DNA of 64,000 bases, taken from Streptomyces sp. NBC_00190. Lineage in GTDB: Bacteria > Actinomycetota > Actinomycetes > Streptomycetales > Streptomycetaceae. This document shows positions 1-64,000 of the stretch, in pieces (position 1 is the stretch's first letter; every line of letters starts with the position of its first letter). Under the pieces are notes generated by a model. That model was not told where the DNA came from and searched no databases. It saw only the letters and a program-made list of their open reading frames with translations. The stretch covers positions 620,001 through 684,000 of the forward strand of contig NZ_CP108131.1 of assembly GCF_036203305.1 (NCBI RefSeq), written 5' to 3'. A program made the translations under genes and the position numbers.

Positions 1-1088
1 GCCCCCAGCGCCGCGTCCCGGGCCCGCGCACGCCAGCCGCTCATCATCCACATGCGCGTCTGGAGGTCGGTGTCGCCGACCACGGCCCGCGCGACCCTGA
101 GCCGTTCCTCCTCCCACTGCGCCAGTGCCTCGTCGCCCCACCGGCCCTCGCGCACCCCGGCGAGGCGCCAGGCCAGCGAAGCCGCGTCCTCGATACCGGT
201 GTTCAGCCCTTGACCGCCCGCCGGGCTGTGGATGTGCGCGGCGTCGCCCGCCAGCAGCACCCGGCCGACCCGCAGCCTGTCGGCCATCTTGCGGTGCACC
301 CGGAACACTCCCGTGCGCTGCTCACCGATCAGCTCGATCGGCACCGGGCACCGCTCCGAGGCCGCGCGCTGCACGGCATCCCGGGGGTCGTCCACCGCCA
401 GGTCGGGCGCCGCGCTCACGAACGTCCGGTACATGCCGCCCGGCAGCCCCACCACCACCAGCACTCCGGCGGGCGACATGAAGTAGTGGACCTCGTCATG
501 GGCCAGCGAGGTACGGACCGGACCGTCCGTGAGCAGGAACTGCTGCGGATACGAACTGCCCCGGAAGGGCACTCCCAGCACCTCGCGGACCCTGCTGTGC
601 GCGCCGTCGCAGCCGACGACCCAGCCGACGCGTTCCGTCACCCGGCCCCCGGCCGTCTCCAACTCGGCGTTCACCCCGGCGTCGTCCTGGGTGAAGGAGG
701 TCAGGGACGTCCCGAACTCGATCGTCCCTCCCAGCCCTCGGAAGGTGTCCCGCAGGACCGCTTCCGTCTCCTGCTGCGGAATCGACAGGGCGTACGGGTA
801 GCGCGTGCGGCGCATTCCGCCGAACGCCAGACGGGCGACACGCTCCCCCTGCGAGTGGTAGTTCTGCGCGCGCAACACCACGCCGCGCCGGTGCAGTTCG
901 TCCGCGGCACCGAACCGGGCCAGGGCCTCGATGCCCCGTGGCCACAGGGCGATCGCCTTGGAGTGGGGGTTGGGACGCTCGGAGCGGTCGACGACGCGAA
1001 CCGGCACGCCTCGCCTGAGGAGTTCGATCCCCGTGACGAGCCCCACGGGGCCCGCTCCGACGATGAGCACCTGCGACGATTCGGTCAT
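1..1088 (-). CDS. FAD-dependent aromatic monooxygenase (C-terminus cut by window edge)
   Basis: Flavoprotein hydroxylase of the PheA/TfdB (PF01494) type, which uses NAD(P)H and O2 to hydroxylate aromatic rings, often in polyketide tailoring. At least 362 codons are visible. The N-terminus reads MTESSQVLIVGAGPVGL, with the GxGxxG dinucleotide-binding loop near residues 11-16. A DG motif (VGCDGAHSR) lies mid-protein, and the second FAD motif GDAAHIHSPAGGQGLNTG lies near the visible end. Family members are usually 480-550 residues, so roughly the last quarter lies outside the window. The ATG at 1088 is chosen because it directly precedes the nucleotide-binding strand. The gene diverges from a SARP activator. 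That arrangement suggests a pathway-specific target, but the substrate cannot be inferred. Confidence 0.9.
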   Translation of the reverse strand, partial: MTESSQVLIVGAGPVGLVTGIELLRRGVPVRVVDRSERPNPHSKAIALWPRGIEALARFGAADELHRRGVVLRAQNYHSQGERVARLAFGGMRRTRYPYALSIPQQETEAVLRDTFRGLGGTIEFGTSLTSFTQDDAGVNAELETAGGRVTERVGWVVGCDGAHSRVREVLGVPFRGSSYPQQFLLTDGPVRTSLAHDEVHYFMSPAGVLVVVGLPGGMYRTFVSAAPDLAVDDPRDAVQRAASERCPVPIELIGEQRTGVFRVHRKMADRLRVGRVLLAGDAAHIHSPAGGQGLNTGIEDAASLAWRLAGVREGRWGDEALAQWEEERLRVARAVVGDTDLQTRMWMMSGWRARARDAALG

Positions 1089-1243
1089 GATTCCACCTTC
1101 TGTGCGGATGTCTCTTTAGGCGCAGCCATGCGCTTCTTGCGGGGCAGAGCCGCCGGACACGGCCCGCGTGCGTGCTTGTATTCCAGCCGGTGAACGGCGA
1201 TGCGCACGGTGTCGCCGACGGACTGACGGAGGTGCTGGCAGCA

Positions 1244-1990
1244 GTGGCCGGCCAGATCTGTTTCTCGGTGCTCGGAGCTCTCGGCGTCTCCACGGGCACC
1301 ACCCCACACACCCTGCGCGGCCCGATGGTGAACAAGGTGATGGCCCTGCTCCTGCTGCGGGCGGGCCAGGTGGTGGAGGTCGACACCTTCATCGACGAGC
1401 TGTGGGAGGAGCGGCCCCCGCGCTGGGCGCTCAGCACTCTGCGCACGCACGTCTACCATCTGCGCCGCCAGCTCGACGAGGTCCTGGAGTTCCCCGCCCA
1501 ACAGCTGTTGCACACCCGCGTGTCCGGCTATCTCCTGGACATCGACCCCGAGCAGCTGGATGCCACACGGTTCACGCGGCTGTTCCGGGACAGCGAGCGG
1601 CTGCTCGCCCTGGACCGGCCGGACGAGGCCGTCGCCGCCTGCCGTGAGGGGCTGGCGCTGTGGCAGGGCCGCGCCCTGTCCACGGTGCGCCCGGGGCGGG
1701 TCCTCGCCGGTCACGTCCAGTACCTGGAGGAGTTGCGGGTACGGGCCCACCAGGTGCGCGTCGAGGCGGAGATGCGCCGCGGCCGCCACACCCACCTCGT
1801 ACCCGAACTGCGCGACCTGGTCGCCGCGCACCCCTTCAACGAGTGGTTCCACCACTCGTTGATCGAGTCCCTGCGGGAGTCGGGCCGACGCGGTGAGGCG
1901 CTCAGCGCCTTCCAGGCGCTCAGGACCATGCTCCGGGACGAGCTGGGTCTCGAACCCGCCGACGTTCCGTCGTGGAGCGTGCCTGCGTGA
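1244..1990 (+). CDS. SARP-family (AfsR/ActII-ORF4-like) transcriptional activator
   Basis: Pathway-specific activator of antibiotic biosynthesis. The N-terminal OmpR-type winged helix (about residues 5-95; FSVLGALGV, LRTHVYHLRRQL) binds direct heptameric repeats. The C-terminal bacterial transcriptional activation domain (about 100-245) includes LDATRFTRLF and HPFNEWFHHSLIESLRESGR. Length (248 residues) is typical of small SARPs. I prefer the GTG at 1244 because GGAGGTG lies 9 nt upstream (1228-1234) and the protein then begins just before the first conserved strand. An in-frame GTG at 1172 would add 24 residues without homology-like character. It is divergent from the monooxygenase and followed by a phosphopantetheinyl transferase, so this end of the window looks like the edge of a polyketide or peptide cluster. 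Confidence 0.9.
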   Translation: MAGQICFSVLGALGVSTGTTPHTLRGPMVNKVMALLLLRAGQVVEVDTFIDELWEERPPRWALSTLRTHVYHLRRQLDEVLEFPAQQLLHTRVSGYLLDIDPEQLDATRFTRLFRDSERLLALDRPDEAVAACREGLALWQGRALSTVRPGRVLAGHVQYLEELRVRAHQVRVEAEMRRGRHTHLVPELRDLVAAHPFNEWFHHSLIESLRESGRRGEALSAFQALRTMLRDELGLEPADVPSWSVPA

Positions 1991-2098
1991 CGGGATCGTG
2001 CGCGGTCTGGACATGGACCTCCTCCTCGCTCTGCCTGGAGTGCTGATGGTGGAGCGCCGCCATGAAAGCCCGATAAAAGCGAGGGGAAGGACTGCCGG

Positions 2099-2836
2099 AT
2101 GGGCGGAATCTGCCACCTTGGAGGCACGGGCGGCCCCTCCTTGAGGGGCACGGGGATGCCGGTCCTGGCCGTGCGCCCCGCACGGGACGTGATCGCCGTC
2201 CTGCGCCTGGCAGACGGATACGGGGACGGGTACGAGTACGGGGACTGCATGCATCCGGCGGAGCGGGCCCTGATGCGGGGCAACTCACGGGCCCGCCGCC
2301 GTGACTTCGCCGCGGGGCGCGCCGCGGCCGCCGACGCCCTGCGGCTGCTGGGCCGGTCGGGACCGGTCCTGCGCGAGGCCCGGCGCCCCCGCTTCCCGAC
2401 GGGGGTACGAGGATCCATCAGCCACTGCCGGGGCGCGGTCGCCACCTGTCTGGCCACCACCCGGACGGACGTGGCCGCCGTGGGTGTGGACGTCGAACGC
2501 GTCGGCCGGCTCTCGCCGGAGACCGCCGGCCTCGTCTGCACACCACCGGAGCGGGCCCTGTTGGCCGGCGGCGACGCGGGCGGACGACTCCTCACGGTGG
2601 TGTTCTCGGCGAAGGAAGCCTTCTACAAGGCGGCCACCGCCCTGGACCTCCCCCGCGAGCCGGTCTTCCACGACCTGGAGGTCCTCCCGGACCCCGGCCA
2701 CGAGAACGGCAACGGCAACGGGCTCTGCCTGACACCCGCCGCAGGGCTCCTCCCCGACGGATGCACCGTGCGGGGCCAGGTCCGGTCCGTCGGCCCGTAC
2801 GTCTGGACGACAGTGCTGCTCCAGACCGACCCCTGA
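2099..2836 (+). CDS. 4'-phosphopantetheinyl transferase (EntD/Sfp superfamily)
   Basis: Transfers the phosphopantetheine arm of CoA to a serine of carrier-protein domains, activating PKS/NRPS machinery. Diagnostic motifs are visible: SISHC in the middle, GVDVERV (Mg2+-binding Asp pair), and FSAKEAFYKA (catalytic ACP-synthase signature Glu/Lys). The 245-residue length fits the EntD-like group. The start at 2099 has a strong purine-rich Shine-Dalgarno (GAGGGGAAGGA) about 7 nt upstream; an alternative ATG at 2156 would drop 19 residues. It lies downstream of and co-directional with the SARP gene, consistent with activation of carrier proteins from a cluster mostly outside the window. It could also serve the cell globally. 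Confidence 0.92.
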   Translation: MGGICHLGGTGGPSLRGTGMPVLAVRPARDVIAVLRLADGYGDGYEYGDCMHPAERALMRGNSRARRRDFAAGRAAAADALRLLGRSGPVLREARRPRFPTGVRGSISHCRGAVATCLATTRTDVAAVGVDVERVGRLSPETAGLVCTPPERALLAGGDAGGRLLTVVFSAKEAFYKAATALDLPREPVFHDLEVLPDPGHENGNGNGLCLTPAAGLLPDGCTVRGQVRSVGPYVWTTVLLQTDP

Positions 2837-3051
2837 ACGCCGTCCCGCACAGTGCCCGTCAGCCAGCGGGTTCCAGGTCCTGCTGCCCGGACTGCGGACG
2901 TCGGCAGGTCAGTACCCGGGCTGGACCCTGCCAGGGGACTACGCACGCCTGACTGGCACCCTGATTGCCAGGGCAACCGCGGAGACGCACGATCCCTGAG
3001 AAGTCGCCAGAGTCAGCCGAGTAGGCGCGAATGCTTTGAAGGTGAACGGTT

Positions 3052-3285
3052 GTGGCTGCGCTCGTCTATTTTCGGAAGATCTTTGAAGATTCGGAAGTGG
3101 TGCGTTATGAGTTCGGGGATGATCACGACAGCTTCTCGCGGCGACTGACCATGAGGAAGGTTCCTCGGACCTCAGTCGCCGACGACGGCCTGGTGGACTA
3201 CACCTTCCTGAAGGCATTGAGGAAGATCAACGCGTTGCACACAGAGCGTGGCCAGTGGCCGGAGCGCGGCATGAGTGCGAGCTGA
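3052..3285 (+). CDS. Small conserved Streptomyces protein of unknown function
   Basis: A 77-residue protein starting at a GTG with an AAGGTGAA Shine-Dalgarno a few nucleotides upstream. Its pattern (VYFRKIFEDSEVVRYEFGDD near the start, VDYTFLKALRKI, WPERGMSAS at the end) is one I recognise from short proteins scattered across Streptomyces genomes. They have no established function. It has no signal peptide, membrane segment or cysteine motif. It is charged and likely cytosolic. It stands alone between the PPTase and a decayed gene fragment. A weak CTGGCA-N7-TGCCAG dyad (2953-2971) lies in its upstream region and could be regulatory. Confidence 0.7.
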   Translation: MAALVYFRKIFEDSEVVRYEFGDDHDSFSRRLTMRKVPRTSVADDGLVDYTFLKALRKINALHTERGQWPERGMSAS

Positions 3286-3425
3286 CGCTCACACGTACCC
3301 CCCGTCGGGAGCGGGCCGGTCTCACCTGACCGCCTGGCCGTCGGGCACCACCCGCGCGAGTGAAGGCCGTCGTGCTGAACGTGACGGTGACCGACCCGAA
3401 GTCCCTCTTCGGCTACCTCGGCTGA
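3275..3425 (+). pseudogene. Decayed remnant of a secreted repeat protein
   Basis: Two frames here carry pieces of one repeat family. About 3310-3350 encodes SHLTAWPSGTTRA, matching the strand-rich GHLTxxPSG element. The frame from 3360 encodes VKAVVLNVTVTDPKSLFGYL before a TGA at 3423. The intact gene at 60196-61914 contains the same elements in order (VTAVALNVTVTEPKSAGHLT, then FPSG). The pieces here are out of frame, abut without the intervening ~100 residues, and lack any N-terminus or start. I infer the relic of a gene with at least two such repeats that lost its middle by deletion. It overlaps the end of the preceding small gene by a few bases and ends just before a strong hairpin. Confidence 0.6.
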
Positions 3426-3437
3426 CCGAGGGAGCGC

Positions 3438-3476
3438 GAAGACGCCCGGCCGGGATGGTCCCGGCCGGGCGTCTTC
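3438..3476. terminator. Bidirectional hairpin terminator
   Basis: Perfect 18-bp inverted repeat (3438-3455 and 3459-3476) around a TGG loop, extremely GC-rich. It lies between the gene remnant on the plus strand and the SLT-domain gene ending at 3505 on the minus strand, so it can terminate both directions. Confidence 0.85.
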
Positions 3477-3504
3477 GTTGCGTCTGCTGCTGTCCGCTGG
3501 TGGC

Positions 3505-3909
3505 TTAGTACCAGTGGTGGGTCTGCCAGAAGTTCCAGGCACCGACGGGGCTGCCGTAACGGGAGTTCATGTAGTCCAGGCCCCACTTGATCTGGGTGGC
3601 CGGGTTGGTCTTCCAGTCGGCGCCCGCGGAGGCCATCTTCGAGGCCGGCAGGGCCTGCACCAGGCCGTACGCGCCCGAGGAGGCGTTCGTGGCGGTGTGG
3701 TTCCAGCCGCTCTCACGGGAAACGATGTTGTTGAACGCCGCGAACTGCGCCGGGTCCTTGATCATCTGCTGGGCGATCGCCTTGGCGCTCGTCGGGGCCG
3801 CCTGAGCGGGAACCGTGGCGAGCATGGAACCGGCGACACCCACGGCGACGACGGCACCCGCGAGGGTCTTCTTCGAAGCGGCGATGCGGCGGATGACGGA
3901 CTTGGACAC
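3505..3909 (-). CDS. Secreted SLT-like transglycosylase / aggregation-promoting-factor domain protein
   Basis: Small exported protein of the lysozyme-like fold that acts on peptidoglycan. The start is the GTG at 3909, preceded by GGAAGG at 7 nt. That gives a classic Sec signal (SKSVIRRIAASKK, hydrophobic core AGAVVAVGVAGSMLA, cleavage after PAQA). The mature domain of about 95 residues carries the family pattern FNNIVSRESGWNHTATN, whose ESGW contains the presumed catalytic Glu. It continues with SSGAYGLVQALPASKM, and DYMNSRYGSPVGAWNFW at the C-terminus. Longer in-frame starts exist (up to 3993) but add a polar N-terminus that would hide the signal peptide. Likely a cell-wall remodelling enzyme of germination or growth. 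Its expression may be controlled by the long leader upstream. Confidence 0.88.
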   Translation of the reverse strand: MSKSVIRRIAASKKTLAGAVVAVGVAGSMLATVPAQAAPTSAKAIAQQMIKDPAQFAAFNNIVSRESGWNHTATNASSGAYGLVQALPASKMASAGADWKTNPATQIKWGLDYMNSRYGSPVGAWNFWQTHHWY

Positions 3910-4331
3910 AGACAGACCTTCCGAAGGCAACAAGGACAGTCGCGGCATGCCGAAGACATGCGTGAGCCACTCACGCAAAGGAGAGGGATTCACCAGCGGC
4001 GGGGGTAAGCACCCGTGCCGCCCGGCGACTCATCCAGTTCTACAGACGCCCCCGCCCCCTGGCAACGACCCCACCTACTACGCACCCCCGGAGTCCGGGA
4101 CCGGCGCCGCCTAAGCACACCGGAAGGGATCCGTGCAGGTGAGAGACGGTACGAGCAAGCGGAATCGCGCCGTGTGAAGGCTACTAGCCCGGTTCGTATG
4201 TGACGTGGGCCCTATGGGGCGGGTCACCGCCGGGGACCCCGAATCTCACGCCGCGTGACCACACATACCCCCTTCTACGGAGTGGCCGAACCCAGCCCAA
4301 ACCCCCGATTCGAAGGAAACCGACCCTGAGG
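3910..4331 (-). promoter_or_regulatory. Long leader/intergenic region upstream of the SLT gene
   Basis: About 420 nt without a supportable gene separate the SLT gene from the DUF4303-like gene. Read on the minus strand it contains CTGGTGAATCC (around 3987-3997), recalling the GGTGAATC element of c-di-AMP (ydaO) riboswitches. Those commonly precede cell-wall lytic genes in Streptomyces. GCGTGAG-N-CTCACGC forms a hairpin closer to the start. I do not find the other hallmark of the motif (an AGCTAAC-containing 3' strand), so the riboswitch reading is tentative. The promoter must lie here. Confidence 0.35.
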
Positions 4332-4919
4332 TCAGGGCGCGTCCTCACCCGCCAGGAAGTCGGCGATCAGCTCGGGCGGGTTCGCGGCGCGGGTCAGTGC
4401 GAACATCTCCTCGGGGTCGAACATGTCGTAGAGGATCACGGGCACAGCACGGCCCAGAGCGGCGGTCAGGTGCCCGCCTTCGTGCAGTTCCCGGGCGAGG
4501 CCGACGCACAGTCCGCGGAAGTCCGACTCGAACCGTTCGGCGCGCTCGTCCTCGACGTCCGCGGCCGGATCGTCCTCCCGCCACAGCCCCTCGGCCACTG
4601 CCTCCCGGCGGTACAGCTCGGCACCCCGGGGATCGTTCTCCGGCTCGTGCCCGAGGACGCGGATGCCTTCGAGGCCGGATGGCGGGAAGTACGCGTAGCT
4701 CCAGCGGGCCTCCCACCGATCCGTCGGACCGGCCTCGGCGGAGACCTGGGCGGCCTGCTCCCCGGTGGTGTACCCGACCGCCAGATAGGGGAACCGGGGG
4801 TCCTGGTCGACGCTGTCGAGCCGGAACGTGACCGCGTACGTCCCCCGCTCCGATGCCTCGGGGAAGCCCGCCAACGCCTCGACGGTCCGGTCCGTCATGT
4901 GCTGCCTGAAGGTGGTCAC
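4332..4919 (-). CDS. Conserved hypothetical protein (DUF4303-like)
   Basis: A 195-residue soluble protein without signal peptide or membrane segment. Aromatic- and acid-rich stretches (YAYFPPSG, LGHEPENDP, VILYDMFDPEEMF) and overall length resemble DUF4303 proteins. These are small alpha/beta proteins of unknown function, sometimes grouped with toxin-immunity families. I recognise the resemblance only loosely. The ATG at 4919 opens directly into helix-forming sequence (MTTFRQHMTDRTVEALAGF). It is transcribed in the same direction as the SLT gene but separated by more than 400 nt, so it is probably its own unit. No catalytic residues can be named. Confidence 0.65.
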   Translation of the reverse strand: MTTFRQHMTDRTVEALAGFPEASERGTYAVTFRLDSVDQDPRFPYLAVGYTTGEQAAQVSAEAGPTDRWEARWSYAYFPPSGLEGIRVLGHEPENDPRGAELYRREAVAEGLWREDDPAADVEDERAERFESDFRGLCVGLARELHEGGHLTAALGRAVPVILYDMFDPEEMFALTRAANPPELIADFLAGEDAP

Positions 4920-5116
4920 GAAGCCTCCCGGGTCGTCGTCCCAGCGCCTGAGGACTCCTCCGCCGGTGACGGGTGCGGTCCCGGCACCGGGCAGCAGTAT
5001 GCCGAGTCGCCCGGAGGCATCCGCCGCCCGGGACCGGCGAGTGCTCCTGAGGCGCCGAGGCGGTCGGCCTCATGAGCGGCCGGGGTCCGCTCCAGATGGA
5101 CGGGTGGCGGCCTCCG

Positions 5117-5719
5117 TCACGGGGACGTCGGCGGCCTCCAGCCCGGATCGCGCCCGCTCAGCCCGACTGCCCGGTCCAGCAGCGGGGCGTCTTCCGCTAC
5201 GGGCACGACGGGTCCGAAGATGCCCCCGCCTCGGCTCTCGTCCTCGGCAGCCGCCAGCAGGAACGCGTGCGAAACGCGCAGCGCGGCCTCATCGGGTACG
5301 TACTCCTGGCCGGTGGCCCGAGCCAGGTCCCAGCCGTGGACCACCAGTTCGTCGACGGCCACCGCACCGGCGATGTCGCCGGGCAGGTCCACGCCGCCCG
5401 CGCGGGTCATGCCGGTCCAGGCGGCCGGATCCTTCCAGGCGTCGGCCAGTTCGCCGAGGAGCTGGGGCAGTTCCTCGCGCCAGCGGGCGGGCAGGGAGGG
5501 CGCGGCCGAACCGGGGGCCGTGTCCGTCGTGGGGCCCAGGTCCTTGCGGGCGGCGTCCCGGAAAGCGGCGGCGAGGCCCGCGAGGTGACCCAGCAGGTCG
5601 CCTACCGCGTAGTCGGGACAGGGCGTACGGCCGGCGAGCCGGGCGTCCGGGACGCCCGCCACGAGACCGGCCACGACCCGGGCTTGCGGTCCGAGGTCGA
5701 GAGTCGCCGTATCAGTCAT
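5117..5719 (-). CDS. TIGR03086/mycothiol-dependent maleylpyruvate isomerase-like protein
   Basis: DinB-fold, metal-binding protein of the actinobacterial family related to mycothiol-dependent enzymes. The typical elements are the N-terminal helix ending in GRTPCPDYAVGDLLGHLAG, whose His is a presumed metal ligand, and DELVVHGWDLARATGQ in the second half. The 200-residue length is standard. I chose the ATG at 5719 because GGAGGAGCGG lies just upstream; a start at 5779 would add 20 unrelated residues. The protein is cytosolic and probably a mycothiol-linked transferase or isomerase of unknown substrate. It sits close behind the hypothetical gene ending at 5776 and may be co-transcribed with it. 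Confidence 0.8.
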   Translation of the reverse strand: MTDTATLDLGPQARVVAGLVAGVPDARLAGRTPCPDYAVGDLLGHLAGLAAAFRDAARKDLGPTTDTAPGSAAPSLPARWREELPQLLGELADAWKDPAAWTGMTRAGGVDLPGDIAGAVAVDELVVHGWDLARATGQEYVPDEAALRVSHAFLLAAAEDESRGGGIFGPVVPVAEDAPLLDRAVGLSGRDPGWRPPTSP

Positions 5720-5775
5720 CTGCCGCTCCTCCGAGACGATGGGTCTGAAGGGTAGACCGGCAGCGGAGCCCTCAC

Positions 5776-6465
5776 TCATCGCAACACGGACCGGAAACCC
5801 TGTCGGCGGTCGGCGTACCAGTCGACGCGTGTCCGTGAGGTGACGGGCAGGGCTTCGAGCTCGTCGTCGCCCAGGATCCGCTCAGCGGTCTCGTTCGAGC
5901 AGCCGACATAAGTGGACAGCAGGTCGCAGTCGGTGGTGACCACCCAGCTGCGGTCCTGGGGCCACCAGAATTCCGGGCCGTCCGACCCCACCCTGCCCTT
6001 GACCTCTTCCCGTACGGATTCCACATCGGCCAAGCGGGAACGGCGGACGAGTGGTCCTTCCTCACCCCAGCTGAGCGCCGCCAGGTCATAGGCGAAGTAG
6101 ACGTCCTGGTCGCCGGTCATGCCGGCGAGCAAACGTGCCAGCGCGCCCCGGCTCCGGCCGTCGAGGGCCCCCTCCTCGGTCTGCCAGACCCGCTCACCCG
6201 CGGCGCCGTGCACGTCGGGGAGCGAGAGGTGGGACAGCTCGGAGTGGAAGGCGATGCCGCCTTCCACGGCCCACGTCTGCCACCTGCGAGTACGGCCCGA
6301 CCCGTCCACGGCCTCGAACCGGTGAAAGATGCGCAGGTATGCCTCGAACCCGCTCGGCACCAACTCGGACACCACGTGCCCCGGTCCGGTACCGGACCGG
6401 CCGAGCCGTTCCTGGAGCCAGGCCAGCCCCGTACCGTCGTACGTCCACGCTCGTGCCCTCACCAT
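5776..6465 (-). CDS. Hypothetical cytosolic protein
   Basis: A 229-residue protein I do not assign to a family. It has no signal peptide, no membrane segment and no cysteine cluster. Notable stretches are GFEAYLRIFHRFEAVDGSG, WAVEGGIAFHSELSHLSLP and WWPQDRSWVVTTDCDLLSTYVG. These recur in Streptomyces hypothetical proteins, to my recollection. Start choice: the ATG at 6465 has AGGAG 10 nt upstream, whereas the ATG at 6474 has it almost abutting, so 6465 is better. Its end lies 57 nt from the start of the mycothiol-type gene, so the two may form a short operon. The region upstream is shared with the divergent LodA-like gene. Confidence 0.65.
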   Translation of the reverse strand: MVRARAWTYDGTGLAWLQERLGRSGTGPGHVVSELVPSGFEAYLRIFHRFEAVDGSGRTRRWQTWAVEGGIAFHSELSHLSLPDVHGAAGERVWQTEEGALDGRSRGALARLLAGMTGDQDVYFAYDLAALSWGEEGPLVRRSRLADVESVREEVKGRVGSDGPEFWWPQDRSWVVTTDCDLLSTYVGCSNETAERILGDDELEALPVTSRTRVDWYADRRQGFRSVLR

Positions 6466-6785
6466 GGCGTCCATTCTCCTGGACTGCGCGAGCCTGCTTC
6501 CCCAGGGCGAGGGCACGGCGGCCGCTTCGGCGGCGCGGGCCGCCCCGCTGTCCAGTCTGGTGGAGTTGCAGGTGCCGTGCGACTCGGCGGCCCTCACCCC
6601 GGGCGCCGGCGCGCGACCACCCCTCCGTGCACGGTGCGGCCCGGCCTTCGGTCGCGCATCGCACACTCGTTTGTCAGCATGGAGAGTTGTACGGACGATG
6701 CACCCCTGCACCCGTGCACAACGCTCCACGAGCCCTGGGCACCCGCAGTACAGCCCGGTGGCGCCGCATCGCGGGAGATCGAGAC
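6466..6785. promoter_or_regulatory. Divergent intergenic region upstream of the quinone oxidase
   Basis: 320 nt without a gene. It must contain the promoters for the hypothetical gene (minus) and the LodA-like gene (plus). Around 6690-6725 a run of GTGCA/TGCAC elements forms imperfect dyads (GATGCACCCCTGCACC, then GTGCAC), which could be an operator. No recognisable consensus. Confidence 0.4.
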
Positions 6786-8813
6786 ATGGCCGTCATTTCC
6801 GCTTCCTCTTCCTCAGCACCCTCCGAGAACGACAACCAGGCCAACGGCATCCCGGCCGCCGAGCCTCCAGGGCCCGACACCCGGATCGTGCGGGCCGCCA
6901 TCCACCCCGCGATCGGCGTCGCCCGGGTCGGCGACAGCGTCGACGAGTTCTTCCTCGCCCCCGAGACCGAAGACGGGCCCCCGCTGCCCGCCGGCTCGTA
7001 CAAGGACGCGACCGGCGCCCTGAAACGGCAGGCGGCCCGGTTCCGGGTATACGGCTACAACGCGGCCGGAGAGCCGGTGGCCGAACTCACCGCGGACAAC
7101 GCCGAGGTGCGCTGGACCGTGCACGTCGCCAACAAGAAGGCCGCCTGGTACCAGTTCCAGCTGGCCCTGGACATCCCCGAGGCCGCCCAGGCGGACGAGA
7201 GCCAACTGCGCAACCCCCTGGTCGCCGGTCCGGACCGCCCCAAGCTGATCATCGACCCGGGCTGCCGTTCCGTAGGCGGCCGCGACCGCGCCGGCCGTCC
7301 CGAACTGCGCTTCGACACCGGGACGTTCCTCCGCATCCCGGTCTACCTCGGCGAGCTGCGCACCGACGGGGCGGGACGGCTGATCTTCCTCGGCGGCCGG
7401 GGCGTCTCCGAGTCCGTCGATTTCAAGGAGGCCGAGACCTTCGCCAACAACGACGGCTGGTACGACGACATCTCCGACGGCCCGGTCACCGCCGAGGTCC
7501 GGGTCGACGGCCGCGCGCTGCCGGTCGAACCGGCCTGGGTGGTGGTCGGCCCGCCCAACTACGCCCCCGAGCTGAAGTCCGTACGCACGCTGTACGACCT
7601 CGTCCGCGACGCGTTCACCACGTCCGGAGCGCTCCCCGAACCGGCACAGGTCTCCTTCACCCACGACATCCTGCCCATCCTGCGCCGCCTGTGCGACCTG
7701 CAGTGGGTCAACCAGGGCCTGGCCACCCTGTTCGGGCACGGCGGACGTGAACACTTCCTCGACCCCGACCTGCTGGCCGCCCTCTCCGACCCCGGCCCAC
7801 GCCACGAGGAGCTGCGCCGGCAGATCTCGAAGACCATGCGCGACCCCGACCGGGACGGCAGTTCACCGATTCCCTGGCCACCCGTCTACGGCGACGCGAT
7901 GAGCCTGCCGCCCGTCTCTGCACGCCAGCACCTGGCCCTCTCGCCGCTCCAGACACGGCTGTTGGCGCGCTGGACCCGCGGCGATTTCGTCCCCGACCAC
8001 GTCCTCGGCGGCGACAGCACGCCCACGGAACTCGACCGGCTGCCGCTCGCCGCCCGGCCCGCCGCCCTGGACCGCGCGGCGCTGTCGTTCTGCCTCGCCG
8101 ACGCCTTCCACCCGGGCTGCGAGATCACCTGGCCGATGCGTCACACCACGCTGTACAGCGCGCCGTTCCGCATCCGCCACCGCCCGGAGAGCAACCCCGA
8201 GCGCTCCTACGGCAGGGTGCTCACCCCGCAGACCGCCCTGGCGTACGACGGGCCGCTGTACGCCCAGGGACCCGGCGACCTGACCCGCTGGATGGCCGTG
8301 CCCTGGCAGACGGACACCGCGAGCTGCCGCTCCGGGTACGAGCGCCGGTACGACCCGTACCTGCCGACGTTCTGGCCCGCCCGGGTGCCCAACCACGTCC
8401 TCGCAGAGGAGGACTACCGGATCGCCGTCGACACCACGCGCCCGCGCGAGGAGCGGCTCGCGGCGTTCGCGCGGCGCTCCCCCTGGGACCGCTGGCTGCC
8501 CCCGCCCTACAAGGCCACCATCAACGCCATGGTGAAGGACTTCGGCCGGCTCGGCCTGGTCGAACGCCGTCCGGGCGTCACCGACGACCCTCTGCTGCCC
8601 GCCGAGATGCTCGTCGAGTCCGAAGTCTCCTTCCCCGCCGAGCCGGCCCCGCCGCCCGCCCGCAACCTGTTGACCCTGCATGTGCCGCTCGCCGCCGACG
8701 AGCGGCTGCGTGACGCCGTCCTGGCGACCGCCGTCGCCCTCGCCGAGGAACCCGACGAGGAGCTGTCGGCCGGCTACATCGAGAAGGTCGCCCGCTTCCC
8801 GGGCAACCGATGA
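6786..8813 (+). CDS. LodA/GoxA-like cysteine tryptophylquinone (CTQ) oxidase
   Basis: A 675-residue member of the LodA family, in which a Cys and a Trp are cross-linked into CTQ. The enzyme then oxidises amino acids (lysine epsilon-oxidase, glycine oxidase), releasing H2O2. Family marks are HPAIGVARVGDS near the N-terminus, FNNDGWYDDISDGPVTAEV-like sequence in the middle (ANNDGWYDDISDGPV) and FHPGCEITWPMR. The last provides the presumed CTQ Cys445. Trp507 in WMAVPWQ lies 62 residues later, close to the 65-residue spacing in LodA. The start at 6786 has GGGAG 8 nt upstream. There is no export signal. The following gene is a LodB-type flavoprotein, the partner needed for CTQ formation. Substrate unknown; antimicrobial H2O2 production is possible by analogy. 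Confidence 0.88.
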   Translation: MAVISASSSSAPSENDNQANGIPAAEPPGPDTRIVRAAIHPAIGVARVGDSVDEFFLAPETEDGPPLPAGSYKDATGALKRQAARFRVYGYNAAGEPVAELTADNAEVRWTVHVANKKAAWYQFQLALDIPEAAQADESQLRNPLVAGPDRPKLIIDPGCRSVGGRDRAGRPELRFDTGTFLRIPVYLGELRTDGAGRLIFLGGRGVSESVDFKEAETFANNDGWYDDISDGPVTAEVRVDGRALPVEPAWVVVGPPNYAPELKSVRTLYDLVRDAFTTSGALPEPAQVSFTHDILPILRRLCDLQWVNQGLATLFGHGGREHFLDPDLLAALSDPGPRHEELRRQISKTMRDPDRDGSSPIPWPPVYGDAMSLPPVSARQHLALSPLQTRLLARWTRGDFVPDHVLGGDSTPTELDRLPLAARPAALDRAALSFCLADAFHPGCEITWPMRHTTLYSAPFRIRHRPESNPERSYGRVLTPQTALAYDGPLYAQGPGDLTRWMAVPWQTDTASCRSGYERRYDPYLPTFWPARVPNHVLAEEDYRIAVDTTRPREERLAAFARRSPWDRWLPPPYKATINAMVKDFGRLGLVERRPGVTDDPLLPAEMLVESEVSFPAEPAPPPARNLLTLHVPLAADERLRDAVLATAVALAEEPDEELSAGYIEKVARFPGNR

Positions 8814-8847
8814 CCCGGCACACGGCAGCCGGCCCCGGCGGCCGACG

Positions 8848-9993
8848 GTGACGCGTCACGAGGTGTACGACGCGGTCGTCGCCGGCGGAGGGCCGGCCGG
8901 AGCGGTGGCCGCCCTCGTGCTCGCGCGGGCCGGGCGGCGCGTGGCGATCGTGGACGACCCTCCCGCGCCCGCGGGGGGCGCCCACAAGGTCGGCGAAAGC
9001 CTGCCGTCGGCCGCCGCCCCGCTGCTGCGCGACCTGGGCCTGTGGCCCGACGGCACCGCCGCGCCCCATCTGCGCTCGACCGGGATGTACGTCTCCTGGG
9101 GCTCGCCCGCGCTGTACGAGCGCAGTCCGGTGCAGGACCCGTACGGCGCGGGGTGGCAGCTGGACCGCCTCCGCTTCGACGCGTTCCTGCGGGAGGCCGC
9201 CCACGCGGCGGGTGCCGAGCCGCTCCGGGGGCAGGCCGTGGACGCCGTGGACGACGGCCCCGGCCTGCGCCTGCTCGTGCGCCAGGAGCACGGCACACGG
9301 GAGCTGGGCTGCGCCTGGGCCGTCGACGCGACGGGACGGCGCGCGGCCCTCGCCCGGCGTCGAGCGGTCCGCCGGCGCCAGGACCGGCTCGTGGCCGTCC
9401 ACGTCCTGCTGCCACGTCAAGACCCGGCGGTCGGCGGGCAGTCGGACCGGGAGGCCAGGACCGTCGTCGAAGCGGTGCCCGGCGGATGGTGGTACACGAC
9501 GCTGACCCCCGTGGGCCGGATCGTCGCCCATCTGACGGACCCCGACATCGCCGACCCCCGTCTGCGCACCCCCGACGGGTTCCTGCGCGCAGCCCTGCAC
9601 ACCCGGTACATCGGCGCCCGCCTCACGGCCGGGGACCTCTCCGGCCCGCCGGCTCCGCGCTGGAGCGCCGCCCACGGTATGCGCCTCGCGCCGTACGCCG
9701 GCCCGGGCTGGATCGCCGCAGGTGACGCGGCGCTGGCCTTCGACCCGCTCTCCTCACAGGGCATCCTCACCGCCCTGCACAGCGGAGCCCGCGCCGGCCT
9801 CGCCGCGGCCCTGTGCCTCGCGGGCGCGCCGCCCCGCCCGGTCCTGGCCTCGTACACGGACTTCCTCGACGGCATCGACGCCGCCTACGTACGCCACCAC
9901 GCGGAGGCGTACGCGGCGGAAACCCGTTGGCCGGAACTGCCGTTCTGGCAACGGCGGGGGCCCGTCCGGGAACCGGCGGACGTGCACACGTAG
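8848..9993 (+). CDS. LodB-like flavoprotein, maturase of the CTQ oxidase
   Basis: FAD-dependent protein of the tryptophan-halogenase/geranylgeranyl reductase-like fold. In LodA/LodB pairs this partner is required for post-translational generation of the quinone cofactor. The N-terminus reads VYDAVVAGGGPAGAVAALVLARAGRRV (GxGxxG), followed by KVGESLP typical of this clade. The second FAD motif is AAGDAALAFDPLSSQG near residues 290-305. At 381 residues it is of normal length. The start is the GTG at 8848, the only in-frame start close to the Rossmann strand; its Shine-Dalgarno is weak. With just 34 nt after the oxidase, co-transcription and coupled expression are expected. It converges on the serine hydrolase gene. 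Confidence 0.85.
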   Translation: MTRHEVYDAVVAGGGPAGAVAALVLARAGRRVAIVDDPPAPAGGAHKVGESLPSAAAPLLRDLGLWPDGTAAPHLRSTGMYVSWGSPALYERSPVQDPYGAGWQLDRLRFDAFLREAAHAAGAEPLRGQAVDAVDDGPGLRLLVRQEHGTRELGCAWAVDATGRRAALARRRAVRRRQDRLVAVHVLLPRQDPAVGGQSDREARTVVEAVPGGWWYTTLTPVGRIVAHLTDPDIADPRLRTPDGFLRAALHTRYIGARLTAGDLSGPPAPRWSAAHGMRLAPYAGPGWIAAGDAALAFDPLSSQGILTALHSGARAGLAAALCLAGAPPRPVLASYTDFLDGIDAAYVRHHAEAYAAETRWPELPFWQRRGPVREPADVHT

Positions 9994-10027
9994 GGGGTGC
10001 GGTCGGTCGTACCGGCGTGGCGCCGCG

Positions 10028-11191
10028 TCAGTCGCACAGAGCTGCCGTCTGCACTTTAGCCAGCCCCGTACCGAGCGGGATGGGCGTCTTCTTCTTGAGC
10101 TCCGCGCCGAGGTCGTAGACGTTGACGGCGACGGCCAACTGGCGCTTACCGTCGGCGGTGGTGAGGGAGAAACTGGTGAAACCGGGTCCGGCTCCGTCGG
10201 TCGCCCATGCCTCGACCCGCTTGGCGCCCGGCTCCGAGCCGCAGGCCACGTCCACGCGCCGCACGCCGAGTCCGTACGGGTCGGCGCCGGGCAACCGCAC
10301 CGTGGTCAGGAGTTCGCGTTGTTCGGCGGGGCGCAGCAGCTTGCCGGAGAACAGGGCCCGATGGAAACGGGCCAGGTCGTCGACGGTGGAGATCATCGCA
10401 CCCGCGGTCCAGTCGTACGACGGGCTGAACCGGGTCACGTCCCGGCCCTGGAGGTCGTACCCGTGCAGGTGAGGGCCGTGGATGGCTGGGTTGGTCACCG
10501 GAAAGGAAGTGTTCTCGAGGCCGAGCGGGTCGAGAATCCGTCGGCGGATCTCGGCGGGCGCGCTGTGGCCTGCGGCGGCCTCGATCACCAGACCGGCGAG
10601 CAGATAGTTGGTGTTGGAGTAGTTCCAACCCTCCCCGGGCACGAAGTCCGGCCCGTGCCGGACGGCACGGGCGATCACCTCCCGCGGGGTGTAGACGTAG
10701 TCCCATTCGTGGCGGTCCAGGTAGGGGGCGAAGAACTCCGGCTCGTTGGTGGGGTCGTAGATCCCCGAGGTGTGGTTGAGCAGCTGCCGGATGGTGATGG
10801 CCTCGCCGTCGCTGCCGTTCCCCTGGACGACGCCGGGCAGCCACCTCTCCACACTGTCGTCGAGCGAGAGCCGTCGTTCGCCCGCGAGCTGCAGGAGCAC
10901 CGTCGACACGAATGCCTTGGTGTTGCTGGCAGTGCGGAACCGGTGGTCCGGCCGGGCGCGCTCGCCGCTGGCCTTGTTCGCGAGCCCGGCCGCCGCCCGT
11001 GACTCCCGCTCTCCGTTCCTGGCGTAGGCCACGGCACCCGGGAATCCGTCCGCGACTGCCTGCTCCAGGGCCTCCTGGAGACCGGCGGGCGGTACCGGCG
11101 CCGGCTGCGCCGCAGCCGCCGGGAAGATCCCCGATACCGCAACCACGCATGTTCCCGCCCACAGCGCCGCTGCCCGTGCACCTGCTGTCAA
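10028..11191 (-). CDS. Secreted serine hydrolase, beta-lactamase class C / DD-peptidase-like
   Basis: 387-residue exported protein of the PF00144 family, related to R61 DD-peptidase and esterases. The TTG start at 11191 opens an ideal Sec signal (AALWAGTCVVAVSGIFPAAAAQPA). The active-site SxxK is SNTK in RTASNTKAFVSTV, and the YxN motif is YSNTNY. The third motif, normally HxG/KTG before a strand, is replaced by WATDGAGPGFTSFSL, so it may not be a canonical penicillin-binding enzyme. The reading HTSGIYD and GLENTSF fits the family. The substrate could be a peptidoglycan peptide, a D-amino-acid ester or a lactone. It lies downstream of the PLD promoter direction but with its own upstream region. 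Confidence 0.88.
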   Translation of the reverse strand: MTAGARAAALWAGTCVVAVSGIFPAAAAQPAPVPPAGLQEALEQAVADGFPGAVAYARNGERESRAAAGLANKASGERARPDHRFRTASNTKAFVSTVLLQLAGERRLSLDDSVERWLPGVVQGNGSDGEAITIRQLLNHTSGIYDPTNEPEFFAPYLDRHEWDYVYTPREVIARAVRHGPDFVPGEGWNYSNTNYLLAGLVIEAAAGHSAPAEIRRRILDPLGLENTSFPVTNPAIHGPHLHGYDLQGRDVTRFSPSYDWTAGAMISTVDDLARFHRALFSGKLLRPAEQRELLTTVRLPGADPYGLGVRRVDVACGSEPGAKRVEAWATDGAGPGFTSFSLTTADGKRQLAVAVNVYDLGAELKKKTPIPLGTGLAKVQTAALCD

Positions 11192-11311
11192 CGTTCCTGC
11201 TCCCGCCTCTGTTGCCTGTGCCGTTCAAGCTCAGAGTGCCGGGCCGCCCCACCCGGCGCCCATCCTGCTGACGCCCGGCCGGTACGGGGGTTATCCCTAG
11301 GAGTGAACACC

Positions 11312-11341
11312 AGGCCCCGGGAGCAGTGGGTCCCGGGGCCT
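11312..11341 (-). terminator. Hairpin terminator after phospholipase D
   Basis: Perfect 11-bp GC-rich inverted repeat (11312-11322 and 11331-11341) with an 8-nt loop, 27 nt beyond the stop codon of the phospholipase D gene on the minus strand. It separates that gene from the serine hydrolase gene. Confidence 0.75.
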
Positions 11342-11367
11342 CGGGTGGAAGAGTCGCGCCGGTCGGC

Positions 11368-12978
11368 TCAGGCTGCGGGGCAGATGCCCTGCTCGTAGTC
11401 GACGGTGGCGGTCTGGCGGGAGTACTGCCACTGCGGGTTCAGCAGCTGGGTCGTGAGCTGCCGGGCGGCGTCGGGGCTTTCGACGACGTACCCGAAGTCC
11501 TGGAGCCAGGCGGGATAGAGGTTCTTCGAGCCGAGGTAGAACGTCGAGTCGTCGACCGCGACCACCTTGTGGTGCTGGGCGTACGGGTGGCCGTCCGCCC
11601 AGGTCGGCGCGGACGAGCTGCGGAAGGTGGCCAGCTGGAGGTTCGAGCACATCGTCGTGCGCGCCGTGCCGCGGTCGCCGGTGACCAGGGCGAGACGGTC
11701 GCGAAGGGTGTCGCTGATCTCGGAGAGGGACTTGATCTGGGAGTAGCCCCCGCTGCCGACGGCGCCCCGGTTGGCGGGATCGCTGACGACGATGCGGACC
11801 TTCACCCCGGCTGCCAGCTTGGCGGCGAGGGCGTCGTACACGCGGATGTCGTAGCGCGGCAGCGGCGGGCAGGTCGCGTTGACGTCCTGCTGGGAGATCT
11901 CGATGTGCCGGCCGGCGGTGGAGATCAGGGTCCGCAGCGCGCTCTCCTCCGGGTTGACCGTGTCGTAGTCCCGGTCGGCGTTGGTGTTGTCGTGGAGCCC
12001 GACGACGCACTTGGTGTCGGGTGCGGTGGGCAGCTGGGGCCGGAAGGCCGAGACCGGGTCGTTGCGCAGGATGCCCACTCCGAGCCCGCCGACGGCGATG
12101 ACGGGCACGTCGCCCTGGGGCGCCGGGGCCGCAGCGGCCTTCGGCATCGACGGCATGCAGGCGGCGCCGTTGGAGGAGGCGAACCAGACGCTGGCGATGT
12201 TGTTCTTGTTCTGGCAGGTCCAGGACCACAACTCGTCGAGGTAGCGGCCCGCCGAGGCGGCGCCGGGCCCCTTCAGCGCCAGGTCGACGTCGGCCACCGG
12301 GTGGCTGGTCTCCAGGTAGTCGTCCTTCCAGCTGTTGATCCCGCCCGTGACCACCGACTGGCCGTCGACCAGGAGGATTTTGGAGTGGTTCCAGGAGAAC
12401 GCGGTCTTCGAGGTCGTCATCGAGGCGACGGTGAGGTCGATGTTCCGCGCGTCGTCACCGAGTTTCGCGACGAGTTCGTCCCGGTACTTCGACGGCACCA
12501 CGTTGAGGTGGTAGATCGGCGCGGCGCCCACGAGGACACGCACCTTGAGCTTGTTGCCCCGCGCCGCCGACGCCTTCAGACCGGAGACGAGGGCGTCCTG
12601 GAACGCGCCGTTCGGGAACGGCGCCAGAGTGGATATGTCGACGGTCTGCTTCGCCTGGGCGACGTTCTCGGAGATCTTCGACAGCAGGCGTTCGGTACCG
12701 GGCCGCTGCGTGCACGCACTGTCGCCCCAGCAACCGGGGGTCTGGAGCAGCCAGTCTCCACCGCCGGGTGTCGAGGCGTCCAGGGCATTGCCGGCGGTGC
12801 GTTCCCAGACTCTTCCCTCAAGACCGGGTGAGACCCGGCGGAGTTCCTGTTCGACGGAGTCGAGGTGCGGGGTCTGAGCGGCCGCCGCCGGGACGGCGGG
12901 CAGCAGCACGAGCAGGGCAGCGGCGGCCGCGGCTCGGGTGGTGAGACGGGTGGGCCGAAGCGGGCTGGGGCGGAGCAA
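11368..12978 (-). CDS. pld: Secreted phospholipase D
   Basis: 536-residue extracellular enzyme that hydrolyses or transphosphatidylates phosphatidylcholine, as in the well-known Streptomyces PLDs. A Sec signal is clear ([25 protein letters not shown]). Two HKD motifs are intact: HSKILLVD at residues 198-205 with GGINSW after it, and HHKVVAVD at 469-476 followed by [10 protein letters not shown]. The bilobal spacing and size match the family. The TTG start at 12978 is supported by AAGGA about 7 nt upstream and by the signal peptide. Cysteines (W-C-W pattern around 83-89, C254, C274, C324, C370, C444) suggest disulfides. The upstream region shows a CTATC-N5-GATAG dyad at 13066-13080 that may be an operator. 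Confidence 0.95.
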
Positions 12979-13315
12979 TGTGAGTTCCTTGCAAGAGGGG
13001 TGGCCGTCACCGCGTCCCCCGTATCGGGACCTGACGGGGCGACAGGCGAGATCAACTCGCAGAAACTATCAGCCCGATAGACGACGTAATCACCTCGTAT
13101 ATCGGATTCGGCCAAGCGACTCCACGGTGCGCCCGCCGGCCGGACGCCGAACCTGCCCGGACGCGGATCAGGGTGCCGCGCGGGAGCCCTAAACCATCCA
13201 CAACCACCTTTAAATGTACGACAGTTACCGAAACGATCAAGCTTGCGTTTCGCATCGCTGATCTGGAACCCTCCGTTCAACTTGCCCGTCGCACGAGTAA
13301 CGGAGGAATCCCCAC
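12979..13315. promoter_or_regulatory. Divergent promoter region between pld and a secreted-protein gene
   Basis: 337 nt without a gene, less GC-rich than its surroundings. Two dyads stand out: CTATC-AGCCC-GATAG (13066-13080), nearer pld, and CGAAACG-N10-CGTTTCG (13229-13235 / 13246-13252), about 65 nt before the plus-strand start. A weak Shine-Dalgarno-like GGAGGAATC immediately precedes the ATG at 13316. Confidence 0.5.
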
Positions 13316-14911
13316 ATGCCCATACGACGAACACGTCGCGTCTGGCCCACGGCATGCGCCGCGGCCGCGCTCGCGTTCACCGGCCTCGCGGCACCGGCCC
13401 AGGCCGAGAACCTTCCGCCGGACATACCGGCGTCCTGGATCCAGGAGCCCCGTACGGCCGAGAGCAGCACCACGCCGTACACCGCCCGCGCCATGGCCGC
13501 TCCCGGAGGCGCGGCCTCGGCCGGTGACTTCACGCTGTCGCCCGGCGCGTTGAACACCGAGACCACCCAGCGGGTCGCCCGCCTGGACTCGGTGCTGCCC
13601 AAGTCGGGAGTGCAGAACCTGCTGGCCGGCGCCAACCGCACCGCCCAACCGTGGTGCTCCCGCGACCCCTTCGGCACCGCACCGGACCCGGACATCAAGT
13701 ACTGCCTGCAGAACGACGACTCCGTCTCGCAGGAGTGGGTGCCCCAGGGCTTCACGGGCGTCTCCGACGCCAAGGACAACGAGCTGTGGGGCGACGCCGG
13801 GAACATCCAGCTGTTCGCGTCCTACGACGGCTGGGACCCGGGCCGGGAGACCGACCCGAACCCGGCGACCGGCGACTGCACCACCGCCGAGCTCGAGGCC
13901 AACGACGCCTGCAACCAGAAGGGCGTCCGGATCACCTTCGTGCAGAGCCGGACCAACCCGGCCACCGGCAGCCCCGAGGTCAAATACCGGCACGTCCTTC
14001 TGGGCTGGACCTATGTGAACTCCGCCGACCACGTCTCCTTCGACGGTCTGCACGCGTCCGAGTACCCCATCCAAAAGGGCGTCCACGCAGGCGGCATCGT
14101 CTGGTACGGCAACTACCTCTACGTCGCGGACACCCGCAACGGCCTGCGCGTCTTCGACATGCGCACCATCATGGACCTGGATCCGGACGGCGACCCCAGC
14201 ACGCACGACGCGATGGGCGCCGACACCGACGGCGTGACGACCACCTCCAACACCGAGGACAAGACGAAGGTCGGCCGGCACGACAACGTCTGGTACAGCT
14301 TCGGTTACCGCTACGTGATGCCGCAGGTGGCCGCGTGGAAATTCAGTGCGACGCAGAGCAACCCCCTGGGTTCCTACGCCTGCGTCTCCACCGGCGCCCC
14401 GAAGGCCTCCTACATCTCGCTGGACCGCAGCACCGTCCCGGACCGCCTGATCATGGGTGAGTACTGCCGCCCGGAGAGCGGCTACCCGTCCACCGGCCGC
14501 ATCGCCTCCTATCCGGTCGCGGCCCTGGAGGGGCGCTCCGCCGACGTTCCCTCGGAAGGCTGGTCCAACTACCTGCCCATGCCCAACGGCGGCGCCCAGG
14601 GCGCGGCGGCGTACAACGGCACGCTGTACGTGAACGAGTCCAAGGGCACGGACGAGCCGGGCAACCTGTGGCGCTACAAGTGGAGCAACGGCCAGCTGGT
14701 CCAGGAAGGGCAGGCCGTGAAGACCGCCCGGGGCGCCGAGGACCTCTACGTCGAGCGGGGCACGGGACGGTTGTGGTCCCTCTCCGAACACCGCCCCGGG
14801 GCGGCGTCCGACTGCACGGCGAACCGTGACCCCGCCGATCCGGCGGGCACGGACTACTGCCAGCGCGTGCTCTACGCGCACAAGCTGAGCTGGCTCAACG
14901 GCCAGCCGTAG
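13316..14911 (+). CDS. Large secreted protein, probable beta-propeller fold, function unknown
   Basis: 531-residue exported protein. The signal peptide is MPIRRTRRVWPTACAAAALA followed by FTGLAAPAQA. The mature part is rich in strand-type motifs with Trp/Tyr and regularly spaced acidic loops: VHAGGIVWYGNYLYVADTRN, GLRVFDMRTI, PQVAAWKFS, NGTLYVNESKG. This suggests a propeller. DLDPDGDPSTHDA could be a Ca2+ loop. I recognise similar secreted proteins in Streptomyces but know no activity. The ATG follows GGAGGAATC at good spacing. The stretch EDLYVERGTGRLWSLSEHRP near the C-terminus again looks like a propeller blade. It is monocistronic, divergent from pld. Confidence 0.8.
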   Translation: MPIRRTRRVWPTACAAAALAFTGLAAPAQAENLPPDIPASWIQEPRTAESSTTPYTARAMAAPGGAASAGDFTLSPGALNTETTQRVARLDSVLPKSGVQNLLAGANRTAQPWCSRDPFGTAPDPDIKYCLQNDDSVSQEWVPQGFTGVSDAKDNELWGDAGNIQLFASYDGWDPGRETDPNPATGDCTTAELEANDACNQKGVRITFVQSRTNPATGSPEVKYRHVLLGWTYVNSADHVSFDGLHASEYPIQKGVHAGGIVWYGNYLYVADTRNGLRVFDMRTIMDLDPDGDPSTHDAMGADTDGVTTTSNTEDKTKVGRHDNVWYSFGYRYVMPQVAAWKFSATQSNPLGSYACVSTGAPKASYISLDRSTVPDRLIMGEYCRPESGYPSTGRIASYPVAALEGRSADVPSEGWSNYLPMPNGGAQGAAAYNGTLYVNESKGTDEPGNLWRYKWSNGQLVQEGQAVKTARGAEDLYVERGTGRLWSLSEHRPGAASDCTANRDPADPAGTDYCQRVLYAHKLSWLNGQP

Positions 14912-15031
14912 CCGGGGAGGCGGCCCCACCGGGGCTGGGGCGGCGGGGCCGGTAAGGACCGCCGCTCACCCCCGCCGGAACCGCGCGAAGGCTTCGCCCG
15001 GCCCCGCCCGGACAACCCGGTGAACACAAAC

Positions 15032-15074
15032 GGGATATTTCGTAGAAATACGGATTATATTTAGTTGATATCCC
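15032..15074. promoter_or_regulatory. AT-rich dyad, candidate operator/promoter of the TetR gene
   Basis: A striking AT-rich island in GC-rich DNA, bounded by GGGATAT (15032-15038) and ATATCCC (15068-15074), a perfect 7-bp inverted repeat. It contains TATATT-like sequence suited to a -10 box, 36 nt before the chosen TetR start. Autoregulation by the TetR protein is a reasonable inference. Confidence 0.5.
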
Positions 15075-15109
15075 TACATCACAGGGCCGCCCGTGATGGG
15101 AGTGCTGAC

Positions 15110-15853
15110 ATGGATGAGCGGGACACCCCGGAGAGGCGCAGGCGCCTGAGCCGCCCGCTGGTGCTCACCGCAGCCGTCGCCCTGGTCGACCGGGAAGGGC
15201 TCACAGCACTGACGATGCGGCGTCTCGCCGCCGACCTGGGCGTGGAGCCGATGGCCATCTACCGGTACACCGCCGGAAAGGACGCCCTGCTCGACGGCCT
15301 CGTCGAGGCCTTCTTCGCCGAGGTCAACGACCGGCTGCGGGCCTCGGCCGAAGGGGGCCCCGACGACGGAGAGACCACGCCGGGCAGCCCGTCCTGGCGC
15401 GCCGAACTGCGCCGCATCTCCCGCGCCTTCGCCGCCGCGGTGCACGCCCACCCGGAGATCCTGCCCGTGGTGGCCACGCGCCCGCTCAGCGTGCCGGTGG
15501 CCCGGCGCCCGGCGCCGGTGCTCAAGCTCTGCGAGCACATCCTGGAGGTACTCGGCCGGGCCGGCTTCGACGACGCCACCGCGCTGACGATCTACCGCGC
15601 CTTCGTGGCCTGGAACCTCGGCTGCCTGCTCGTGGACAAACGCCAGGTGGTCGACAACCCCGAGGAGCCGGACCTCATGCTGCGCCTGGGCCTGCACCTG
15701 ATGCCCGCCGCCGAGTACCCGCGGCTGCGCGCACTCGTCCCGCGACTGGCCGAGTACGACGACGAGCAGGAACTGATCGCGGGCCTCGACTGTTTGCTCA
15801 GCCGGTTGCCCGAGGCGCCCCTTGACTCGTTCTACGGCGGAAGCGCAGGCTGA
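15110..15853 (+). CDS. TetR-family transcriptional regulator
   Basis: 247-residue repressor-type protein. The helix-turn-helix occupies about residues 12-60 (RPLVLTAAVALVDREGLTAL, MRRLAADLGVEPMAIYRYTA, with the GVEPMAIYRY recognition helix). The C-terminal ligand domain resembles the TetR_C_1 class found in tetracycline-type regulators. The start at 15110 is favoured by GGGAG 7 nt upstream over an ATG at 15065. Ten nucleotides after its stop begins the GTACAC-N10-CATGTAC motif. That motif recurs upstream of the opposing operon at 20.1 kb, which makes this gene the nearest candidate for its cognate regulator. Not proven: the AT-rich dyad before its own start is a different sequence. Confidence 0.85.
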   Translation: MDERDTPERRRRLSRPLVLTAAVALVDREGLTALTMRRLAADLGVEPMAIYRYTAGKDALLDGLVEAFFAEVNDRLRASAEGGPDDGETTPGSPSWRAELRRISRAFAAAVHAHPEILPVVATRPLSVPVARRPAPVLKLCEHILEVLGRAGFDDATALTIYRAFVAWNLGCLLVDKRQVVDNPEEPDLMLRLGLHLMPAAEYPRLRALVPRLAEYDDEQELIAGLDCLLSRLPEAPLDSFYGGSAG

Positions 15854-15862
15854 GAGTACAAA

Positions 15863-15885
15863 GTACACATCGAACATACATGTAC
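15863..15885. promoter_or_regulatory. Spaced dyad A (GTACAC-N10-CATGTAC) upstream of the carboxypeptidase operon
   Basis: GTACAC (15863-15868), ten bases, CATGTAC (15879-15885): near-perfect inverted symmetry of the outer half-sites (GTACAY / RTGTAC). It lies 95 nt before the first gene of the plus-strand operon. The identical half-sites with the same spacing occur at 20086-20108. Confidence 0.6.
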
Positions 15886-15980
15886 ATGTCTGCCTGTGTG
15901 CGTATATCTCAGCGTGCGCGCCGTCCCGGCTGCTTTGACACCGCTGATGTGAGCCCGACGGCGCCCGAGGGAGGCCCGTC

Positions 15981-16295
15981 ATGTCCAACGAGTACACGAT
16001 CCTCCGCGTCCGAGTCACGGCGAAGGACGCCGACACCCTGCGCGCGCTCCTGCGCGACACCCGTCCCGACGTCGGCGGGCGGATCGGCCAGGGCGGAGAC
16101 GGCAGTCTCAGCTTCGACGCCTACGTATCCCCCGAGAAGGCCGAAGCCCTCCAGCGCGAGGGCGTGACGGTCACGACCCTGGACGATGCCACCGCCATCG
16201 GACGCGCCCGCCAGGCCGAAGTCGGCGAGGGAGACCGGTTCGCTGCCGAGGACGCGGTTCCGCTGGGACTCGCCCTCAAGGTGAAGGACACCTAG
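15981..16295 (+). CDS. Small propeptide/inhibitor-like partner of the M14 carboxypeptidase
   Basis: A 104-residue soluble protein with a ferredoxin-like alternating pattern: strand YTILRVRVTA, helix DADTLRALLRD, strand GSLSFDAYVS, helix PEKAEALQREG, strand VTVTTLDD. This is the layout of activation peptides at the N-terminus of many M14 carboxypeptidases, including the SPEKAEALQREGVTVTTLDD-type ending. Here it is a separate gene, 10 nt before the peptidase. The charged tail (ARQAEVGEGDRFAAED) follows. I infer an intramolecular-chaperone or inhibitor role acting in trans; there is no signal peptide. The ATG follows GAGGGAGG. The upstream region carries the spaced dyad. Confidence 0.65.
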   Translation: MSNEYTILRVRVTAKDADTLRALLRDTRPDVGGRIGQGGDGSLSFDAYVSPEKAEALQREGVTVTTLDDATAIGRARQAEVGEGDRFAAEDAVPLGLALKVKDT

Positions 16296-16305
16296 GAGGG
16301 ACGCC

Positions 16306-17379
16306 ATGCCTTACATGAACATCACCGAGGTCGCGTCCGGCGTGACCAGCCTTGCCTCCGCGTTCCCGGGCACGTGCGACCTCATCGACCTGCCCGAGCG
16401 CACCTTCGAGGGCCGGGCTTCCCAGGCTCTGCGGATCGGCACCTCCCAGGCAGGGAACAACGACGCCGTCGTACTGATCGGCGGCGCACATGCCCGGGAA
16501 TGGGGCAGCCCCGAGATCCTCGTCAACCTCGCGGCCGACCTGCTGCACGCCCACGCCGGCGGTCTGGGCCTGGCCTACGGCGGTACGAGCTTCACCTCCG
16601 CCCAGGTGCGCAGCATCCTCGACGGGCTCGACGTCGTCGTGTTCCCGCTCGTCAATCCGGACGGCCGGCACTACAGCCAGACCGTCGAACCGATGTGGCG
16701 CAGGAACCGCAATCCGGCCCAGTCCGGCGGCGACCCGGACGCGATCGGCGTCGACCTCAACCGCAACTACGACCACCTTTTCGACTTCGGGACCGCCTTC
16801 CACCCGGACGCCCCGGTCAGGGTCTCGGCCAACCCGGCCGACCCGGATCAGGTGTACCAGGGACCCAGGCCCTTCTCCGAGCCCGAGACCCGCAACGTCC
16901 GCTGGCTGCTGGACCAGTTCCCGCGGACCCGCTGGTTCGTCGACGTGCACAGCTACACCCAGACCATGCTCTACGTGTGGGGCGACGACGACAACCAGTC
17001 CATCGATCCGGCCAGGAACTTCCAGAACCCCGCCTTCGACGGCCAGCGCGGGCTGAGGCAGGACCTGCTCTACGCGGAGTTCGTCCCGAAGACCGACGCC
17101 GACGACTCCGCCGTGCTCGCCGAGCAGTTCTGCAAGGCACTGAAGGGCGTACGCGGCAAGCAGTACACCCCGAAGTCCGCCTTCGACCTGTACCCGACCT
17201 GCGGAACCAGCGACGACTACGCCTACGCGCGCCACATCATCGATCCGCAGAAGGGCAAGATCCTGGCCTTCACGATCGAGTGGGGCGAGAGCTTCCACCC
17301 GCCGTGGGTGGAGATGAAGAAGGTCGTCCTCGATGTCGACGCCGGGCTCGTGCAGTTCTGCCTGACCGCGCGCACCTAG
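16306..17379 (+). CDS. M14-family zinc carboxypeptidase lacking an export signal
   Basis: 357-residue metallocarboxypeptidase. Zinc ligands are His and Glu of GGAHAREWGS (residues about 61-70) and His of FVDVHSYTQT (about 210). Substrate-binding residues are NPDGR, WRRNRN and VDLNRNYD. The catalytic Glu is in FTIEWGESFHPP near the C-terminus. All catalytic elements are intact, so it should be active. Unlike most bacterial relatives, it starts directly (MPYMNITEVASGVTSLASAF) with no signal peptide and no prodomain. The prodomain function may be supplied by the preceding small gene. The start has GGAGGG 5 nt upstream. The operon ends in a hairpin shared with the convergent beta-propeller operon. 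Confidence 0.9.
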   Translation: MPYMNITEVASGVTSLASAFPGTCDLIDLPERTFEGRASQALRIGTSQAGNNDAVVLIGGAHAREWGSPEILVNLAADLLHAHAGGLGLAYGGTSFTSAQVRSILDGLDVVVFPLVNPDGRHYSQTVEPMWRRNRNPAQSGGDPDAIGVDLNRNYDHLFDFGTAFHPDAPVRVSANPADPDQVYQGPRPFSEPETRNVRWLLDQFPRTRWFVDVHSYTQTMLYVWGDDDNQSIDPARNFQNPAFDGQRGLRQDLLYAEFVPKTDADDSAVLAEQFCKALKGVRGKQYTPKSAFDLYPTCGTSDDYAYARHIIDPQKGKILAFTIEWGESFHPPWVEMKKVVLDVDAGLVQFCLTART

Positions 17380-17391
17380 TGCCGCGCCGCA

Positions 17392-17460
17392 CGTGGTTGA
17401 GGCGCCCGCATCGCGGGCGCCTCAACCACGTCCGGGTCAACCACGTCCGGGTCAACCACG
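17392..17460. terminator. Bidirectional terminator with tandemly repeated 3' arm
   Basis: A perfect 18-bp hairpin (17392-17409 / 17413-17430, loop ATC) stands between two convergent operons. Directly after it come two tandem copies of a 15-mer (TCCGGGTCAACCACG at 17431-17445 and 17446-17460). The arm end CAACCACG therefore occurs three times and can pair with the left arm in alternative registers. Confidence 0.8.
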
Positions 17461-17468
17461 TCCCGGGC

Positions 17469-18872
17469 CTACGCGGCCCGGTGGTAGAAGAACGGGTCGA
17501 TGGACGGGGGCACCTGCGTCACGTTGTCGAGGTCGAGCAACCGGTGGCTCACGAAGTCGGCGTGGCGCTGGTACGTCACGCCCTCGGGGAAGTTGGCGGG
17601 ATCGGGCGTGTTGTTGCCCGAGAACACCCCGTAGAAGTCGCGGCCGACCGTGAGCAGCCGGATGTAGTCGCCCACGTAGGGGAGGAAGCGCGCGGTGGGC
17701 ACGTTGGCCGGTGCCTGGTGCAGCACGTGACGCTCCGCCGGGGTCTGCCAGTCGTCGGCCGTCAGCTCCAGCACCGTCACCCACTGCCCCTGACTGCTGA
17801 ACTGCTGGTAAGCCAGTCCGAGCAAGGAGTCCGCATTCGCGGCCAGCGCCGGGTTCTTGGCGTTGGTGACGGTCCGGACGTCGTCCGACCAGGTCTGCCC
17901 GAAGTCGGTCGAATGACGTACGTGCAGGATGCAGCCGACCCCCGCCGACGCGCCAACACGGTCGCACCAGGCCACCCAGACGCTCGCCGCGTCCGTGGGG
18001 TCCACCGCGATCGTGAGATCGCCGCCGAGGCGCTCCTGGCCCATGAACGCGTTGAACTTCTCGACCCGCTCCGTCGCGACGCGCTGGCCGATGGCCGAGT
18101 CGTCGGCGTCCTTGAGGTCCTGGAAGGGGTTCGCCCCGACGCCTCCGCTGTCGTCACGGGTGACCACGACGTCGAAGGTGACGTTCACGATGCCTCCCCC
18201 GCCGTTGGTGGCGTTCTGCCAGCTCTCGAAAGCCGCGTAGACCGTCCCTTCGGGGTGGAGTGCGATCCGTACCGGCGGCCCGTCCTGGCCGGACGGGCTG
18301 CGCTGTTCGATGCGGTTGCGCGTGAATCCGGCGGGCGCCGGTGCCGTGCGGGCGTCGACGGATACGTCCACGGCGGCGGACCTGGGGCTCCGTCCCAAGT
18401 CGTTGTTGGCGACGTAGACGCGGTCGCGGGTGACGCCGTTGTCCCGGGAGCTCCCTGCCACGACCCAAGGCTGGTCCGGCCTGTCCCGGGAGACGAGGAC
18501 CTGCATGGGCGCCGCCGATGAGATGCCCGGCGAGCGCAGGATCTGCATGCGGAGGATGTCTTGCAGGGAGGCCTGGGCGTTGAGGATTCCCGCGTACAGG
18601 GCGCCTCCCGCGGACGCGAAGCTGACCGAGATGTCCCCGGTGCCCAGCCCCGGGGCACCGCCGGGAACGATGCTTCGCAGCACCCACGTGTCCCCGCCGT
18701 CGGTCGAGGCGTAGATCGGAGCGAGGGAGCCCCCCATCGGGTCGGGGGTGAACGCGGTCGCGACCACCTCATCGGGGTGTTCGGGGTTGACCGCGAGGTC
18801 GGGCTCGGCGTCCTGGGTGCGGTCGCCGCTCAGCGCGGCGGGAGTGATGTTGACGACTTTGATCGTGGGCAT
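17469..18872 (-). CDS. BNR/Asp-box beta-propeller protein (sialidase-like fold), no signal peptide
   Basis: 467-residue protein with Asp-box motifs STDGGDTWVL (about residues 56-65) and STDFGQTWSD (about 323-332), plus repeated DLAVNPEHPDEVVATAF/DLTIAVDPTDAASVWVAWCD units. These are hallmarks of exo-alpha-sialidase-like six-bladed propellers. The arginine triad of true sialidases cannot be assigned, so a glycosidase activity is not claimed; it may be a binding scaffold. No export signal is present (MPTIKVVNITPAALSGDRTQ). GGAGGTGA precedes the ATG at ideal spacing, and the gene follows the OB-like gene by 6 nt. It is the last gene of the minus-strand operon and converges on the carboxypeptidase. 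Confidence 0.8.
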   Translation of the reverse strand: MPTIKVVNITPAALSGDRTQDAEPDLAVNPEHPDEVVATAFTPDPMGGSLAPIYASTDGGDTWVLRSIVPGGAPGLGTGDISVSFASAGGALYAGILNAQASLQDILRMQILRSPGISSAAPMQVLVSRDRPDQPWVVAGSSRDNGVTRDRVYVANNDLGRSPRSAAVDVSVDARTAPAPAGFTRNRIEQRSPSGQDGPPVRIALHPEGTVYAAFESWQNATNGGGGIVNVTFDVVVTRDDSGGVGANPFQDLKDADDSAIGQRVATERVEKFNAFMGQERLGGDLTIAVDPTDAASVWVAWCDRVGASAGVGCILHVRHSTDFGQTWSDDVRTVTNAKNPALAANADSLLGLAYQQFSSQGQWVTVLELTADDWQTPAERHVLHQAPANVPTARFLPYVGDYIRLLTVGRDFYGVFSGNNTPDPANFPEGVTYQRHADFVSHRLLDLDNVTQVPPSIDPFFYHRAA

Positions 18873-18878
18873 GTCCGC

Positions 18879-19652
18879 TCACCTCCGTGCCGCCTGCAGC
18901 GTTTCGAGCTTCTGCACCGGCTGGTAGTCATCGGGGTGGAGGATCTGGAACGGGGCCCACTCGGCCAGGGCGCCCTCGGTGGCGTGCAGGAACCACATCC
19001 CTTCCTGCGAGGCCTGCGGCTTCGGCGCCCGGAACCAGCGGAAGTCCCGGCTGTTGGGGTAGAGCACGGTGATCCGCCCCTCGGCGACCTCCCCCTGCTC
19101 CACGTGACCCACGTCGAGCTGGGCGAGCCACCAGTCGGGGGCGTGCTCCGAGACGTTCTCGTCGGGCACCCGCTCGCCCCCCGCCTGCCCGCGGCCCGCC
19201 TGCTCCAGCCCCACGACGACGCCGATCACGACCGCGTCCGCTTCGTCTGCGTGCGTGGCCATGTCTTCGTCCTCGATGTCGCGCTCCAATGCGGAGAACG
19301 GCATCGCGTCGGCGGTCCTGGCGACACGGGAGAGGTGCGGCTGGACCGCCTCCGAGGGCAGCCGTCCGATCTCCTGGACGGCGAGCCCCTGGCCGTAGAC
19401 CGTTCCGTTGGTGAAGAACGCGGCCGCGTCGCCGACGGCCGGCGGATCGATGTCCGCCGACAGCTGTACGGTGACCTCGCTGCCGGCGAGCTTCTTGAAG
19501 GCGTCGGGTGCGTGCAGCACCGCGTCCACCTGGACCACGGCGGTCCGTTCGTCGACCGGTACGTCTCCGACTCGCGCGTCACCGAGCCGCGTGACCGTAC
19601 CGACGAAGCTGAGCGGCGCCTGTCGGATGAGGTCCCTCACGTCCTCAGGCAT
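18879..19652 (-). CDS. Duplicated OB-like domain protein of unknown function
   Basis: 257 residues. Two halves share a pattern: residues 1-110 (SFVGTVTRLGDARV, AVVQVDAVLHAPDAFKKLAG, EVTVQLSAD, DAAAFFTNGTVYGQG) and 135-240 (AVVIGVVVGLEQAG, WWLAQLDVGHVEQGEVAEGR, ITVLYPNSRD, GMWFLHATEG). Both fit a five-stranded OB/netrin-like barrel: a transport-type strand, then a strand after xxG, and FFxxG at the end. I cannot name a family. There is no signal peptide, transmembrane segment or cysteine. The start has a perfect GGAGG (GAGGAGGATTGCC-ATG). It is the middle gene of a three-gene operon, so a structural or binding role alongside the propeller is likely. Confidence 0.7.
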   Translation of the reverse strand: MPEDVRDLIRQAPLSFVGTVTRLGDARVGDVPVDERTAVVQVDAVLHAPDAFKKLAGSEVTVQLSADIDPPAVGDAAAFFTNGTVYGQGLAVQEIGRLPSEAVQPHLSRVARTADAMPFSALERDIEDEDMATHADEADAVVIGVVVGLEQAGRGQAGGERVPDENVSEHAPDWWLAQLDVGHVEQGEVAEGRITVLYPNSRDFRWFRAPKPQASQEGMWFLHATEGALAEWAPFQILHPDDYQPVQKLETLQAARR

Positions 19653-19683
19653 GGCAATCCTCCTCTCGCCTCAGCCGGCTCCG

Positions 19684-19962
19684 CTACCGCGAGGCGTGCG
19701 CACCGGCCGGGTGGGTTCTGCGCCACTCCATCCGTGCGCCGAGGGCGCACAGGACAGCGACCAGTGCCGTGACGGCCACGATGAGCCACTCGAGGGCACC
19801 GCTCCCAGCATCGGGCTCGACGCCGAAGAGAAGCTCGATCCAGTCGTGCCAGACGAGCGTGATCAGGAAGAGCAGCCCGGACAGGGTTCCCAGCACGATT
19901 TCCGCCCAGAAGCGCTTGCGGACCGGGACCGTGGGGTCGCTCTGCGGTATGTGGAAGGCCAT
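19684..19962 (-). CDS. Small two-helix membrane protein
   Basis: 92-residue protein with two predicted membrane helices: about residues 18-38 (FWAEIVLGTLSGLLFLITLV) and 56-76 (LEWLIVAVTALVAVLCALG). A basic C-terminus (RMEWRRTHPAGAHASR) is probably cytoplasmic. GGGGAGG lies 7 nt before the ATG at 19962; a GTG directly before it (19965) is an alternative. It is the first gene of the operon with the OB-like and propeller genes. It may provide a membrane anchor for otherwise soluble proteins, which is inference only. The spaced dyad B is 124 nt upstream. Confidence 0.7.
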   Translation of the reverse strand: MAFHIPQSDPTVPVRKRFWAEIVLGTLSGLLFLITLVWHDWIELLFGVEPDAGSGALEWLIVAVTALVAVLCALGARMEWRRTHPAGAHASR

Positions 19963-20085
19963 CACGCGGCCTCCCCTCTATGACTGCGCCGGTGCGCCGC
20001 ACACGAGGGCACCGGCTCGGGGTAAGGGGTCGGATCGCGGAGCCGCGACCGTGCCGCGGTCGGCGTCCAGTGGATGGTTACCGGC

Positions 20086-20108
20086 GTACACCTACGATGC
20101 ACATGTAC
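20086..20108. promoter_or_regulatory. Spaced dyad B (GTACAC-N10-CATGTAC) upstream of the minus-strand operon
   Basis: GTACAC (20086-20091), ten bases, CATGTAC (20102-20108): same half-sites and spacing as dyad A at 15863-15885. It is positioned upstream of the membrane/OB/propeller operon, so both convergent operons could answer to one regulator. Confidence 0.6.
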
Positions 20109-20163
20109 TACGTCCAGTCTCTGCGCGCCTCCGAGCCCGGTCAAGGCCTGCACTCCTGACGAG

Positions 20164-20191
20164 CGCTGACACTCCGAGGGAACTGTCAGCG
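20164..20191. promoter_or_regulatory. Inverted repeat upstream of the Imm49 gene
   Basis: CGCTGACA (20164-20171) and TGTCAGCG (20184-20191) form a perfect 8-bp dyad with a 12-nt spacer, 81 nt before the GTG of the Imm49-like gene. It may be an operator or a 5'-UTR hairpin. Confidence 0.45.
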
Positions 20192-20271
20192 GCGGTGCGA
20201 CCAGCGCCCGCCCGCCTTGTCAGATGCTGCGCCTAGGCTGTCCGCACCGACCGGCATCGAGGAGCAGCACA

Positions 20272-22032
20272 GTGCGGATAGAGCGTCATCAGGTGGGCGA
20301 GGCAGTCCTTTCGGCGGCGCGCGAGGACTTCGCGAACCGGATCGGGGGACAGGTCCGGTCCATGTCGAAGGCCGGCCGGATGGCCACCTATGAATGGCAG
20401 TCGATCGCCGACGAGTTCCTCGACTACCTGGGCGCCCTCTCCGTCGAAACGCCCGGCCTCGACACCCCGGAGGCCAAGGCCGCCCTCAAGGACGCCACCG
20501 AGGCCGCGGCCGGCGCCGTCTCCTTCGCGGCGTACCACCCCCACTGCTCCTTCCAGGTCTTCCTCGACTACGTGAACTTCGGCATCAGCTACGACCCCGG
20601 CGACGAGGACGACGCCGAGGAAAGCGTCACCCCTGGCGACTGGATCGACGCGTTCTGCCTCACGATCCTCTGGGACAAGGCCACGTGGCACGGTGAGGCC
20701 TTCCACTTCGCCCGCGAGAAGTTCGCGGAGAAGGCACAGGGAAGCCCCGCCGGCGAGCTCGTCACGGGCTTCATGGCCCAGGTCCTCGACGACACCGGAA
20801 ACGACCAGGACTACCCGCCGAGTGCGCAGGCGAAGCTCGCCGCCATCGACGCTGCGCTGGACCGCATCCGTAGCCGGGCCGAGGAGACCGGTGAAAGCCT
20901 CCTCGACCGGCCGGACAGCGTGGCGCTGAGGACCCTGCGGGCCCTGGCCGCCGAGGACCGGGCGGCCTTCGACTCCGGACTGACCGCCCTCCTGCTCGCG
21001 CACGCCACCGTGCACGGCCCCACTGCCTCGCCGAGCAGTCTCCTCCCGCTCCTGCCGCTCGGCCTGGCCGCGCTCGCGTACCGGACCCTGGGCTGGGCCC
21101 CGGCCCTCCACACCGACTACCTCCCGCACGCCCTGGTCACCGGCTTCGAGACCCGCGGGCCGAGGGTCGCGGCCTTCGGCCGAGACCGGCGGCCCGACGC
21201 GGTCGCCGCGTTGGCCGCAGGCCCGCTGGTGGTCGAGCGGCCGCCGTGCGACCGGATCGTGAACGCGGAGAGCGAGGCCTTGTTCGACCAGTACACCCGG
21301 GAGGCCTTCACCCCGGCGGAAGGAAAACCCCTCACCGTATGGCGGCTGGGGAGCGCCATGCGCTACCAGGAGCTCCTCTTCAAGTGGCGCGCCGGGAACT
21401 CCGCCGACGTCACGGACGCCCAGCTCGCGAACCTGCGGCTGGCCTCCCAGCTGGGAGCGGCCCTCTTCCGCATCGCCCTGGCGGAGCCGGGCACCGAGGC
21501 CGAGGTGACCGTCGACGGCCGGAACCTGCGCTACCCGGCTGCGCGGGACGAGGAGGCGGGCGCCGGCAACTGGGAGCACGCCACCGCCTTCGCCCTGATC
21601 ACGGGCGTACGCGAGGACCTCGCGCCGCTGGTCCTCACCGGCCCCGCGGTTGCCGGCAAGGACGGCTCGGCCTTCGCCGCGTACCGGGAGGCCCTCCACG
21701 CCTACCTGAAGGGCGTGGATCCCGAGCCGGCGGCGGAGCGGGCGCGACGCGAGGTCGAGAAGGCCAAGGACTGGGGCTTCTTCCCGCCACCGGCCGTACT
21801 GCTGTCGCAGCTCGTGGAGGGCGACGAGGAGAGCTTCAACCTGGCCCTGGCCGATGCCCTCGAAGCCCACCGCGATCACCACCAGGTCGCCGACCGCGCC
21901 GACTCCCCGGACGCCACGATCGACCTCAACGTCCTGGCCCTGGCCTGCCACGCCCGCCGCCGGGGCTGGGACATCCGGGTGGAGTCCCCCTACCTGCCCC
22001 AGCGGCTCCTCGAAGCCGCGGGGCCCGTCTAA
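20272..22032 (+). CDS. Immunity 49 (Imm49) family protein
   Basis: 586-residue cytosolic protein matching, as I recall them, Streptomyces Imm49 proteins along its whole length: RIGGQVRSMSKAGRMATYEW, GDWIDAFCLTILWDKATWHG, LPHALVTGFETRGPRVAAFG, VWRLGSAMRYQELLFKWRAG, LRLASQLGAALFRIALAEPG. Imm49 proteins are predicted antidotes to polymorphic toxins. No toxin gene is adjacent here: the neighbours are a two-TM gene on the other strand and a MerR gene. It may protect against other strains or have been co-opted. The GTG at 20272 follows GAGGAG at 8 nt. Its stop overlaps the stop of the convergent MerR gene by 4 nt, with no terminator between. Confidence 0.72.
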   Translation: MRIERHQVGEAVLSAAREDFANRIGGQVRSMSKAGRMATYEWQSIADEFLDYLGALSVETPGLDTPEAKAALKDATEAAAGAVSFAAYHPHCSFQVFLDYVNFGISYDPGDEDDAEESVTPGDWIDAFCLTILWDKATWHGEAFHFAREKFAEKAQGSPAGELVTGFMAQVLDDTGNDQDYPPSAQAKLAAIDAALDRIRSRAEETGESLLDRPDSVALRTLRALAAEDRAAFDSGLTALLLAHATVHGPTASPSSLLPLLPLGLAALAYRTLGWAPALHTDYLPHALVTGFETRGPRVAAFGRDRRPDAVAALAAGPLVVERPPCDRIVNAESEALFDQYTREAFTPAEGKPLTVWRLGSAMRYQELLFKWRAGNSADVTDAQLANLRLASQLGAALFRIALAEPGTEAEVTVDGRNLRYPAARDEEAGAGNWEHATAFALITGVREDLAPLVLTGPAVAGKDGSAFAAYREALHAYLKGVDPEPAAERARREVEKAKDWGFFPPPAVLLSQLVEGDEESFNLALADALEAHRDHHQVADRADSPDATIDLNVLALACHARRRGWDIRVESPYLPQRLLEAAGPV

Positions 22033-22805
22033 GGTCCGTCTCCCCGGCCATCCGGCAGGCCGGGGCGCTCGCGGAGGTACGCCTCCAGCGCTGCGGCCCC
22101 GGCCAGCATCGCCCGCCCGCGGGCGGACAGCCGGCCACGCCAGTCGCACAGCGCGGCCTCCAGCGGCTCCAGTCCACCGGCTCCCCGCACCTGGGCGATC
22201 AGTGGGGCGATCTGCTCCAGCAGGTAGCCGCCCCGCCTGAGCTGGTGGGCCAGCCGGGCATCCCGTACGTCGGCCTCGTCGTAGACGCGGTACCCGGTGA
22301 GCGGGTCGCGGCGCGGACGCACCAGTCCGGCGCTCTCCCATGTGCGCAGCGTCGCGGGCCGGATTCCGAGCTTCGCTGCCAGCGGTCCGATGAACGTACC
22401 GCCGGCGTTCAGCGCTGCCGGCCCCGTCCCCGCACCGGGGTCGGGCGCCGTGGTGGGCGCCAGGTCTTGGAGGGCGTTCTCCACGGCCTGGAGGGTCCGC
22501 CGGTCGTCGAGGAGCTGGGCGTGGCTCTCGTCGATGAGACGGAACGCCTCATCGACCGCGCCCTGGTTCACGGCCCGCATGATCGACGTCGCCGTCTGGT
22601 GGCCGTGGCCGGGCAGCAGGGCGAGGAACGCGCGCAGGGCCCGCGCGTGCAGCGAGGTGTAGGTGCGGTAGCCGTGGGGTGTGCGACCGGCGGCCGGAAG
22701 GATGCCGGCCTCCTCGTAGTTCCTGATCGCCTGCGTGGACAGACCGTGCCCGCGCGCTAGATCGACCGGCCTGAGTCTCTCGCCGCTTTGAAGGTTTTGC
22801 CCCAT
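22029..22805 (-). CDS. MerR-type regulator with two tandem HTH domains
   Basis: 258-residue protein. The first MerR winged helix is at residues about 12-75 (LRPVDLARGHGLSTQAIRNY, EEAGILPAAGRTPHGYRTY). A second, equally good MerR motif is at about 135-200 (IGPLAAKLGIRPATLRTWES, AGLVRPRRDPLTGYRVYDEA, VRDARLAHQLRRGGYLLEQI). Tandem MerR heads in one chain are unusual, because canonical members carry one and dimerise. There is no cysteine-rich metal site, so an organic ligand or antibiotic is likelier. The gene diverges from the erythromycin-esterase-like gene across 58 nt containing a perfect dyad. I infer that it regulates that gene and itself. Convergent 4-nt overlap with the Imm49 gene. Confidence 0.85.
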   Translation of the reverse strand: MGQNLQSGERLRPVDLARGHGLSTQAIRNYEEAGILPAAGRTPHGYRTYTSLHARALRAFLALLPGHGHQTATSIMRAVNQGAVDEAFRLIDESHAQLLDDRRTLQAVENALQDLAPTTAPDPGAGTGPAALNAGGTFIGPLAAKLGIRPATLRTWESAGLVRPRRDPLTGYRVYDEADVRDARLAHQLRRGGYLLEQIAPLIAQVRGAGGLEPLEAALCDWRGRLSARGRAMLAGAAALEAYLRERPGLPDGRGDGP

Positions 22806-22830
22806 GGGACCGACGATATCGCGGGGAAGT

Positions 22831-22860
22831 TTCAACCGAAGGTTCAACGATACGGTTGAA
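22831..22860. promoter_or_regulatory. Operator dyad between the tandem MerR and esterase genes
   Basis: TTCAACCG (22831-22838) and CGGTTGAA (22853-22860) form a perfect 8-bp inverted repeat with a 14-nt spacer, and a further GGTTCAAC half-site sits inside. It ends 3 nt before the esterase start codon and lies just upstream of the MerR start, so it is the obvious binding site. Confidence 0.7.
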
Positions 22861-22863
22861 GGC

Positions 22864-24066
22864 ATGGCTACTGACATCAAGGACACCGTCCGTGCCGTCG
22901 AGGCTGCCGCCGTCATGAGGCTGCTCCCGTCCCGTCCCCGGCTGCTCGCTCTGGGCGAGCCCACCCACGGCGAGGACACGCTGCTCGACCTGCGCAACGA
23001 GCTCTTCCGGCAGCTCGTCGAGCAGGAGGGCTACCGGACGATCGCGATCGAGAGCGACTGCATGACGGGCCTGCTCGTGGACGACCACGTCACCTCGGGC
23101 ACGGGCACCCTCGACGAGGTCATGGAGCACGGATTCAGCCACGGCTGGGGCGCCTCCGCGGCCAACCGCGAGCTCGTGCGCTGGATGCGCGCCTACAACG
23201 ACGGCCGGCCCGCGCCCGAGCGGCTCCGCTTCGCCGGCTTCGACGGCCCGCTGGAGATCACCGGCGCCGCGAGCCCCCGGCAGTCCCTCACCGCACTCCA
23301 CCGCTACCTCGCGGCCCGGGTGGACGCGGACCTGCTCCCCTGCACCGCGGAGGCACTCGACCACCTGCTCGGCACCGACGACCGGTGGACCGATCCCGCC
23401 GCGATGACGGATCCGGCCCAGTCCGTGGGGCAGTCGGTCGAGGCCGGGGAGTTGCGGCTGCTCGCCGACGATCTGGTGGCGCTGCTCGACGCGCACACGC
23501 CGCACCTGCTCGCTGTGACCTCGCGGGACGACTGGGACCGGGTACGCCTGTACGGGCGTACGGCGACCGGCCTGCTGCGCTATCACTACTGGATGGCCGA
23601 CACCTCACCCGCCCGCCTGACCCGGCTGGTGGGCTTGCGGGACCAGATGATGGCCCACAACCTCCTCGCCGTCGCCGCTCGGGGACCGGCACTCGTCCAC
23701 GCCCACAACTCCCATCTGCAGCGGGAGAAGAGCACGATGCGGATGGGCGGGTTGCCACTGGAGTGGTGGAGCGCCGGTGCGCTGGTGAGCGCCCGGCTCG
23801 GCGAGGAGTACGCGTTCGTGGCGACGGCCCTCGGCACGATCCGGCACCGCGGAGTGGACACGCCGCCGCAGGACACCGTCGAAGGACTCCTGTACGCGCT
23901 CCCGGAGGACCGCTGCCTCATCGACGCCCCTCGGCTGGCCACCGCCCTCGCCGACACGCTCCCCGCGCCCCGCGTATCCCCCTGGTTCGGCTACGCCCCG
24001 CTCGACCCGGCCCAACTGGCGGACAGCGACGGGCTCGTGTTCATCAAGGACGTCCCGCAGCGCTAG
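22864..24066 (+). CDS. Erythromycin esterase-family protein
   Basis: 400-residue PF05139 protein. The conserved N-terminal block LALGEPTHGEDTLLDLRNEL has the His/Glu pair of EreA/B-type hydrolases. It is followed by YRTIAIESDC, RFAGFDGP, and later ALVHAHNSHLQREKS and the WWSAGAL region. Ere enzymes open macrolide lactone rings, but most actinobacterial homologues have unknown substrates, including ones linked to succinoglycan-type or other ester chemistry. The ATG at 22864 lies almost on top of the operator dyad, so the mRNA may be leaderless or nearly so. Expression is probably governed by the divergent tandem-MerR regulator. A role in resistance to an ester-containing antibiotic is plausible, not shown. 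Confidence 0.87.
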   Translation: MATDIKDTVRAVEAAAVMRLLPSRPRLLALGEPTHGEDTLLDLRNELFRQLVEQEGYRTIAIESDCMTGLLVDDHVTSGTGTLDEVMEHGFSHGWGASAANRELVRWMRAYNDGRPAPERLRFAGFDGPLEITGAASPRQSLTALHRYLAARVDADLLPCTAEALDHLLGTDDRWTDPAAMTDPAQSVGQSVEAGELRLLADDLVALLDAHTPHLLAVTSRDDWDRVRLYGRTATGLLRYHYWMADTSPARLTRLVGLRDQMMAHNLLAVAARGPALVHAHNSHLQREKSTMRMGGLPLEWWSAGALVSARLGEEYAFVATALGTIRHRGVDTPPQDTVEGLLYALPEDRCLIDAPRLATALADTLPAPRVSPWFGYAPLDPAQLADSDGLVFIKDVPQR

Positions 24067-24254
24067 CGCCAGAAGGATGTGACAGACATTCAGACCGGCA
24101 GTAGTAATTGAATTCAAATTCCAACGCCTGCCGGATTCATACTGAGATCGGCTCAATGAGTGGCTTTCCGGACCGGACCGGCGCGCTGCGGCACCGCTCC
24201 GAACCAGCTCTGCATCCCTTGGAAGTTACGCGAGGCGACGGAAGGCTGGAGACC
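24067..24254 (+). promoter_or_regulatory. AT-rich upstream region of the multicopper oxidase gene
   Basis: 188 nt with an AT-rich block unlike its surroundings. It contains the 10-bp palindrome TTGAATTCAA (24108-24117). It must hold the promoter of the oxidase gene. No known copper-responsive box can be identified with confidence. Confidence 0.45.
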
Positions 24255-26180
24255 ATGGTTGGACGAAGGGAATTCCTCATGGCCGGCGCCTTGGGGGGTG
24301 CGGCAGTTCTTTCCACGGGATGTTCCGGAGACAAAGACGTATCGTCGACGGGGCACGGGGCGGGGATGGGCCACAGGAAGGGGCTTGCGGACGCCCCGGT
24401 GCCCCAGACCCCTGCGCTGGCGAAGTACGTCGACCCGCTGCCCACGCCGATGACAGCCATCCCGGATCCTTCCGTCTACCCGGGAGCCGACTACTACGAG
24501 CTCACCATGCGGCCGGGCACGTGGAGCTTCCACCGGGATCTCAAGCCGGCCACCGTGTGGGGTTACTGGGCCAAGAACCCGCGCGATCCCCACAAGGCGA
24601 TCGGCATGGGTTATCTGGGGCCGACCATCAGCGTGAACAGGGACCGCCCGACGGTCGTCAAGTACCGCAACGAGCTGCCCACCACCCACTTGTTCCAGTT
24701 CGTGATCGACGCCATTCGCAAGGGGAACCCCGAGCTGACCCCGATGGCTCCTCCTCCCTACAAGACCAAGCCGCCTTTCCCCCCGAATGTCAACGTGTGG
24801 AACGTCGTACACCAGCACGGCGGTTTCACACCGCCACAGTCCGACGGCATGCCGCTGCACTCCTTCAGCCCGGACGGCATCCACGCGGAGTCCTACACCA
24901 CTCTGGACCCCAGCCGGGTCAAACCCAACGAAGCGATCTGCGCGTACACCAACCACGAGCTTTCGTCCATGCTCTGGTACCACGATCACGGCATGGGGAT
25001 GACCAGCGTCAACGTCTACGCGGGCCTTGCCGGTCTCTACCTCATTCGCGACCCCGCCGACGAGCGGCTCGGGCTGCCGCGAGGCGAATTCGAGGTCCCC
25101 ATCATCCTGCAGGACCGGACCTTCCACCCGGACGGCTCGCTCGCCTACACCATGACCCAGAGGGAGGGCGAGGACACCCCGGTCGTCAACGGGAAGGCGT
25201 ACCCGTTCCTGGCGGTCGAGCCGCGACGCTATCGGCTGCGCATTCTCAACGCTTCGAACGAGCGTTTCTGGCGGCTGAGGTTCGAAACTCCCAGGGACGT
25301 ACTCCCTCAGCCCACACTGCCGTTCTGGCTGATCGGCACCGACGGCGGCTTCCGTGCTCCGTTGCAGATGCTGAACTTGATCTCGCCGGCCGAGCGGTAC
25401 GACCTGATCGTCGACTTCGGCAAGATGCCCATGGGCACGAACATCACGTTGACGAACTACCACGCGCCGGTCCACTTCCCCGGCATGCCCGGCATGGGAC
25501 CGGTCATCTCGGAAATCATGCAGTTCCAGGTCACCAAACCGTTGTCCGGAGGCGCGGACAAGACGACGCCGCCCAAGAAACTCCAGCTGCCGGCGGTCCC
25601 GCCCATCGAGCCGGAACCGGACACCCGCCGACGGGAATGGGTCACCTACCAGCACAAACTCTTCGGCACCATGACGTTCAACGCGGTGCCGTTCATGGAG
25701 CCGTCCCAGGATTTCATCAAGGCGGGATCGAGCGAGATCTGGGAGTACATCAATCCCAACCACGACGCCCACCCGATGCATGTCCACCTCATCAACTTCC
25801 AGGTGCTGAACCGGCAGCCGATCGATGCGGCCGCCTACCAGGCGGATTACGAAGAGTGGCTCGACGGTGGCCGCAAACCGGAGGGCCGGCCGGTGTTGGC
25901 GAACTATCTCACCGGCCCGCCGATTCCGCCGGACCCGGACGAAGCACGGTCCTACAAGGACACGTTCAAGTCCTATCCGGAGACGGTGACCAGAATCATC
26001 ACTCAGGCATTCAGTCCGCCGACGGCCACGATCGCGTCGATTCCGGGCAGCGGCACCGAGTTCCCGGCGACGTACGTCCACCACTGCCACCTTCTCGAAC
26101 ACGAAGACGACGACCTGATGCGCCCCTGGACGATCGTCGACCACGACGGTGACGAACACGACGCCGGCCACAGCAAGTGA
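24255..26180 (+). CDS. Tat-exported multicopper oxidase (phenoxazinone synthase/CotA-like)
   Basis: 641-residue laccase-type oxidase coupling one-electron substrate oxidation to O2 reduction. The Tat signal starts GRREFLMAGALGGAAVLSTGC; the Cys after STG could also be a lipid-attachment site, though with a weak lipobox. Copper ligands are complete: HQHGG (H186, H188), WYHDHG (H243, H245), HPMHVHLINFQV (H506, H509, H511) and HHCHLLEHEDDDLM (H610, C611, H612, H616, axial M622). Inserts and cupredoxin order resemble bilirubin oxidase/CotA and phenoxazinone synthase. The start at 24255 directly precedes the twin arginine. Codon use is visibly less GC-biased than neighbours (tct, gtt, ggg, aaa), suggesting more recent acquisition. 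Likely roles are phenolic oxidation, metal oxidation or spore pigment chemistry. Confidence 0.93.
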   Translation: MVGRREFLMAGALGGAAVLSTGCSGDKDVSSTGHGAGMGHRKGLADAPVPQTPALAKYVDPLPTPMTAIPDPSVYPGADYYELTMRPGTWSFHRDLKPATVWGYWAKNPRDPHKAIGMGYLGPTISVNRDRPTVVKYRNELPTTHLFQFVIDAIRKGNPELTPMAPPPYKTKPPFPPNVNVWNVVHQHGGFTPPQSDGMPLHSFSPDGIHAESYTTLDPSRVKPNEAICAYTNHELSSMLWYHDHGMGMTSVNVYAGLAGLYLIRDPADERLGLPRGEFEVPIILQDRTFHPDGSLAYTMTQREGEDTPVVNGKAYPFLAVEPRRYRLRILNASNERFWRLRFETPRDVLPQPTLPFWLIGTDGGFRAPLQMLNLISPAERYDLIVDFGKMPMGTNITLTNYHAPVHFPGMPGMGPVISEIMQFQVTKPLSGGADKTTPPKKLQLPAVPPIEPEPDTRRREWVTYQHKLFGTMTFNAVPFMEPSQDFIKAGSSEIWEYINPNHDAHPMHVHLINFQVLNRQPIDAAAYQADYEEWLDGGRKPEGRPVLANYLTGPPIPPDPDEARSYKDTFKSYPETVTRIITQAFSPPTATIASIPGSGTEFPATYVHHCHLLEHEDDDLMRPWTIVDHDGDEHDAGHSK

Positions 26181-26305
26181 CGGGTGGCGGCCGCCTGCCC
26201 GGCTCGCCGCAACGACCCCGAAGGTTCGCGCTTCTAGGACGAAACCTGACCTACTTCGGTCCTACTGTCGTCACGTCAGCAGGAGCCGACAGAGAGGACG
26301 TACCG

Positions 26306-26830
26306 ATGAAGCACACCGCCCCCGAGGGCTACACCAGCGTCTCACCGTGGGTCGTCACCGACGACACGGGCGCACTGCTCGACTTCATCGCCGCAGCGTT
26401 CGACGGCGAAGAGATCGCTCGGGTACCGCTCGAGGACGGCACCATCGGCCACGGCGAGATCCGCATCGGCGACACGGTCGTACTGGCCTTCGACCGCAGG
26501 CCCGACTGGCCGGTGATGCCCTCGCTGCTGCGCCTCTACGTCCCCGACGCGGATACCGCCATGGCCGCCGCCGTGGCGCACGGGGCAACGGTGATCACCC
26601 AGGCCATCGACAACGCTTGGGGCGACCGGGGCGGCAGGGTGCGCGATCCCTTCGGCAACATCTGGTGGGTGACCAGCCGGGTCGAGGACATCGCACCCGA
26701 CAGGGCCTGGCAGCGGATGTCCCAGCCGAAGTACACCGAGTCGATGCGCGTCGCCCAGGAAACCCTGGACGCCGAGCTCAGCGGACGGGAGTCCGGGGTG
26801 GCCAGCGCCCCACAACACCCGGCCCCCTGA
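26306..26830 (+). CDS. VOC (glyoxalase/bleomycin-resistance) superfamily protein, PhnB-like
   Basis: 174-residue cytosolic protein of the vicinal-oxygen-chelate fold. Typical paired beta-alpha-beta units are seen: SVSPWVVTDDTGALLDFIAA, then GHGEIRIGDTVVLAFDRR, and later SLLRLYVPDADTAMAAAVAH, GATVITQ, WGDRGGRVRDPFGNIWWVTS. The last block is the PhnB/3-demethylubiquinone-methyltransferase-like signature. The ATG at 26306 is preceded by GAGAGGACGTACCG. A short inverted element around AGGACGAA...TTCGGTCCT (26237-26265) in the upstream region could be regulatory. Substrate unknown; such proteins often bind or modify small molecules. It stands alone between the oxidase and the terpene operon. Confidence 0.8.
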   Translation: MKHTAPEGYTSVSPWVVTDDTGALLDFIAAAFDGEEIARVPLEDGTIGHGEIRIGDTVVLAFDRRPDWPVMPSLLRLYVPDADTAMAAAVAHGATVITQAIDNAWGDRGGRVRDPFGNIWWVTSRVEDIAPDRAWQRMSQPKYTESMRVAQETLDAELSGRESGVASAPQHPAP

Positions 26831-26994
26831 TCCCGCCGCGCGAACGGATGCTGCCCGTGTTGCTCCAGTGGGCTGACGTGGGGCCCGCGAAGTGCCACGA
26901 TGATCCGTGCTCAACAGTGTGCCGGTCGGGACGCAGGTGAGAGGCGGAAGCGCGTCCCGGAGACAGCCCTACCCCACGAACGGGTGGACACCCC

Positions 26995-27915
26995 ATGCGC
27001 GTTACCCCTCTCGTATCGTCCTTAGGCAGCAGCGGCCAGGGCCCCGCCCCGGACGATCCGGTGCGGCTCTACTACAGCCGCAAGACGAAGGAGATCCTCC
27101 AGAAGTACGGCCCGGGCCCCCGCGTGCACTTCCACGTGGGGCTGTACCCAGACGGCCCACCGGACACCATCGTTTCCCAGAGCACGCTGAAGCAGCGCCT
27201 GCTCGACGCACAGGAGCGGATAGTCGAGCACGCGGCCCGCTCGTGGGGCGCGTACGAGGCGCCTCCCCGGCGGCTGCTGGACATCGGCTGCGGTCTGGGC
27301 GGCACCTCGCTGTACTGGGCGCAGGAGCACGGGGCATCCGTCACCAGCCTCACCGTCGCTGCCGCACACGTCCCGATCGTCCGGCACTTCGCCCGTCACG
27401 CAGGGGTGGAGGGGCGCGTGAGACCCGCATTGGCGGATGTCCACGACCTGGACCAGACCCGTGCGTACGACGCCGTCTACGCCAACGAGAGCAGCGGATA
27501 CACCGACCGGACCCGTCTCTTCGAGGTCGTCGCCAAGGCCCTTGAGCCCGGTGGATGGTTCGGGATCCAGGAGCATTTCGTGGGCCGCTCCGAGTGGCGA
27601 GAGTTCATCGACGGCTACTACAGAACGCGACTGGGACAGCGCGGGGAATACCTGGCCGCGGCCGAGGCAGCCGGCTTCGAGCTGGTGCAGGACGAGGACG
27701 TAACGGAATCGGTGGCGGAGTTCTGGGTGCAGTCCATGGCGTGGAACACCGCAGAACTCGATCGGCTCCGAGCGGGCGCCGACGTCGCATCCGGCGCCTG
27801 GACCGGCGAACGGCTCGCACAGTCGACGATCGCGCACAGCAAGTTCTTCCGGCTCTGGCGTGACCACGCGGTGGAGACGCGGCTGTTGCTCTTCCGGATC
27901 GGTGGCGGCCGATGA
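26995..27915 (+). CDS. Prenyl-diphosphate C-methyltransferase (GPP 2-C-methyltransferase family)
   Basis: 306-residue SAM-dependent methyltransferase of the group that methylates geranyl or farnesyl diphosphate before cyclisation, as in 2-methylisoborneol biosynthesis. Motif I is [10 protein letters not shown] (residues 94-103). The family-specific N-terminus [30 protein letters not shown] and [10 protein letters not shown], plus the aromatic [20 protein letters not shown], support the call. Codon 10 is TTA (27022-27024), the rare leucine codon read by the bldA tRNA, so production is probably tied to development. The stop overlaps the start of the terpene synthase (ATGA), implying translational coupling. 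The product is probably a methylated terpene (C11 or C16); which one cannot be told. Confidence 0.85.
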
Positions 27916-29018
27916 CCGCTTCGCCGCGCCCCTCGCTCCTCGGTACGCGCCTGCCCTCCTTCTACTGCCCCCTGGAGCGCGACCTCGTCCATCCCGAGGC
28001 GAAGCAGGTGGAGGCCCGGGCGGTCGAGTGGCTGGACGCCTTCGGCCTGTACCCCGATGCGGCCGAGCGCGCGTGGGGTCTCGCCACCCACAGCGCCGAC
28101 TTCTCCTGCCGCATCATCCCCGACGGGAAGGTGGAAGCCCTCCTGCTGTTCACCGAATGGAACTACTGGGCCAACGCGGTCGACGACTGGCAGGATTCGG
28201 GTTCCGACGAGGTGGGGACGGGTGCCGTCGTCGAACACGGTGCACGTCTGCTGCGGACCATGGAGGACCCGGGGGTGTCGCTGCTGCCGGAGGGTCCCAT
28301 GACCCGTGCGCTGGTGGACCTGGTGAGCCGCACCCACGCCATGCTCACGCCCTACGAGCTGCGCAGGTTCGTCGAGGGGACGCGCGACTGGCTGCTCGGG
28401 GCGGCCTGGCGGGCCGCCCAGGCCGAGACCGGGACCATGCCGGGGCTGAACGACTTCGTCGCCATGGGGCCGCTGGCGAACGGTACGCGCTTCTCGCTGA
28501 CCTGGTCCGACGTCGCCCGCGCGGACCGACTGCCGGCGGACGTGCGCTGCTCCCCGGCTCTGACGGCGCTGACGGATGCGGCGGGATTCGTCGTCAGCGC
28601 GGACAACGACCTGTTCTCCTACGACAAGGACGACCACCTGGAGCCGCGCGAGGTGAATCTCGTCAATGTCCTCGCCCACCAGGAGAACTGCTCCCCCGCC
28701 GAGGCGGTGCCGCTCGCGGTGGCCTTGCGTGACCGGGTGATGGGCCTCTTCATCAGGCTACGGGCACAGTTGGAGGACGACGCGGACGGGGCGGCCGGGG
28801 AACTGCGCCGTCACCTGGCCGCATTGGGTCACTACGTGGCCGGCTCCATCGCCTGGCAGAGCCGGGCACCCCGGTACGCGAGTCCGCGCAATCGCTACGA
28901 GCTTCCCCTCGCGGAAGCCAGGTTCGCGGTCCGGTTCGCCGACACCCCCGGTGTCGCCGGAATCGATCCGCCGGATCTGCCGGCCCTCGCGTCCTGGTGG
29001 CAGCAGGTGCGTGGCTGA
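27912..29018 (+). CDS. Class I terpene synthase
   Basis: 368-residue terpene cyclase that ionises a prenyl diphosphate with a Mg2+ trio. The Asp-rich motif is DDWQD at residues 91-95, preceded by [11 protein letters not shown]. The NSE/DTE-type triad is NDLFSYDKD (N232, S236, D240). An RY pair occurs near the C-terminus (RNRYELP), as in bacterial cyclases. The start ATG overlaps the stop of the methyltransferase gene by 4 nt, so the two proteins are made together. The likely substrate is the methylated diphosphate, as in MIB synthase, though the DDWQD motif differs from the MIB synthase motif I remember. A hairpin terminator follows. The neighbouring P450 on the other strand belongs to a conservon and may or may not act on the product. 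Confidence 0.87.
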
Positions 29019-29026
29019 GCGAGGTC

Positions 29027-29055
29027 GAGGGCCCCGGCGGCCGGCCGGGGCCCTC
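29027..29055. terminator. Bidirectional hairpin terminator
   Basis: GAGGGCCCCGG (29027-29037) pairs perfectly with CCGGGGCCCTC (29045-29055), loop of 7 nt. It sits between the terpene synthase stop and the end of the conservon P450 gene, both of which converge here. Confidence 0.8.
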
Positions 29056-29072
29056 GGCGCGGAGGGACCGGC

Positions 29073-30464
29073 TCAGCGGCGGCCGAGCAGCCGGCGCCAC
29101 CAGCTGACGCCACGGCGGCGAACGGCTACCTCAGCCACTGCCGTCGGCTGCGGCGGGATCGGCGCGTGTGCGGGGTGCCCGGCCGGCTGCTCGGGCTGGG
29201 ACTGCGGGTTCGGCGCGGAGCGCGGGGCGAACCGTACCGGCAGGGACAGCAGGTGGCGTGACATGAGGGTGCCACGCCATTGGAGCTCGCTCGCGTCGAC
29301 CGCCAGCTGGAGGTCGGGCAGCCGGTCCAGCAGGACTTCGATGCCCGTGTCCGCGATCGCGCGGCCGATGTCCTGGCCCGGGCACTCGTGCGGTCCGCTG
29401 CTGAAGGCCAGGTGGGAGCGGTTGCCGTGGACGGAGACGTCGGGATCCGGCCGGATCTGCGGGTCGGCGTTGCCCGCGGCCAGGCCGAGCAGGATCATGT
29501 CGCCGGCTTTCACCTGCTGGCCGCCCAGCAGGGTGTCACCGGTGGCCCAGCGCCCGATGATCGTGTTGATCGGCGGGTCGTCCCACAGGACTTGCTCCAG
29601 GGCGTCGGGCAGCGTCATGTGGCCTCCGGAGAGACTCGCCCGGAAGCGCGGATCGGTCAGTACGGACCGCAGCGTGTTGGCGATCAGGTTGGCGGTGGTC
29701 TCGTAGGCCGCGATCAGCACGACGCGCAGGTGCATCAGCACTTCGGTGTCGCTCAGGTTCGCGGGGTGCTCGATCAGCCAGGAGGCGAGGTCGCGGGCGG
29801 GCTTGGCCTTGCGCTCCATGACCAGATGTTCCAGCGTGACGGTGACGTAGCGGTCGCTCTGGAGGGCCGTCTCCGTCCCCTGGAGCATGTCGCGTGCCGC
29901 GTTGACCAGCAGGGGTCCGTGTTCGTCGGGCGCCCCGATGAGCTGCGTCATGACCAGCATGGGGAGTTGGTCGGAGAAGGCGGACACCAGGTCGGCGTAC
30001 CCCTCGCCTGCGATCTTGTCGACGAGCTGGTTGGCGAAGCGGGTCACGTAACGGCGGATGCCTCGCTTGTCGAAGCGCTCCAGGGACTCCACCACGGCTG
30101 CGCGCAGCCGGTCATGCACGGGCCCGTCGGTGAAGTTGCACACCGGCACCCAGGAAACCATGGGGCCCAGCGGGGTGTCGGCCGGCACCCGGCCCTCTCT
30201 CATGTCGCGCCAGCCGCGGGGGTCTCGGGCGAAGCGCGACGACATGCGCGCCACGTCCAGGTTCTCCCGGTGACCGAGGACCAGCCATGCCGGGAGGTCC
30301 CCGCTGACCAGCACGGGGGCCACCGGCCCGTGCTCGGCCCGAAGCTTCTCGTACAACGCGAGGGGGTCGGCCTGGGCCTCCGTTCCGTGGAGACGGTGCA
30401 GGCCGCCGACCGTTCCGGCAGCGTGGGCGGGGCACTCGGGCGGTGGGGTGGGGCTGGTACTCAC
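29073..30464 (-). CDS. cvnE: Conservon cytochrome P450, CYP157-like without the ExxR motif
   Basis: 463-residue P450 closing the conservon. Heme-binding loop FSSGPHECPG with Cys361; I-helix IAAYETT (about 251-257). The K-helix, nearly invariant ExxR in P450s, reads E290-QVLW here, so the Arg is absent. The same substitution is known for CYP157 family members of Streptomyces conservons (for example EQSLW in CYP157C1). A basic, proline-rich tail (QPEQPAGHPAHAPIPPQP, then RRRGVSWWRRLLGRR) could bind membranes or partners. The GTG start overlaps the cvnD stop (GTGA) with GGAGG just upstream. Function is likely signalling- or redox-partner-related rather than classical monooxygenation. It sits beside the terpene operon. 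Confidence 0.88.
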   Translation of the reverse strand: MSTSPTPPPECPAHAAGTVGGLHRLHGTEAQADPLALYEKLRAEHGPVAPVLVSGDLPAWLVLGHRENLDVARMSSRFARDPRGWRDMREGRVPADTPLGPMVSWVPVCNFTDGPVHDRLRAAVVESLERFDKRGIRRYVTRFANQLVDKIAGEGYADLVSAFSDQLPMLVMTQLIGAPDEHGPLLVNAARDMLQGTETALQSDRYVTVTLEHLVMERKAKPARDLASWLIEHPANLSDTEVLMHLRVVLIAAYETTANLIANTLRSVLTDPRFRASLSGGHMTLPDALEQVLWDDPPINTIIGRWATGDTLLGGQQVKAGDMILLGLAAGNADPQIRPDPDVSVHGNRSHLAFSSGPHECPGQDIGRAIADTGIEVLLDRLPDLQLAVDASELQWRGTLMSRHLLSLPVRFAPRSAPNPQSQPEQPAGHPAHAPIPPQPTAVAEVAVRRRGVSWWRRLLGRR

Positions 30465-31081
30465 ATTGCCTCCTGGGTGGCTGCCTGGGAATGCAGGTAG
30501 TGCATGAGGGTCAGCAGGACATCGCGGGACGAGTCCCGTCGTCTGGCGTCGCAGACGAGGATCGGGACGGCGGGGGGCAGGTCGAGGGCCTGGCGCAGTT
30601 CCTCCAGCGGATGCTCGGGCGCGCCGGGGAAGGAGTTGACGGCCACGACGAACGGGACCCCCCGTTCCTCCAGTCGTCCGATGACATCGAAGCTGATCTC
30701 CAGCCGACGGGTGTCGAGGAGTACGACCGCTCCGAGCGCGCCCTCGAAGAGCCCGCGCCACAGGAACCAGAAGCGCTCCTGGCCGGGAGTTCCGAACAGG
30801 TACAGCACGAGTTCGTCGTTGATGCTGATGCGGCCGAAGTCCATGGCCACGGTCGTGGTGATCTTGCGATCCACACCCCAGGTGTCGTCGATGCCGACGC
30901 CCGCCCTGGTCATCGTCTCCTCGGTGGTCAGCGGCTTGATCTCGCTGACCGCACCGACCATCGTCGTCTTGCCCACGCCGAAGCCGCCGACGATGACGAC
31001 TTTCACGGCGGCCGCGGCCGTCTGCGGGAGTACGTCCGCGTGGGACGGCCCGGCGGGCGGGTCAGAGCTTCTGAAGTCCAT
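30461..31081 (-). CDS. cvnD: Conservon Ras-like GTP/ATP-binding protein
   Basis: 206-residue small GTPase-like switch. P-loop GGFGVGKTT (about residues 34-42) follows VKVVIV; switch II is LFGTPGQERF with the Gln seen in MglA-like GTPases. The G4 motif is AVNSFPG, a departure from NKxD that is typical of conservon D proteins. G5 is CDAR. Residues 1-28 are a flexible, Pro/Asp-rich extension. It overlaps cvnC by 20 nt and cvnE by 4 nt, so all five genes are one coupled operon. Conservon D proteins are proposed to form a membrane-associated complex with CvnA-C, controlling antibiotic production or aerial growth. Confidence 0.93.
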   Translation of the reverse strand: MDFRSSDPPAGPSHADVLPQTAAAAVKVVIVGGFGVGKTTMVGAVSEIKPLTTEETMTRAGVGIDDTWGVDRKITTTVAMDFGRISINDELVLYLFGTPGQERFWFLWRGLFEGALGAVVLLDTRRLEISFDVIGRLEERGVPFVVAVNSFPGAPEHPLEELRQALDLPPAVPILVCDARRRDSSRDVLLTLMHYLHSQAATQEAM

Positions 31082-31421
31082 CTATCACTGCCTCGATCAG
31101 AGCAAGGTCGGGTAGCTGCGCGGCGGGAACGGGCGGACGGACGTACACGCGCTGAGCGGCCATCAGGTCTCCGACCAGCACGGTGACGGCGCTGACGGGC
31201 AGGCCGGCGTACGCGGCGATCTCGGCCACCGACAGCGGTGACCGGCACATCCGCAGGATGGCCGCCTGCTCGGGCTGCGTCTCGGGCTGGGCCGGCCCTT
31301 TGGCCACGACCAAGGTCACGAGGTCCAGTTGGACGGCGGTGGAGGGTCCGCTGCGTCCGCCGGTGATGACGTAGAGCCGTTCGGGGCTGCTGTCCTCCCA
31401 GCTGGTGGGCGAATCATTCAC
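31062..31421 (-). CDS. cvnC: Conservon DUF742 protein
   Basis: 119-residue DUF742 protein, a winged-helix-like adaptor. Typical sequence: RLYVITGGRSGP near the N-terminus, QAAILRMCRSPLSVAEIAAY, AGLPVSAVTVLVGDLMAAQ, then VYVRPPVP. The final helix (LALIEAVIDGLQKL) matches the conserved end of the family. The GTG start overlaps the stop of cvnB (GTGA), as is usual in this operon type. DNA binding has been suggested for the fold but not shown for these proteins; it is thought to work inside the CvnA-D assembly. Confidence 0.93.
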   Translation of the reverse strand: MNDSPTSWEDSSPERLYVITGGRSGPSTAVQLDLVTLVVAKGPAQPETQPEQAAILRMCRSPLSVAEIAAYAGLPVSAVTVLVGDLMAAQRVYVRPPVPAAQLPDLALIEAVIDGLQKL

Positions 31422-31825
31422 GCGGGCTGCCCGTCATGTCGGGGCGGGCTGCTCAAGTGGTCCCCCATTCGGGTCACCAGGTTGCGCATCTGCGCGCCCA
31501 TCAGCCCCGCGTCGACGTCCTCGTCGGCGAGGACCGCAAGGTAGGAACCGTCACCGGCGGCCATCAGGTAGAAGAACCCGCCGTCCATCTCGATCACGAC
31601 AAGGCGCATCCTGCCCTCGGAGCGCGGCAGTTCCGCGGCCACCGCTCCGGCAAGGCTCTGCAGGCCCGCGCAGGCCGCTGCCAGGCGGTCGGCCGTATCG
31701 GTCTCGGCCCCGTACTGCGCGACGCAGAGCCCGTCCGCGGACAGTACGATCACGTGCCGCGTCTGCGGCACTCCGGCGGCCAGGTCCTTGAGCATCCAGT
31801 CCATGCTGCTTCGCTGAGTCATCAC
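31418..31825 (-). CDS. cvnB: Conservon roadblock/LC7-domain protein
   Basis: 135-residue roadblock/LC7 protein, the MglB-like partner and possible regulator of the CvnD GTPase. Sequence pattern: MLKDLAAGVPQTRHVIVLSA, DGLCVAQYGAETDTADRLAA, VVIEMDGGFFYLMAAGDGSY, LAVLADEDVDAG. Two adjacent in-frame starts exist, GTG at 31825 and ATG at 31822; the former is given. Only 3 nt separate it from the stop of cvnA, so translation is coupled. Second gene of the conservon. Confidence 0.94.
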   Translation of the reverse strand: MMTQRSSMDWMLKDLAAGVPQTRHVIVLSADGLCVAQYGAETDTADRLAAACAGLQSLAGAVAAELPRSEGRMRLVVIEMDGGFFYLMAAGDGSYLAVLADEDVDAGLMGAQMRNLVTRMGDHLSSPPRHDGQPA

Positions 31826-31828
31826 TGC

Positions 31829-33304
31829 TTAGGCCCCTTTGGTCGCTGAACCCGGCGCGTCCTGGGCGCCCTGCGCGTCTTGGCCGGGTGCGCCGGACAG
31901 TCCGCTGTGGAACGCCTCCAGCCACATTCCGGGGCCGCGGTCGTCGGCCGACCGCGGCTCCGCGGCGGGCCGGGCGTCGGAGGTGGTGACGCGGTCCTTC
32001 CGGCGTCGCTGCGGCAGGCCGGTCGCGGTACGGTCGGTGCCCGGCCCGCTGCTGACAGGCACCGGCCTGGGCGCCCGGGCCGGTGCCGGCCGGGGCGCGG
32101 ACACGCCGGCCGGCGAGTGGTCGAGGGGGTGCTCGCGCGGTGTCGCGGACACTGCCCTGGGCCCCGAGGAGGAGCCGATGCCGTGGGCGAGACCGGTCGC
32201 CGCGGACGCCATGGTGATCAGGTGCTGCGGCACGATGACCACGGCGCGGACGCCGCCGTACGCGGACGAGCGCAGGGACACCTGGAACCCGTACGCCTGG
32301 GCCAGCCTGCCGACCACCGCCAGGCCCAGCCTCGGCGTCTCGCCCAGGTCGTTGAGGTCGATGCCGGACTGCGCCTGGGCGAGCATCTTCTCGGCACGTC
32401 GGCGGGCCTCCTCGCTCATGCTCAGACCGCCGTCCTCGATCTCCACGGCGATGCCCGACTGCACCTCGACGGCCGTGAGGTGGACCCGGGTGTGCGGCGG
32501 GGAGTACCGGGTGGCGTTGTCCAGCAGCTCTGCCAGGGTGTGGATCAGCGGCTCCACGACCGGACCGACGACGGCGACCTCGGAGACCGAGTGGAGGTCC
32601 ACCCGCTGGTAGTCGATGATCCTCGACATCGCGCCGCGCATCACGCTGTACAAGGTGACGGCCCTGCTCCACTGGCGGCCGGGGCGCGCGCCTCCGAGAA
32701 CCGAGATGGAGTCGGCGAGCCTGCCGATCAGGGCGGTGCCGTGGTCCAGTCGCAGGAGGTCGCCGAACACGTCCGGGTTGCTGCCGTGCCGGTCCTCCAT
32801 CTCGCGCATTTCGTGGGCTTGCTGATGGACGATCGCCTGGACGCGGCGGGCGACGTTCACGAACGCCCGCTGCGCCGAGTCGCGAAAACTCTCCTCGTTG
32901 TCGACCGCGTCGATCACGTGGGCCAGCACGTCCTGCAGGGCGGCTCTGAACCGCGGGGTCAGGGCCACGTCGTCGCCCCAGCGGTTGCCGTGTCCGCCGC
33001 GCCCTCCCAGTGAGGTCAGCACCTCCTCGGCCGGCTCGCCCTTGCGCAGTCGCTCCATGGCCTCGGGCAGCACCGACGCGGACAGGTGGACCGCCTCGGA
33101 TTCCTGCCGGGACAGGGCGTGCTGGAGAACCTCGACCTGGGTGCTGCGGGCGGCGAGTGCGCGGCCGCGCCGTAGCGCTTCGAGGGCCACGGCGGCGGTG
33201 CACACGGCGCCCGCGGCGATCAGGACGGTGCCGACCGGTTCCGAGGAGGAAACGAGCGCCCCGACCAGGCAGGCGGCGGCCACGGCCACGATCGCGGGCA
33301 GCAT
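31829..33304 (-). CDS. cvnA: Conservon sensor histidine kinase-like protein
   Basis: 491-residue nitrate-sensor-like ATPase, first gene of the conservon. One or two N-terminal membrane helices (MLPAIVAVAAACLVGALVSS and VGTVLIAAGAVCTAAVALEA) are followed by a helical segment. Then come the dimerisation region LLRLDHGTALIGRLADS and the ATP-binding domain with ELLDNATRYSPP (N box) and LGLAVVGRLAQAYG. The C-terminal 110 residues are Pro/Ala/Arg-rich and probably disordered. The start at 33304 is preferred: an upstream ATG at 33361 would prepend codons unlike the rest (AGA, ATT, AAA). GGAGGGGGGA precedes 33304 with a slightly long gap. Conservons act as G-protein-like signalling units; the stimulus is unknown. 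Confidence 0.92.
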   Translation of the reverse strand: MLPAIVAVAAACLVGALVSSSEPVGTVLIAAGAVCTAAVALEALRRGRALAARSTQVEVLQHALSRQESEAVHLSASVLPEAMERLRKGEPAEEVLTSLGGRGGHGNRWGDDVALTPRFRAALQDVLAHVIDAVDNEESFRDSAQRAFVNVARRVQAIVHQQAHEMREMEDRHGSNPDVFGDLLRLDHGTALIGRLADSISVLGGARPGRQWSRAVTLYSVMRGAMSRIIDYQRVDLHSVSEVAVVGPVVEPLIHTLAELLDNATRYSPPHTRVHLTAVEVQSGIAVEIEDGGLSMSEEARRRAEKMLAQAQSGIDLNDLGETPRLGLAVVGRLAQAYGFQVSLRSSAYGGVRAVVIVPQHLITMASAATGLAHGIGSSSGPRAVSATPREHPLDHSPAGVSAPRPAPARAPRPVPVSSGPGTDRTATGLPQRRRKDRVTTSDARPAAEPRSADDRGPGMWLEAFHSGLSGAPGQDAQGAQDAPGSATKGA

Positions 33305-33956
33305 CCGGCTTGTTCCCCCCTCCAGGTGGTTCGTTTTAGGGGGAATATCTCTTTGCTCCATCGGCGTCCTCGAACTATCGAAAAGGATGACCTTCTGACC
33401 GGTGGGCGGGAGCGTAACTACGCCCAACTGCCCGCATGTGCACTTTCGTTGGAGTTCATCGGACCGGAGGAATCGTTATGCGCCATCGACAGCGGCGTTT
33501 TCCGGCAACGGCGGGGACCCGTCCGAGGCGAGCGGTCGCGTAGGGGGAGGTCGACGACGCGTGGACCCGTTCGCGACGAGGGAGTCCGCCCTCACATCGC
33601 GATCGGTTCCGGCCGGATTGCTCTGTTCCGAAGTGGCGTCCCGGACAGGAATGCGCTATAAGCGCGACGCGGCACAGGACCTGCATGCTTCCGCTCGAAG
33701 GGTGCGGGCAGGGCGGCGACCGCGGGGCGGACCGTGACGTCCAAGCCGCATCTCTGGTCACAGAGAGTCACAACGATCGCATCCGGTGCGCGGCCGCAGA
33801 AGGGGCAAACGGGCCGGTCCGGCCCGCCACGGGACCGCCTCCGTGCCGCGTCACCGGCCGGGCGGACTCGTCCGTGCGAGGCCCCTGCCCCACACTGGTA
33901 CGTGGGCACCCCTCACCGCTGGTGCCGCCCGGATCCCGGTGTGCGGGAGGCGCAGC
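33305..33956. promoter_or_regulatory. Intergenic region upstream of the conservon and the STAS-like gene
   Basis: About 650 nt without a gene I can support. The 110 nt next to cvnA are AT-richer (TTCGTTTTAGGGGGAATATC) and probably contain its promoter. Short open frames in 33590-33910 have no family resemblance and non-native composition. CGGGAGG at 33945-33951 is the Shine-Dalgarno of the STAS-like gene. Confidence 0.5.
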
Positions 33957-34286
33957 ATGGTCATCAGTCACCAGATCGCCGAAGGCACCCTGCACGTGAA
34001 GATCCTGCAGGAGCTGAACGTCACCAATCGGGCCGCGGCCGCGCTGCAGATCGAGTCACTCGTCCACACCCACCGCCCCGACCGGGTCACGATCGAGCTG
34101 CCGACCGACGCCCCCTCCCCCATGACCTTCAGCGCGCTGGCCCGCGCCTCCCGGATGTGCGAAAGCCTCGGCATCCCCCTCACCGCCGCCGGGCCCCGCG
34201 GACAAGCACCCCTGCTCCTCCTCGGCCAGGATGCCGACGCGGCGCGACCCCAGTCGCTGGAACACGGTGCGCGCCACAACCACTGA
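33957..34286 (+). CDS. STAS-domain-like small protein
   Basis: 109 residues with the alternating pattern of STAS/anti-sigma-factor-antagonist domains: strand GTLHVKILQELNV, helix NRAAAALQIESLVHTH, strand PDRVTIELP, helix SALARASRMCESLGI, strand PLTAAGP. The usual Ser/Thr phosphorylation loop (DxxG[S/T]) is not recognisable; the equivalent position reads PTDAPSPMTF. If it is a STAS protein it may be regulated by binding only. The ATG at 33957 has GGGAGG at 6 nt. Single gene; possible link to the multiple PP2C/sigma networks of Streptomyces is inference. Confidence 0.62.
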   Translation: MVISHQIAEGTLHVKILQELNVTNRAAAALQIESLVHTHRPDRVTIELPTDAPSPMTFSALARASRMCESLGIPLTAAGPRGQAPLLLLGQDADAARPQSLEHGARHNH

Positions 34287-34473
34287 CTTCCCCCGGTCCG
34301 GCGGCGCCTTCGTCGGGCTTGGCGCGGGTGGCGGGGCGGGTGGAAGCCGCCGTTCGGATCACCCGAGGCGACCCATCAGGTGATTGCCGTACCCCTGACG
34401 GGCCGGTCCGCCATCGCAGGGGTACGACGTCTCGACAGGTGACGAACCCGGAACCCACGTGAGGAGCTCGACG

Positions 34474-34758
34474 ATGTACGCAGCAGTCCGGCGGTATGAA
34501 GGGGTGACCGATCCGGCCGAGGCGGGACGCGTGGTGAACGAAGGGTTCGTGCCGCTCATGCGTCAGGTCTCCGGCTTCGTGGCCTACTACTGGGTCGATG
34601 CCGGGGACGGAGTGATGGTCTCGACCAGCGTCTTCACGGACCAGGCCGGTGCCGAGGAATCGATCTCGAGGGCGACGGACTTCGTGCGGGACAACCTCGC
34701 GTCACTGCTCCCCAACCCTCCTCAGGTCATGTCCGGTGAGGTCGTGGCTTCCGCGTGA
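34474..34758 (+). CDS. Small ferredoxin-fold protein, ABM (antibiotic biosynthesis monooxygenase)-like
   Basis: 94-residue protein with the ABM/dimeric alpha-beta-barrel pattern: MYAAVRRYEGVTDPAEAGRV, GFVPLMRQVSGFVAYYWVDA, VMVSTSVFTDQAGAEESISR and the final strand QVMSGEVVASA. Such proteins are small cofactor-less monooxygenases or stress proteins; close relatives in Streptomyces are annotated only as hypothetical. The ATG at 34474 is supported by GAGGAG 8 nt upstream. It appears to be monocistronic. No catalytic residue can be assigned with confidence. Confidence 0.72.
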   Translation: MYAAVRRYEGVTDPAEAGRVVNEGFVPLMRQVSGFVAYYWVDAGDGVMVSTSVFTDQAGAEESISRATDFVRDNLASLLPNPPQVMSGEVVASA

Positions 34759-35081
34759 CAGCGTGCGGATGCGCTTGGACGGTGAAGGCCCGCTCGCGCC
34801 GATAGACCAGCACGGCGCGACGGGCCGTGGACCGTCCACGTCCTGACGCCGGACGGCGAGCCGTACGTCCTGGCCAGGGGGCGGGATGCGCGTCCCCTTT
34901 ACGTGAATCGGCATCCGCCGAGCGCGTCACGCTCCAGACGGGAGCCCGCCGCAGCGCCCCGGCCTCCTGCATGCTCCCACCCCGTTCTCGGCTGCTCCGG
35001 CGATGCCGGTTGCCCACCCGGTGTGATCGCCACGCCCGCGGGGCGATTGGATGGACCGCGGACGACGAAGGAGGAGGAGCA
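34759..35081 (+). other. Gap without a supportable gene; possible coding relic
   Basis: 323 nt. One frame from about 34822 reads PWTVHVLTPDGEPYVLARG with codon bias like real genes, but it has no start or family match and runs on into arginine-rich noise. It may be the remnant of a lost gene. GAGGAGGAGC at the end is the Shine-Dalgarno of the next gene. Confidence 0.3.
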
Positions 35082-35732
35082 GTGGCGCTGCACCCTGAGG
35101 GCATGTTCACCAGCGGACCGATAGCGCACCTCGTCGGGCTCGCCGCGGGCGGGCCCGATCCGCTGGAGTGGGAGGTGCTGCGGCTCACGCGGGTCTCCCG
35201 GACCGATCACTGGGACGTGGCCTGGCGGCACACCGCACAGCCGCTCGCCTCCCAACTGGACTATCTGGCAACGGCGTTCAGCGAGGAGTTCTTCGCGACC
35301 TGCCCGTCGGCCGCCCGCCGGGCATGGACAGCGGCCGCCGGGACCAAGAGCGTGCCCGAGTTCATGACCGAGCTCGCGATGCTGCTGCGGCTCGCGGACC
35401 GCGAGTGGCCCGCCGGGTACGAGGACGTCCCGCTGGCCCAGTGGGAGGTGCGGGCCCAGTTCCCGCTGCTGCTCGCGCTGGACTCCTGGACGTACGACGG
35501 GGAGCACGCCTCGTACGAGGAGAGCCTGTTGGCCTTCATCGAAGCCGAGCACCCCTTCTGTTTCTACGAGTTGATTCCCCGCGTGACCCAGGCGCTGGAG
35601 GCGAGGACGCTCTGCACGCAGTCCGACGCCTTCGCCGCGTCCTTCCGGGCCCTCGTGCCGGCCGCGACGCCGGAAACCCTCGACACCCTCGCCCGGGTGT
35701 CGTTCGCCCACCTTACGGAGAACCATGGCTGA
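35082..35732 (+). CDS. Hypothetical protein, partner of the downstream beta-propeller
   Basis: 216-residue, acidic, helix-rich protein of no family I recognise. It has no signal peptide or membrane segment. Sequence marks are GLAAGGPDPLEWEVLRLTRV, WDVAWRHTAQPLASQLDYLA, PEFMTELAMLLRLADREWPA and SWTYDGEHASYEESLLAFIE. The GTG at 35082 follows GAGGAGGAGC at 2-8 nt; the ATG at 35103 is an alternative. Its last codons overlap the first eight bases of the next gene, so the two are translationally coupled and should work together. Such coupled hypothetical plus propeller pairs are compatible with toxin/antidote or sensory modules, but nothing here decides. Confidence 0.68.
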   Translation: MALHPEGMFTSGPIAHLVGLAAGGPDPLEWEVLRLTRVSRTDHWDVAWRHTAQPLASQLDYLATAFSEEFFATCPSAARRAWTAAAGTKSVPEFMTELAMLLRLADREWPAGYEDVPLAQWEVRAQFPLLLALDSWTYDGEHASYEESLLAFIEAEHPFCFYELIPRVTQALEARTLCTQSDAFAASFRALVPAATPETLDTLARVSFAHLTENHG

Positions 35733-37254
35733 CCGGCCGGAACCGCACACCCCGCTCCACGACCAGCCGTTCCCCGAACTGCTCGGACAGGCGTGCCAGG
35801 CAGTGATCAGCAGCGACGGGCAGTGGATCGCGGTCAGTTCGGTGATGCACCAGTACAGCCGGGTCGCCGTGTACCGCGCCGCCGACCTGTCCTGCGCCCA
35901 CCTGCTGACCTTCACGATGGAGGCGGAGTCGATCGCGTTCCACCCCACACTGCCCCTGCTCGCCGTCGGCCTCGACAACTACGACGAGTACTGCCGCGAA
36001 GGCGGCCTCACCCTGCTCGAGGCCGATACCGGGCACCGCGTCGACTTCGCCGACCCCGCGTGGGGTATCGAGCCCGTCCGCTGGCTGGACGACCGTACCC
36101 TCGAACTCACCTACTTCGCCCTGGACCACGGCGTCGGGAGCCTGATGGCCCGGGCGACCGTCGTACGCGACGACTGGCGCGGCCTCGCCCCCGACGCCCT
36201 CGATCTGACCGCCCTCGACCGGACGGCGCTCGACCCCGAGGACCCGAGGACGTACGACGACATACCGCCCGCGCAGCCGCTGCTGCGCGCCCTCGCCGAA
36301 CGGGCCGGACGCAGTTACGACGCGCGGGGCGGGGTCCGGGCCGTGGCCGGAGTCGGCGACGGCCGGGTGCTCGCCACCCGCCGGGACGCGGCGGTGGAGT
36401 GCTGGGCCGCGGACGGATCGGAACTGTGGAGCGTGCCCGCGCCGTCGGCGATCGGCGGCGCCCGCATCGAGGTGGCCGCCGACGAGCGGACCGTACGCGT
36501 GGCCGTCGCCGGTCCCGACACCCGCACGCGGACCGACTTCCTGCTCGTCGATACGGCCGACGGCACCGTCCTCGACCGCCGCTCGGTGCCGTTCTCGGCC
36601 GCGATGTCCGCCCGTACGGACGGGGTCTGGGCGATCCGGGACACGTACGACCGCAGCTTCGGGAGCGAGCCGCCCACCCCGCCCAACACGCGGATCTTCG
36701 CCGCCGACGGCAAGCGGATCGGCTCGGTCCATGTGCCGGACCGGTACGACCTCGTCCCGCTCGACGCCCGCCGCTGCCCCGAGCTGCTGTACGGGCGAAG
36801 GGGTCGGGACGTGGTCGCGCTCGCCTCCGACGGCGCGGCCGAGACCGTGCTCTTCACCGTCGACGCGCCGCTCGGCCGGGTGGTGTACGTGTCCGATGCC
36901 GCCGGCACCGCCCTGCTGCACGGGCAGTCGGAGCTCGTCCGCCGGGCCTTCCCGTCCGGCGAAGTCCAGTGGAGTCGGCCGCTGGAAGCCGCGGTCTCCG
37001 CCCTCGACACGCACGCCGGGGTCCTGCACGCCCTGTGCGCCGACAACAGCCTCGTCTCCCTCGACGCGGCCGACGGGACGGTACTCCACCGGCGCACGCT
37101 GCCCCCGTACCAGCCGCTCTCCCTGCACGCGGCTCCCGACGGCACGATCCTCGTCGGCACCACCGCCGGCCAGATCCTGCGTTTCCCGGCGGCCCACGTG
37201 CCGACCGGGACGGCCGGCCGCGACGCCGTCGGGGCCGCAAGCGATTTCCGATGA
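35725..37254 (+). CDS. PQQ/WD-like beta-propeller protein
   Basis: 509-residue cytosolic protein made of irregular propeller blades: VISSDGQWIAVSSVMHQYSR, SIAFHPTLPLLAVGLD, RVLATRRDAAVECWAADGSE, LLVDTADGTVLDRRSV, RVVYVSDAAGTALLHGQSEL, SLDAADGTVLHRRTL, ILVGTTAGQILRFPA. At least six or seven blades can be counted. There are no catalytic residues of a quinoprotein dehydrogenase and no signal peptide, so a protein-interaction role is likelier. It starts inside the end of the previous gene (8-nt overlap). I recognise similar proteins only as Streptomyces hypotheticals. Confidence 0.75.
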   Translation: MADRPEPHTPLHDQPFPELLGQACQAVISSDGQWIAVSSVMHQYSRVAVYRAADLSCAHLLTFTMEAESIAFHPTLPLLAVGLDNYDEYCREGGLTLLEADTGHRVDFADPAWGIEPVRWLDDRTLELTYFALDHGVGSLMARATVVRDDWRGLAPDALDLTALDRTALDPEDPRTYDDIPPAQPLLRALAERAGRSYDARGGVRAVAGVGDGRVLATRRDAAVECWAADGSELWSVPAPSAIGGARIEVAADERTVRVAVAGPDTRTRTDFLLVDTADGTVLDRRSVPFSAAMSARTDGVWAIRDTYDRSFGSEPPTPPNTRIFAADGKRIGSVHVPDRYDLVPLDARRCPELLYGRRGRDVVALASDGAAETVLFTVDAPLGRVVYVSDAAGTALLHGQSELVRRAFPSGEVQWSRPLEAAVSALDTHAGVLHALCADNSLVSLDAADGTVLHRRTLPPYQPLSLHAAPDGTILVGTTAGQILRFPAAHVPTGTAGRDAVGAASDFR

Positions 37255-37531
37255 CCTGACCCCCGCACCGGCGGGTTCCGGCCAACCTGTTCTGCCGGCC
37301 GGCCCGGGAGCCTGACGGCACTCGAACGCGATCAGCAGCCACCCCAAGGGGGCCGTCGCCGCGAGGTCGGCCAGATCCCGCTGCTCCGGCCCTCGGTCTG
37401 CGCTGTACTCACTCCTCCAGCTCCGACGACCCCGCAACCGCCCCTCCGCACACCGCGGACCCGGGCTTCTTCGCCATGCGCGGGTCCGGACGAACTGGCC
37501 TCCACGACAACCCAGTTGAAGGAGACGCAGC

Positions 37532-39418
37532 ATGTCCGAACAGCAAACCCAGAAGCAGGAATCCATCGCACCGCCGGCCCCTCCGGAGTTCAAGTACAGC
37601 TGGGGCCAGCACAACGAGACCATGGAGGCGCTGTCGCTCGGGCAGATGGCCCGTCGCGTTCCCTCCGCCCTCAAGCAGACCGCGCGGCTCGCCGTCGCCG
37701 TCAACCGCACCGCCTTCCACGTGCTGGTCGCCTCGCAGATCCTTGGCGGGATCTGTACGGCGGCAGCGCTCGCGGCGATCGCCCAGGCGATGGTTCCGCT
37801 CCTGGCCGGCGACGGCGTCCAGGAACGCATCTCGGGCGCCGCCTGGCCGCTGGCCGTTGCCGCCGCGATGACCGCCCTCGGCGCCCTGGCCTCCATCAGC
37901 TCCGGCAGCGCGGCCCGCCGCCTCAATCCCGGCATGGCCACCCTCGCCGACCTCGCGATGGTCGACGCCCACATGGATGTGGAACTCGCCGCCTACGACG
38001 CCCCCGACTTCACCGAACGCTCGGAGGCCGCCGAGACCGGCTCCGCCCGCTCCGCCATGCTCCTGCAGGACGCCCTGGGCTTCACCGGCGGGATGATCGA
38101 CATGATCGCGGTCGCGTCCGTCCTCGCCGTCGTCCACCCCGTACTTCTGCCGCTGCTCCTCCTGTCGGTGATCCCCCGCGGCCTCGGCTCGGTGTACGCG
38201 GCCCGCCTCGACTACCGGCTCCACAACCAGACGATCGCCTCCCGCAACATCAAGCACATGATGCGCTGGCACCTGACCACCCCGAAGCTGGCCGACGAGC
38301 TGCGCGGCAACAGCATGCGGCCCTACGCCCACCACTGGTACGCGGCCGTCTGCGAGCGCATCGACTCCAAGATGGTCAGCTCCGCGCCCCGCTACCTCAC
38401 CGTGTACCTGGTCGCCGCCACCGCCTCCGGGGTCTTCGTCGTCGCGACGTACGGGGCGCTCGCCGGACTCGTCATCGGCGGCTACATGGCCATCTCCGCC
38501 GCAGGCACGGCCATCGTCGCCATGCGCACCTCCACCGCCGCCCTGTCACAGCTCGTCGTCTACGGGGCGGCCATGTTCCAGCACGCCCTCTACCTCGGCG
38601 ACTACACCACCTTCGTCAAGGAGGCCGCCGAGAAGTCCGGCCCGCGCGGCCCGCAGGTGATGGAGAGCGGGCCGGAGAAGATCCGGCTGGAGGAGGCCTC
38701 CTACACCTACCCCGGCAAGGACACCCCCGCCCTCGGACCGGTCTCGCTCACCCTGGCCAGGGGTGAGGTGGTGGCCGTCATCGGGGAGAACGGCGCCGGG
38801 AAGTCCACGCTGATCCGGCTGCTGACCTCGCTGACCGCCCCGACGTCCGGCACCGTCGCCTGGGACGGCATCCCGACCTCGGACGCCGACCAGCGCTCCG
38901 CCTGGGCCCATGTCGGTCTCGTCACCCAGTCGTACGGGTACTGGCCGTTCTCCGCCCGGGAGAACATCACCCTCGGCCAGCCGGACCCCCGCGGCGAGGA
39001 GGCCGTGTGGGAAGCCCTGGAGGCGGTCGGCATGCGGACGACCGTCGAGGAGTTCCCCGACGGCCTGGACACGCTCCTGGCACGCTCGATCTGGGGCGGC
39101 CACGAGCCCTCCGGCGGGCAGTGGCAGCGCATCGCCTGCGGTCGCGCCTTCCACCGCAAGCCGGGCCTGCTGGTCATGGACGAGCCGACGAGCGCCATGG
39201 ACCCGCGCGGCGAACACATGGTCTTCTCCGGCCTGCGGGGCATGAAGGAGGACCGGATCACGGTGATCGTCACACACCGGATGGAGAACTGCCGCCTCGC
39301 GGATCGCATCATCGTCCTGGACAGCGGCCGCATCGTGGAACAGGGCTCCTTCGACCAGCTCGTCACCCTGAAGGGGGGCCGGTTCCGCGAGCTGTACGAG
39401 CTCTCGCAGGACCGATGA
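37532..39418 (+). CDS. ABC exporter, fused transmembrane and ATPase domains
   Basis: 628-residue half-transporter. The membrane domain has six predicted helices between residues about 60 and 350 (for example FHVLVASQILGGICTAAALA, MIDMIAVASVLAVVHPVLLP, GVFVVATYGALAGLVIGGYM). The nucleotide-binding domain has Walker A GENGAGKST (418-426), Q-loop VTQS, signature EPSGGQWQR (a departure from LSGGQ), Walker B LLVMDEPTS and H-loop VTHR. This subgroup often exports lanthipeptides or other modified peptides. No precursor peptide or synthetase gene is visible nearby, so the substrate is unknown. The ATG follows AAGGAGACGCAGC. The 277 nt upstream contain no recognisable gene. Confidence 0.9.
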   Translation: MSEQQTQKQESIAPPAPPEFKYSWGQHNETMEALSLGQMARRVPSALKQTARLAVAVNRTAFHVLVASQILGGICTAAALAAIAQAMVPLLAGDGVQERISGAAWPLAVAAAMTALGALASISSGSAARRLNPGMATLADLAMVDAHMDVELAAYDAPDFTERSEAAETGSARSAMLLQDALGFTGGMIDMIAVASVLAVVHPVLLPLLLLSVIPRGLGSVYAARLDYRLHNQTIASRNIKHMMRWHLTTPKLADELRGNSMRPYAHHWYAAVCERIDSKMVSSAPRYLTVYLVAATASGVFVVATYGALAGLVIGGYMAISAAGTAIVAMRTSTAALSQLVVYGAAMFQHALYLGDYTTFVKEAAEKSGPRGPQVMESGPEKIRLEEASYTYPGKDTPALGPVSLTLARGEVVAVIGENGAGKSTLIRLLTSLTAPTSGTVAWDGIPTSDADQRSAWAHVGLVTQSYGYWPFSARENITLGQPDPRGEEAVWEALEAVGMRTTVEEFPDGLDTLLARSIWGGHEPSGGQWQRIACGRAFHRKPGLLVMDEPTSAMDPRGEHMVFSGLRGMKEDRITVIVTHRMENCRLADRIIVLDSGRIVEQGSFDQLVTLKGGRFRELYELSQDR

Positions 39419-39426
39419 CATGAGGC

Positions 39427-39461
39427 GGTGCGGAGCCACCCGCGGCGGTGCGCTCCGCACC
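39427..39461. terminator. Convergent hairpin
   Basis: GGTGCGGA (39427-39434) and TCCGCACC (39454-39461), 8-bp arms, between the ABC exporter stop and the end of the ArsR-type gene. Probably a shared terminator. Confidence 0.55.
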
Positions 39462-39468
39462 ACCCTGC

Positions 39469-40554
39469 TCAGCGCAGTACGGCCGCCAGCAGGTCGGCGC
39501 CCAGTGCCGTCAGGCCGGGCAGATCGAGGGTGTACCGGACGTAGCGACCGTGCCGCCGGGCCGTGAGCAGGCCCGCGCGGCGCAGGACCGCGAGGTGGCG
39601 GGAAACCTCCGGGGGCGAAAGCTCCCAGGCGTGGGCCAGCTCACCGTTGGTGTGCGGGCCGCGGGCGAGCGTGCGCAGGAGCCGCAGCCGTACCGGATGT
39701 GCGAGCGCCTCCAGCCGGAGTGTGACCGTTTCCAGCGATACCGGCTCCGATGGACTCGGCTCGGCCACGGGGTACTGCACCACCGGCTGCCACCCGGGCG
39801 CGTGGACCGCCACCAGGTGCGGGCGGCCGAAGACACTGGGGATGAAGGTGACCCCGGTGCCGTGGGCGGCGGTCGCCTTGTCCTGCAGCTTGTCCACGAC
39901 GATGCAGTCGCCGTCCGGTGCCAGGGTGACCGCGCCGGAGACCGAGGCGAGTGCCGCCCCGATGCCCTGGCGCTTCAGCAGATCGTTCTTCAGGCGCAGG
40001 TCGGTGGCGAGTTGCACGGCGACGTCCGTCCAGGCGGCGTCGAAGAAGGCCTCGGCGCACTGTTCGAGGGTGTGGCGCACCCGTGCCCGCACAGCGGCCG
40101 GGTCCGCGAGCAGCCGTTCCGCGAAGGCCTCTTGCCGCGCGCCGCGGGCCTGGGCCAGGTCCAGGGCCCGCTCCCTCGACGTCGCGTCGGTGAGCGGCGA
40201 CTGCGCGCCGAAGTGGACCCGGTTGCTGCCGCACGTGGTGACGAGCGCGGCGGTCACGTACGTTTCGTCGTCGATCCGGTCCACGTCGTCCAACTCCTCG
40301 GCGAGGGTCGGCCGAGGTCGGGCGGGGATCAGGAAGTCGGCTTGTGAGGAACGCCAGAGGAACTCCGCCTCCCGCAACCGCTCGGCCAGCTCCGGCCGCA
40401 GCCCGGCCCAGACGTCCCCGGCCCAGCCGGCGAGCTGCGGATGATGCCCGGGTTCGGCCAGCACGTGCAGCATCGCGGTCAGCTCGGCCAGCGGGGAGGC
40501 GGCGAACCGCAGTCGCTCGGACGGCAGGCCGCTGATGTCGATCCTCAACGTCAC
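39469..40554 (-). CDS. ArsR-type regulator with N-terminal DUF5937
   Basis: 361-residue regulator. The C-terminal winged helix (about 275-350) reads LRLEALAHPVRLRLLRTLAR, GPHTNGELAHAWELSPPEVS, RHLAVLRRAGLLTARRHGRY. That is a clear ArsR/SmtB helix-turn-helix without the metal-binding cysteines. The large N-terminal part matches DUF5937-type ArsR proteins of Streptomyces (RIDISGLPSERLRFAASPLA, ELTAMLHVLAEPGHHP) and presumably binds a small ligand. The GTG at 40554 faces a divergent MFS gene; a perfect 13-bp inverted repeat between them is the likely operator. It probably represses the transporter until the exported compound appears. Confidence 0.87.
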   Translation of the reverse strand: MTLRIDISGLPSERLRFAASPLAELTAMLHVLAEPGHHPQLAGWAGDVWAGLRPELAERLREAEFLWRSSQADFLIPARPRPTLAEELDDVDRIDDETYVTAALVTTCGSNRVHFGAQSPLTDATSRERALDLAQARGARQEAFAERLLADPAAVRARVRHTLEQCAEAFFDAAWTDVAVQLATDLRLKNDLLKRQGIGAALASVSGAVTLAPDGDCIVVDKLQDKATAAHGTGVTFIPSVFGRPHLVAVHAPGWQPVVQYPVAEPSPSEPVSLETVTLRLEALAHPVRLRLLRTLARGPHTNGELAHAWELSPPEVSRHLAVLRRAGLLTARRHGRYVRYTLDLPGLTALGADLLAAVLR

Positions 40555-40588
40555 CCCCTCATCATCACCGACCGGGTGACCGGCGACG

Positions 40589-40619
40589 GCGTCGGTTGAC
40601 GGTGTCCGTCAACCGACGC
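40589..40619. promoter_or_regulatory. Operator: 13-bp perfect inverted repeat
   Basis: GCGTCGGTTGACG (40589-40601) and CGTCAACCGACGC (40607-40619) with a 5-nt spacer. It is centred between the divergent ArsR-type regulator and MFS genes, close enough to both starts to block both promoters. Confidence 0.8.
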
Positions 40620-40653
40620 AGCCGGCCCGGTGGCCGAACGCACCGTTGACGCC

Positions 40654-41877
40654 ATGGCAACCACCACCAAGATCCGGCCCCGCGCCCTCGTCCGTGCCTC
40701 CGGAGGCCCCCGCTATGCCGTCGCCCTGGCCGTGGACGCGCTCGGCACCGGCCTGCTGCGACCTTTTCTGCTGCTCTACGGGGTGATGGTGCTGAGACTG
40801 TCCGCGCCGGTCACCGGCATCGCCATGACGGTCGGCATCGTCGTCGGTCTGGTCTGCATGCCCGCGGTCGGCCGATGGCTCGACCGGGGCGCACGCAGCA
40901 CGGTCGTGGCAGCGTCGATGCTGGTACGGGTGCTGGGCGTGGCGCTGCTGCTGGCCACCCCCGCCGGACACGTCTGGCTGTTCTCGACGGCGGCGCTCTT
41001 CCTCGGCATCGGCAACCAGGCGTGGCCGGCTGCCCACGCAGCTCTCGTGGCCACGGTCGCCCACGGCCGGGAACGCGACGTCGCTCTCGCGGGAGGCCGC
41101 GCCCTGCGCAACGCCGGCCTGGGCGCGGGCGCGCTCCTCGCCACCGCATGCCTGGCGGGCGGCACCGCCGCATTGCAGGCGCTGGCGGCCGCCACCGGGC
41201 TCGCCTATCTCACTGCGGCGGCCTTGGCATGGTCGGTCCACGTACACGCGCACCCGGCCGCTAGCCCGACCGAGGACAGGGAGGAGGGGCCTGCGCCCCG
41301 GATGCGTACGCTGCTGGCCGCCAACGTGGTCTACGTCTTCTGCCTCAACGTCCCCGAAATCGCGCTCCCTCTGGTCCTGGTGACACAGATGCACGCGTCT
41401 CCGGTGTGGTCGGCAGCCATCTTCGTGGCCAACACGGTGCTGGTGGTCACCCTTCAGGTTCCGGTCACCGTCCTGATGTCCCGCTTCTCCCGGCGCACCG
41501 CGCTGGCTCTCGCCGGCGTGGTACTCACCGCGTCCTACCTCGGCTTCCTCGCGGCCACCTCGCTGGGACACGGCTGGGGTGCCCCGGCCGTCGCCCTGGT
41601 GTCCGTGGTCTGCACCATCGGCGAGATCATCTATGCCGGCAGCGCCACCGCGCTCGTCACCCACCTCGCCCCGGCGCATGTCCTGGGACGAACCCTCGCC
41701 CGCTTCGAGCTCTCCACGGGTCTCGGCCTCGCCGTCTCCCCGGCCGTCATCACCGCTCTCGCACCCCACGGTTCGGCGGCCCTCTGGGGCAGCCTCGCCG
41801 CTGCGACGCTCCTCTCCACCGGAGCCGTAGCCACGGAGAAGGACCGCCGAGGGAGGCCTGGCGCCGGTTTTCATTGA
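40654..41877 (+). CDS. MFS transporter
   Basis: 407-residue major facilitator with about 12 hydrophobic segments, for example TGLLRPFLLLYGVMVLRLSA, IAMTVGIVVGLVCMPAVGRW, VRVLGVALLLATPAGHVWLF, AALATACLAGG-type helices and LVSVVCTIGEIIYAGSATAL. The motif-A loop between TM2 and TM3 reads GRWLDRGARS. It probably exports a drug or metabolite under control of the divergent ArsR-type regulator. The start is uncertain: ATG 40654 lacks a Shine-Dalgarno, and an in-frame GTG at 40630 would add eight residues. The closeness of the operator suggests a leaderless or very short 5'-UTR. A strong hairpin follows the stop. Confidence 0.87.
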   Translation: MATTTKIRPRALVRASGGPRYAVALAVDALGTGLLRPFLLLYGVMVLRLSAPVTGIAMTVGIVVGLVCMPAVGRWLDRGARSTVVAASMLVRVLGVALLLATPAGHVWLFSTAALFLGIGNQAWPAAHAALVATVAHGRERDVALAGGRALRNAGLGAGALLATACLAGGTAALQALAAATGLAYLTAAALAWSVHVHAHPAASPTEDREEGPAPRMRTLLAANVVYVFCLNVPEIALPLVLVTQMHASPVWSAAIFVANTVLVVTLQVPVTVLMSRFSRRTALALAGVVLTASYLGFLAATSLGHGWGAPAVALVSVVCTIGEIIYAGSATALVTHLAPAHVLGRTLARFELSTGLGLAVSPAVITALAPHGSAALWGSLAAATLLSTGAVATEKDRRGRPGAGFH

Positions 41878-41891
41878 GAAGAACTGACGAA

Positions 41892-41926
41892 GGACCGGGA
41901 CTCGCTCAACGGAGAAGTCCCGGTCC
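41892..41926 (+). terminator. Hairpin terminator after the MFS gene
   Basis: GGACCGGGACT (41892-41902) pairs perfectly with AGTCCCGGTCC (41916-41926), 11-bp stem and 13-nt loop, 14 nt after the MFS stop codon. Confidence 0.75.
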
Positions 41927-42027
41927 CTCGTCCCAGGCCTGTGTGTCACGGCCCGGTGATCGCGTACGCACCCGCTGCCGCAGGCAGCCCGCGCCTACAG
42001 GTCGTCACCTCCACCAGGCCGGCCGGG

Positions 42028-42489
42028 TCAGTGCCAGAGCTGGTAGCGGCCGTTGTTCTCGTCGTGGAGGTAGACGCTGCTTCCGCTGTCATTGGCGTCC
42101 AGGAACCGGCCGGTCGCCTTGTGCTTGAGTTTCCAGCCGGCCGACGTCTGAACCTCGTACCAGCGCTGGTAGTCGTTGCCCGTGCACGGCTCCATGTAGA
42201 CGTCGTTGTCCCAGTAGCCCGTCAGGCAGTACCCGCGGTCGTCGTTGCGCTTCATGAGCCATGTGCCGTCGCCGTTGTTGTACTCGTACCAGGACGTTCC
42301 GTAGGACGAGCAACCCCACATCTTGGCATCGTTGTTGTCCAGGTTCCAGCCCAGGCACAGACCGGACACCTCGTGCTGCCAGCTGACCGTGCTATTGGCG
42401 CTGGCCGGTGTGGCAACGCCAAGGGCAAGGCCAGTGGCCACCCCGACCATGGCAAGGGTCTTGCCGATCGGCTTCAACGAAGCGAACAT
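42028..42489 (-). CDS. Secreted ricin-type beta-trefoil lectin-like protein
   Basis: 153-residue exported protein: signal MFASLKPIGKTLAMVGVATG followed by a cleavage site after ATPASA, then a single trefoil domain. Repeats typical of the fold are LCLGWNLDNNDAKMWGCSS, YCLTGYWDNDVYMEPCTGND, YQRWYEV and the final RFLDANDSGSSVYLHDENNG ending in YQLWH. The QxW motifs are partly kept (YQRW, YQLW). Cysteine pairs suit disulfides. It probably binds carbohydrate outside the cell, with no attached enzyme. GGGAGG is 7 nt before the ATG at 42489. It lies downstream of, and in the same orientation as, the AraC-type regulator, about 60 nt away, and may be its target. Confidence 0.85.
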   Translation of the reverse strand: MFASLKPIGKTLAMVGVATGLALGVATPASANSTVSWQHEVSGLCLGWNLDNNDAKMWGCSSYGTSWYEYNNGDGTWLMKRNDDRGYCLTGYWDNDVYMEPCTGNDYQRWYEVQTSAGWKLKHKATGRFLDANDSGSSVYLHDENNGRYQLWH

Positions 42490-42548
42490 CGCAGTTCCTC
42501 CCATTGCGCGACAGTACGGGCCGGCCTGTACCCAGCCCGCGTCCGAAT

Positions 42549-43556
42549 CTAGGAAGGATTCGATCGCCGCACTGAACTGTCGGCGCGGGATTCCTGAACA
42601 CTCCGCGCACGGAACTCGGTAGGACTGATTCCATACAGCTCGCGGAAAGAACGGCTGAAGACCACCGGGCCGCTGAAGCCCCAGCGGGCGGCGATGGCGT
42701 GCACGTGGCGGGCGCGGAGATCGGGGCGGACGAGGTCGGCGCGGCACCGCTCCAGGCGGCGCCGCCGGATCCGGGTGTGGACGCTCTCCTCCTGGCCGTG
42801 GAAGAGCTGGTGGAGGCTGCGCACCGAGATGTTGTGGCGGGCGGCGATGACGGCAGGAGTCAGCTCCGGGTCGCTGAGGTTGTGTTCGATGAAGGCGTAG
42901 ATGCGCTGCAGGAGAGCCTGTGCGCGGACCTCGGCGGGGAGGTGCTCCTCGATGTCCAGGTGCTGGGCCAGGCAGGCCGTCGCGAGGTCGACCGCGACCT
43001 TGCCGAGCCGGCACGTCTCTTCGGGCGCGCACTGCGCGCCGTGGTCTTCGAGGGCGGTCATGAAAGACGCCAGGATCGCCGCCAGTCCGCGGTCGCCCGG
43101 TATGCGGCGGGCGAGCAACTGGTCGAGGCGCCCGGTGCGCAGCGGCAGGACGGCGTGGGGAAGCAGCAGGATCGTCGCCTGCACCTGACCGTCTTCGGCG
43201 AGCATCTCGTTGTCGGAGGGGCGCGAGGTGTCCCAGAGCATGAGGTCCCCGGCTCGGACCGTGCTCGCGTTCCGGTGCTGGGACAACGACGTGGCGCCCT
43301 TTCGTAAGAGCGCCAGCTGATACTCCTCCGGGTCCCCGCGCCGGATCAGCGCGGGTGTACGCCGCGAGCGCAGGGGCGACAGGGCGAACCTCGCCACTCG
43401 GAGTTCCCCCAAGGCCATTACGGCGGCCTTCCCCTGAAACTCGGCAGGCCGCTCGCTGCTGAGCGCAGCAGGCATCACCTCACGTGAGATGAGGTCGGCG
43501 TACCAGTCGAACCGCTCCCTCGCGGGCAGTCCGCCCGACGACACCACTGACCACAT
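42549..43556 (-). CDS. AraC-family regulator with AraC-binding-2-like domain and a TTA codon
   Basis: 335-residue activator. The C-terminal double helix-turn-helix (about 215-320) includes TPAVIAARHNISVRSLHQLF and HAIAARWGFSGPVVFSRSFR, EYG-type LYGISPTEFRA. The N-terminal part (RERFDWYADLISREVMPAAL, then strand pairs) matches the PF14525 ligand-binding type found in many actinobacteria. A TTA codon (43305-43307 on the minus strand, in LALLRKG) makes it a likely bldA-dependent regulator. The ATG at 43556 is favoured because a G-rich stretch precedes it and MWSVVSSGGLPARERFDW is the usual start of the family. Its regulon is unknown; the adjacent secreted lectin is the nearest candidate. Confidence 0.87.
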   Translation of the reverse strand: MWSVVSSGGLPARERFDWYADLISREVMPAALSSERPAEFQGKAAVMALGELRVARFALSPLRSRRTPALIRRGDPEEYQLALLRKGATSLSQHRNASTVRAGDLMLWDTSRPSDNEMLAEDGQVQATILLLPHAVLPLRTGRLDQLLARRIPGDRGLAAILASFMTALEDHGAQCAPEETCRLGKVAVDLATACLAQHLDIEEHLPAEVRAQALLQRIYAFIEHNLSDPELTPAVIAARHNISVRSLHQLFHGQEESVHTRIRRRRLERCRADLVRPDLRARHVHAIAARWGFSGPVVFSRSFRELYGISPTEFRARSVQESRADSSVRRSNPS

Positions 43557-43679
43557 CCCGAGCCCCCCGTTCGATCTTCCCGGCAGGACCAAGGATGCAG
43601 CGAAAGGTTCTCCTCCAACTCATGGTTCGAGCCCCCGCGTGGCGCCGGGCGCGGGCAGGTGAACGGTGGCCGGGCCCCG

Positions 43680-44033
43680 TCAGGGGTGGAGCCGGCTCGT
43701 CCAGTCCTGGGGGACTCGGCCGGTCGGGCCCGGCGCGGGCTGGTCCGCGGGGTGGCTGGCCGGCGGGGTGAGTTCGGGGCCGGACTCGTACAGTTCGTCG
43801 CTGTCGTAGTTCCAGAACCACTCCTCGCCCGGCTCGAAGCTCTGCACCAGGGGGTGGCCGGTGGACTTCCAGTGCCCGGTGGCGTGCTGGGCCGGGGAGG
43901 AGTCGCAGCAGCCGACGTGCCCGCACTGGGCGCAGCGGCGCAGGTGGAACCACCAGCCGCCCACCGCGTCGCATGCGGCGCAGCCGGTGCCGGTGGGCGG
44001 GATGCTCGGGTCGATTCCGTCGATGCCGGTCAT
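43680..44033 (-). CDS. UBP-type zinc finger protein
   Basis: 117-residue protein carrying a complete UBP (ZnF) domain: GCAACDAVGGWWFHLRRCAQ, CGHVGCCDSSPAQHATGHWK, STGHPLVQSFEPGEEWFWNY. In eukaryotes this domain binds the C-terminus of ubiquitin. In bacteria it is found in small proteins of unknown partner, and here there is no ubiquitin-like gene in sight. The C-terminal third is Pro-rich and low-complexity. The start overlaps the stop of the histidine kinase gene (ATGA), so it is the third member of a coupled operon with the kinase and the flavoprotein-response regulator. A role as sensor or reader in a redox pathway is inferred. Confidence 0.87.
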   Translation of the reverse strand: MTGIDGIDPSIPPTGTGCAACDAVGGWWFHLRRCAQCGHVGCCDSSPAQHATGHWKSTGHPLVQSFEPGEEWFWNYDSDELYESGPELTPPASHPADQPAPGPTGRVPQDWTSRLHP

Positions 44034-45487
44034 ACGGGCTCCTCGGCGCTCTCGGTTTCGGGGGCGGTCAGGGGCAGCAGCACCTGGAAGCGGGTGTCGC
44101 CCGGTGCGGATTCGACCTGGAGGCTGCCGTGGTGCTTGTTGACGACGATCCGCCAGGAGATGTCCAGGCCGAGGCCGGTGCCCTCGCCGACCGGCTTGGT
44201 GGTGAAGAAGGGGTCGAAGATCCGGCTGCGGATGTCTGCCGGGACGCCGGGACCAGTGTCCCGGAACTCCACCAGCAGGCGGTCCCCCTCCCGTGCCGTG
44301 CGGACCGTCAGCGTGCCGTCCCCGCCTGTGCCGGCGATGGCGAAGACGGCGTTGTCGATGAGGTTGGTCCACACCTGGTTGAGCTCCGCCGGGTAGGCGG
44401 GTACGTCCGGCACGGAGCGGTCGTACTCCTTGACCACGCGGATCCGGGGACCGATCTTGCCGGACAGCATCAGCAGGGTGCTGTCGAGGAGTTCGTGGAC
44501 GTCGACGACGCGGTGCGGGGCGCGGTCGAGCTGCGAGTACTGCTTGGCCGCGTCCACGAGGTGGGAGATGCGGGTGGTGGAGTCGGCGATCTCGTCCATC
44601 AGCAGCTCGGTCTCGACGGTGTAGTTGAGCCAGCCGATGGCCGACGGCAGGATGTCCTCGGCCACGGTCGCCGCGACCTGCTCCAGCCACTGCGTGTCCA
44701 GCCCGGCCTGTACGAAGGTCGGCGCGATCCGCCAGCCCTCCGCGATGCCGTGGTCGTCGAGCCAGTCGGCGAGCTCGTCCTCCCGGTCGGACGCCTCCAG
44801 CGGGCTCAACGCCACTGCCTTCGCGACGCGTTCGACGGTGCGCTCCTGTATCTCGATGAGGTCGGCGATCGCCTCACGGGAGTAGTTGCCCTGGGAGATG
44901 ACGGCCAGCTTGTGCCGCATCTTGCCGACCCGTTCCCGCAGCGTCGCCGTGGCCCGGACGGCCGCCGCGGCCGGGTTGTTCAGCTCGTGGGTGAGCCCGG
45001 CGGACAACGACCCGAGGGCCAGCAGGCGTTCGCGCTGGCCGATGGCGCGCTGGGTGTTCCTCGACCCGAAGAAGAGACCTTCCAGCAGGTGCGCGGCCAT
45101 CGGGAACCAGTCCCGCATGATGGCCGCGAACGATTCCGCGGGCAGTACGAAGAACCGGGTCGGCTCGGTCACCCGCATCGAGTTGGTGTACGTCTGCGGT
45201 ACCTGGTCGCCCAGGTACGCCTGCATGGCTCCCGCGTACACGCCGCGCTGCGAGGTGCGGCTCACCTCCACGTCGTCGCCGCCGACCCGGCGGGAGAGTA
45301 CGACGGTGCCCTCGATCATCACGTAGAAGCAGGTGGCCGGGTCGCCCTCGGTGTACACCGGGCCGGCTTCGAACCGCTCCACCCGCCCCTCGGCGCACAG
45401 CCGCCCGAGCTGCTCCGGGGAGAGCTTCTCGAACAGGAACAGCGAGGCGATCTCCCGCGGGCTGCAGGGCATGGTCCGGCCGCTCAT
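44030..45487 (-). CDS. Histidine kinase with N-terminal cyclic-nucleotide-binding domain
   Basis: 485-residue soluble kinase with no membrane helix. Residues about 10-140 form a CNB/CRP-like domain (LFEKLSPEQLGRLCAEGRVE, RFEAGPVYTEGDPATCFYVM, IEGTVVLSRRVGG). The phosphate-binding cassette Arg/Glu pair of true cAMP binders is not obvious. The dimerisation helix contains the phosphoacceptor His167 in LTHELNNPAAAAVR. The ATPase domain has NQVWTNLIDNAVFAI, FRDTGPG and GTGLGLDISWRIV. It lies between the flavoprotein-response regulator (start/stop overlap ATGA) and the UBP protein, so the receiver is almost certainly that of the neighbour. Signal unknown. Confidence 0.92.
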   Translation of the reverse strand: MSGRTMPCSPREIASLFLFEKLSPEQLGRLCAEGRVERFEAGPVYTEGDPATCFYVMIEGTVVLSRRVGGDDVEVSRTSQRGVYAGAMQAYLGDQVPQTYTNSMRVTEPTRFFVLPAESFAAIMRDWFPMAAHLLEGLFFGSRNTQRAIGQRERLLALGSLSAGLTHELNNPAAAAVRATATLRERVGKMRHKLAVISQGNYSREAIADLIEIQERTVERVAKAVALSPLEASDREDELADWLDDHGIAEGWRIAPTFVQAGLDTQWLEQVAATVAEDILPSAIGWLNYTVETELLMDEIADSTTRISHLVDAAKQYSQLDRAPHRVVDVHELLDSTLLMLSGKIGPRIRVVKEYDRSVPDVPAYPAELNQVWTNLIDNAVFAIAGTGGDGTLTVRTAREGDRLLVEFRDTGPGVPADIRSRIFDPFFTTKPVGEGTGLGLDISWRIVVNKHHGSLQVESAPGDTRFQVLLPLTAPETESAEEPV

Positions 45488-47160
45488 GACTGCTCCAGGT
45501 AGCGGTGGACGAGCATCACGGCCATGGCTCCCTCTCCGACGGCGGACGCGACGCGCTTCGCGGACTGGGCGCGCGCGTCGCCCGCCACGAACACGCCCGG
45601 GATGTTGGTCTCCAGATGGTAGGGCGGCCGGTCCAGTTCCCATTCGGCCGGCGGCCGGCCGTCCGGAGTGAGGTCCGGCCCGGCCAGGATGAAGCCGTGC
45701 TCGTCGCGCAGCACCGTGCCGTCCAGCCAGTCGGTCAGCGGGGCCGCGCCGATGAACACGAACATCCACTGGGCGTCGACCAGTTCGGTCGCGCCGCTCT
45801 CCTCGTCCCGGAGCATCAGCCGCTCCAGGTGCCCCTCGCCGTGCGCCGCCTCGACCACGGTCCGGGGCCGCACCGTGATGTTCGGCGCCTCCTCGATCTG
45901 CTGGATCAGGTAGTACGACATGGACGCCGTCAGGGACTCCCCGCGCACCAGCAGCGTCACCGACTTCGCGCCGCGCGCCAGGTACATCGCCGCCTGCCCG
46001 GCGGAGTTGGCGCCGCCCACGATGTACACGTCCTGCCCCTGGCAGGAGGACGCCTCGGTGAGCGAGGAGCCGTAGTACACCCCGCGGCCGGTCAGGTCGT
46101 CGCAGCCCGGCGCCCTGAGCTGCCGGTACGACACTCCGGTCGCCAGGATGACGCTGTGCGCGGCGATCGACGAGCCGTCGGAGAAACGGACGACGCGTGC
46201 CGGGCCGCTGGTCTCCAGCCCCGTGACCTCGCGCGCGGTGAGGATCTCCGCGCCGAACCGGCCGGCCTGGCGGCGGGCGCGGTCCGTGAGCTGCGCGCCG
46301 GACACCCCGTCCGGGAAGCCCAGGTAGTTCTCGATGCGGGAGCTCTGCCCGGCCTGCCCGCCGGTCGCCGACCGCTCGACCAGTACCGTCCGCAGTCCCT
46401 CGGAGGCCCCGTACACGGCCGCGCCGAGCCCGGCCGGGCCGCCGCCGATCACGACGAGATCGTAGAAGTCGGCGGTCGGCGTCGTCGCGAGCCCCACGTG
46501 GGCGGCCAGGTCGGGCGCTTCGGGCTCGATCAGCGCGGTGCCATCCGGAGTGATCACCACGGGGAGGCGCTGGGCGTCGGCCCCGGCCGCCTCCAGCAGT
46601 CGCTGTCCCTCGGGCTCGTCGGAGGAGTACCAGCGGTAGGGCACCTGGTTGCGGGCAAGGAATTCCCGCACGGACGAGGAGCGCGCCGACCAGCGGTGGC
46701 CGACCACCTTGGTGGCGGGTACCGGCCGGTAGTCGCTGGCGCGCCAGGCCGCCAGCAGGTCGTCCAGGACCGGGTAGAGCTTCTCCTCGGGCGGGTCCCA
46801 CGGCTTGAGCAGGTAGTGGTCGAGGTCCACGACGTTGATCGCGTCGATCGCCGCGTTGGTGTCGGCGTAGGCGGTCAGCAGGACGCGCCGCGCGCCCGGG
46901 TACACGTTCAGGGCTTGTTCGAGGAACTCGATGCCGTTCATCTGCGGCATGCGGTAATCGGCCAGGATCACCGCCACCAGGTCACCGCGCAGCTTCAGCT
47001 CGCGCAGTGCCTCCAGCGCGGACTCGCCGGACTCGGCGCGCACGATCCGGTACCCGGCGCCGTAGTGGCGTCGCAGGTCGCGGGCGATGGCACGGGAGAC
47101 TCCCGGGTCGTCGTCGACGGTCAGGATGACCGTGCGCACTGTGTCGGCGGCCTGTGCCAT
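45484..47160 (-). CDS. Response regulator fused to a thioredoxin-reductase-like flavoprotein
   Basis: 558-residue fusion. Residues 8-135 are a receiver domain (VDDDPG acidic pocket, phosphoacceptor D68 in ADYRMPQMNG, T95, K119). Residues about 150-225 look like a glutaredoxin fold without active cysteines (VVGHRWSARSSSVREFLARN, LPVVITPDGTALIEP). Residues 232-558 are TrxR-like with FAD loop GGGPAG (239-244), SRIENYLGFPDGVSG, the NADPH loop VGGANSAGQAAMYLARG, and the closing PGVFVAGDARAQS. The redox CxxC of thioredoxin reductase is missing (GSSLTEASSC instead). An output domain that is an NADPH flavoprotein, not DNA-binding, is unusual. First gene of a coupled three-gene operon. Confidence 0.92.
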   Translation of the reverse strand: MAQAADTVRTVILTVDDDPGVSRAIARDLRRHYGAGYRIVRAESGESALEALRELKLRGDLVAVILADYRMPQMNGIEFLEQALNVYPGARRVLLTAYADTNAAIDAINVVDLDHYLLKPWDPPEEKLYPVLDDLLAAWRASDYRPVPATKVVGHRWSARSSSVREFLARNQVPYRWYSSDEPEGQRLLEAAGADAQRLPVVITPDGTALIEPEAPDLAAHVGLATTPTADFYDLVVIGGGPAGLGAAVYGASEGLRTVLVERSATGGQAGQSSRIENYLGFPDGVSGAQLTDRARRQAGRFGAEILTAREVTGLETSGPARVVRFSDGSSIAAHSVILATGVSYRQLRAPGCDDLTGRGVYYGSSLTEASSCQGQDVYIVGGANSAGQAAMYLARGAKSVTLLVRGESLTASMSYYLIQQIEEAPNITVRPRTVVEAAHGEGHLERLMLRDEESGATELVDAQWMFVFIGAAPLTDWLDGTVLRDEHGFILAGPDLTPDGRPPAEWELDRPPYHLETNIPGVFVAGDARAQSAKRVASAVGEGAMAVMLVHRYLEQS

Positions 47161-47407
47161 ACGTCTCCACCCCGAGTGGTCTGGGCGGGCGGCACGCGGA
47201 GCCGACCGCGCCGGTTCCCGCCCATCGTATGTTCGATCGTCCGGGTTCGCGCCGGGACGCCGCGGACCGTGCGCTCCGGGTACGGACGGGTGCGCGCACA
47301 GGCTGTTGCGGCGGGCGACAGCCCGTCGACGGTCACGTACTGGCAGTGGAACGTCACCGGGCGCACTCGGCTCACGACCCGAGGCCCGCCGGGTTGGGGG
47401 CCGAGGT

Positions 47408-47950
47408 TCAGGGGCGGTCCAGGCCCCAGGTCTGCAGGGCGAACGGTCGACCCTTCTCCTCGCCCGTGATCAGTGGCACGTCGAGCAGCCTGAAGCCCGC
47501 CTTGGTGGCCACGGCGACACTTGCCGCGTTCTCCGCCTCCAGCTCCAGGATCACCTGGTCCGTGCCCAACTGCTCGAAGGCGTACGCGGCCATCACCCGC
47601 ACCGCCCGCGCCGCCAGGTCCTGGCCGCGGTGGGCCGGGCCGACCGCGTAGCCGAGTTCGGTGCCCTCGGGGGCGCGCCGCAGCATGACCTCGCCGAGCG
47701 GGGCGCCGCCGTCGAAGGTGATGGCGAGCAGGATGGTCGTGCCCTCCTTGCGCAGCTGCCGGTCCCGGTCCAGCCGATCGCGGGCAGCCGCTTCGTCGAA
47801 GGGCGAGACGATCGGTGTCCAGTACGCGATGTCGGGGTGGTCGAACAACTCCGGCATCGCGGCCAGGTCCGCCTCCGTCCAGTCGCGCAGAACGAGCCCC
47901 TCTCCCGAGAGCTCGATCCGTTCGGGAAACGACGACGTGGTGCTGCTCAT
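47408..47950 (-). CDS. GNAT-family N-acetyltransferase (RimJ-like)
   Basis: 180-residue acetyltransferase of the RimJ/RimL type: LVLRDWTEADLAAMPELFDH at the N-terminus, ELGYAVGPAHRGQDLAARAV (acetyl-CoA pyrophosphate loop, Q/RxxGxG/A variant HRGQDLA) and LELEAENAASVAVATKAGFR. This group acetylates ribosomal proteins, aminoglycosides or other amines; the substrate is not predictable. The ATG at 47950 has AGGGAGG about 9 nt upstream. It sits between the flavoprotein operon and the phospholipase C gene, diverging from the latter, and is probably monocistronic. The 246 nt between it and the operon start hold no gene I can support. Confidence 0.85.
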   Translation of the reverse strand: MSSTTSSFPERIELSGEGLVLRDWTEADLAAMPELFDHPDIAYWTPIVSPFDEAAARDRLDRDRQLRKEGTTILLAITFDGGAPLGEVMLRRAPEGTELGYAVGPAHRGQDLAARAVRVMAAYAFEQLGTDQVILELEAENAASVAVATKAGFRLLDVPLITGEEKGRPFALQTWGLDRP

Positions 47951-48307
47951 GGTGCGGGACCTCCCTGGCCTGTTCAGGTCGAGGCAGGATAACCGGGGAA
48001 GGCGTCGGCTCATTCGTTTTCCAGGACGTCCGGGCGTCCGGGCGTACGGGCGTCGGCGAGTACGGGTTCGCGGCCGAGCGGGCGGCGGGGTCCGACCGCG
48101 TGACTGTCCGTCAGTTCCCGGCGGCGGATCCGGTATGGGGCGACCGGCACTTCCCCGTCGGCCCGGGACATGGCCGAACTCCGACGGAATCCGACTGCCG
48201 TTCGCCTGGCGTATCCGCCGCCGTCACGCGAGGCTCCCTCTCCGGTACCCCGGGCGCGCTGTCCTGGGGGCGCACAGCACCCCTCAACCGCAGAGGTCGT
48301 TCCCGCC
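47951..48307. promoter_or_regulatory. Divergent region upstream of phospholipase C
   Basis: 357 nt without a gene. GTCCGGGC-type units are tandemly repeated around 48028-48055. GTTCGCCTGGC at 48200-48210 resembles one half of a PhoP-box repeat (GTTCACC-type), which would suit a phosphate-scavenging phospholipase. The second half is weak, so this is only a lead. Confidence 0.4.
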
Positions 48308-50374
48308 ATGGCAGAACTCAACCGCCGCCGCTTCCTGCAGCTCACCGGTGGCGCCGCCGCCCTGACCATGCTCAACGAGAGCATCGCGCGCGCCGCCGCC
48401 ATCCCCGCGCAGGGCACCACGGGCAGCATCGCCGACGTCGAGCACATCGTGGTGCTCATGCAGGAGAACCGGTCCTTCGACCACTACTTCGGCGCGATGC
48501 GCGGCGTCCGCGGCTTCGGCGACCCGCGCCCGGTGACACTGCCCAGCGGCAAGTCCGTGTGGCACCAGTCCGACGGCACGAAGGAGACGCTGCCGTTCCG
48601 GCCGCCGTCCGACGACCTCGGCATGGAGTTCCTCCAGGGCCTCAACCACGACTGGGCCGGCGGACAGAGCGCCTTCAACAAGGGCAAGTACGACAATTGG
48701 GTTCCCGCCAAGACGGCCACCACCATGGCGCACCTGACGCGCGACGACATCCCGTTCCACTACGCCCTCGCGGACGCGTTCACCATCTGCGACGCCTACC
48801 ACTGCTCGTTCATCGGCTCCACCGACCCCAACCGCTACTACCTCTGGTCGGGCCACACCGGCAACGACGGCACGGGCGGCGGTCCGGTCCTCAACAACGC
48901 CGAGGCGGGCTACGGCTGGACCACCTACCCCGAGCGTCTGGAGGCGGCGGGGATCTCCTGGAAGGTCTACCAGGACATCGGCGACGGCCTCGACGCCGCC
49001 GGCTCCTGGGGCTGGATAAACGACGCCTACCGCGGCAACTACGGCGACAACTCGCTGCTGTACTTCAACAACTACCGGGGCGCCCAGCCCGGCAACCCGC
49101 TGTACGACAAGGCCCGTACCGGCACCAACGCCAAGGCCGGCGAGGGCTACTTCGACCGGCTCCGCGCCGATGTCACCGCGGGCACCCTGCCCCAGGTCTC
49201 GTGGATCGCCGCGCCCGAGGCGTTCAGCGAGCACTCGAACTGGCCCTCCAACTACGGTGCCTGGTACATCGCGCAGGTCCTGGACGCCCTCACCTCCAAC
49301 CCCGACGTGTGGGCCCGTACCGCGCTCTTCATCACCTATGACGAGAACGACGGCTTCTTCGACCACGTCGTCCCGCCGTACGCGCCCGCCAGTGCCGCGC
49401 AGGGCCTGTCGACCACGCCGACCGCCCTCGACGTCTTCCCCGGCAAGGCCGGCTACGTCGCCGGCCCGTACGGTCTCGGCCCGCGCGTGCCGATGCTCGT
49501 GGTCTCGCCGTGGAGCACCGGCGGCTACGCCTGCTCCGAGACGTTCGACCACACCTCGGTGATCCGCTTCATGGAGAAGCGATTCGGCGTGCAGGAGCCC
49601 AACATCTCGCCGTGGCGCCGCGCCGTCTGCGGAGACCTCACCTCCGCCTTCGACTTCGCCCGCAAGGACACCGGCGCGGTCCGGCTGCCCGACACCGGCG
49701 CCTGGGAGCCGCAGGACCGCGAACGGCACCCCGACTTCAAGGCCCCCGCCCCGGCCGTCGGTTCCATGCCCCGCCAGGAGAAGGGCCAGCGGCCCACGCG
49801 TGCGCTGAAGTACGCCCCGTACGTGGACGGCACGGCGCTCGTCGAGGAGGGCAAGTTCCGGCTGACGTTCAGCGGCGGTCCGGACCTGGGTGCACAGTTC
49901 TACGTCACCTCCGCCAGCCGCACCGACGCCCCGTGGACGTACACCACCGAGGCGGGCAAGTCGATCGCGGACGCCTGGAACACCCGCTACTCGGCCGGTG
50001 TCACCGACCTGACCGTGCACGGCCCCAACGGCTTCCTGCGCGGCTTCCGCAACCCCGGCACCACCGCCGGCCCCGAGGTCGTCGCCCGCCACAACGCCGC
50101 CACCGGCAACCTCGACCTGACCCTCACCAACGCCGGCGCGTCGACCGCGACGCTCAGGGTCACCAACGCGTACGGCGGCGGCCCCAAGCGCCTCACCGTC
50201 GCCCAGGGCGCCACCGTCACGTACAGCGTCCCGCTGCGGAACACGAAGCGCTGGTACGACGTGTCGGTCACCGCCTCCGAGGCGCCGCAGTTCCTGCGCC
50301 GCTTCGCGGGCAAGGTCGAGACGGGTGCGGCCGGCCTGTCGGACCCGGCGATCCTGACCGGGCCGTCCTCCTGA
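48308..50374 (+). CDS. Tat-exported phosphocholine-specific phospholipase C
   Basis: 688-residue phosphoesterase of the non-haemolytic phospholipase C (PlcN/acid phosphatase-like, PF04185) family. The Tat signal is NRRRFLQLTGGAAALTML. Catalytic and metal motifs are HIVVLMQENRSFDHYFG (metal-binding Glu/Asn, Thr-less variant), HNDW-like LNHDWAGGQ, CDAYHCSFIGSTDPNRYYLW, GISWKVYQ, SEHSNWPSNYGAWYI and ITYDENDGFFDHVVPP. The last 200 residues form two small beta domains typical of PlcN (RLTFSGGPDLGAQFYVTS, LDLTLTNAGASTATLRVTNA). Start ATG 48308 immediately precedes the Tat motif. It releases phosphocholine from phosphatidylcholine or sphingomyelin outside the cell. It pairs functionally with the phospholipase D at 11.4-13 kb in phospholipid scavenging. 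Confidence 0.93.
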   Translation: MAELNRRRFLQLTGGAAALTMLNESIARAAAIPAQGTTGSIADVEHIVVLMQENRSFDHYFGAMRGVRGFGDPRPVTLPSGKSVWHQSDGTKETLPFRPPSDDLGMEFLQGLNHDWAGGQSAFNKGKYDNWVPAKTATTMAHLTRDDIPFHYALADAFTICDAYHCSFIGSTDPNRYYLWSGHTGNDGTGGGPVLNNAEAGYGWTTYPERLEAAGISWKVYQDIGDGLDAAGSWGWINDAYRGNYGDNSLLYFNNYRGAQPGNPLYDKARTGTNAKAGEGYFDRLRADVTAGTLPQVSWIAAPEAFSEHSNWPSNYGAWYIAQVLDALTSNPDVWARTALFITYDENDGFFDHVVPPYAPASAAQGLSTTPTALDVFPGKAGYVAGPYGLGPRVPMLVVSPWSTGGYACSETFDHTSVIRFMEKRFGVQEPNISPWRRAVCGDLTSAFDFARKDTGAVRLPDTGAWEPQDRERHPDFKAPAPAVGSMPRQEKGQRPTRALKYAPYVDGTALVEEGKFRLTFSGGPDLGAQFYVTSASRTDAPWTYTTEAGKSIADAWNTRYSAGVTDLTVHGPNGFLRGFRNPGTTAGPEVVARHNAATGNLDLTLTNAGASTATLRVTNAYGGGPKRLTVAQGATVTYSVPLRNTKRWYDVSVTASEAPQFLRRFAGKVETGAAGLSDPAILTGPSS

Positions 50375-50378
50375 GCCT

Positions 50379-50436
50379 GCTGTCCGGCCTCGGCCGGTGA
50401 CGCGCTCCGGCGCCGATCCGGCCAACGCCGGACAGC
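50379..50436 (+). terminator. Hairpin terminator after phospholipase C
   Basis: GCTGTCCGGC (50379-50388) and GCCGGACAGC (50427-50436) form a perfect 10-bp stem with an internally structured loop, starting 4 nt after the stop codon. The region separates the phospholipase gene from the convergent small membrane protein. Confidence 0.65.
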
Positions 50437-50442
50437 GGGCTG

Positions 50443-50670
50443 TCAGCCGAGCAAGTGGTGGATGCCGCCGCGGCCGTCCGCGCCGTTCCACATCACGGCC
50501 CCCAGCCAGACCGGCCACCAGAACGCTTGTTCCGGCAGGACGAGGGCGGCGATGAACCAGCCGATGGGCAGGGCAGCGAACAGCAGGCAGCAGCACCCGC
50601 CGCTCCTGTCGGAAGCGGTCGTCTCCCGTGTCGAATTCGTAGGCACCGTGCGAACGTAAGCGGCGCTCAC
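50443..50670 (-). CDS. Small cysteine-containing membrane protein
   Basis: A 75-residue open frame with two hydrophobic segments (CCCLLFAALPIGWFIAALVL and AFWWPVWLGAVMW), a triple Cys entering the first, and a polar C-terminus ending GGIHHLLG. It starts at GTG 50670 without a convincing Shine-Dalgarno, but hydrophobicity and codon bias look genuine. It lies 24 nt after the end of the giant HEAT-repeat gene on the same strand and could be co-transcribed with it, perhaps as a membrane anchor. Low certainty. Confidence 0.45.
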   Translation of the reverse strand: MSAAYVRTVPTNSTRETTASDRSGGCCCLLFAALPIGWFIAALVLPEQAFWWPVWLGAVMWNGADGRGGIHHLLG

Positions 50671-50693
50671 AATTCACGCATGAGTACCCGTAC

Positions 50694-53600
50694 TTACGGT
50701 CTCGCCTGCGGATGCCGATCGGATTCGGCGGCCGTGATCCGTTCGAGAACCTCTGTGAAGACAGACCGCTTGTCGGGACGGACGTGGACGGCGGCATGCC
50801 TGAGAGCGGGGACCGCCGGCGCGCCGATCGTGATGAGCCCTTCGGCCGCAGCCCTGCGGACGACGGGATGGGAGTGGTCCAGCATTTCGGTCACGGCGGG
50901 GATCGCGGGTGCCCAGGTCGCGTGGCAGAGGGTCCGGATCGCCGTGCGCACCAGATCCGGCTGGGGGTCGTCCAGCAAGATCGACGTGTGGTGCAGGTAG
51001 GTCTGCCGGTCCAGCATGGCCCGCGAGGTCCGGAGGGCGCGCAGGCGGACCCTAGGCTTGGGGTGATGCAGCAACTCGCCGATCAGGTCCCGCAGGCCGG
51101 GGTCCTGGTCGGGGTCCGGGCCGCTGTGAGCCTCGGTCAGGCGCATGAGTGCCTGGCGTATCCGCACCGGATCGCCGGTACGGGCCAGCTCCAACAGCTC
51201 CTGCCGGGAGAGGGGTTGCGGCGCCCGCGTCGACGCGGCCGGGGCACGGTCACGGAGCGCTGCCAGCGCGGCGGCGTCCTCGTGTACGGCGTCCGGGCGG
51301 CGCAGCGGACCCTCGACGAGGATCAGCCTGTCCGCGAGGTCGTCGCGTCCTTCGGCGCGCAGCCGCCGGCAGGTGTGCGTCAGCGCAGGGGTGCGCAGCA
51401 GGGAACGCCCGTGGAGCAGGTCGAGGAAGCCCCAGGCGCCGGCGTCGAGGCGGACGCCGAGGTGCTCCGCCAGCATGTCGGCGGGGACCCGTCGCAGCGC
51501 CGTCCCGGCTGCGGAGCGGCTGGACGGCGGGTCGTGCTCCCACCATTCCAGCAGCAGCGGGACCAGCGGGTCCAGTTCCCACGGGTCGAGCCGGCTCGCC
51601 GCGAGAGCCACTCTGTCGTGCAGGATGCCGTCCGCACGGAGTCCCGTCTCGCCGACGGCGCTCAGTGTGCGGGCCAAGTCGGCACCGACGGGTATGTCGA
51701 TGCGGCCTTGCAGAAACGCTCGGAGTACGGGAAGTCCGGCCTCGGGCTCGGGCCACTCCAGGAGCGCCAGGGCCGCAGTGTGCCGGCGGTCCGGGGCGGA
51801 TGCCTGCAGCATGGTCAGCAGGCGCTCGCGCTGTGCGGTCGAGCGGGGCTGGTCGAGGTCGTCGATGTGCACGGTCCGCGGTCGCGGCGCCGGCGCGCGG
51901 GTGGACTCGGCGATGGTCCAGGGCGGTGCGTCGAGGGGCTGTACGGCCGTCATCCAGTCGATGAGGGCGGCGCGGACCTCGGGCCCGGCAGCGGCGTAGA
52001 CATCGATCAGTGCGGTCAGGCGGTCCCGGGAGCCTGGGATGTCCTCGCGCTGTCGGCAGAGCCGGCGGAATTCCTCCAGGGCGCTCGGTGTGCGCGCTGC
52101 GGTGTTCAGCGCGGCTCGCCACGCCTCGGCCGTGGCCGTGGCCGGCAAGCCGGCTGCGGGGAGCTGCGCGGCGCCGAACGCGTCCCGCAGCACGGCGGCC
52201 TCGGCCAGCCGGGGGTTGGCGTCCAGCCGGGCCGAAGCGAGTGCCTGCTCAAGGTCGGCGCGGACCAGCACCGCGCCGAGACCGCGGAGCAGCGCCAGTG
52301 CGGACCGGCTTCCCCCGGGTGCGGGGGGCAGCGCGCGTACCGCGTCGGCGACAGTCGGCTTCTCGGCCGCCCGCAGGGTCGGTGCGACCGCTTCGAGTAC
52401 CGCGATGAGGTCGTGCCGGTCTCCCGCCGAGGCCTCGGTGAGCCCGTCGAGCAGGACCCCGGTGAACCGGGCGAAGGCTCGCACCTCCTCGGTCGTCCAG
52501 GGTGCGGGGCAGAACCGGAGCGTGAGCCGCAGTACGCGACCTCGGGCAGCTGGTTCGGAGCCGGCCAGGCGAAGCCAGTCCGGCAGCATGGGCCGCAGCT
52601 CCCGCAGCTGGGTGGGGTGCGGCAGCTCGTGCCGTTCTGCGATGCGCAGCGCGGCCGACGTATTCCAGCCCTCCGCCGTCAGCGACCTGACGTCGGGGTC
52701 CGCTCCGCCGTACGCCGTCGGCCGCGACGCGGCGGTCGTGGTGATCCCGTGCCTGGCCATCGCCGTCGACAGGTCCTCGATCGTCCCGGAAGCGAGGCCG
52801 ACCCGGCCCGTCGCCACCAGGTCGAACAGGATCGGTGCGACCGGTGATGCCTGGTCGTCCAGGGCGAGGACCGAGCGCGCCGGCAGTGTGCGGTCGAGGC
52901 CTTCCAGCAGCAGTGCGCGGGTGCGGCCGTCGTCGCTGCGTTCGGCGGCGGCGAGGACGGTCGCCGGGTACGCGTCGCCCAGGATGGCGCGCAGCGCCTC
53001 GATGAGCGTGCCGCGCAGGCCTGGATTGTCGTGATGCCCGAGCCAGAAGAGCAGTGCCCGTACCGCCGTGGGCGTGCCCGCGCGGACCAGCACCTCGGCG
53101 GCGGTCTTCTTGATGTTCATGTTCGGATGGCCGAGACATGCTGCGATCGTGGAGGAGGCCCAGCGGGCCCGCGCGTGACCGAGGGCGAGCAGCGCCTGCC
53201 GGACGGTCTGGATGTCCTGGGCGGCGGTCAGCGCGATCAGGGTCGCCGACAACGCCTGCGCGTCGTCCCCCGTGGCGTCGCGGGCGAGCAACGCGATCAC
53301 GTGCTTGCGCACGTGGCGGTCGCGGTGCCGCAGCAGGCGGTGCGCCCGCGCACGGGTGCCCGCGTAGGGGGCTCGGAGCAGGAGTTCGAGCAGGATCGCC
53401 TGCTCGGAGCTCGACAGTCCGGGCCGGTCCAGCAGATCCAGCGCCATGGTCGCGACGAGTGCGTGTCCGGCCTCTCGTGCGGTCGCCGCGTCGAGCAGGC
53501 AGGACGGCCTGATCCGTCCCCGCTCGTGCAGACGGCGGCCCAGGCCGCATACGGCGTCCAGGACCTCCTGGGGTACCACGGGCTCCCCGGTCGGCGGTCC

Positions 53601-55340
53601 GCTTTCGCGTCGCGGGGCGGCACCGTACGGCTCCCGGGACGCGGCGAGCTCGCCCACGATGCGCAGGAGGAGGTCCGAGATGACCGGCAGCGTGCCGGCA
53701 CCTCCGTGGGCGGCCAGTCTGCACAGTGCCGCCACCGGCTTGTCCGGGTCCATGTGGGAACTCAGGAAAGCCAGTTCCTGCTCGTCCGGACCGCCGAGAT
53801 CCGCCGCGATGCGAGCCGGCAGATCGACGGGATCGAGACGGACGAGGAGGGCACGCCGCTGTGACGGATCCTGGGACAGATGCCACAGCACCTCAAGGGC
53901 GCTGTTGCGCACCGCGCGGAGATGCGGCGCGATCACGCCCGCGCTCTTCTCCGTGGCGAGGCCGAGCCCTTCCCTCAGCGCCGTCGTCGTCCGGTGCCCG
54001 CCGATGGCCTCCAGAGCGTCCAGGGCCGCTGCGGGCGCCGATGGCAGGAGAGCGATCACGGCGTCTTCGGCATCCGCATGGCGCAGCGCGCGGATCGCGG
54101 CGAGAAACGGCCCTGGTACGGGAGCCGAGGGAAGCACCTGTGTGATGGCGTCCCCGATCGGAAGCTCCCCTGCCCCCTGTCCGGCCAGGGCGACCAGGAG
54201 GGCGAGCCGCCGCGGCCAGCTCGGATCGTCGGCGGCCGCATCCACCAGTACCCGGAACATCACCTGTCGGCAGGTGAACAGGATCGTCGCGACCTCGTGG
54301 GGCGGAATCGAGTGATCGGCCAGTGCCAGGCCGATGACGGACGGGACGTGCGCACCGTCCGGGAAGTGCCCGCGCCGGTGGAGCCCGCGCAGACATGCCA
54401 CCGCCGGCCCGCCGAACAGGAACGGGTCCCCTGCGGCGGCGGCCGTCAGTGCGCCGATGTCACCTCGGTCGGCCAGATCGCCGAGCAGTTCCATCCCGCG
54501 CCGACGAAGGCCCGGCGGCAGATCGGGATCGTCGATGACCTGCCACAGCAGGCCCTGGTGCCCGTGATGGGCCGCGGCCGCGAGTGCGGCGACGGCAACC
54601 TCGGGCCGTGTGGTCACCGTATCGGCGGTGAGAAAGGGGGACAGCCGCCCCGGCAGCAAGGGGTCCAACGCCGCCCACGGCTCGGTGAGTTCACCCAGTA
54701 CGGCAGCGGCGACGTCTGCGGTGCCGACACCGAGCAGGCCGATCAGATGTCCGCGAACCAGTGCGGGGGCCAGCAGACCGGCGTGCAGCCCCTGCCGGGC
54801 CAGCCGCAGCGCCGCGGCCTGCAGCACCGGGTCACCGCTGTCCACCAGCTCGTTCACGAGCTGTTCAGGCCGGTGCGCGCGGGTGATGGTCGTTTCCCGC
54901 ACGGCCTGGTACAGCAGTTCGCCCGGAGACCCCTTCCGGATCACCGTCGGGTCGTTCAGAAGCTCGGCGCGCAGCCAGGCGATCCGTACCCGTGCCGGCA
55001 GCTCCACCGTGCGCCACGACGGCTGGCGGAACCCCCGGAGATACGGCCCCAGTCGTTCGTGGAGCCGCGCCAGGACGAGCACCGACTCCGGCGGTCCCTC
55101 CAGTGATACCGGCAGCAGCCCGGCGAGCTCGGCCATCTCGATCTCGTCGCCCGTCCGGCCCGACGTGACGCGCTCGGCCAGCAGGACCAACCCCAGATGC
55201 CGCAGGCGGGGATCCTCGTGCCGGATGAGACATCCGAAGACGGCCGGCGGGCAGAGCTGCGCGTCGAGATGGCTGGACAACCAGCCGACGTCTGCTCGAC
55301 GCACCGCATCGTGAAAGGGCTTGTCCGCCGGCGTCATCAT
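50694..55340 (-). CDS. Giant HEAT-repeat protein (1548 residues)
   Basis: Very long all-helical solenoid. HEAT/PBS-lyase-type repeats are clear in several places, such as LFGGPAVACLRGLHRRG, YAGTRARAHRLLRHRDRHVR, KHVIALLARDATGDDAQALS, ARWASSTIAACLGHPNMNIK, KTAAEVLVRAGTPTAVRALL, PKPRVRLRALRTSRAMLDRQ and HPVVRRAAAEGLITIGAPAV. No enzymatic domain, signal peptide or membrane helix is visible, so it is probably a cytosolic scaffold or regulatory adaptor. Length far exceeds ordinary bacterial HEAT proteins. Starts at tandem ATG codons (55340). It has no obvious functional neighbour except the tiny membrane protein after it. Possible roles (phycobilin-lyase-like chaperone, defence scaffold) are speculation. 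Confidence 0.85.
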   Translation of the reverse strand: MMTPADKPFHDAVRRADVGWLSSHLDAQLCPPAVFGCLIRHEDPRLRHLGLVLLAERVTSGRTGDEIEMAELAGLLPVSLEGPPESVLVLARLHERLGPYLRGFRQPSWRTVELPARVRIAWLRAELLNDPTVIRKGSPGELLYQAVRETTITRAHRPEQLVNELVDSGDPVLQAAALRLARQGLHAGLLAPALVRGHLIGLLGVGTADVAAAVLGELTEPWAALDPLLPGRLSPFLTADTVTTRPEVAVAALAAAAHHGHQGLLWQVIDDPDLPPGLRRRGMELLGDLADRGDIGALTAAAAGDPFLFGGPAVACLRGLHRRGHFPDGAHVPSVIGLALADHSIPPHEVATILFTCRQVMFRVLVDAAADDPSWPRRLALLVALAGQGAGELPIGDAITQVLPSAPVPGPFLAAIRALRHADAEDAVIALLPSAPAAALDALEAIGGHRTTTALREGLGLATEKSAGVIAPHLRAVRNSALEVLWHLSQDPSQRRALLVRLDPVDLPARIAADLGGPDEQELAFLSSHMDPDKPVAALCRLAAHGGAGTLPVISDLLLRIVGELAASREPYGAAPRRESGPPTGEPVVPQEVLDAVCGLGRRLHERGRIRPSCLLDAATAREAGHALVATMALDLLDRPGLSSSEQAILLELLLRAPYAGTRARAHRLLRHRDRHVRKHVIALLARDATGDDAQALSATLIALTAAQDIQTVRQALLALGHARARWASSTIAACLGHPNMNIKKTAAEVLVRAGTPTAVRALLFWLGHHDNPGLRGTLIEALRAILGDAYPATVLAAAERSDDGRTRALLLEGLDRTLPARSVLALDDQASPVAPILFDLVATGRVGLASGTIEDLSTAMARHGITTTAASRPTAYGGADPDVRSLTAEGWNTSAALRIAERHELPHPTQLRELRPMLPDWLRLAGSEPAARGRVLRLTLRFCPAPWTTEEVRAFARFTGVLLDGLTEASAGDRHDLIAVLEAVAPTLRAAEKPTVADAVRALPPAPGGSRSALALLRGLGAVLVRADLEQALASARLDANPRLAEAAVLRDAFGAAQLPAAGLPATATAEAWRAALNTAARTPSALEEFRRLCRQREDIPGSRDRLTALIDVYAAAGPEVRAALIDWMTAVQPLDAPPWTIAESTRAPAPRPRTVHIDDLDQPRSTAQRERLLTMLQASAPDRRHTAALALLEWPEPEAGLPVLRAFLQGRIDIPVGADLARTLSAVGETGLRADGILHDRVALAASRLDPWELDPLVPLLLEWWEHDPPSSRSAAGTALRRVPADMLAEHLGVRLDAGAWGFLDLLHGRSLLRTPALTHTCRRLRAEGRDDLADRLILVEGPLRRPDAVHEDAAALAALRDRAPAASTRAPQPLSRQELLELARTGDPVRIRQALMRLTEAHSGPDPDQDPGLRDLIGELLHHPKPRVRLRALRTSRAMLDRQTYLHHTSILLDDPQPDLVRTAIRTLCHATWAPAIPAVTEMLDHSHPVVRRAAAEGLITIGAPAVPALRHAAVHVRPDKRSVFTEVLERITAAESDRHPQARP

Positions 55341-55429
55341 CGTCGGATGCTAACCAGGAGGCTTCCGGCCCCACCAGCGAGATTCACCCGATGTCCGGAC
55401 CGGCTGCCGGTCGACGCCCGCCCGGCCGG

Positions 55430-56221
55430 TCAGCCCCGCTCGCCGAGGTCCAGCCGGTCGGCCAGCCCGGCGGCGGTGAAGGCGGCCACCAGGTCGTCAC
55501 GGCCTTCGGTGAAGTGGGCCCAGCTGTCGTAGTGGACAGGAACCACCCGGCGGGCACCGAGGATCGTGGCGGCTTCGGCGGCCTGGGCGCTGTCGAGGAC
55601 GATGAGCGCGCCGTCGAAGACGACGGGGAATCGAGGGGCTCCGGCGAACAGGACGGCGGTGTCCACCGGGCCGAAGCGCCCGGCGATCTGCCGGACCAGG
55701 TCGAGCGAGGCGTTGTCGCCGCTGACGTAGACCGTGGGCAGGCCGTCCCCGGTCAGGACGAAGCCGACGACCTGGCCGGTTATCGGTTCGACCTCTTCGC
55801 GCTTCCCGGGGCCGTGCAGGGCGGGCACGCCCGTGACGGTGATCGTGCCGCCGCCGGGACGGTCGAGCTCGATCGCCTCCCAGTCGGCCAGTCCCTTGGC
55901 CTTGTCCCCCAGGCGCTGCCCGCCGCCGGGGGTGGTGAGGGTGAGGGGCACGTCGGCGAGCAGTGCCCGGCCGGAGTTGTCGAGGTTGTCGGGGTGCTCG
56001 TCGTGCGAGAGCAGGACCACGTCGATGCGGCCGAGGTCGGCAGGGCTGCCGGAGGAAGGCGCGGTCTTGGCCAGGAGCGGGCCGCCGGGCGCCGGGTAGT
56101 CACCGGGAGCGTCGAAGGTGGGGTCGGTCAGGAATCGCAGGCCACCGTACTCGAAGAGGGCGGTCGGACCACCGAATACGCGGACGGGGATCTGGTCATG
56201 GGACGGGCTGGAGTGAGCCAT
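55430..56221 (-). CDS. MBL-fold metallo-hydrolase
   Basis: 263-residue metallo-beta-lactamase-fold protein of the UlaG/RNase-Z-like L-ascorbate-6-phosphate lactonase branch. The strand RVFGGPTALFEYGGLRFLTD is followed by the metal motif LLSHDEHPDNLD (HxxHxDxxD variant: SHDEHPDNLD). Further metal-site residues are ALHGPG, VYVSGDNAS and the closing VVPVHYDSWAHFTEG. It hydrolyses an unknown ester or phosphodiester. The ATG at 56221 has GAGGTG upstream. It diverges from a CGNR-type regulator across 90 nt with a perfect inverted repeat, so its expression is likely controlled by that protein. Confidence 0.87.
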   Translation of the reverse strand: MAHSSPSHDQIPVRVFGGPTALFEYGGLRFLTDPTFDAPGDYPAPGGPLLAKTAPSSGSPADLGRIDVVLLSHDEHPDNLDNSGRALLADVPLTLTTPGGGQRLGDKAKGLADWEAIELDRPGGGTITVTGVPALHGPGKREEVEPITGQVVGFVLTGDGLPTVYVSGDNASLDLVRQIAGRFGPVDTAVLFAGAPRFPVVFDGALIVLDSAQAAEAATILGARRVVPVHYDSWAHFTEGRDDLVAAFTAAGLADRLDLGERG

Positions 56222-56240
56222 GAAAAAAGACACCTCACGG

Positions 56241-56283
56241 ATGAGAAGCGGTCTATCCGTGAAGGACCGTAACGGCTTCTCAT
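56241..56283. promoter_or_regulatory. Inverted repeat in the MBL/CGNR divergent promoter
   Basis: ATGAGAAGC (56241-56249) and GCTTCTCAT (56275-56283) form a perfect 9-bp dyad with a 25-nt spacer containing CCGT...ACGG. A third ATGAGAA-type half-site follows at 56304. Located between the two divergent start codons; likely operator of the CGNR protein. Confidence 0.6.
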
Positions 56284-56312
56284 GGATGGACGCAACCCGT
56301 AACATGAGAACC

Positions 56313-56921
56313 ATGAAGGAGACCGTGTCCGCCGAGCCCGTCCTGCCACCCGCACCCGGCGCCGAGCAGCACCCGGCGCTCGACTTCGCCAACAGCGCCA
56401 TAGCCCTGCCCGGCGGCCAGTTCACCGATCTCCTCGGCACCCCCGCCGCCGCCAACCGGTGGCTGGTCGAACGCGGCCTCGCACCGGCGGAGGTGGAACT
56501 GCAGGAGATGTGCGCGTCGCAGCTGCGGTCGCTGCGCGAACAGGTCAGATCACTGCTCGCCTCCCAGGTCGAGAGCCACCCGGCCCTGCCCGCGGCCCTC
56601 GCCGCCGTCAACGACGCGCTCACCCGCGCCCCCGCAGCCTCCCTGCTGCACTGGGACCGCACGCACGGCCCGTACCGAGCCGCCTCCCACCCCACCACCC
56701 AGATCGTCGAACACGCCCTCGCGGTCCTCGCCGACGACATCGCCGACCTGCTCACCGGCCCTGACGCCGAACGCCTCACCGCCTGCGGCTCCACCCCCTG
56801 CAACCGCTACCTGCTGCGCCACGGCCGCCGGCACTGGTGCTCGATCCGCTGCGGCGACCGCGCCCGCGCCGCCCGCGCCTACGCCCGACGCACCCAGGCC
56901 GAAGCGTCTCCCCAGGGCTGA
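56313..56921 (+). CDS. CGNR zinc-finger (ABATE-domain) regulator
   Basis: 202-residue protein. The N-terminal ABATE stress-sensing-like domain (about 15-150) reads HPALDFANSAIALPGGQFTD, LLGTPAAANRWLVERGLAPA and LHWDRTHGPYRAA. The C-terminal zinc finger is CGSTPCNRYLLRHGRRHWCS followed by IRCGDRARAARAYARR, with the CGNR core as CGDR. Such proteins are DNA-binding regulators in actinobacteria. Several adjacent ATGs exist (56304, 56313); the second is given because GAGAACCATGAAGG leaves the better start. Divergent from the MBL-hydrolase and presumably its regulator. Confidence 0.87.
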   Translation: MKETVSAEPVLPPAPGAEQHPALDFANSAIALPGGQFTDLLGTPAAANRWLVERGLAPAEVELQEMCASQLRSLREQVRSLLASQVESHPALPAALAAVNDALTRAPAASLLHWDRTHGPYRAASHPTTQIVEHALAVLADDIADLLTGPDAERLTACGSTPCNRYLLRHGRRHWCSIRCGDRARAARAYARRTQAEASPQG

Positions 56922-56958
56922 TCTCGGACATCTCCTGCCACGGAAGGCCCCTCAGAAC

Positions 56959-57459
56959 GTGTCCACGCCGACGCTTCATCCGCTCGCGTTCTCGCCTGGC
57001 GAGATCGCCGAGATCGTCGACCTCTACGCGAGCAATCCGGACTACTGCCGCGACGCGGGCGAGTACGATCCCGAGCACATCGAGGCCGACCGGGTCGAGG
57101 CCGACCTGCGCGAGGAAGCCGGCACCGAGGCATGCGAGGTCCTGCTCGCCCGCGATGCCCAGGGCACCCTGGTGGGACTTCTTTCCCTGCTCAACAGGCA
57201 CCCCCGCGACGGCCGGCCCTGGATCGGACTGCTGATGGTGCACGGCGGCCTGCACCGCAAGGGCTTCGGCCGGCTGCTGGTCGACCTGGTCGAGGAACGT
57301 TTCCGCAGCGAGGGCAGGGATGGCGTGCGCCTGGCCGTCCTGGAGAACCGGCCGTCCTCCCTGGCCTTCTGGAGCTCCCTGGGCTGGCAGGAAATCGACC
57401 GCCGTCCCGATGTGCAGCACGGCCGCCCCTGCATCGTGATGCACAAGGAACTGGCCTGA
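56959..57459 (+). CDS. GNAT-family N-acetyltransferase
   Basis: 166-residue acetyltransferase. The GNAT core is visible: EVLLARDAQGTLVGLLSLLN, WIGLLMVHGGLHRKGFGRLL (acetyl-CoA motif HRKGFG), VRLAVLENRPSSLAFWSSLG and the final strand RPCIVMHKELA. The substrate is not predictable. The GTG start at 56959 follows a GGAAGG-containing stretch at a somewhat long distance. It may be co-transcribed with the CGNR gene (37-nt gap) and with the frameshifted gene that begins 4 nt after its stop. Confidence 0.83.
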   Translation: MSTPTLHPLAFSPGEIAEIVDLYASNPDYCRDAGEYDPEHIEADRVEADLREEAGTEACEVLLARDAQGTLVGLLSLLNRHPRDGRPWIGLLMVHGGLHRKGFGRLLVDLVEERFRSEGRDGVRLAVLENRPSSLAFWSSLGWQEIDRRPDVQHGRPCIVMHKELA

Positions 57460-57463
57460 GTTC

Positions 57464-57860
57464 GTGCGGACCCTACGGCGCGAAACCGAGCAGGTCGTCA
57501 ACGAGGTGGCCCAGGAGCTCCGCACGATGGACGACGGGGCGGCCTGGTTCTCCGCCCTCTCCCCGGCGAGCCGGCGGGAGGTACGCCGGGAGATCGCCGG
57601 CTACGCGATGCAGGCGCACATCACGGCCGCGGACGGCCGCGCGGTCGGGGGTGAAGCCCACGGCCAATCCCTCGGTGATGATCTGCATGGACCCGCCCCG
57701 CCACGGGTTCGCCGACCTCCCCGCCGACGAGCACGCGAAGGCCTTCCGTGTGCTCGTCTCCGTGTTCGCCGTCGCCGACACCCGCCGCAGGGAGACCTAC
57801 TGCAAGGGCACCTGCGGACACGCATGGCACAACCTGCCTGCGGCAGCCGAGGAGCAGTAG
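57464..57860 (+). pseudogene. Frameshifted DUF5958-like gene
   Basis: Two frames joined at a G5 tract (57647-57651) make one plausible protein of about 131 residues. The first frame gives VVNEVAQELRTMDDGAAWFS through YAMQAHITAADGRAVG; the second continues VKPTANPSVMICMDPP, LPADEHAKAFRVLVSVFAVA, DTRRRETYCKGTCGHAWHNL. Order and spacing fit the DUF5958-type Streptomyces family as I remember it (VAQ-LRPMDDG-AWF, then GLRPTHTPAVLI, KAFRLLVALL, RRRE-CxxGCxHxWH). Removing one G restores a single frame. It may be a genuine pseudogene, a sequencing error in a homopolymer, or rarely a slippery site. The GTG start lies 4 nt after the acetyltransferase stop. Confidence 0.65.
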
Positions 57861-57963
57861 CAGCGGCTGCCCGGGGCGTGCCAAGCGCGGTGGGGGCTCC
57901 CGGCACCTGGGCCTGCTGGTGGCGGGCCGGGGCGCCCGGCCGCAGCCGCCCTCCGTACGAGCG

Positions 57964-58635
57964 CTACCGGGGCGCCGCGGACTCCGCGCTGTCGCCCGCG
58001 ACCCGGCGCCGGACCTGGTCCTCCTGGGCGAGACGCCGCAGCAGCTCGAACACCGGGGCGCAGATCGCGAAGACGATGACCGCCCGCTCGGCCAGAGCCA
58101 CCGGGTCGTCGAGGCCGGCCGCGCGCTCCAGGTCCAGCCGGGCCACCGACTCGGCCAGCCTCGCGTAGGCGGCGAGCTCGCCCGGGGCGTACTGCGCGTC
58201 CAGCCGCCGCAGCTCCTTCAGCGCCGCCGTCAACCCCTTCACGTGCGGGGACGCGCCAGGCGCCTGCCAGTCCAGCGCCGCGAGCAGCTCCGCCACCTCG
58301 GCCCCGGCGGTCGCTTCGGCCTCGGCTTCCTGCTCGTGACCTGCCGCGCGCTGGGCCGCCACCGGCACCGGGAGGGCGTAGCTGACCGCTCCGAGGGCGC
58401 CCTCGGAGGTGCGGGCCTGGTCCACGGCCCCGAGCACCTCACGGGTGGCGGCGATGGACAGGCCGCCGAGCGTGGTCAGCGCCTTGATCAGCCTCAGCCG
58501 CTGCGCGTGCTCCTCCCCGTACTCGGCCAGGGTCGCGGCGGTCGCCCGCCCCGCGGGCAGCAGCCCCTGCCGCAGGAAGTACTTGATGCTGGCGACCGGC
58601 ACGCCGGTCCGCCGGCTGAGCTCCGAGATCTTCAT
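57964..58635 (-). CDS. MerR-family regulator of the DUF3533 gene
   Basis: 223-residue MerR-type protein. The N-terminal winged helix (residues 1-70) reads MKISELSRRTGVPVASIKYF, LRQGLLPAGRATAATLAEYG, EEHAQRLRLIKALTTLGGLS. The C-terminal part is helix-rich, with an Ala/Glu-rich segment, and has no metal-binding cysteines. That is compatible with drug binding (TipAL/BmrR-like logic). It diverges from a membrane-protein gene across 132 nt containing TATCCAG/CTGGATA sites. By analogy it activates the transporter-like gene on binding its effector. Confidence 0.87.
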   Translation of the reverse strand: MKISELSRRTGVPVASIKYFLRQGLLPAGRATAATLAEYGEEHAQRLRLIKALTTLGGLSIAATREVLGAVDQARTSEGALGAVSYALPVPVAAQRAAGHEQEAEAEATAGAEVAELLAALDWQAPGASPHVKGLTAALKELRRLDAQYAPGELAAYARLAESVARLDLERAAGLDDPVALAERAVIVFAICAPVFELLRRLAQEDQVRRRVAGDSAESAAPR

Positions 58636-58706
58636 ACGGCTTCCCTGGTGGTCACGCGTCCGGTATCCGTCATCGGCGATTGGACACCACAACAAGATAC
58701 TGCCAC

Positions 58707-58737
58707 TATCCAGTAGCTGGATACCTTAAGTATCCAG
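58707..58737. promoter_or_regulatory. MerR operator with three TATCCAG half-sites
   Basis: TATCCAG (58707-58713), TAG, CTGGATA (58717-58723) is a perfect 7-bp dyad, and a third TATCCAG copy lies at 58731-58737. It is in the divergent region 30-60 nt before the membrane-protein start and 72 nt before the MerR start. Confidence 0.72.
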
Positions 58738-58767
58738 CTTAGGAACTGCAGCCGCACCGGAGAATCG

Positions 58768-60123
58768 ATGCCTCACCACACGCCCCCCTCCGTGCTCCGC
58801 CGACCCCAGCTGTGGATCGGAACGGGACTCATCGCAGCAGTGGTCTCGATGCTGTTCGCCCTGCTCTACGTCGGCGGCAACGTCAACCCCAGGGGCAACC
58901 TGCGTGACCTGCCGGTGGCCCTGGTCAACGCCGACAGCGGCGCCGACGCGGGCGGACGCCGCGTCAACCTGGGCGAGCAGGTCGTCTCGGGGATCCAGAA
59001 GGCCGCCAAGGGCGACAAGAGCATCGACTGGCAGGTCGTGAGCCGCAAGGAGGCCGACAAGCGGCTGGGCAGCGGCAAGGTCTTCGGCGCCCTCGTCATA
59101 CCCGAGGACTTCTCCGCCACGGTGACCGGCCTCACCGCCCCGCAGCCCGCAGCCCAGGGCAAGGCCGCACCGCCGACCCTGACCGTGCTGACCAACCAGG
59201 CCGCCGGCAGCATCGGCTCCTCGATGTCCTCCCAGGCCGCCCAGAAGGCCGCCCACGCCGCTTCCGCCCAACTCGGCCAGGAACTCCTCAAGCAGGCCGG
59301 AGCCCAGAAGACCCCGCTCCCGACGGCCGCCCAGCTCAAGCTGGCCGACCCGGTGACCGTGACCGTCGCCGACGGCCACCCCGTCGGCCCCCGCAGCGCC
59401 ATGGGTCTGAGCGCCTTCTACTACGCACTGGTCCTGGTCGTCTGCGGCATGCTCGGCGCCAATGTGGTCAACTCCCAGGTCGACACCGCGCTCGGCTACC
59501 TGCACACCGATTTCGGCCCCATCCGCAAGCGCGAACCCGTCCAGCACACCAGCCGTGTCCGCACCCTGGCCATCGGCATGGCGCTCATGCTCGGCCTGTC
59601 ACTGGTCATGGGCACCCTGGTCGAGGTGGCCACCGTCGGCATCCTCGACATGGACGCCTCCCACCTCGGCCTGCTGTGGGTCTACTCGGTCGCCACCATC
59701 GCGGTCGTGGGCATCGGCAGCCTCGCCCTGTTCGCCGCCTTCGGCACCCCCGGCATGCTGCTGGCCACCATCGTCTTCGTCGCGATGGCCGTACCCTCCT
59801 CCGGCGCCACCGTGCCCGTCCAGGCGCTGCCCGGCTTCTTCCGCGCCCTCGCCGAGTTCGAGCCGCTGCGCCAGATCACCGAGGGGCTGCGCTCGCTGCT
59901 CTACTACGGAGCCCAGGCCGACGCGGGCCTCACCCGGGCGTGGGCCTCCATGGGGGTCGCCCTTGTCGCCGCGCTGGTCTTCGGCTTCACCGTCACCCGC
60001 CTCTACGACCGCAGGGGGCTGCACCGCATCCCCCGCCCTGATGCCGAAACCGGGGCAGCGGTCCCCGCCGAGACCCCTGAGCCCCCGAAGTCCCCCAAGG
60101 ACGCGGCGCCCGCAACGACTTGA
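58768..60123 (+). CDS. DUF3533/ABC-2-type (YhgE/Pip-like) membrane protein
   Basis: 451-residue membrane protein: one N-terminal helix (LWIGTGLIAAVVSMLFALLY), a 180-residue extracellular domain (LPVALVNADSG, VVSRKEADKRLGSGKVFGAL, VIPEDFSATVTGL), and five C-terminal helices (LSAFYYALVLVVCGMLGANV, LAIGMALMLGLSLVMGTLVE, LWVYSVATIAVVGIGSLALF, MLLATIVFVAMAVPSSGATV, SMGVALVAALVFGFTVTRLY). This topology is that of DUF3533/Pip proteins, related to ABC-2 permeases, with possible roles in drug efflux or cell-envelope transport. The Shine-Dalgarno is GGAGA at 6 nt. The tail is Pro-rich. Expected to be induced through the divergent MerR protein. Confidence 0.87.
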   Translation: MPHHTPPSVLRRPQLWIGTGLIAAVVSMLFALLYVGGNVNPRGNLRDLPVALVNADSGADAGGRRVNLGEQVVSGIQKAAKGDKSIDWQVVSRKEADKRLGSGKVFGALVIPEDFSATVTGLTAPQPAAQGKAAPPTLTVLTNQAAGSIGSSMSSQAAQKAAHAASAQLGQELLKQAGAQKTPLPTAAQLKLADPVTVTVADGHPVGPRSAMGLSAFYYALVLVVCGMLGANVVNSQVDTALGYLHTDFGPIRKREPVQHTSRVRTLAIGMALMLGLSLVMGTLVEVATVGILDMDASHLGLLWVYSVATIAVVGIGSLALFAAFGTPGMLLATIVFVAMAVPSSGATVPVQALPGFFRALAEFEPLRQITEGLRSLLYYGAQADAGLTRAWASMGVALVAALVFGFTVTRLYDRRGLHRIPRPDAETGAAVPAETPEPPKSPKDAAPATT

Positions 60124-60195
60124 GCAGGGCGCGGACCTGCCCCCCATGTAGCCTGATCATGACTTTTATGAACAAGTTCAGGAATTGGGGGGCCG

Positions 60196-61914
60196 GTGTA
60201 CCGTCACCGCGTCATGATCTCCGCCGCCGTCGTCGCGGCAGCCGTCCCCTTCGTACCCGCCACGGCGCAGGCAGCGGGTCCGCCCACCGGACCCGGCCGG
60301 GCCGCGACCGTCACTTCCCCGGCGCCCGGGGCCGGTTCGGCGAAGGCCGCCGCTGCACACGACGCGTCCACGCAGGAGGCGGCCGAGGAGGCCGCCGCGA
60401 AGGACGCTGCCGCGAAGGTGGCCAAGGCCAAGGCGGGGGCGCCGAGGGCAACGGCCGAGTCCGGCGCGCCGGCGGGCACGCAGCACAGCGAGTACTTCGA
60501 AGTGGGGATGGGTACGGGCACGTACTACGCCCACACCGTGGGTCTGGCGACCTCCGTCAGCACAGACCTGGCCAACAGCTTCGTCCGGTTCGATGTCGAC
60601 TGGGGTGACGGCACCACCGACCAGGACTTCGGCAAAGCCGCCGAGTTCACGCACTTCAGGCACAAGTACGCCGAGGTCGGCGCCCACAAGATCACGATTA
60701 CGGCGACCGACGTGTTCACCAAGGTGACCTCCACCACCACCAAGGACGTCGTCGTGGACGGCTCCGAGTTCACCCCGCACGCGCCCACCCGGCTGCTCGA
60801 CACCCGGGACGGCACCGGCACCGGCAGCTCGGCCGGCCGCCCCATCGCCCCGTACGCCACGACCCGGGTGAAGGTCACTGGCAACGGCGGCATCCCGGCG
60901 GGCGTGACCGCCGTGGCCCTGAACCTCACCGCCACCAACACCTCGGCGGGCGGGCACATCATCGCGTACGCCTCCGGCAAGGAGCAGCCGACCACCTCGA
61001 ACGTCAACTTCGCGGCGGGCCAGACCGTGCCGAACCTGGCGATCGTGCCGGTCGGCGAGGACGGGTACGTCGAGCTGGCCAACCGCAGTGTCGGCTCGGT
61101 GGACCTGATCGCCGACGTGACGGGCTACTTCACCCGCTCCGCCGCCAGCGGATACACCTCCGTCAAGCCGTCCCGGCTCGTCGACACCCGGGAGGGACTG
61201 GGTACGGCCAAGGGCCAGGCCGCCGCTCAGAGCACGTTCGACGTCCGGATCGCCGGTCAGGGCGGGCTGCCGGCCAACGGCGTCACGGCCGTGGCCCTCA
61301 ACGTCACGGTGACCGAACCGAAGAGCGCCGGCCACCTGACCGTGTTCCCGAGCGGCCAGCAGGCGCCGTCCACGTCGAGCGTGAACTTCACCGCCGGGCA
61401 GACGGTCGCCAACGCGGTGATCGTGCCGGTCGGACCGGACGGCAGGATCAACATCCGCAACGGCGCCTGGAGCCCGACCGACGTGATCGTGGATGTCACC
61501 GGCTACTACAGCGCCGACGGCAAGGCCGCCTACCTGCCGGTGGAGCCCAGGCGCATGCACGACTCGCGGACCTCCAGCTTCCCGCTCGACGGCCAGGCGT
61601 ACCACTACGAAACCCTGTGGACGCACGGCATGGATCTCGAGGCCCTCGTCCTGAACACGACGGTGACCAACCCGCAGGGCAGCGGGCACCTCTCGGTCGC
61701 TCCGGACCCGAACACCCTGGACGACTACATCGCCGGCAAGGCGGTCCAGCCGACGCCGCCGGACTCGTCCGTCCTGAACTGGACGAAGGACGCGACCGTC
61801 GCGAACCTGGTGCAGGCGAGCACCGGCAGCACCGATGTCGTCGACTTCTGGAACCGGGGCTGGCAGCCGACCGACCTGATCGTCGACCTGATGGGCATGT
61901 ACGACAAGAACTGA
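60196..61914 (+). CDS. Secreted PKD-domain protein with three beta repeats
   Basis: 572-residue exported protein. The signal peptide (MISAAVVAAAVPFVPATAQA after a short start) is followed by an Ala/Glu-rich linker. Then comes a PKD-like domain (about 100-190, FVRFDVDWGDGTTDQDFG...FRHKYAEVGAHKITITAT) and three ~125-residue repeats. Each repeat has PxRLxDTR, GVTAVALNxT, GHLTxxPSG, SxVNFxAGQTVxNxxIVPVG and DVTGYY. This architecture is common in Streptomyces extracellular proteins of unknown role, probably matrix- or glycan-binding. The third repeat is divergent (LEALVLNTTVTNPQGSGHLS). A decayed relative of two repeats is present at 3.3-3.4 kb. The GTG start follows a G-rich stretch. A strong terminator follows. 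Confidence 0.85.
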   Translation: MYRHRVMISAAVVAAAVPFVPATAQAAGPPTGPGRAATVTSPAPGAGSAKAAAAHDASTQEAAEEAAAKDAAAKVAKAKAGAPRATAESGAPAGTQHSEYFEVGMGTGTYYAHTVGLATSVSTDLANSFVRFDVDWGDGTTDQDFGKAAEFTHFRHKYAEVGAHKITITATDVFTKVTSTTTKDVVVDGSEFTPHAPTRLLDTRDGTGTGSSAGRPIAPYATTRVKVTGNGGIPAGVTAVALNLTATNTSAGGHIIAYASGKEQPTTSNVNFAAGQTVPNLAIVPVGEDGYVELANRSVGSVDLIADVTGYFTRSAASGYTSVKPSRLVDTREGLGTAKGQAAAQSTFDVRIAGQGGLPANGVTAVALNVTVTEPKSAGHLTVFPSGQQAPSTSSVNFTAGQTVANAVIVPVGPDGRINIRNGAWSPTDVIVDVTGYYSADGKAAYLPVEPRRMHDSRTSSFPLDGQAYHYETLWTHGMDLEALVLNTTVTNPQGSGHLSVAPDPNTLDDYIAGKAVQPTPPDSSVLNWTKDATVANLVQASTGSTDVVDFWNRGWQPTDLIVDLMGMYDKN

Positions 61915-61956
61915 CGCCCCGTCCGCACCGTACGGCGGCGCCCGGCGCCGCGCACC

Positions 61957-61986
61957 GGCCGCCCGCCCCTCCAGGGGCGGGCGGCC
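61957..61986 (+). terminator. Hairpin terminator
   Basis: GGCCGCCCGCCCCT (61957-61970) and AGGGGCGGGCGGCC (61973-61986): perfect 14-bp inverted repeat with a 2-nt centre, 43 nt after the stop of the PKD/repeat gene. Confidence 0.82.
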
Positions 61987-62252
61987 GTCGTCCTTCTTGC
62001 GGCGGGGCAGACGTTTAATCGCTGGTGTGCGGTCCGGTGGCCCGCATAGGTTGGCATCGCGACCGCGCCCCCGATGCGCCCGGCTGCGGCTACTTCTTTC
62101 TGACAACCAAGTGACGCCGCCGCCACCTCTGATCTCGGGAGGCGCGGCCGCTTCCGCCCCGTCGGCCCCTTGGCCGGGGCCGTCCGTTCCTTTGGATCCG
62201 GGGGGATTCACTGCCTCGCTACACCCAGCGCGTCTCGAAGATCTGGTCTGAG
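61987..62252 (+). promoter_or_regulatory. Upstream region of the TROVE gene
   Basis: 266 nt containing the promoter for the Ro60-like gene. CGGTCCGGTGG occurs around 62029-62039. An open frame without ATG/GTG runs from 62211 into the gene: CTG CCT CGC... would encode PRYTQRVSK, a typical start of this family, with GGGGGGA just upstream. See findings for the start-codon question. Confidence 0.45.
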
Positions 62253-63866
62253 ATGCTCGTGGCCCCGCACGTCTCGGCGGCCGCCAGCACCCCGCCCGCA
62301 CCGCAAGTCCACCACCGGCCCGCTTGGCCGGCCCTCCGCACCTACGAAGGCGGCCCGGCCTTCGTCCGGGAGCCCCGGGAAGAGCTCTTCCTGTTGGCAG
62401 TCGGCAACTTCGTCGCCCAGAAGACCTTCTACGAGAGCGGCGCGGAGCGCGACGACCGGTACGCCCGTCTCGTGGGTGAACTCGCGGTCGAGGACCCCGT
62501 ATGGACGGCCGGCCTGCTGCGCTGGCTTCGCAGCGAGGGCACTATGCGCACGGCCTCCCTGGTGGGCGCCGCCGCGTACGTCCGGGCCCGGATCCAGGCG
62601 GGGTCGTCCAAGGGCCTGTCCACGGGCCCCTCCAACCGGTCCGTGATCGACTCGGTGCTCCAGCGCGCCGACGAGCCGGGAGAGCTGCTCGCCCACTGGA
62701 CCTCGGTGTACGGAAGGAACGTGCCGCAGCCCGTGAAGCGGGGCATCGCGGATGCCGTACGCCGGCTGTACTCCTCCCGGTCCCTGCTGAAGTACGACAC
62801 CGCGTCCAAGGACTTCCGCTTCGGTGACGTGCTCAACCTGGTGCACGCCTCCCCCGACCCGGACAAGCCCTGGCAGGGCGCGCTCTTCCGGCACGTCCTG
62901 GACCGCCGCCACCACCCGGAGCAGGCGATCGCGCCTGCCTCCGACCGTCTGCTGACCGCACACCGGGCACTGATGGAGCTGCCGAGGGACGAGCGGCGGG
63001 CCGCCGTGACGGGGCCGGGCGGCGCCGAGCGGCTGGCCGCGGCGGGCATGACCTGGGAGGCCCTGGCGGGCTGGCTCCACGGACCGATGGACGCCACCGT
63101 CTGGGAGGCCGTGATCCCCTCGATGGCGCCGATGGCGCTCCTGCGGAACCTGCGGAACTTCGACGAGGCAGGGGTCTCGGACGAGGTGGCGGCCCGGGTC
63201 GCCGCACGGATCTCGGACGCCGCCGAAGTCGCCCGGTCCCGGCAGTTCCCCTTCCGCTACCTGGCCGCCCACCGGCACGCGCCGTCCCGGCGCTGGGCAG
63301 CCCCGCTGGAACGGGCACTGAGCCACTCGCTGGCCAACGTACCGGCCTTGCCCGGCCGGACGCTGATCCTGGTGGACCGGTCCGACTCCATGTTCTGGGA
63401 CACCGTCTCCGAGCGGTCCAAGCTGACCAGGGCGGACGCGGCGGCGGTGTTCGGTGCCGCCTTGGCGACGCGCGCCGAGCAGGCGGAGCTGGTGGAGTTC
63501 GGCTGGTCCAGCGCAGCGGTGCCGTTCGCGGCGGGAGAACCGGTCCTTGAGGTGCTGAAACGGTTCCACAGCCTCGGAGGCACCCGGACCATGCAGGCGG
63601 TGCGCGCCCACTACAAGGAGCACGACCGGGTCCTGATCATCACCGACGAGCAGGCCGTCGGCCATGGCCGCGGCGGGCCGGCCGAACCGGTTCCGGCCGG
63701 GATCCCGGTCTACACCTGGAACCTGGCGGGGTATCAGCCCGCCCACGGCCCCGTGGGCCCCCACCGGCACACCTTCGGCGGCCTCACGGACGCCGCGTTC
63801 CGGATGGTCGGCCTCATCGAGGCCGGCCGTCGTGCCGCCTGGCCGTGGACTTCCGACCCGGCGTAG
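62253..63866 (+). CDS. TROVE-vWA (Ro60-like) RNA-binding protein
   Basis: 537-residue Ro60/Rsr-type protein. The N-terminal TROVE domain (about 25-350) has EELFLLAVGNFVAQKTFYES, WTAGLLRWLRSEGTMRTASL, LRWL-x-RTA RNA-channel helices, RGIADAVRRLYSSRSLLKYD and SKDFRFGDVLNLVH. The C-terminal von Willebrand A domain has the MIDAS DRSDS in TLILVDRSDSMFWDT and a second Asp in LIITDEQAVG. Bacterial Ro proteins bind small Y RNAs and help RNA repair or decay, often with stress. The ATG at 62253 lacks a good Shine-Dalgarno and family members usually begin earlier; a CTG start at 62211 (14 extra residues PRYTQRVSKIWSE) is possible. A hairpin-rich sequence lies just downstream (63882-63970). Confidence 0.88.
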   Translation: MLVAPHVSAAASTPPAPQVHHRPAWPALRTYEGGPAFVREPREELFLLAVGNFVAQKTFYESGAERDDRYARLVGELAVEDPVWTAGLLRWLRSEGTMRTASLVGAAAYVRARIQAGSSKGLSTGPSNRSVIDSVLQRADEPGELLAHWTSVYGRNVPQPVKRGIADAVRRLYSSRSLLKYDTASKDFRFGDVLNLVHASPDPDKPWQGALFRHVLDRRHHPEQAIAPASDRLLTAHRALMELPRDERRAAVTGPGGAERLAAAGMTWEALAGWLHGPMDATVWEAVIPSMAPMALLRNLRNFDEAGVSDEVAARVAARISDAAEVARSRQFPFRYLAAHRHAPSRRWAAPLERALSHSLANVPALPGRTLILVDRSDSMFWDTVSERSKLTRADAAAVFGAALATRAEQAELVEFGWSSAAVPFAAGEPVLEVLKRFHSLGGTRTMQAVRAHYKEHDRVLIITDEQAVGHGRGGPAEPVPAGIPVYTWNLAGYQPAHGPVGPHRHTFGGLTDAAFRMVGLIEAGRRAAWPWTSDPA

Positions 63867-63881
63867 CGATCTCCGCAGGAA

Positions 63882-63970
63882 CCGTTGGTCCAGATGAGCC
63901 ACTTCGCCAGTCCTCAGGAAGAAGGTGTTCCGTCGTTCGGGGGGATCCCCCGATTCCCCCCGAACAACGG
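63882..63970 (+). ncRNA. Structured sequence downstream of the TROVE gene, candidate Y-like RNA or terminator
   Basis: GTTCGGGGGG (63935-63944) pairs perfectly with CCCCCCGAAC (63956-63965), 11-nt loop. An outer stem CCGTTG (63882-63887)/CAACGG (63965-63970) can close an ~90-nt unit, sharing one base with the inner stem. The 5' strand contains GTTGGTCCAGA, loosely like the GGUCCGA Ro-binding site of Y RNAs. The simpler reading is a terminator. No promoter assigned. Confidence 0.35.
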
Positions 63971-64000
63971 CCCATCGAAGAGGCCTGATGCTGCGACAGC

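Follow-up and report, generated by a model that had tools for sequence, protein, structure and literature searches.

A bacterial ZF-UBP/cyclic-nucleotide redox signalling system was reportedly described by Burroughs, Iyer and Aravind in 2011, and the ZF-UBP redox-signalling system as such is already published. That system reportedly combines a UBP finger with neighbouring TrxR-like proteins and CNB domains, and the locus analysed here is alike in linking a UBP gene to TrxR-like and CNB/REC genes. The version in the window (the whole stretch of DNA that was analysed, 64,000 nucleotides) differs in that it appears built for phosphorylation control, with a receiver and a kinase, and in that its CNB domain is without the usual cNMP-binding residues. 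One paper names the same domain combination; its passages considered here are silent on the glutaredoxin-like domain, the missing cysteines, the kinase and the UBP protein. The joint loss of CxxC motifs and the ergothioneine link reported below come from the present analysis.

At the level of single proteins, the flavoprotein of this locus resembles bacterial thioredoxin reductase (TIGR01292) in its fold and in its FAD and NAD(P) modules, but it has no CxxC and, at 215 bits, stays below the model's cut-off (343). The nearest outgroup found, a group of CxxC-bearing glutaredoxin–TrxR fusions (L250, L357–L366), has the same two-domain core and, unlike the window fusion, keeps both dithiols; from stop to stop these frames span 302–479 aa, which would leave no room for a receiver or CNB domain in front. 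YpdA/Bdr is a CxxC-less flavoenzyme of TrxR fold that acts on a small thiol. The window fusion does not belong to this bacillithiol disulfide reductase family (TIGR04018; 66.9 bits, cut-off 339.9), and the 25 best NCBIfam matches listed contained no dedicated model for it.

The operon consists of three minus-strand open reading frames at 47160..45484 (558 aa), 45487..44030 (485 aa) and 44033..43680 (117 aa). As the earlier note had claimed, the genes overlap start to stop: a 4-bp ATGA was found on the minus strand at both the fusion/kinase junction (45484..45487) and the kinase/UBP junction (44030..44033), with exact coordinates. A Pfam scan recovered Response_reg and Pyr_redox_2 in the fusion, cNMP_binding and HATPase_c in the kinase (HisKA was below the Pfam cut-off) and zf-UBP in the third protein; it gave no DNA-binding domain in the operon proteins, consistent with the suggested absence of a DNA-binding output. 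Redox enzymes are known as the output of few two-component systems. The order fusion–kinase–UBP, again with a 4-bp overlap at each junction, was also found in Streptomyces (L136) and Tsukamurella (L135), using gene calls from this analysis, and on an annotated Tsukamurella plasmid (L122), while L138, L144, L146 and L167 keep the gene order with one overlap or none. Because the triple with double overlaps is seen again in other loci, the arrangement exceeds chance.

The fusion protein (P0003, 45484..47160, minus strand; model pLDDT 89.2) joins a receiver, a glutaredoxin-like domain and a TrxR-like flavoprotein. Its receiver domain (aa 1–141, 46738..47160) is intact rather than degenerate, with an acid pocket (D16/D17), the acceptor D68, T96 and K119; Asp68, the predicted phospho-acceptor, is encoded at 46957..46959. 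The middle domain (about aa 148–225, 46486..46719) is modelled with the glutaredoxin-like order beta-alpha-beta-alpha-beta-beta-alpha, and S158-A-R-S161 occupies the place of the glutaredoxin CxxC. In the TrxR-like FAD/NAD(P) module (aa 228–558, 45487..46479), the positions aligned with the CxxC are G364 and L367, within a segment (aa 360–373, GVYYGSSLTEASSC, 46042..46083) that carries the single cysteine C373. The whole fusion contains only two cysteines, C353 and C373, and no other cysteine pair elsewhere that could stand in for the lost sites.

Both altered redox sites proposed earlier are real, and the trait is family-wide rather than specific to the window. In an alignment of 162 rows, 7 of which could not be read at one or other cysteine site, CxxC was present at both sites in 11 of the 155 relatives readable at both, at neither in 144/155 and at one only in 0/155; the 11 retain motifs such as CPDC at the glutaredoxin site. 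A quick FastTree tree, which included the cysteine columns and was rooted on the CxxC rows by choice, placed these rows and the remaining rows on the two sides of one branch with support 100. CxxC occurs near residue 334 in six Acidobacteriota rows and near residue 482 in one, so that the Acidobacteriota rows carrying another CxxC are not strictly free of cysteine pairs. The searches for relatives scored at most 4 candidates per genome (threshold E 1e-60), 5 (E 1e-30) or 9 (E 1e-60 or 1e-50), and copies per genome are therefore lower bounds.

Despite the cysteine loss, the NAD(P) and FAD motif columns are conserved (G382 in 161/161 and D528 in 158/158 readable rows), which suggests that flavin chemistry is probably kept in the thiol-less family. 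The three arginines of the HRRxxxR motif are usually tied to the NADPH 2'-phosphate; in our own alignment the window fusion keeps R406, as do 154/161 readable rows, while the remaining two arginine positions are occupied by G407 and T411. Structure comparison assigned the fusion to the TrxR fold: its model matched L. lactis TrxR labelled FR (5mh4) at rmsd 2.0 and fitted FO-labelled chains worse (5mjk, rmsd 7.5; 5w4c, rmsd 5.3). Reduced flavin might pass its electrons to O2 or to an iron-sulfur protein, the protein then being an NAD(P)H oxidase or a ferredoxin/flavodoxin reductase comparable to CxxC-less TrxR-type FNRs, which we consider unlikely. That the locus is simply decaying and without function has a near-negligible probability, because the receiver, kinase, nucleotide sites and zinc ligands are conserved over several phyla, even though the redox cysteines are lost and the UBP frame of one relative (G023) seems broken, possibly by an assembly error.

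The kinase (P0001, 44030..45487, minus strand, 485 aa; model pLDDT 85.5) is soluble, as had been suggested, with no membrane segment and a highest 19-residue hydropathy of 0.93. Its H, N and glycine-rich boxes are intact (HELNNP, NLIDNA, DTGPGVP and GTGLGL): HELNNP contains His167, the predicted autophosphorylation site (codon 44987..44989), and the HATPase domain (aa 326–472, 44072..44512), delimited by Pfam, alignment and model, has an intact N379 and glycine-rich boxes. The proposed CNB domain (aa 1–126, 45110..45487; Pfam, alignment and model) was recognised by Pfam at 34 bits; it is a CNB-like sensor domain with a non-canonical phosphate-binding cassette. The CNB phosphate-binding cassette normally carries Glu and Arg; that of the window kinase reads GVYAGAMQAYLGDQVPQTYTNSMRV, without this pattern, while the distant members L103, L104 and L106 retain GEMALL or GELALL plus PR.A. 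Cyclic-nucleotide sensing, and with it cyclic-nucleotide control, is therefore doubtful in the window kinase.

We then considered the gene neighbourhood across genomes. Among 296 genomes of the window's phylum, 37 of the 40 strongest full-length matches have the kinase next to the fusion. In a many-phyla scan covering the best 80 of 146 relatives, and leaving out loci fetched for already having UBP, the two adjoin in 39/47 receiver-type loci, with UBP adjoining in 14/47, whereas loci without a receiver have a kinase neighbour in 1/33. Fusion and kinase are thus a conserved pair, and the fusion–kinase(–UBP) set recurs in several bacterial phyla. The expected co-occurrence of all three families holds for the pair, while UBP is a frequent but not a constant companion. 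From the gene pairing and the intact residues, we infer phosphotransfer within the kinase–fusion pair.

Plasmids of two genera carry a CNB-type relative in a dnaK-grpE-dnaJ-cbpM-clpB-trxA-UBP-TrxR row. The trxA beside UBP-TrxR would fit a flavoprotein that is half of a split thioredoxin reductase, the dithiol that it reduces sitting on another protein, for example a thioredoxin; however, no thioredoxin was found among the nine neighbouring proteins scanned at the window locus, and we know of no direct flavin-to-thioredoxin transfer for the TrxR fold, which makes this arrangement very unlikely.

The UBP-type zinc finger protein (P0002, 43680..44033, minus strand, 117 aa) conserves the zinc ligands C18, C21, C34, C37, C42/C43, H50, H54 and H60. 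Its nearest solved relative is the UBP-type PDB entry 2ida (E 2.7e-24), a protein from Rhodopseudomonas. His39 stands at the place aligned with USP5 R221, the Arg that holds the ubiquitin C-terminus in ZnF-UBP, and His was found in 43 of the 50 rows with a letter there. A ubiquitin link was rejected, because this carboxylate-binding Arg is replaced and because, as the earlier note had stated of the surroundings, no ubiquitin-type gene lies among the nine neighbouring proteins scanned. UBP was present in 48/62 genomes with the thiol-less protein and in 20/234 without it (p=1.2e-26, kinship ignored), compared with 0/10 genomes of the window's phylum with a CxxC-bearing glutaredoxin–TrxR fusion. 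In L103, kinase and UBP are joined in one ORF.

The earlier note missed the ergothioneine context. Genes for the biosynthesis of ergothioneine, an antioxidant, adjoin the TrxR-like gene (as EgtD) in six loci from two phyla, and for L143, L172 and L188 a Pfam scan bore out the EgtB/EgtD domains; in Dyadobacter, the kinase, fusion, UBP and ergothioneine genes stand in one row. One arrangement is common to three of the six loci, which may thus represent one event, and EgtD adjoined the TrxR-like gene in 0/10 further Bacteroidota loci; the genes at L256 and L257 were read by ORF search. In the window genome, EgtD lies far from the operon, at C1:7213351. Among the literature matches listed, we found no functional study of the operon or of a TrxR-like protein with ergothioneine, and no bacterial enzyme recycling oxidised ergothioneine.

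Across genomes, with kinship ignored, EgtD was present in 20/23 Bacteroidota with the thiol-less protein vs 24/125 without, and in 26/28 Acidobacteriota with it vs 32/121 without; the samples include the seed genomes G309 and G337, picked for their ergothioneine link. Among COX1-positive Acidobacteriota of at least 4 Mb (rounded genome sizes), the difference persists (24/25 vs 13/33), so that aerobic life or genome size is unsupported as its whole cause; shared ancestry may lie behind it. When the class of the window is set aside, the rest of its phylum shows a weak link (16/44 vs 47/226, p=0.03, kinship ignored), which does not amount to a general one. The first EgtD sample comprised 86 genomes minus five weak matches (G010, G081, G168, G203 and G285), although the G010 match, a fragment of 26.8 bits, was above the Pfam cut-off; two further samples kept the matches above that cut-off (44/48 and 58/60).

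C373 is present in 85/159 readable rows. It goes together with EgtD both in Acidobacteriota (24/24 vs 1/3) and within the phylum of the window (24/38 vs 6/33; p=0.14 outside its own class), where leaving out CxxC-bearing genomes gives 6/24 (p=0.004). No such relation was seen in Bacteroidota (8/9 vs 12/14). The case for C373 as a universal catalytic residue is accordingly mixed.

The link to ergothioneine genes suggests chemistry rather than sensing, and this weighs against a different reading, in which the protein is a redox sensor of negligible turnover: it would itself read how far its flavin is reduced, as determined by NAD(P)H and oxidants, and would respond through contact with the kinase, UBP or another protein. 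Both electron exits are gone while the cofactor sites are retained, the kinase is a constant and UBP a frequent neighbour, and UBP fingers are generally interaction modules, all of which would suit a sensor; the strong conservation of the nucleotide-binding motifs argues against it, and we regard it as somewhat unlikely.

We instead favour, with a probability of roughly 0.4, a two-component system with a dithiol-free, phosphorylation-gated flavoenzyme output that serves low-molecular-weight-thiol defence; its substrate, the hydride donor and acceptor, and the role of UBP are what we infer. The CNB-like kinase would detect a signal and autophosphorylate on His167, from which the phosphate would move to Asp68 of the fusion. 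The phosphorylated receiver would then switch a flavoenzyme built on a glutaredoxin–TrxR scaffold from which both dithiol relays are gone. Hydride would pass from NAD(P)H to FAD, and the electrons would then go to an acceptor or partner that is small and soluble, bypassing the protein's own cysteines; C373, where present, may assist. The acceptor would most likely come from low-molecular-weight-thiol defence, with ergothioneine as the best lead, and the UBP protein may be a zinc adaptor docking on the kinase or the flavoprotein rather than a ubiquitin reader. The earlier idea of a phosphorylation-controlled redox switch survives in the enzyme-output pair with its intact residues; its NADPH was assumed, its UBP partner is inconstant and its CNB domain atypical.

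A more specific, tentative possibility is that ergothioneine has its missing NAD(P)H-dependent redox partner in the thiol-less family. Here, a former glutaredoxin–TrxR fusion, deprived of its two dithiols, would use its flavin for the direct reduction of oxidised ergothioneine or of some related small thiol, the receiver branch being switched by phosphorylation and the CNB branch by a small ligand, with UBP as adaptor.

If true, the proposed system would represent phosphorylation acting directly on a flavoenzyme, would give bacterial UBP fingers a function outside ubiquitin, and would provide a candidate enzyme by which bacteria recycle oxidised ergothioneine. The idea can be tested directly on the Dyadobacter and Acidobacteriota loci.

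The operon reads along the minus strand as fusion (47160..45484; Pfam Response_reg and Pyr_redox_2), kinase (45487..44030; cNMP_binding and HATPase_c) and UBP (44033..43680; zf-UBP), with 4-bp ATGA overlaps at the fusion/kinase and kinase/UBP junctions, confirming both the coordinates and the start-to-stop overlaps claimed in the earlier note. Among the matches listed, the closest homologues of the fusion were Streptomyces proteins (89–92% identity). A Pfam scan of nine surrounding proteins returned transport, ArsR-type and AraC-type regulator, GNAT, phospholipase-C-like, HEAT-repeat and lactamase-fold assignments and left one protein without any match; these neighbours look unrelated to the operon. 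The HEAT-repeat protein (50694-55340, minus strand) has 1548 aa, and a 153-aa protein (42028-42489, minus strand), secreted-looking by eye and downstream of the AraC-type regulator gene, had no match in the Pfam scan. The same genome carries a second copy (locus L091, 7943-11378), with UBP followed by a fusion without adjoining kinase and then small genes, one truncated-globin-like by eye.

Conservation was assessed within the window's phylum, taken to be Actinomycetota, by tallying all 104 listed fusion matches from 296 genomes. Full-length matches of at least 540 bits had a kinase within 1 kb in 37/40 cases and a same-strand UBP within 12 kb in 17/40; the counts were 1/34 for each among weaker full-length matches, and 1/30 and 3/30 among partial ones. 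G023, a Streptomyces relative with a broken-looking UBP reading frame after the kinase (L062/L094), was scored as lacking UBP. A scan of named genomes from many phyla kept the best 80 of 146 relatives as loci, and here the proposed three-family co-occurrence held in part: an ORF search found the kinase within 400 bp at 39 of 47 receiver-type loci, with UBP as well at only 14 of 47, and at loci without a recognised receiver the kinase in 1/33 and UBP in 5/33. The full trio occurs in Actinomycetota, Bacteroidota (L143, L150, and L159 in the order kinase, fusion, UBP), Acidobacteriota (L282) and one cyanobacterium (L126). At L103 (genome G097) a single ORF (5774-7441) joins kinase and UBP; a second UBP and ferredoxin-like genes lie upstream of the fusion. 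Five genomes (G130, G195, G227, G237, G248) have two to three tandem kinases of the same family after one fusion gene.

The altered redox sites noted earlier were borne out across relatives. In an alignment of 162 TrxR-like rows (three phylum samples, 123 genomes), the 155 rows readable at both sites comprised 11 with CxxC at both, 144 with it at neither and none with it at one only. In seven of the rows lacking the two pairs a CxxC lies at another place, near residue 334 in six of them and near 482 in the seventh, so the loss pertains to the two known sites; the residue-334 pair of the TrxR-like core occurs in Acidobacteriota (L235, L236, L239, L240, L241, L277) and is absent from the window protein. 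None of 79 genes called at the named-genome loci (best 80 of 146) had CxxC at either site. A quick 90-row tree, built with the cysteine columns included and rooted on the CxxC rows by choice, separated the 10 CxxC rows from the remaining 80 by a single branch with support 100; it needed six changes for receiver types and two for CNB types. Given this split, the altered sites are an old trait common to the signal-coupled family.

Conserved cofactor motifs argue for a functional flavin site. Because the dithiols are missing, electrons would leave the flavoprotein by another exit; an NAD(P)H oxidase or FNR-type reductase is an unlikely form for the fusion to take, and half of a split TrxR a slightly less likely one. 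The presence of receiver and kinase suggests that it would be under phospho-control, and its acting as a redox sensor and not an enzyme is possible, if somewhat doubtful.

UBP tracks the thiol-less, signal-coupled family: in the window's phylum it was present in 48/62 genomes with this family versus 20/234 without, and in 0/10 with the CxxC form; outside the window's own class the counts were 32/44 versus 17/226. Bacterial ZF-UBP domains were reportedly assigned to a redox signalling system in a 2011 paper.

The acceptor context with the best support, by gene association alone, is ergothioneine or some related small thiol. Neighbour clustering pointed to L143 (Dyadobacter), L172 and L188 (Acidobacteriota), each with a Pfam-confirmed histidine-specific methyltransferase (PF10017), which we take to be EgtD, and a PF03781 + PF12867 gene, presumably EgtB-like. 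The Dyadobacter plus-strand row reads ABC ATPase, OpuAC-permease protein, EgtB, EgtD, kinase, fusion, UBP. EgtD adjoins the TrxR-like gene in 4/28 Acidobacteriota genomes (seed G337, which holds L188, and G509, G618 and G627, read as L256, L257 and L265, each with an adjoining UBP), and the ergothioneine-linked loci show three arrangements.

Genome-wide, with the seed genome included in each sample and kinship ignored, EgtD was present in 20/23 Bacteroidota with the TrxR-like gene versus 24/125 without (p=6e-10), and in 26/28 Acidobacteriota, counting G505, whose protein has both CxxC pairs, versus 32/121 (p=6e-11). The Acidobacteriota association stayed among COX1-positive genomes (26/28 versus 29/89), among those also of at least 4 Mb (24/25 versus 13/33, p=5e-6) and in a logistic fit including genome size (z=3.6). 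For 50 of the named loci, the 48 genomes that carry them include 38 with EgtD. Against the link count the window's-phylum figures (30/62 with the thiol-less family versus 51/234 without, p=9e-5, kinship ignored, but outside the own class 16/44 versus 47/226, p=0.03) and the absence of adjoining EgtD at all 10 further Bacteroidota loci read.

C373, a single cysteine six residues past the lost TrxR pair, is present in 85/159 readable rows. In the window's phylum, EgtD occurred in 24/38 C373-bearing versus 6/33 C373-lacking genomes (p=2e-4; p=0.14 outside the own class) and in 51/224 without the gene; with CxxC-form genomes removed, the C373-lacking count was 6/24 (p=0.004). The corresponding counts were 24/24, 1/3 and 32/121 in Acidobacteriota, and 8/9, 12/14 and 24/125 in Bacteroidota. 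C373 is thus not needed for the EgtD association.

Other neighbourhoods were also recorded. On plasmids of two genera, Streptomyces angustmyceticus (L116, 6288-8296) and Rhodococcus pyridinivorans (L117, 6274-8233), the gene row dnaK-grpE-dnaJ-cbpM-clpB-trxA continues with UBP and a CNB-TrxR relative, an arrangement hinting at a role of the CNB branch in protein folding or heat stress. In Mycobacterium and kin (L099-L101, L154-L158, L162), fusion and kinase are followed by two to three genes that are related to one another, each encoding roughly 280 aa and resembling the LLM/F420 type by eye; ribosomal protein genes are often close by. Nostoc and Gloeothece plasmids (L113, L114, L121) have glgX and an AGE-family epimerase gene upstream of the fusion, and both Nostoc plasmids also carry a low-temperature-requirement A gene downstream, as does Deinococcus (L111).

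REC-TrxR regulators are named in PMC5847659. Among the papers listed by our literature searches, none connected the thiol-less TrxR-like family with ergothioneine. What is new is that losing both CxxC pairs together marks the signal-coupled family and that, in its receiver branch, the kinase is a near-constant companion. The statistics on UBP, the non-canonical character of the CNB, the naturally occurring fusion of kinase and UBP, and the linkage to ergothioneine are likewise new here.
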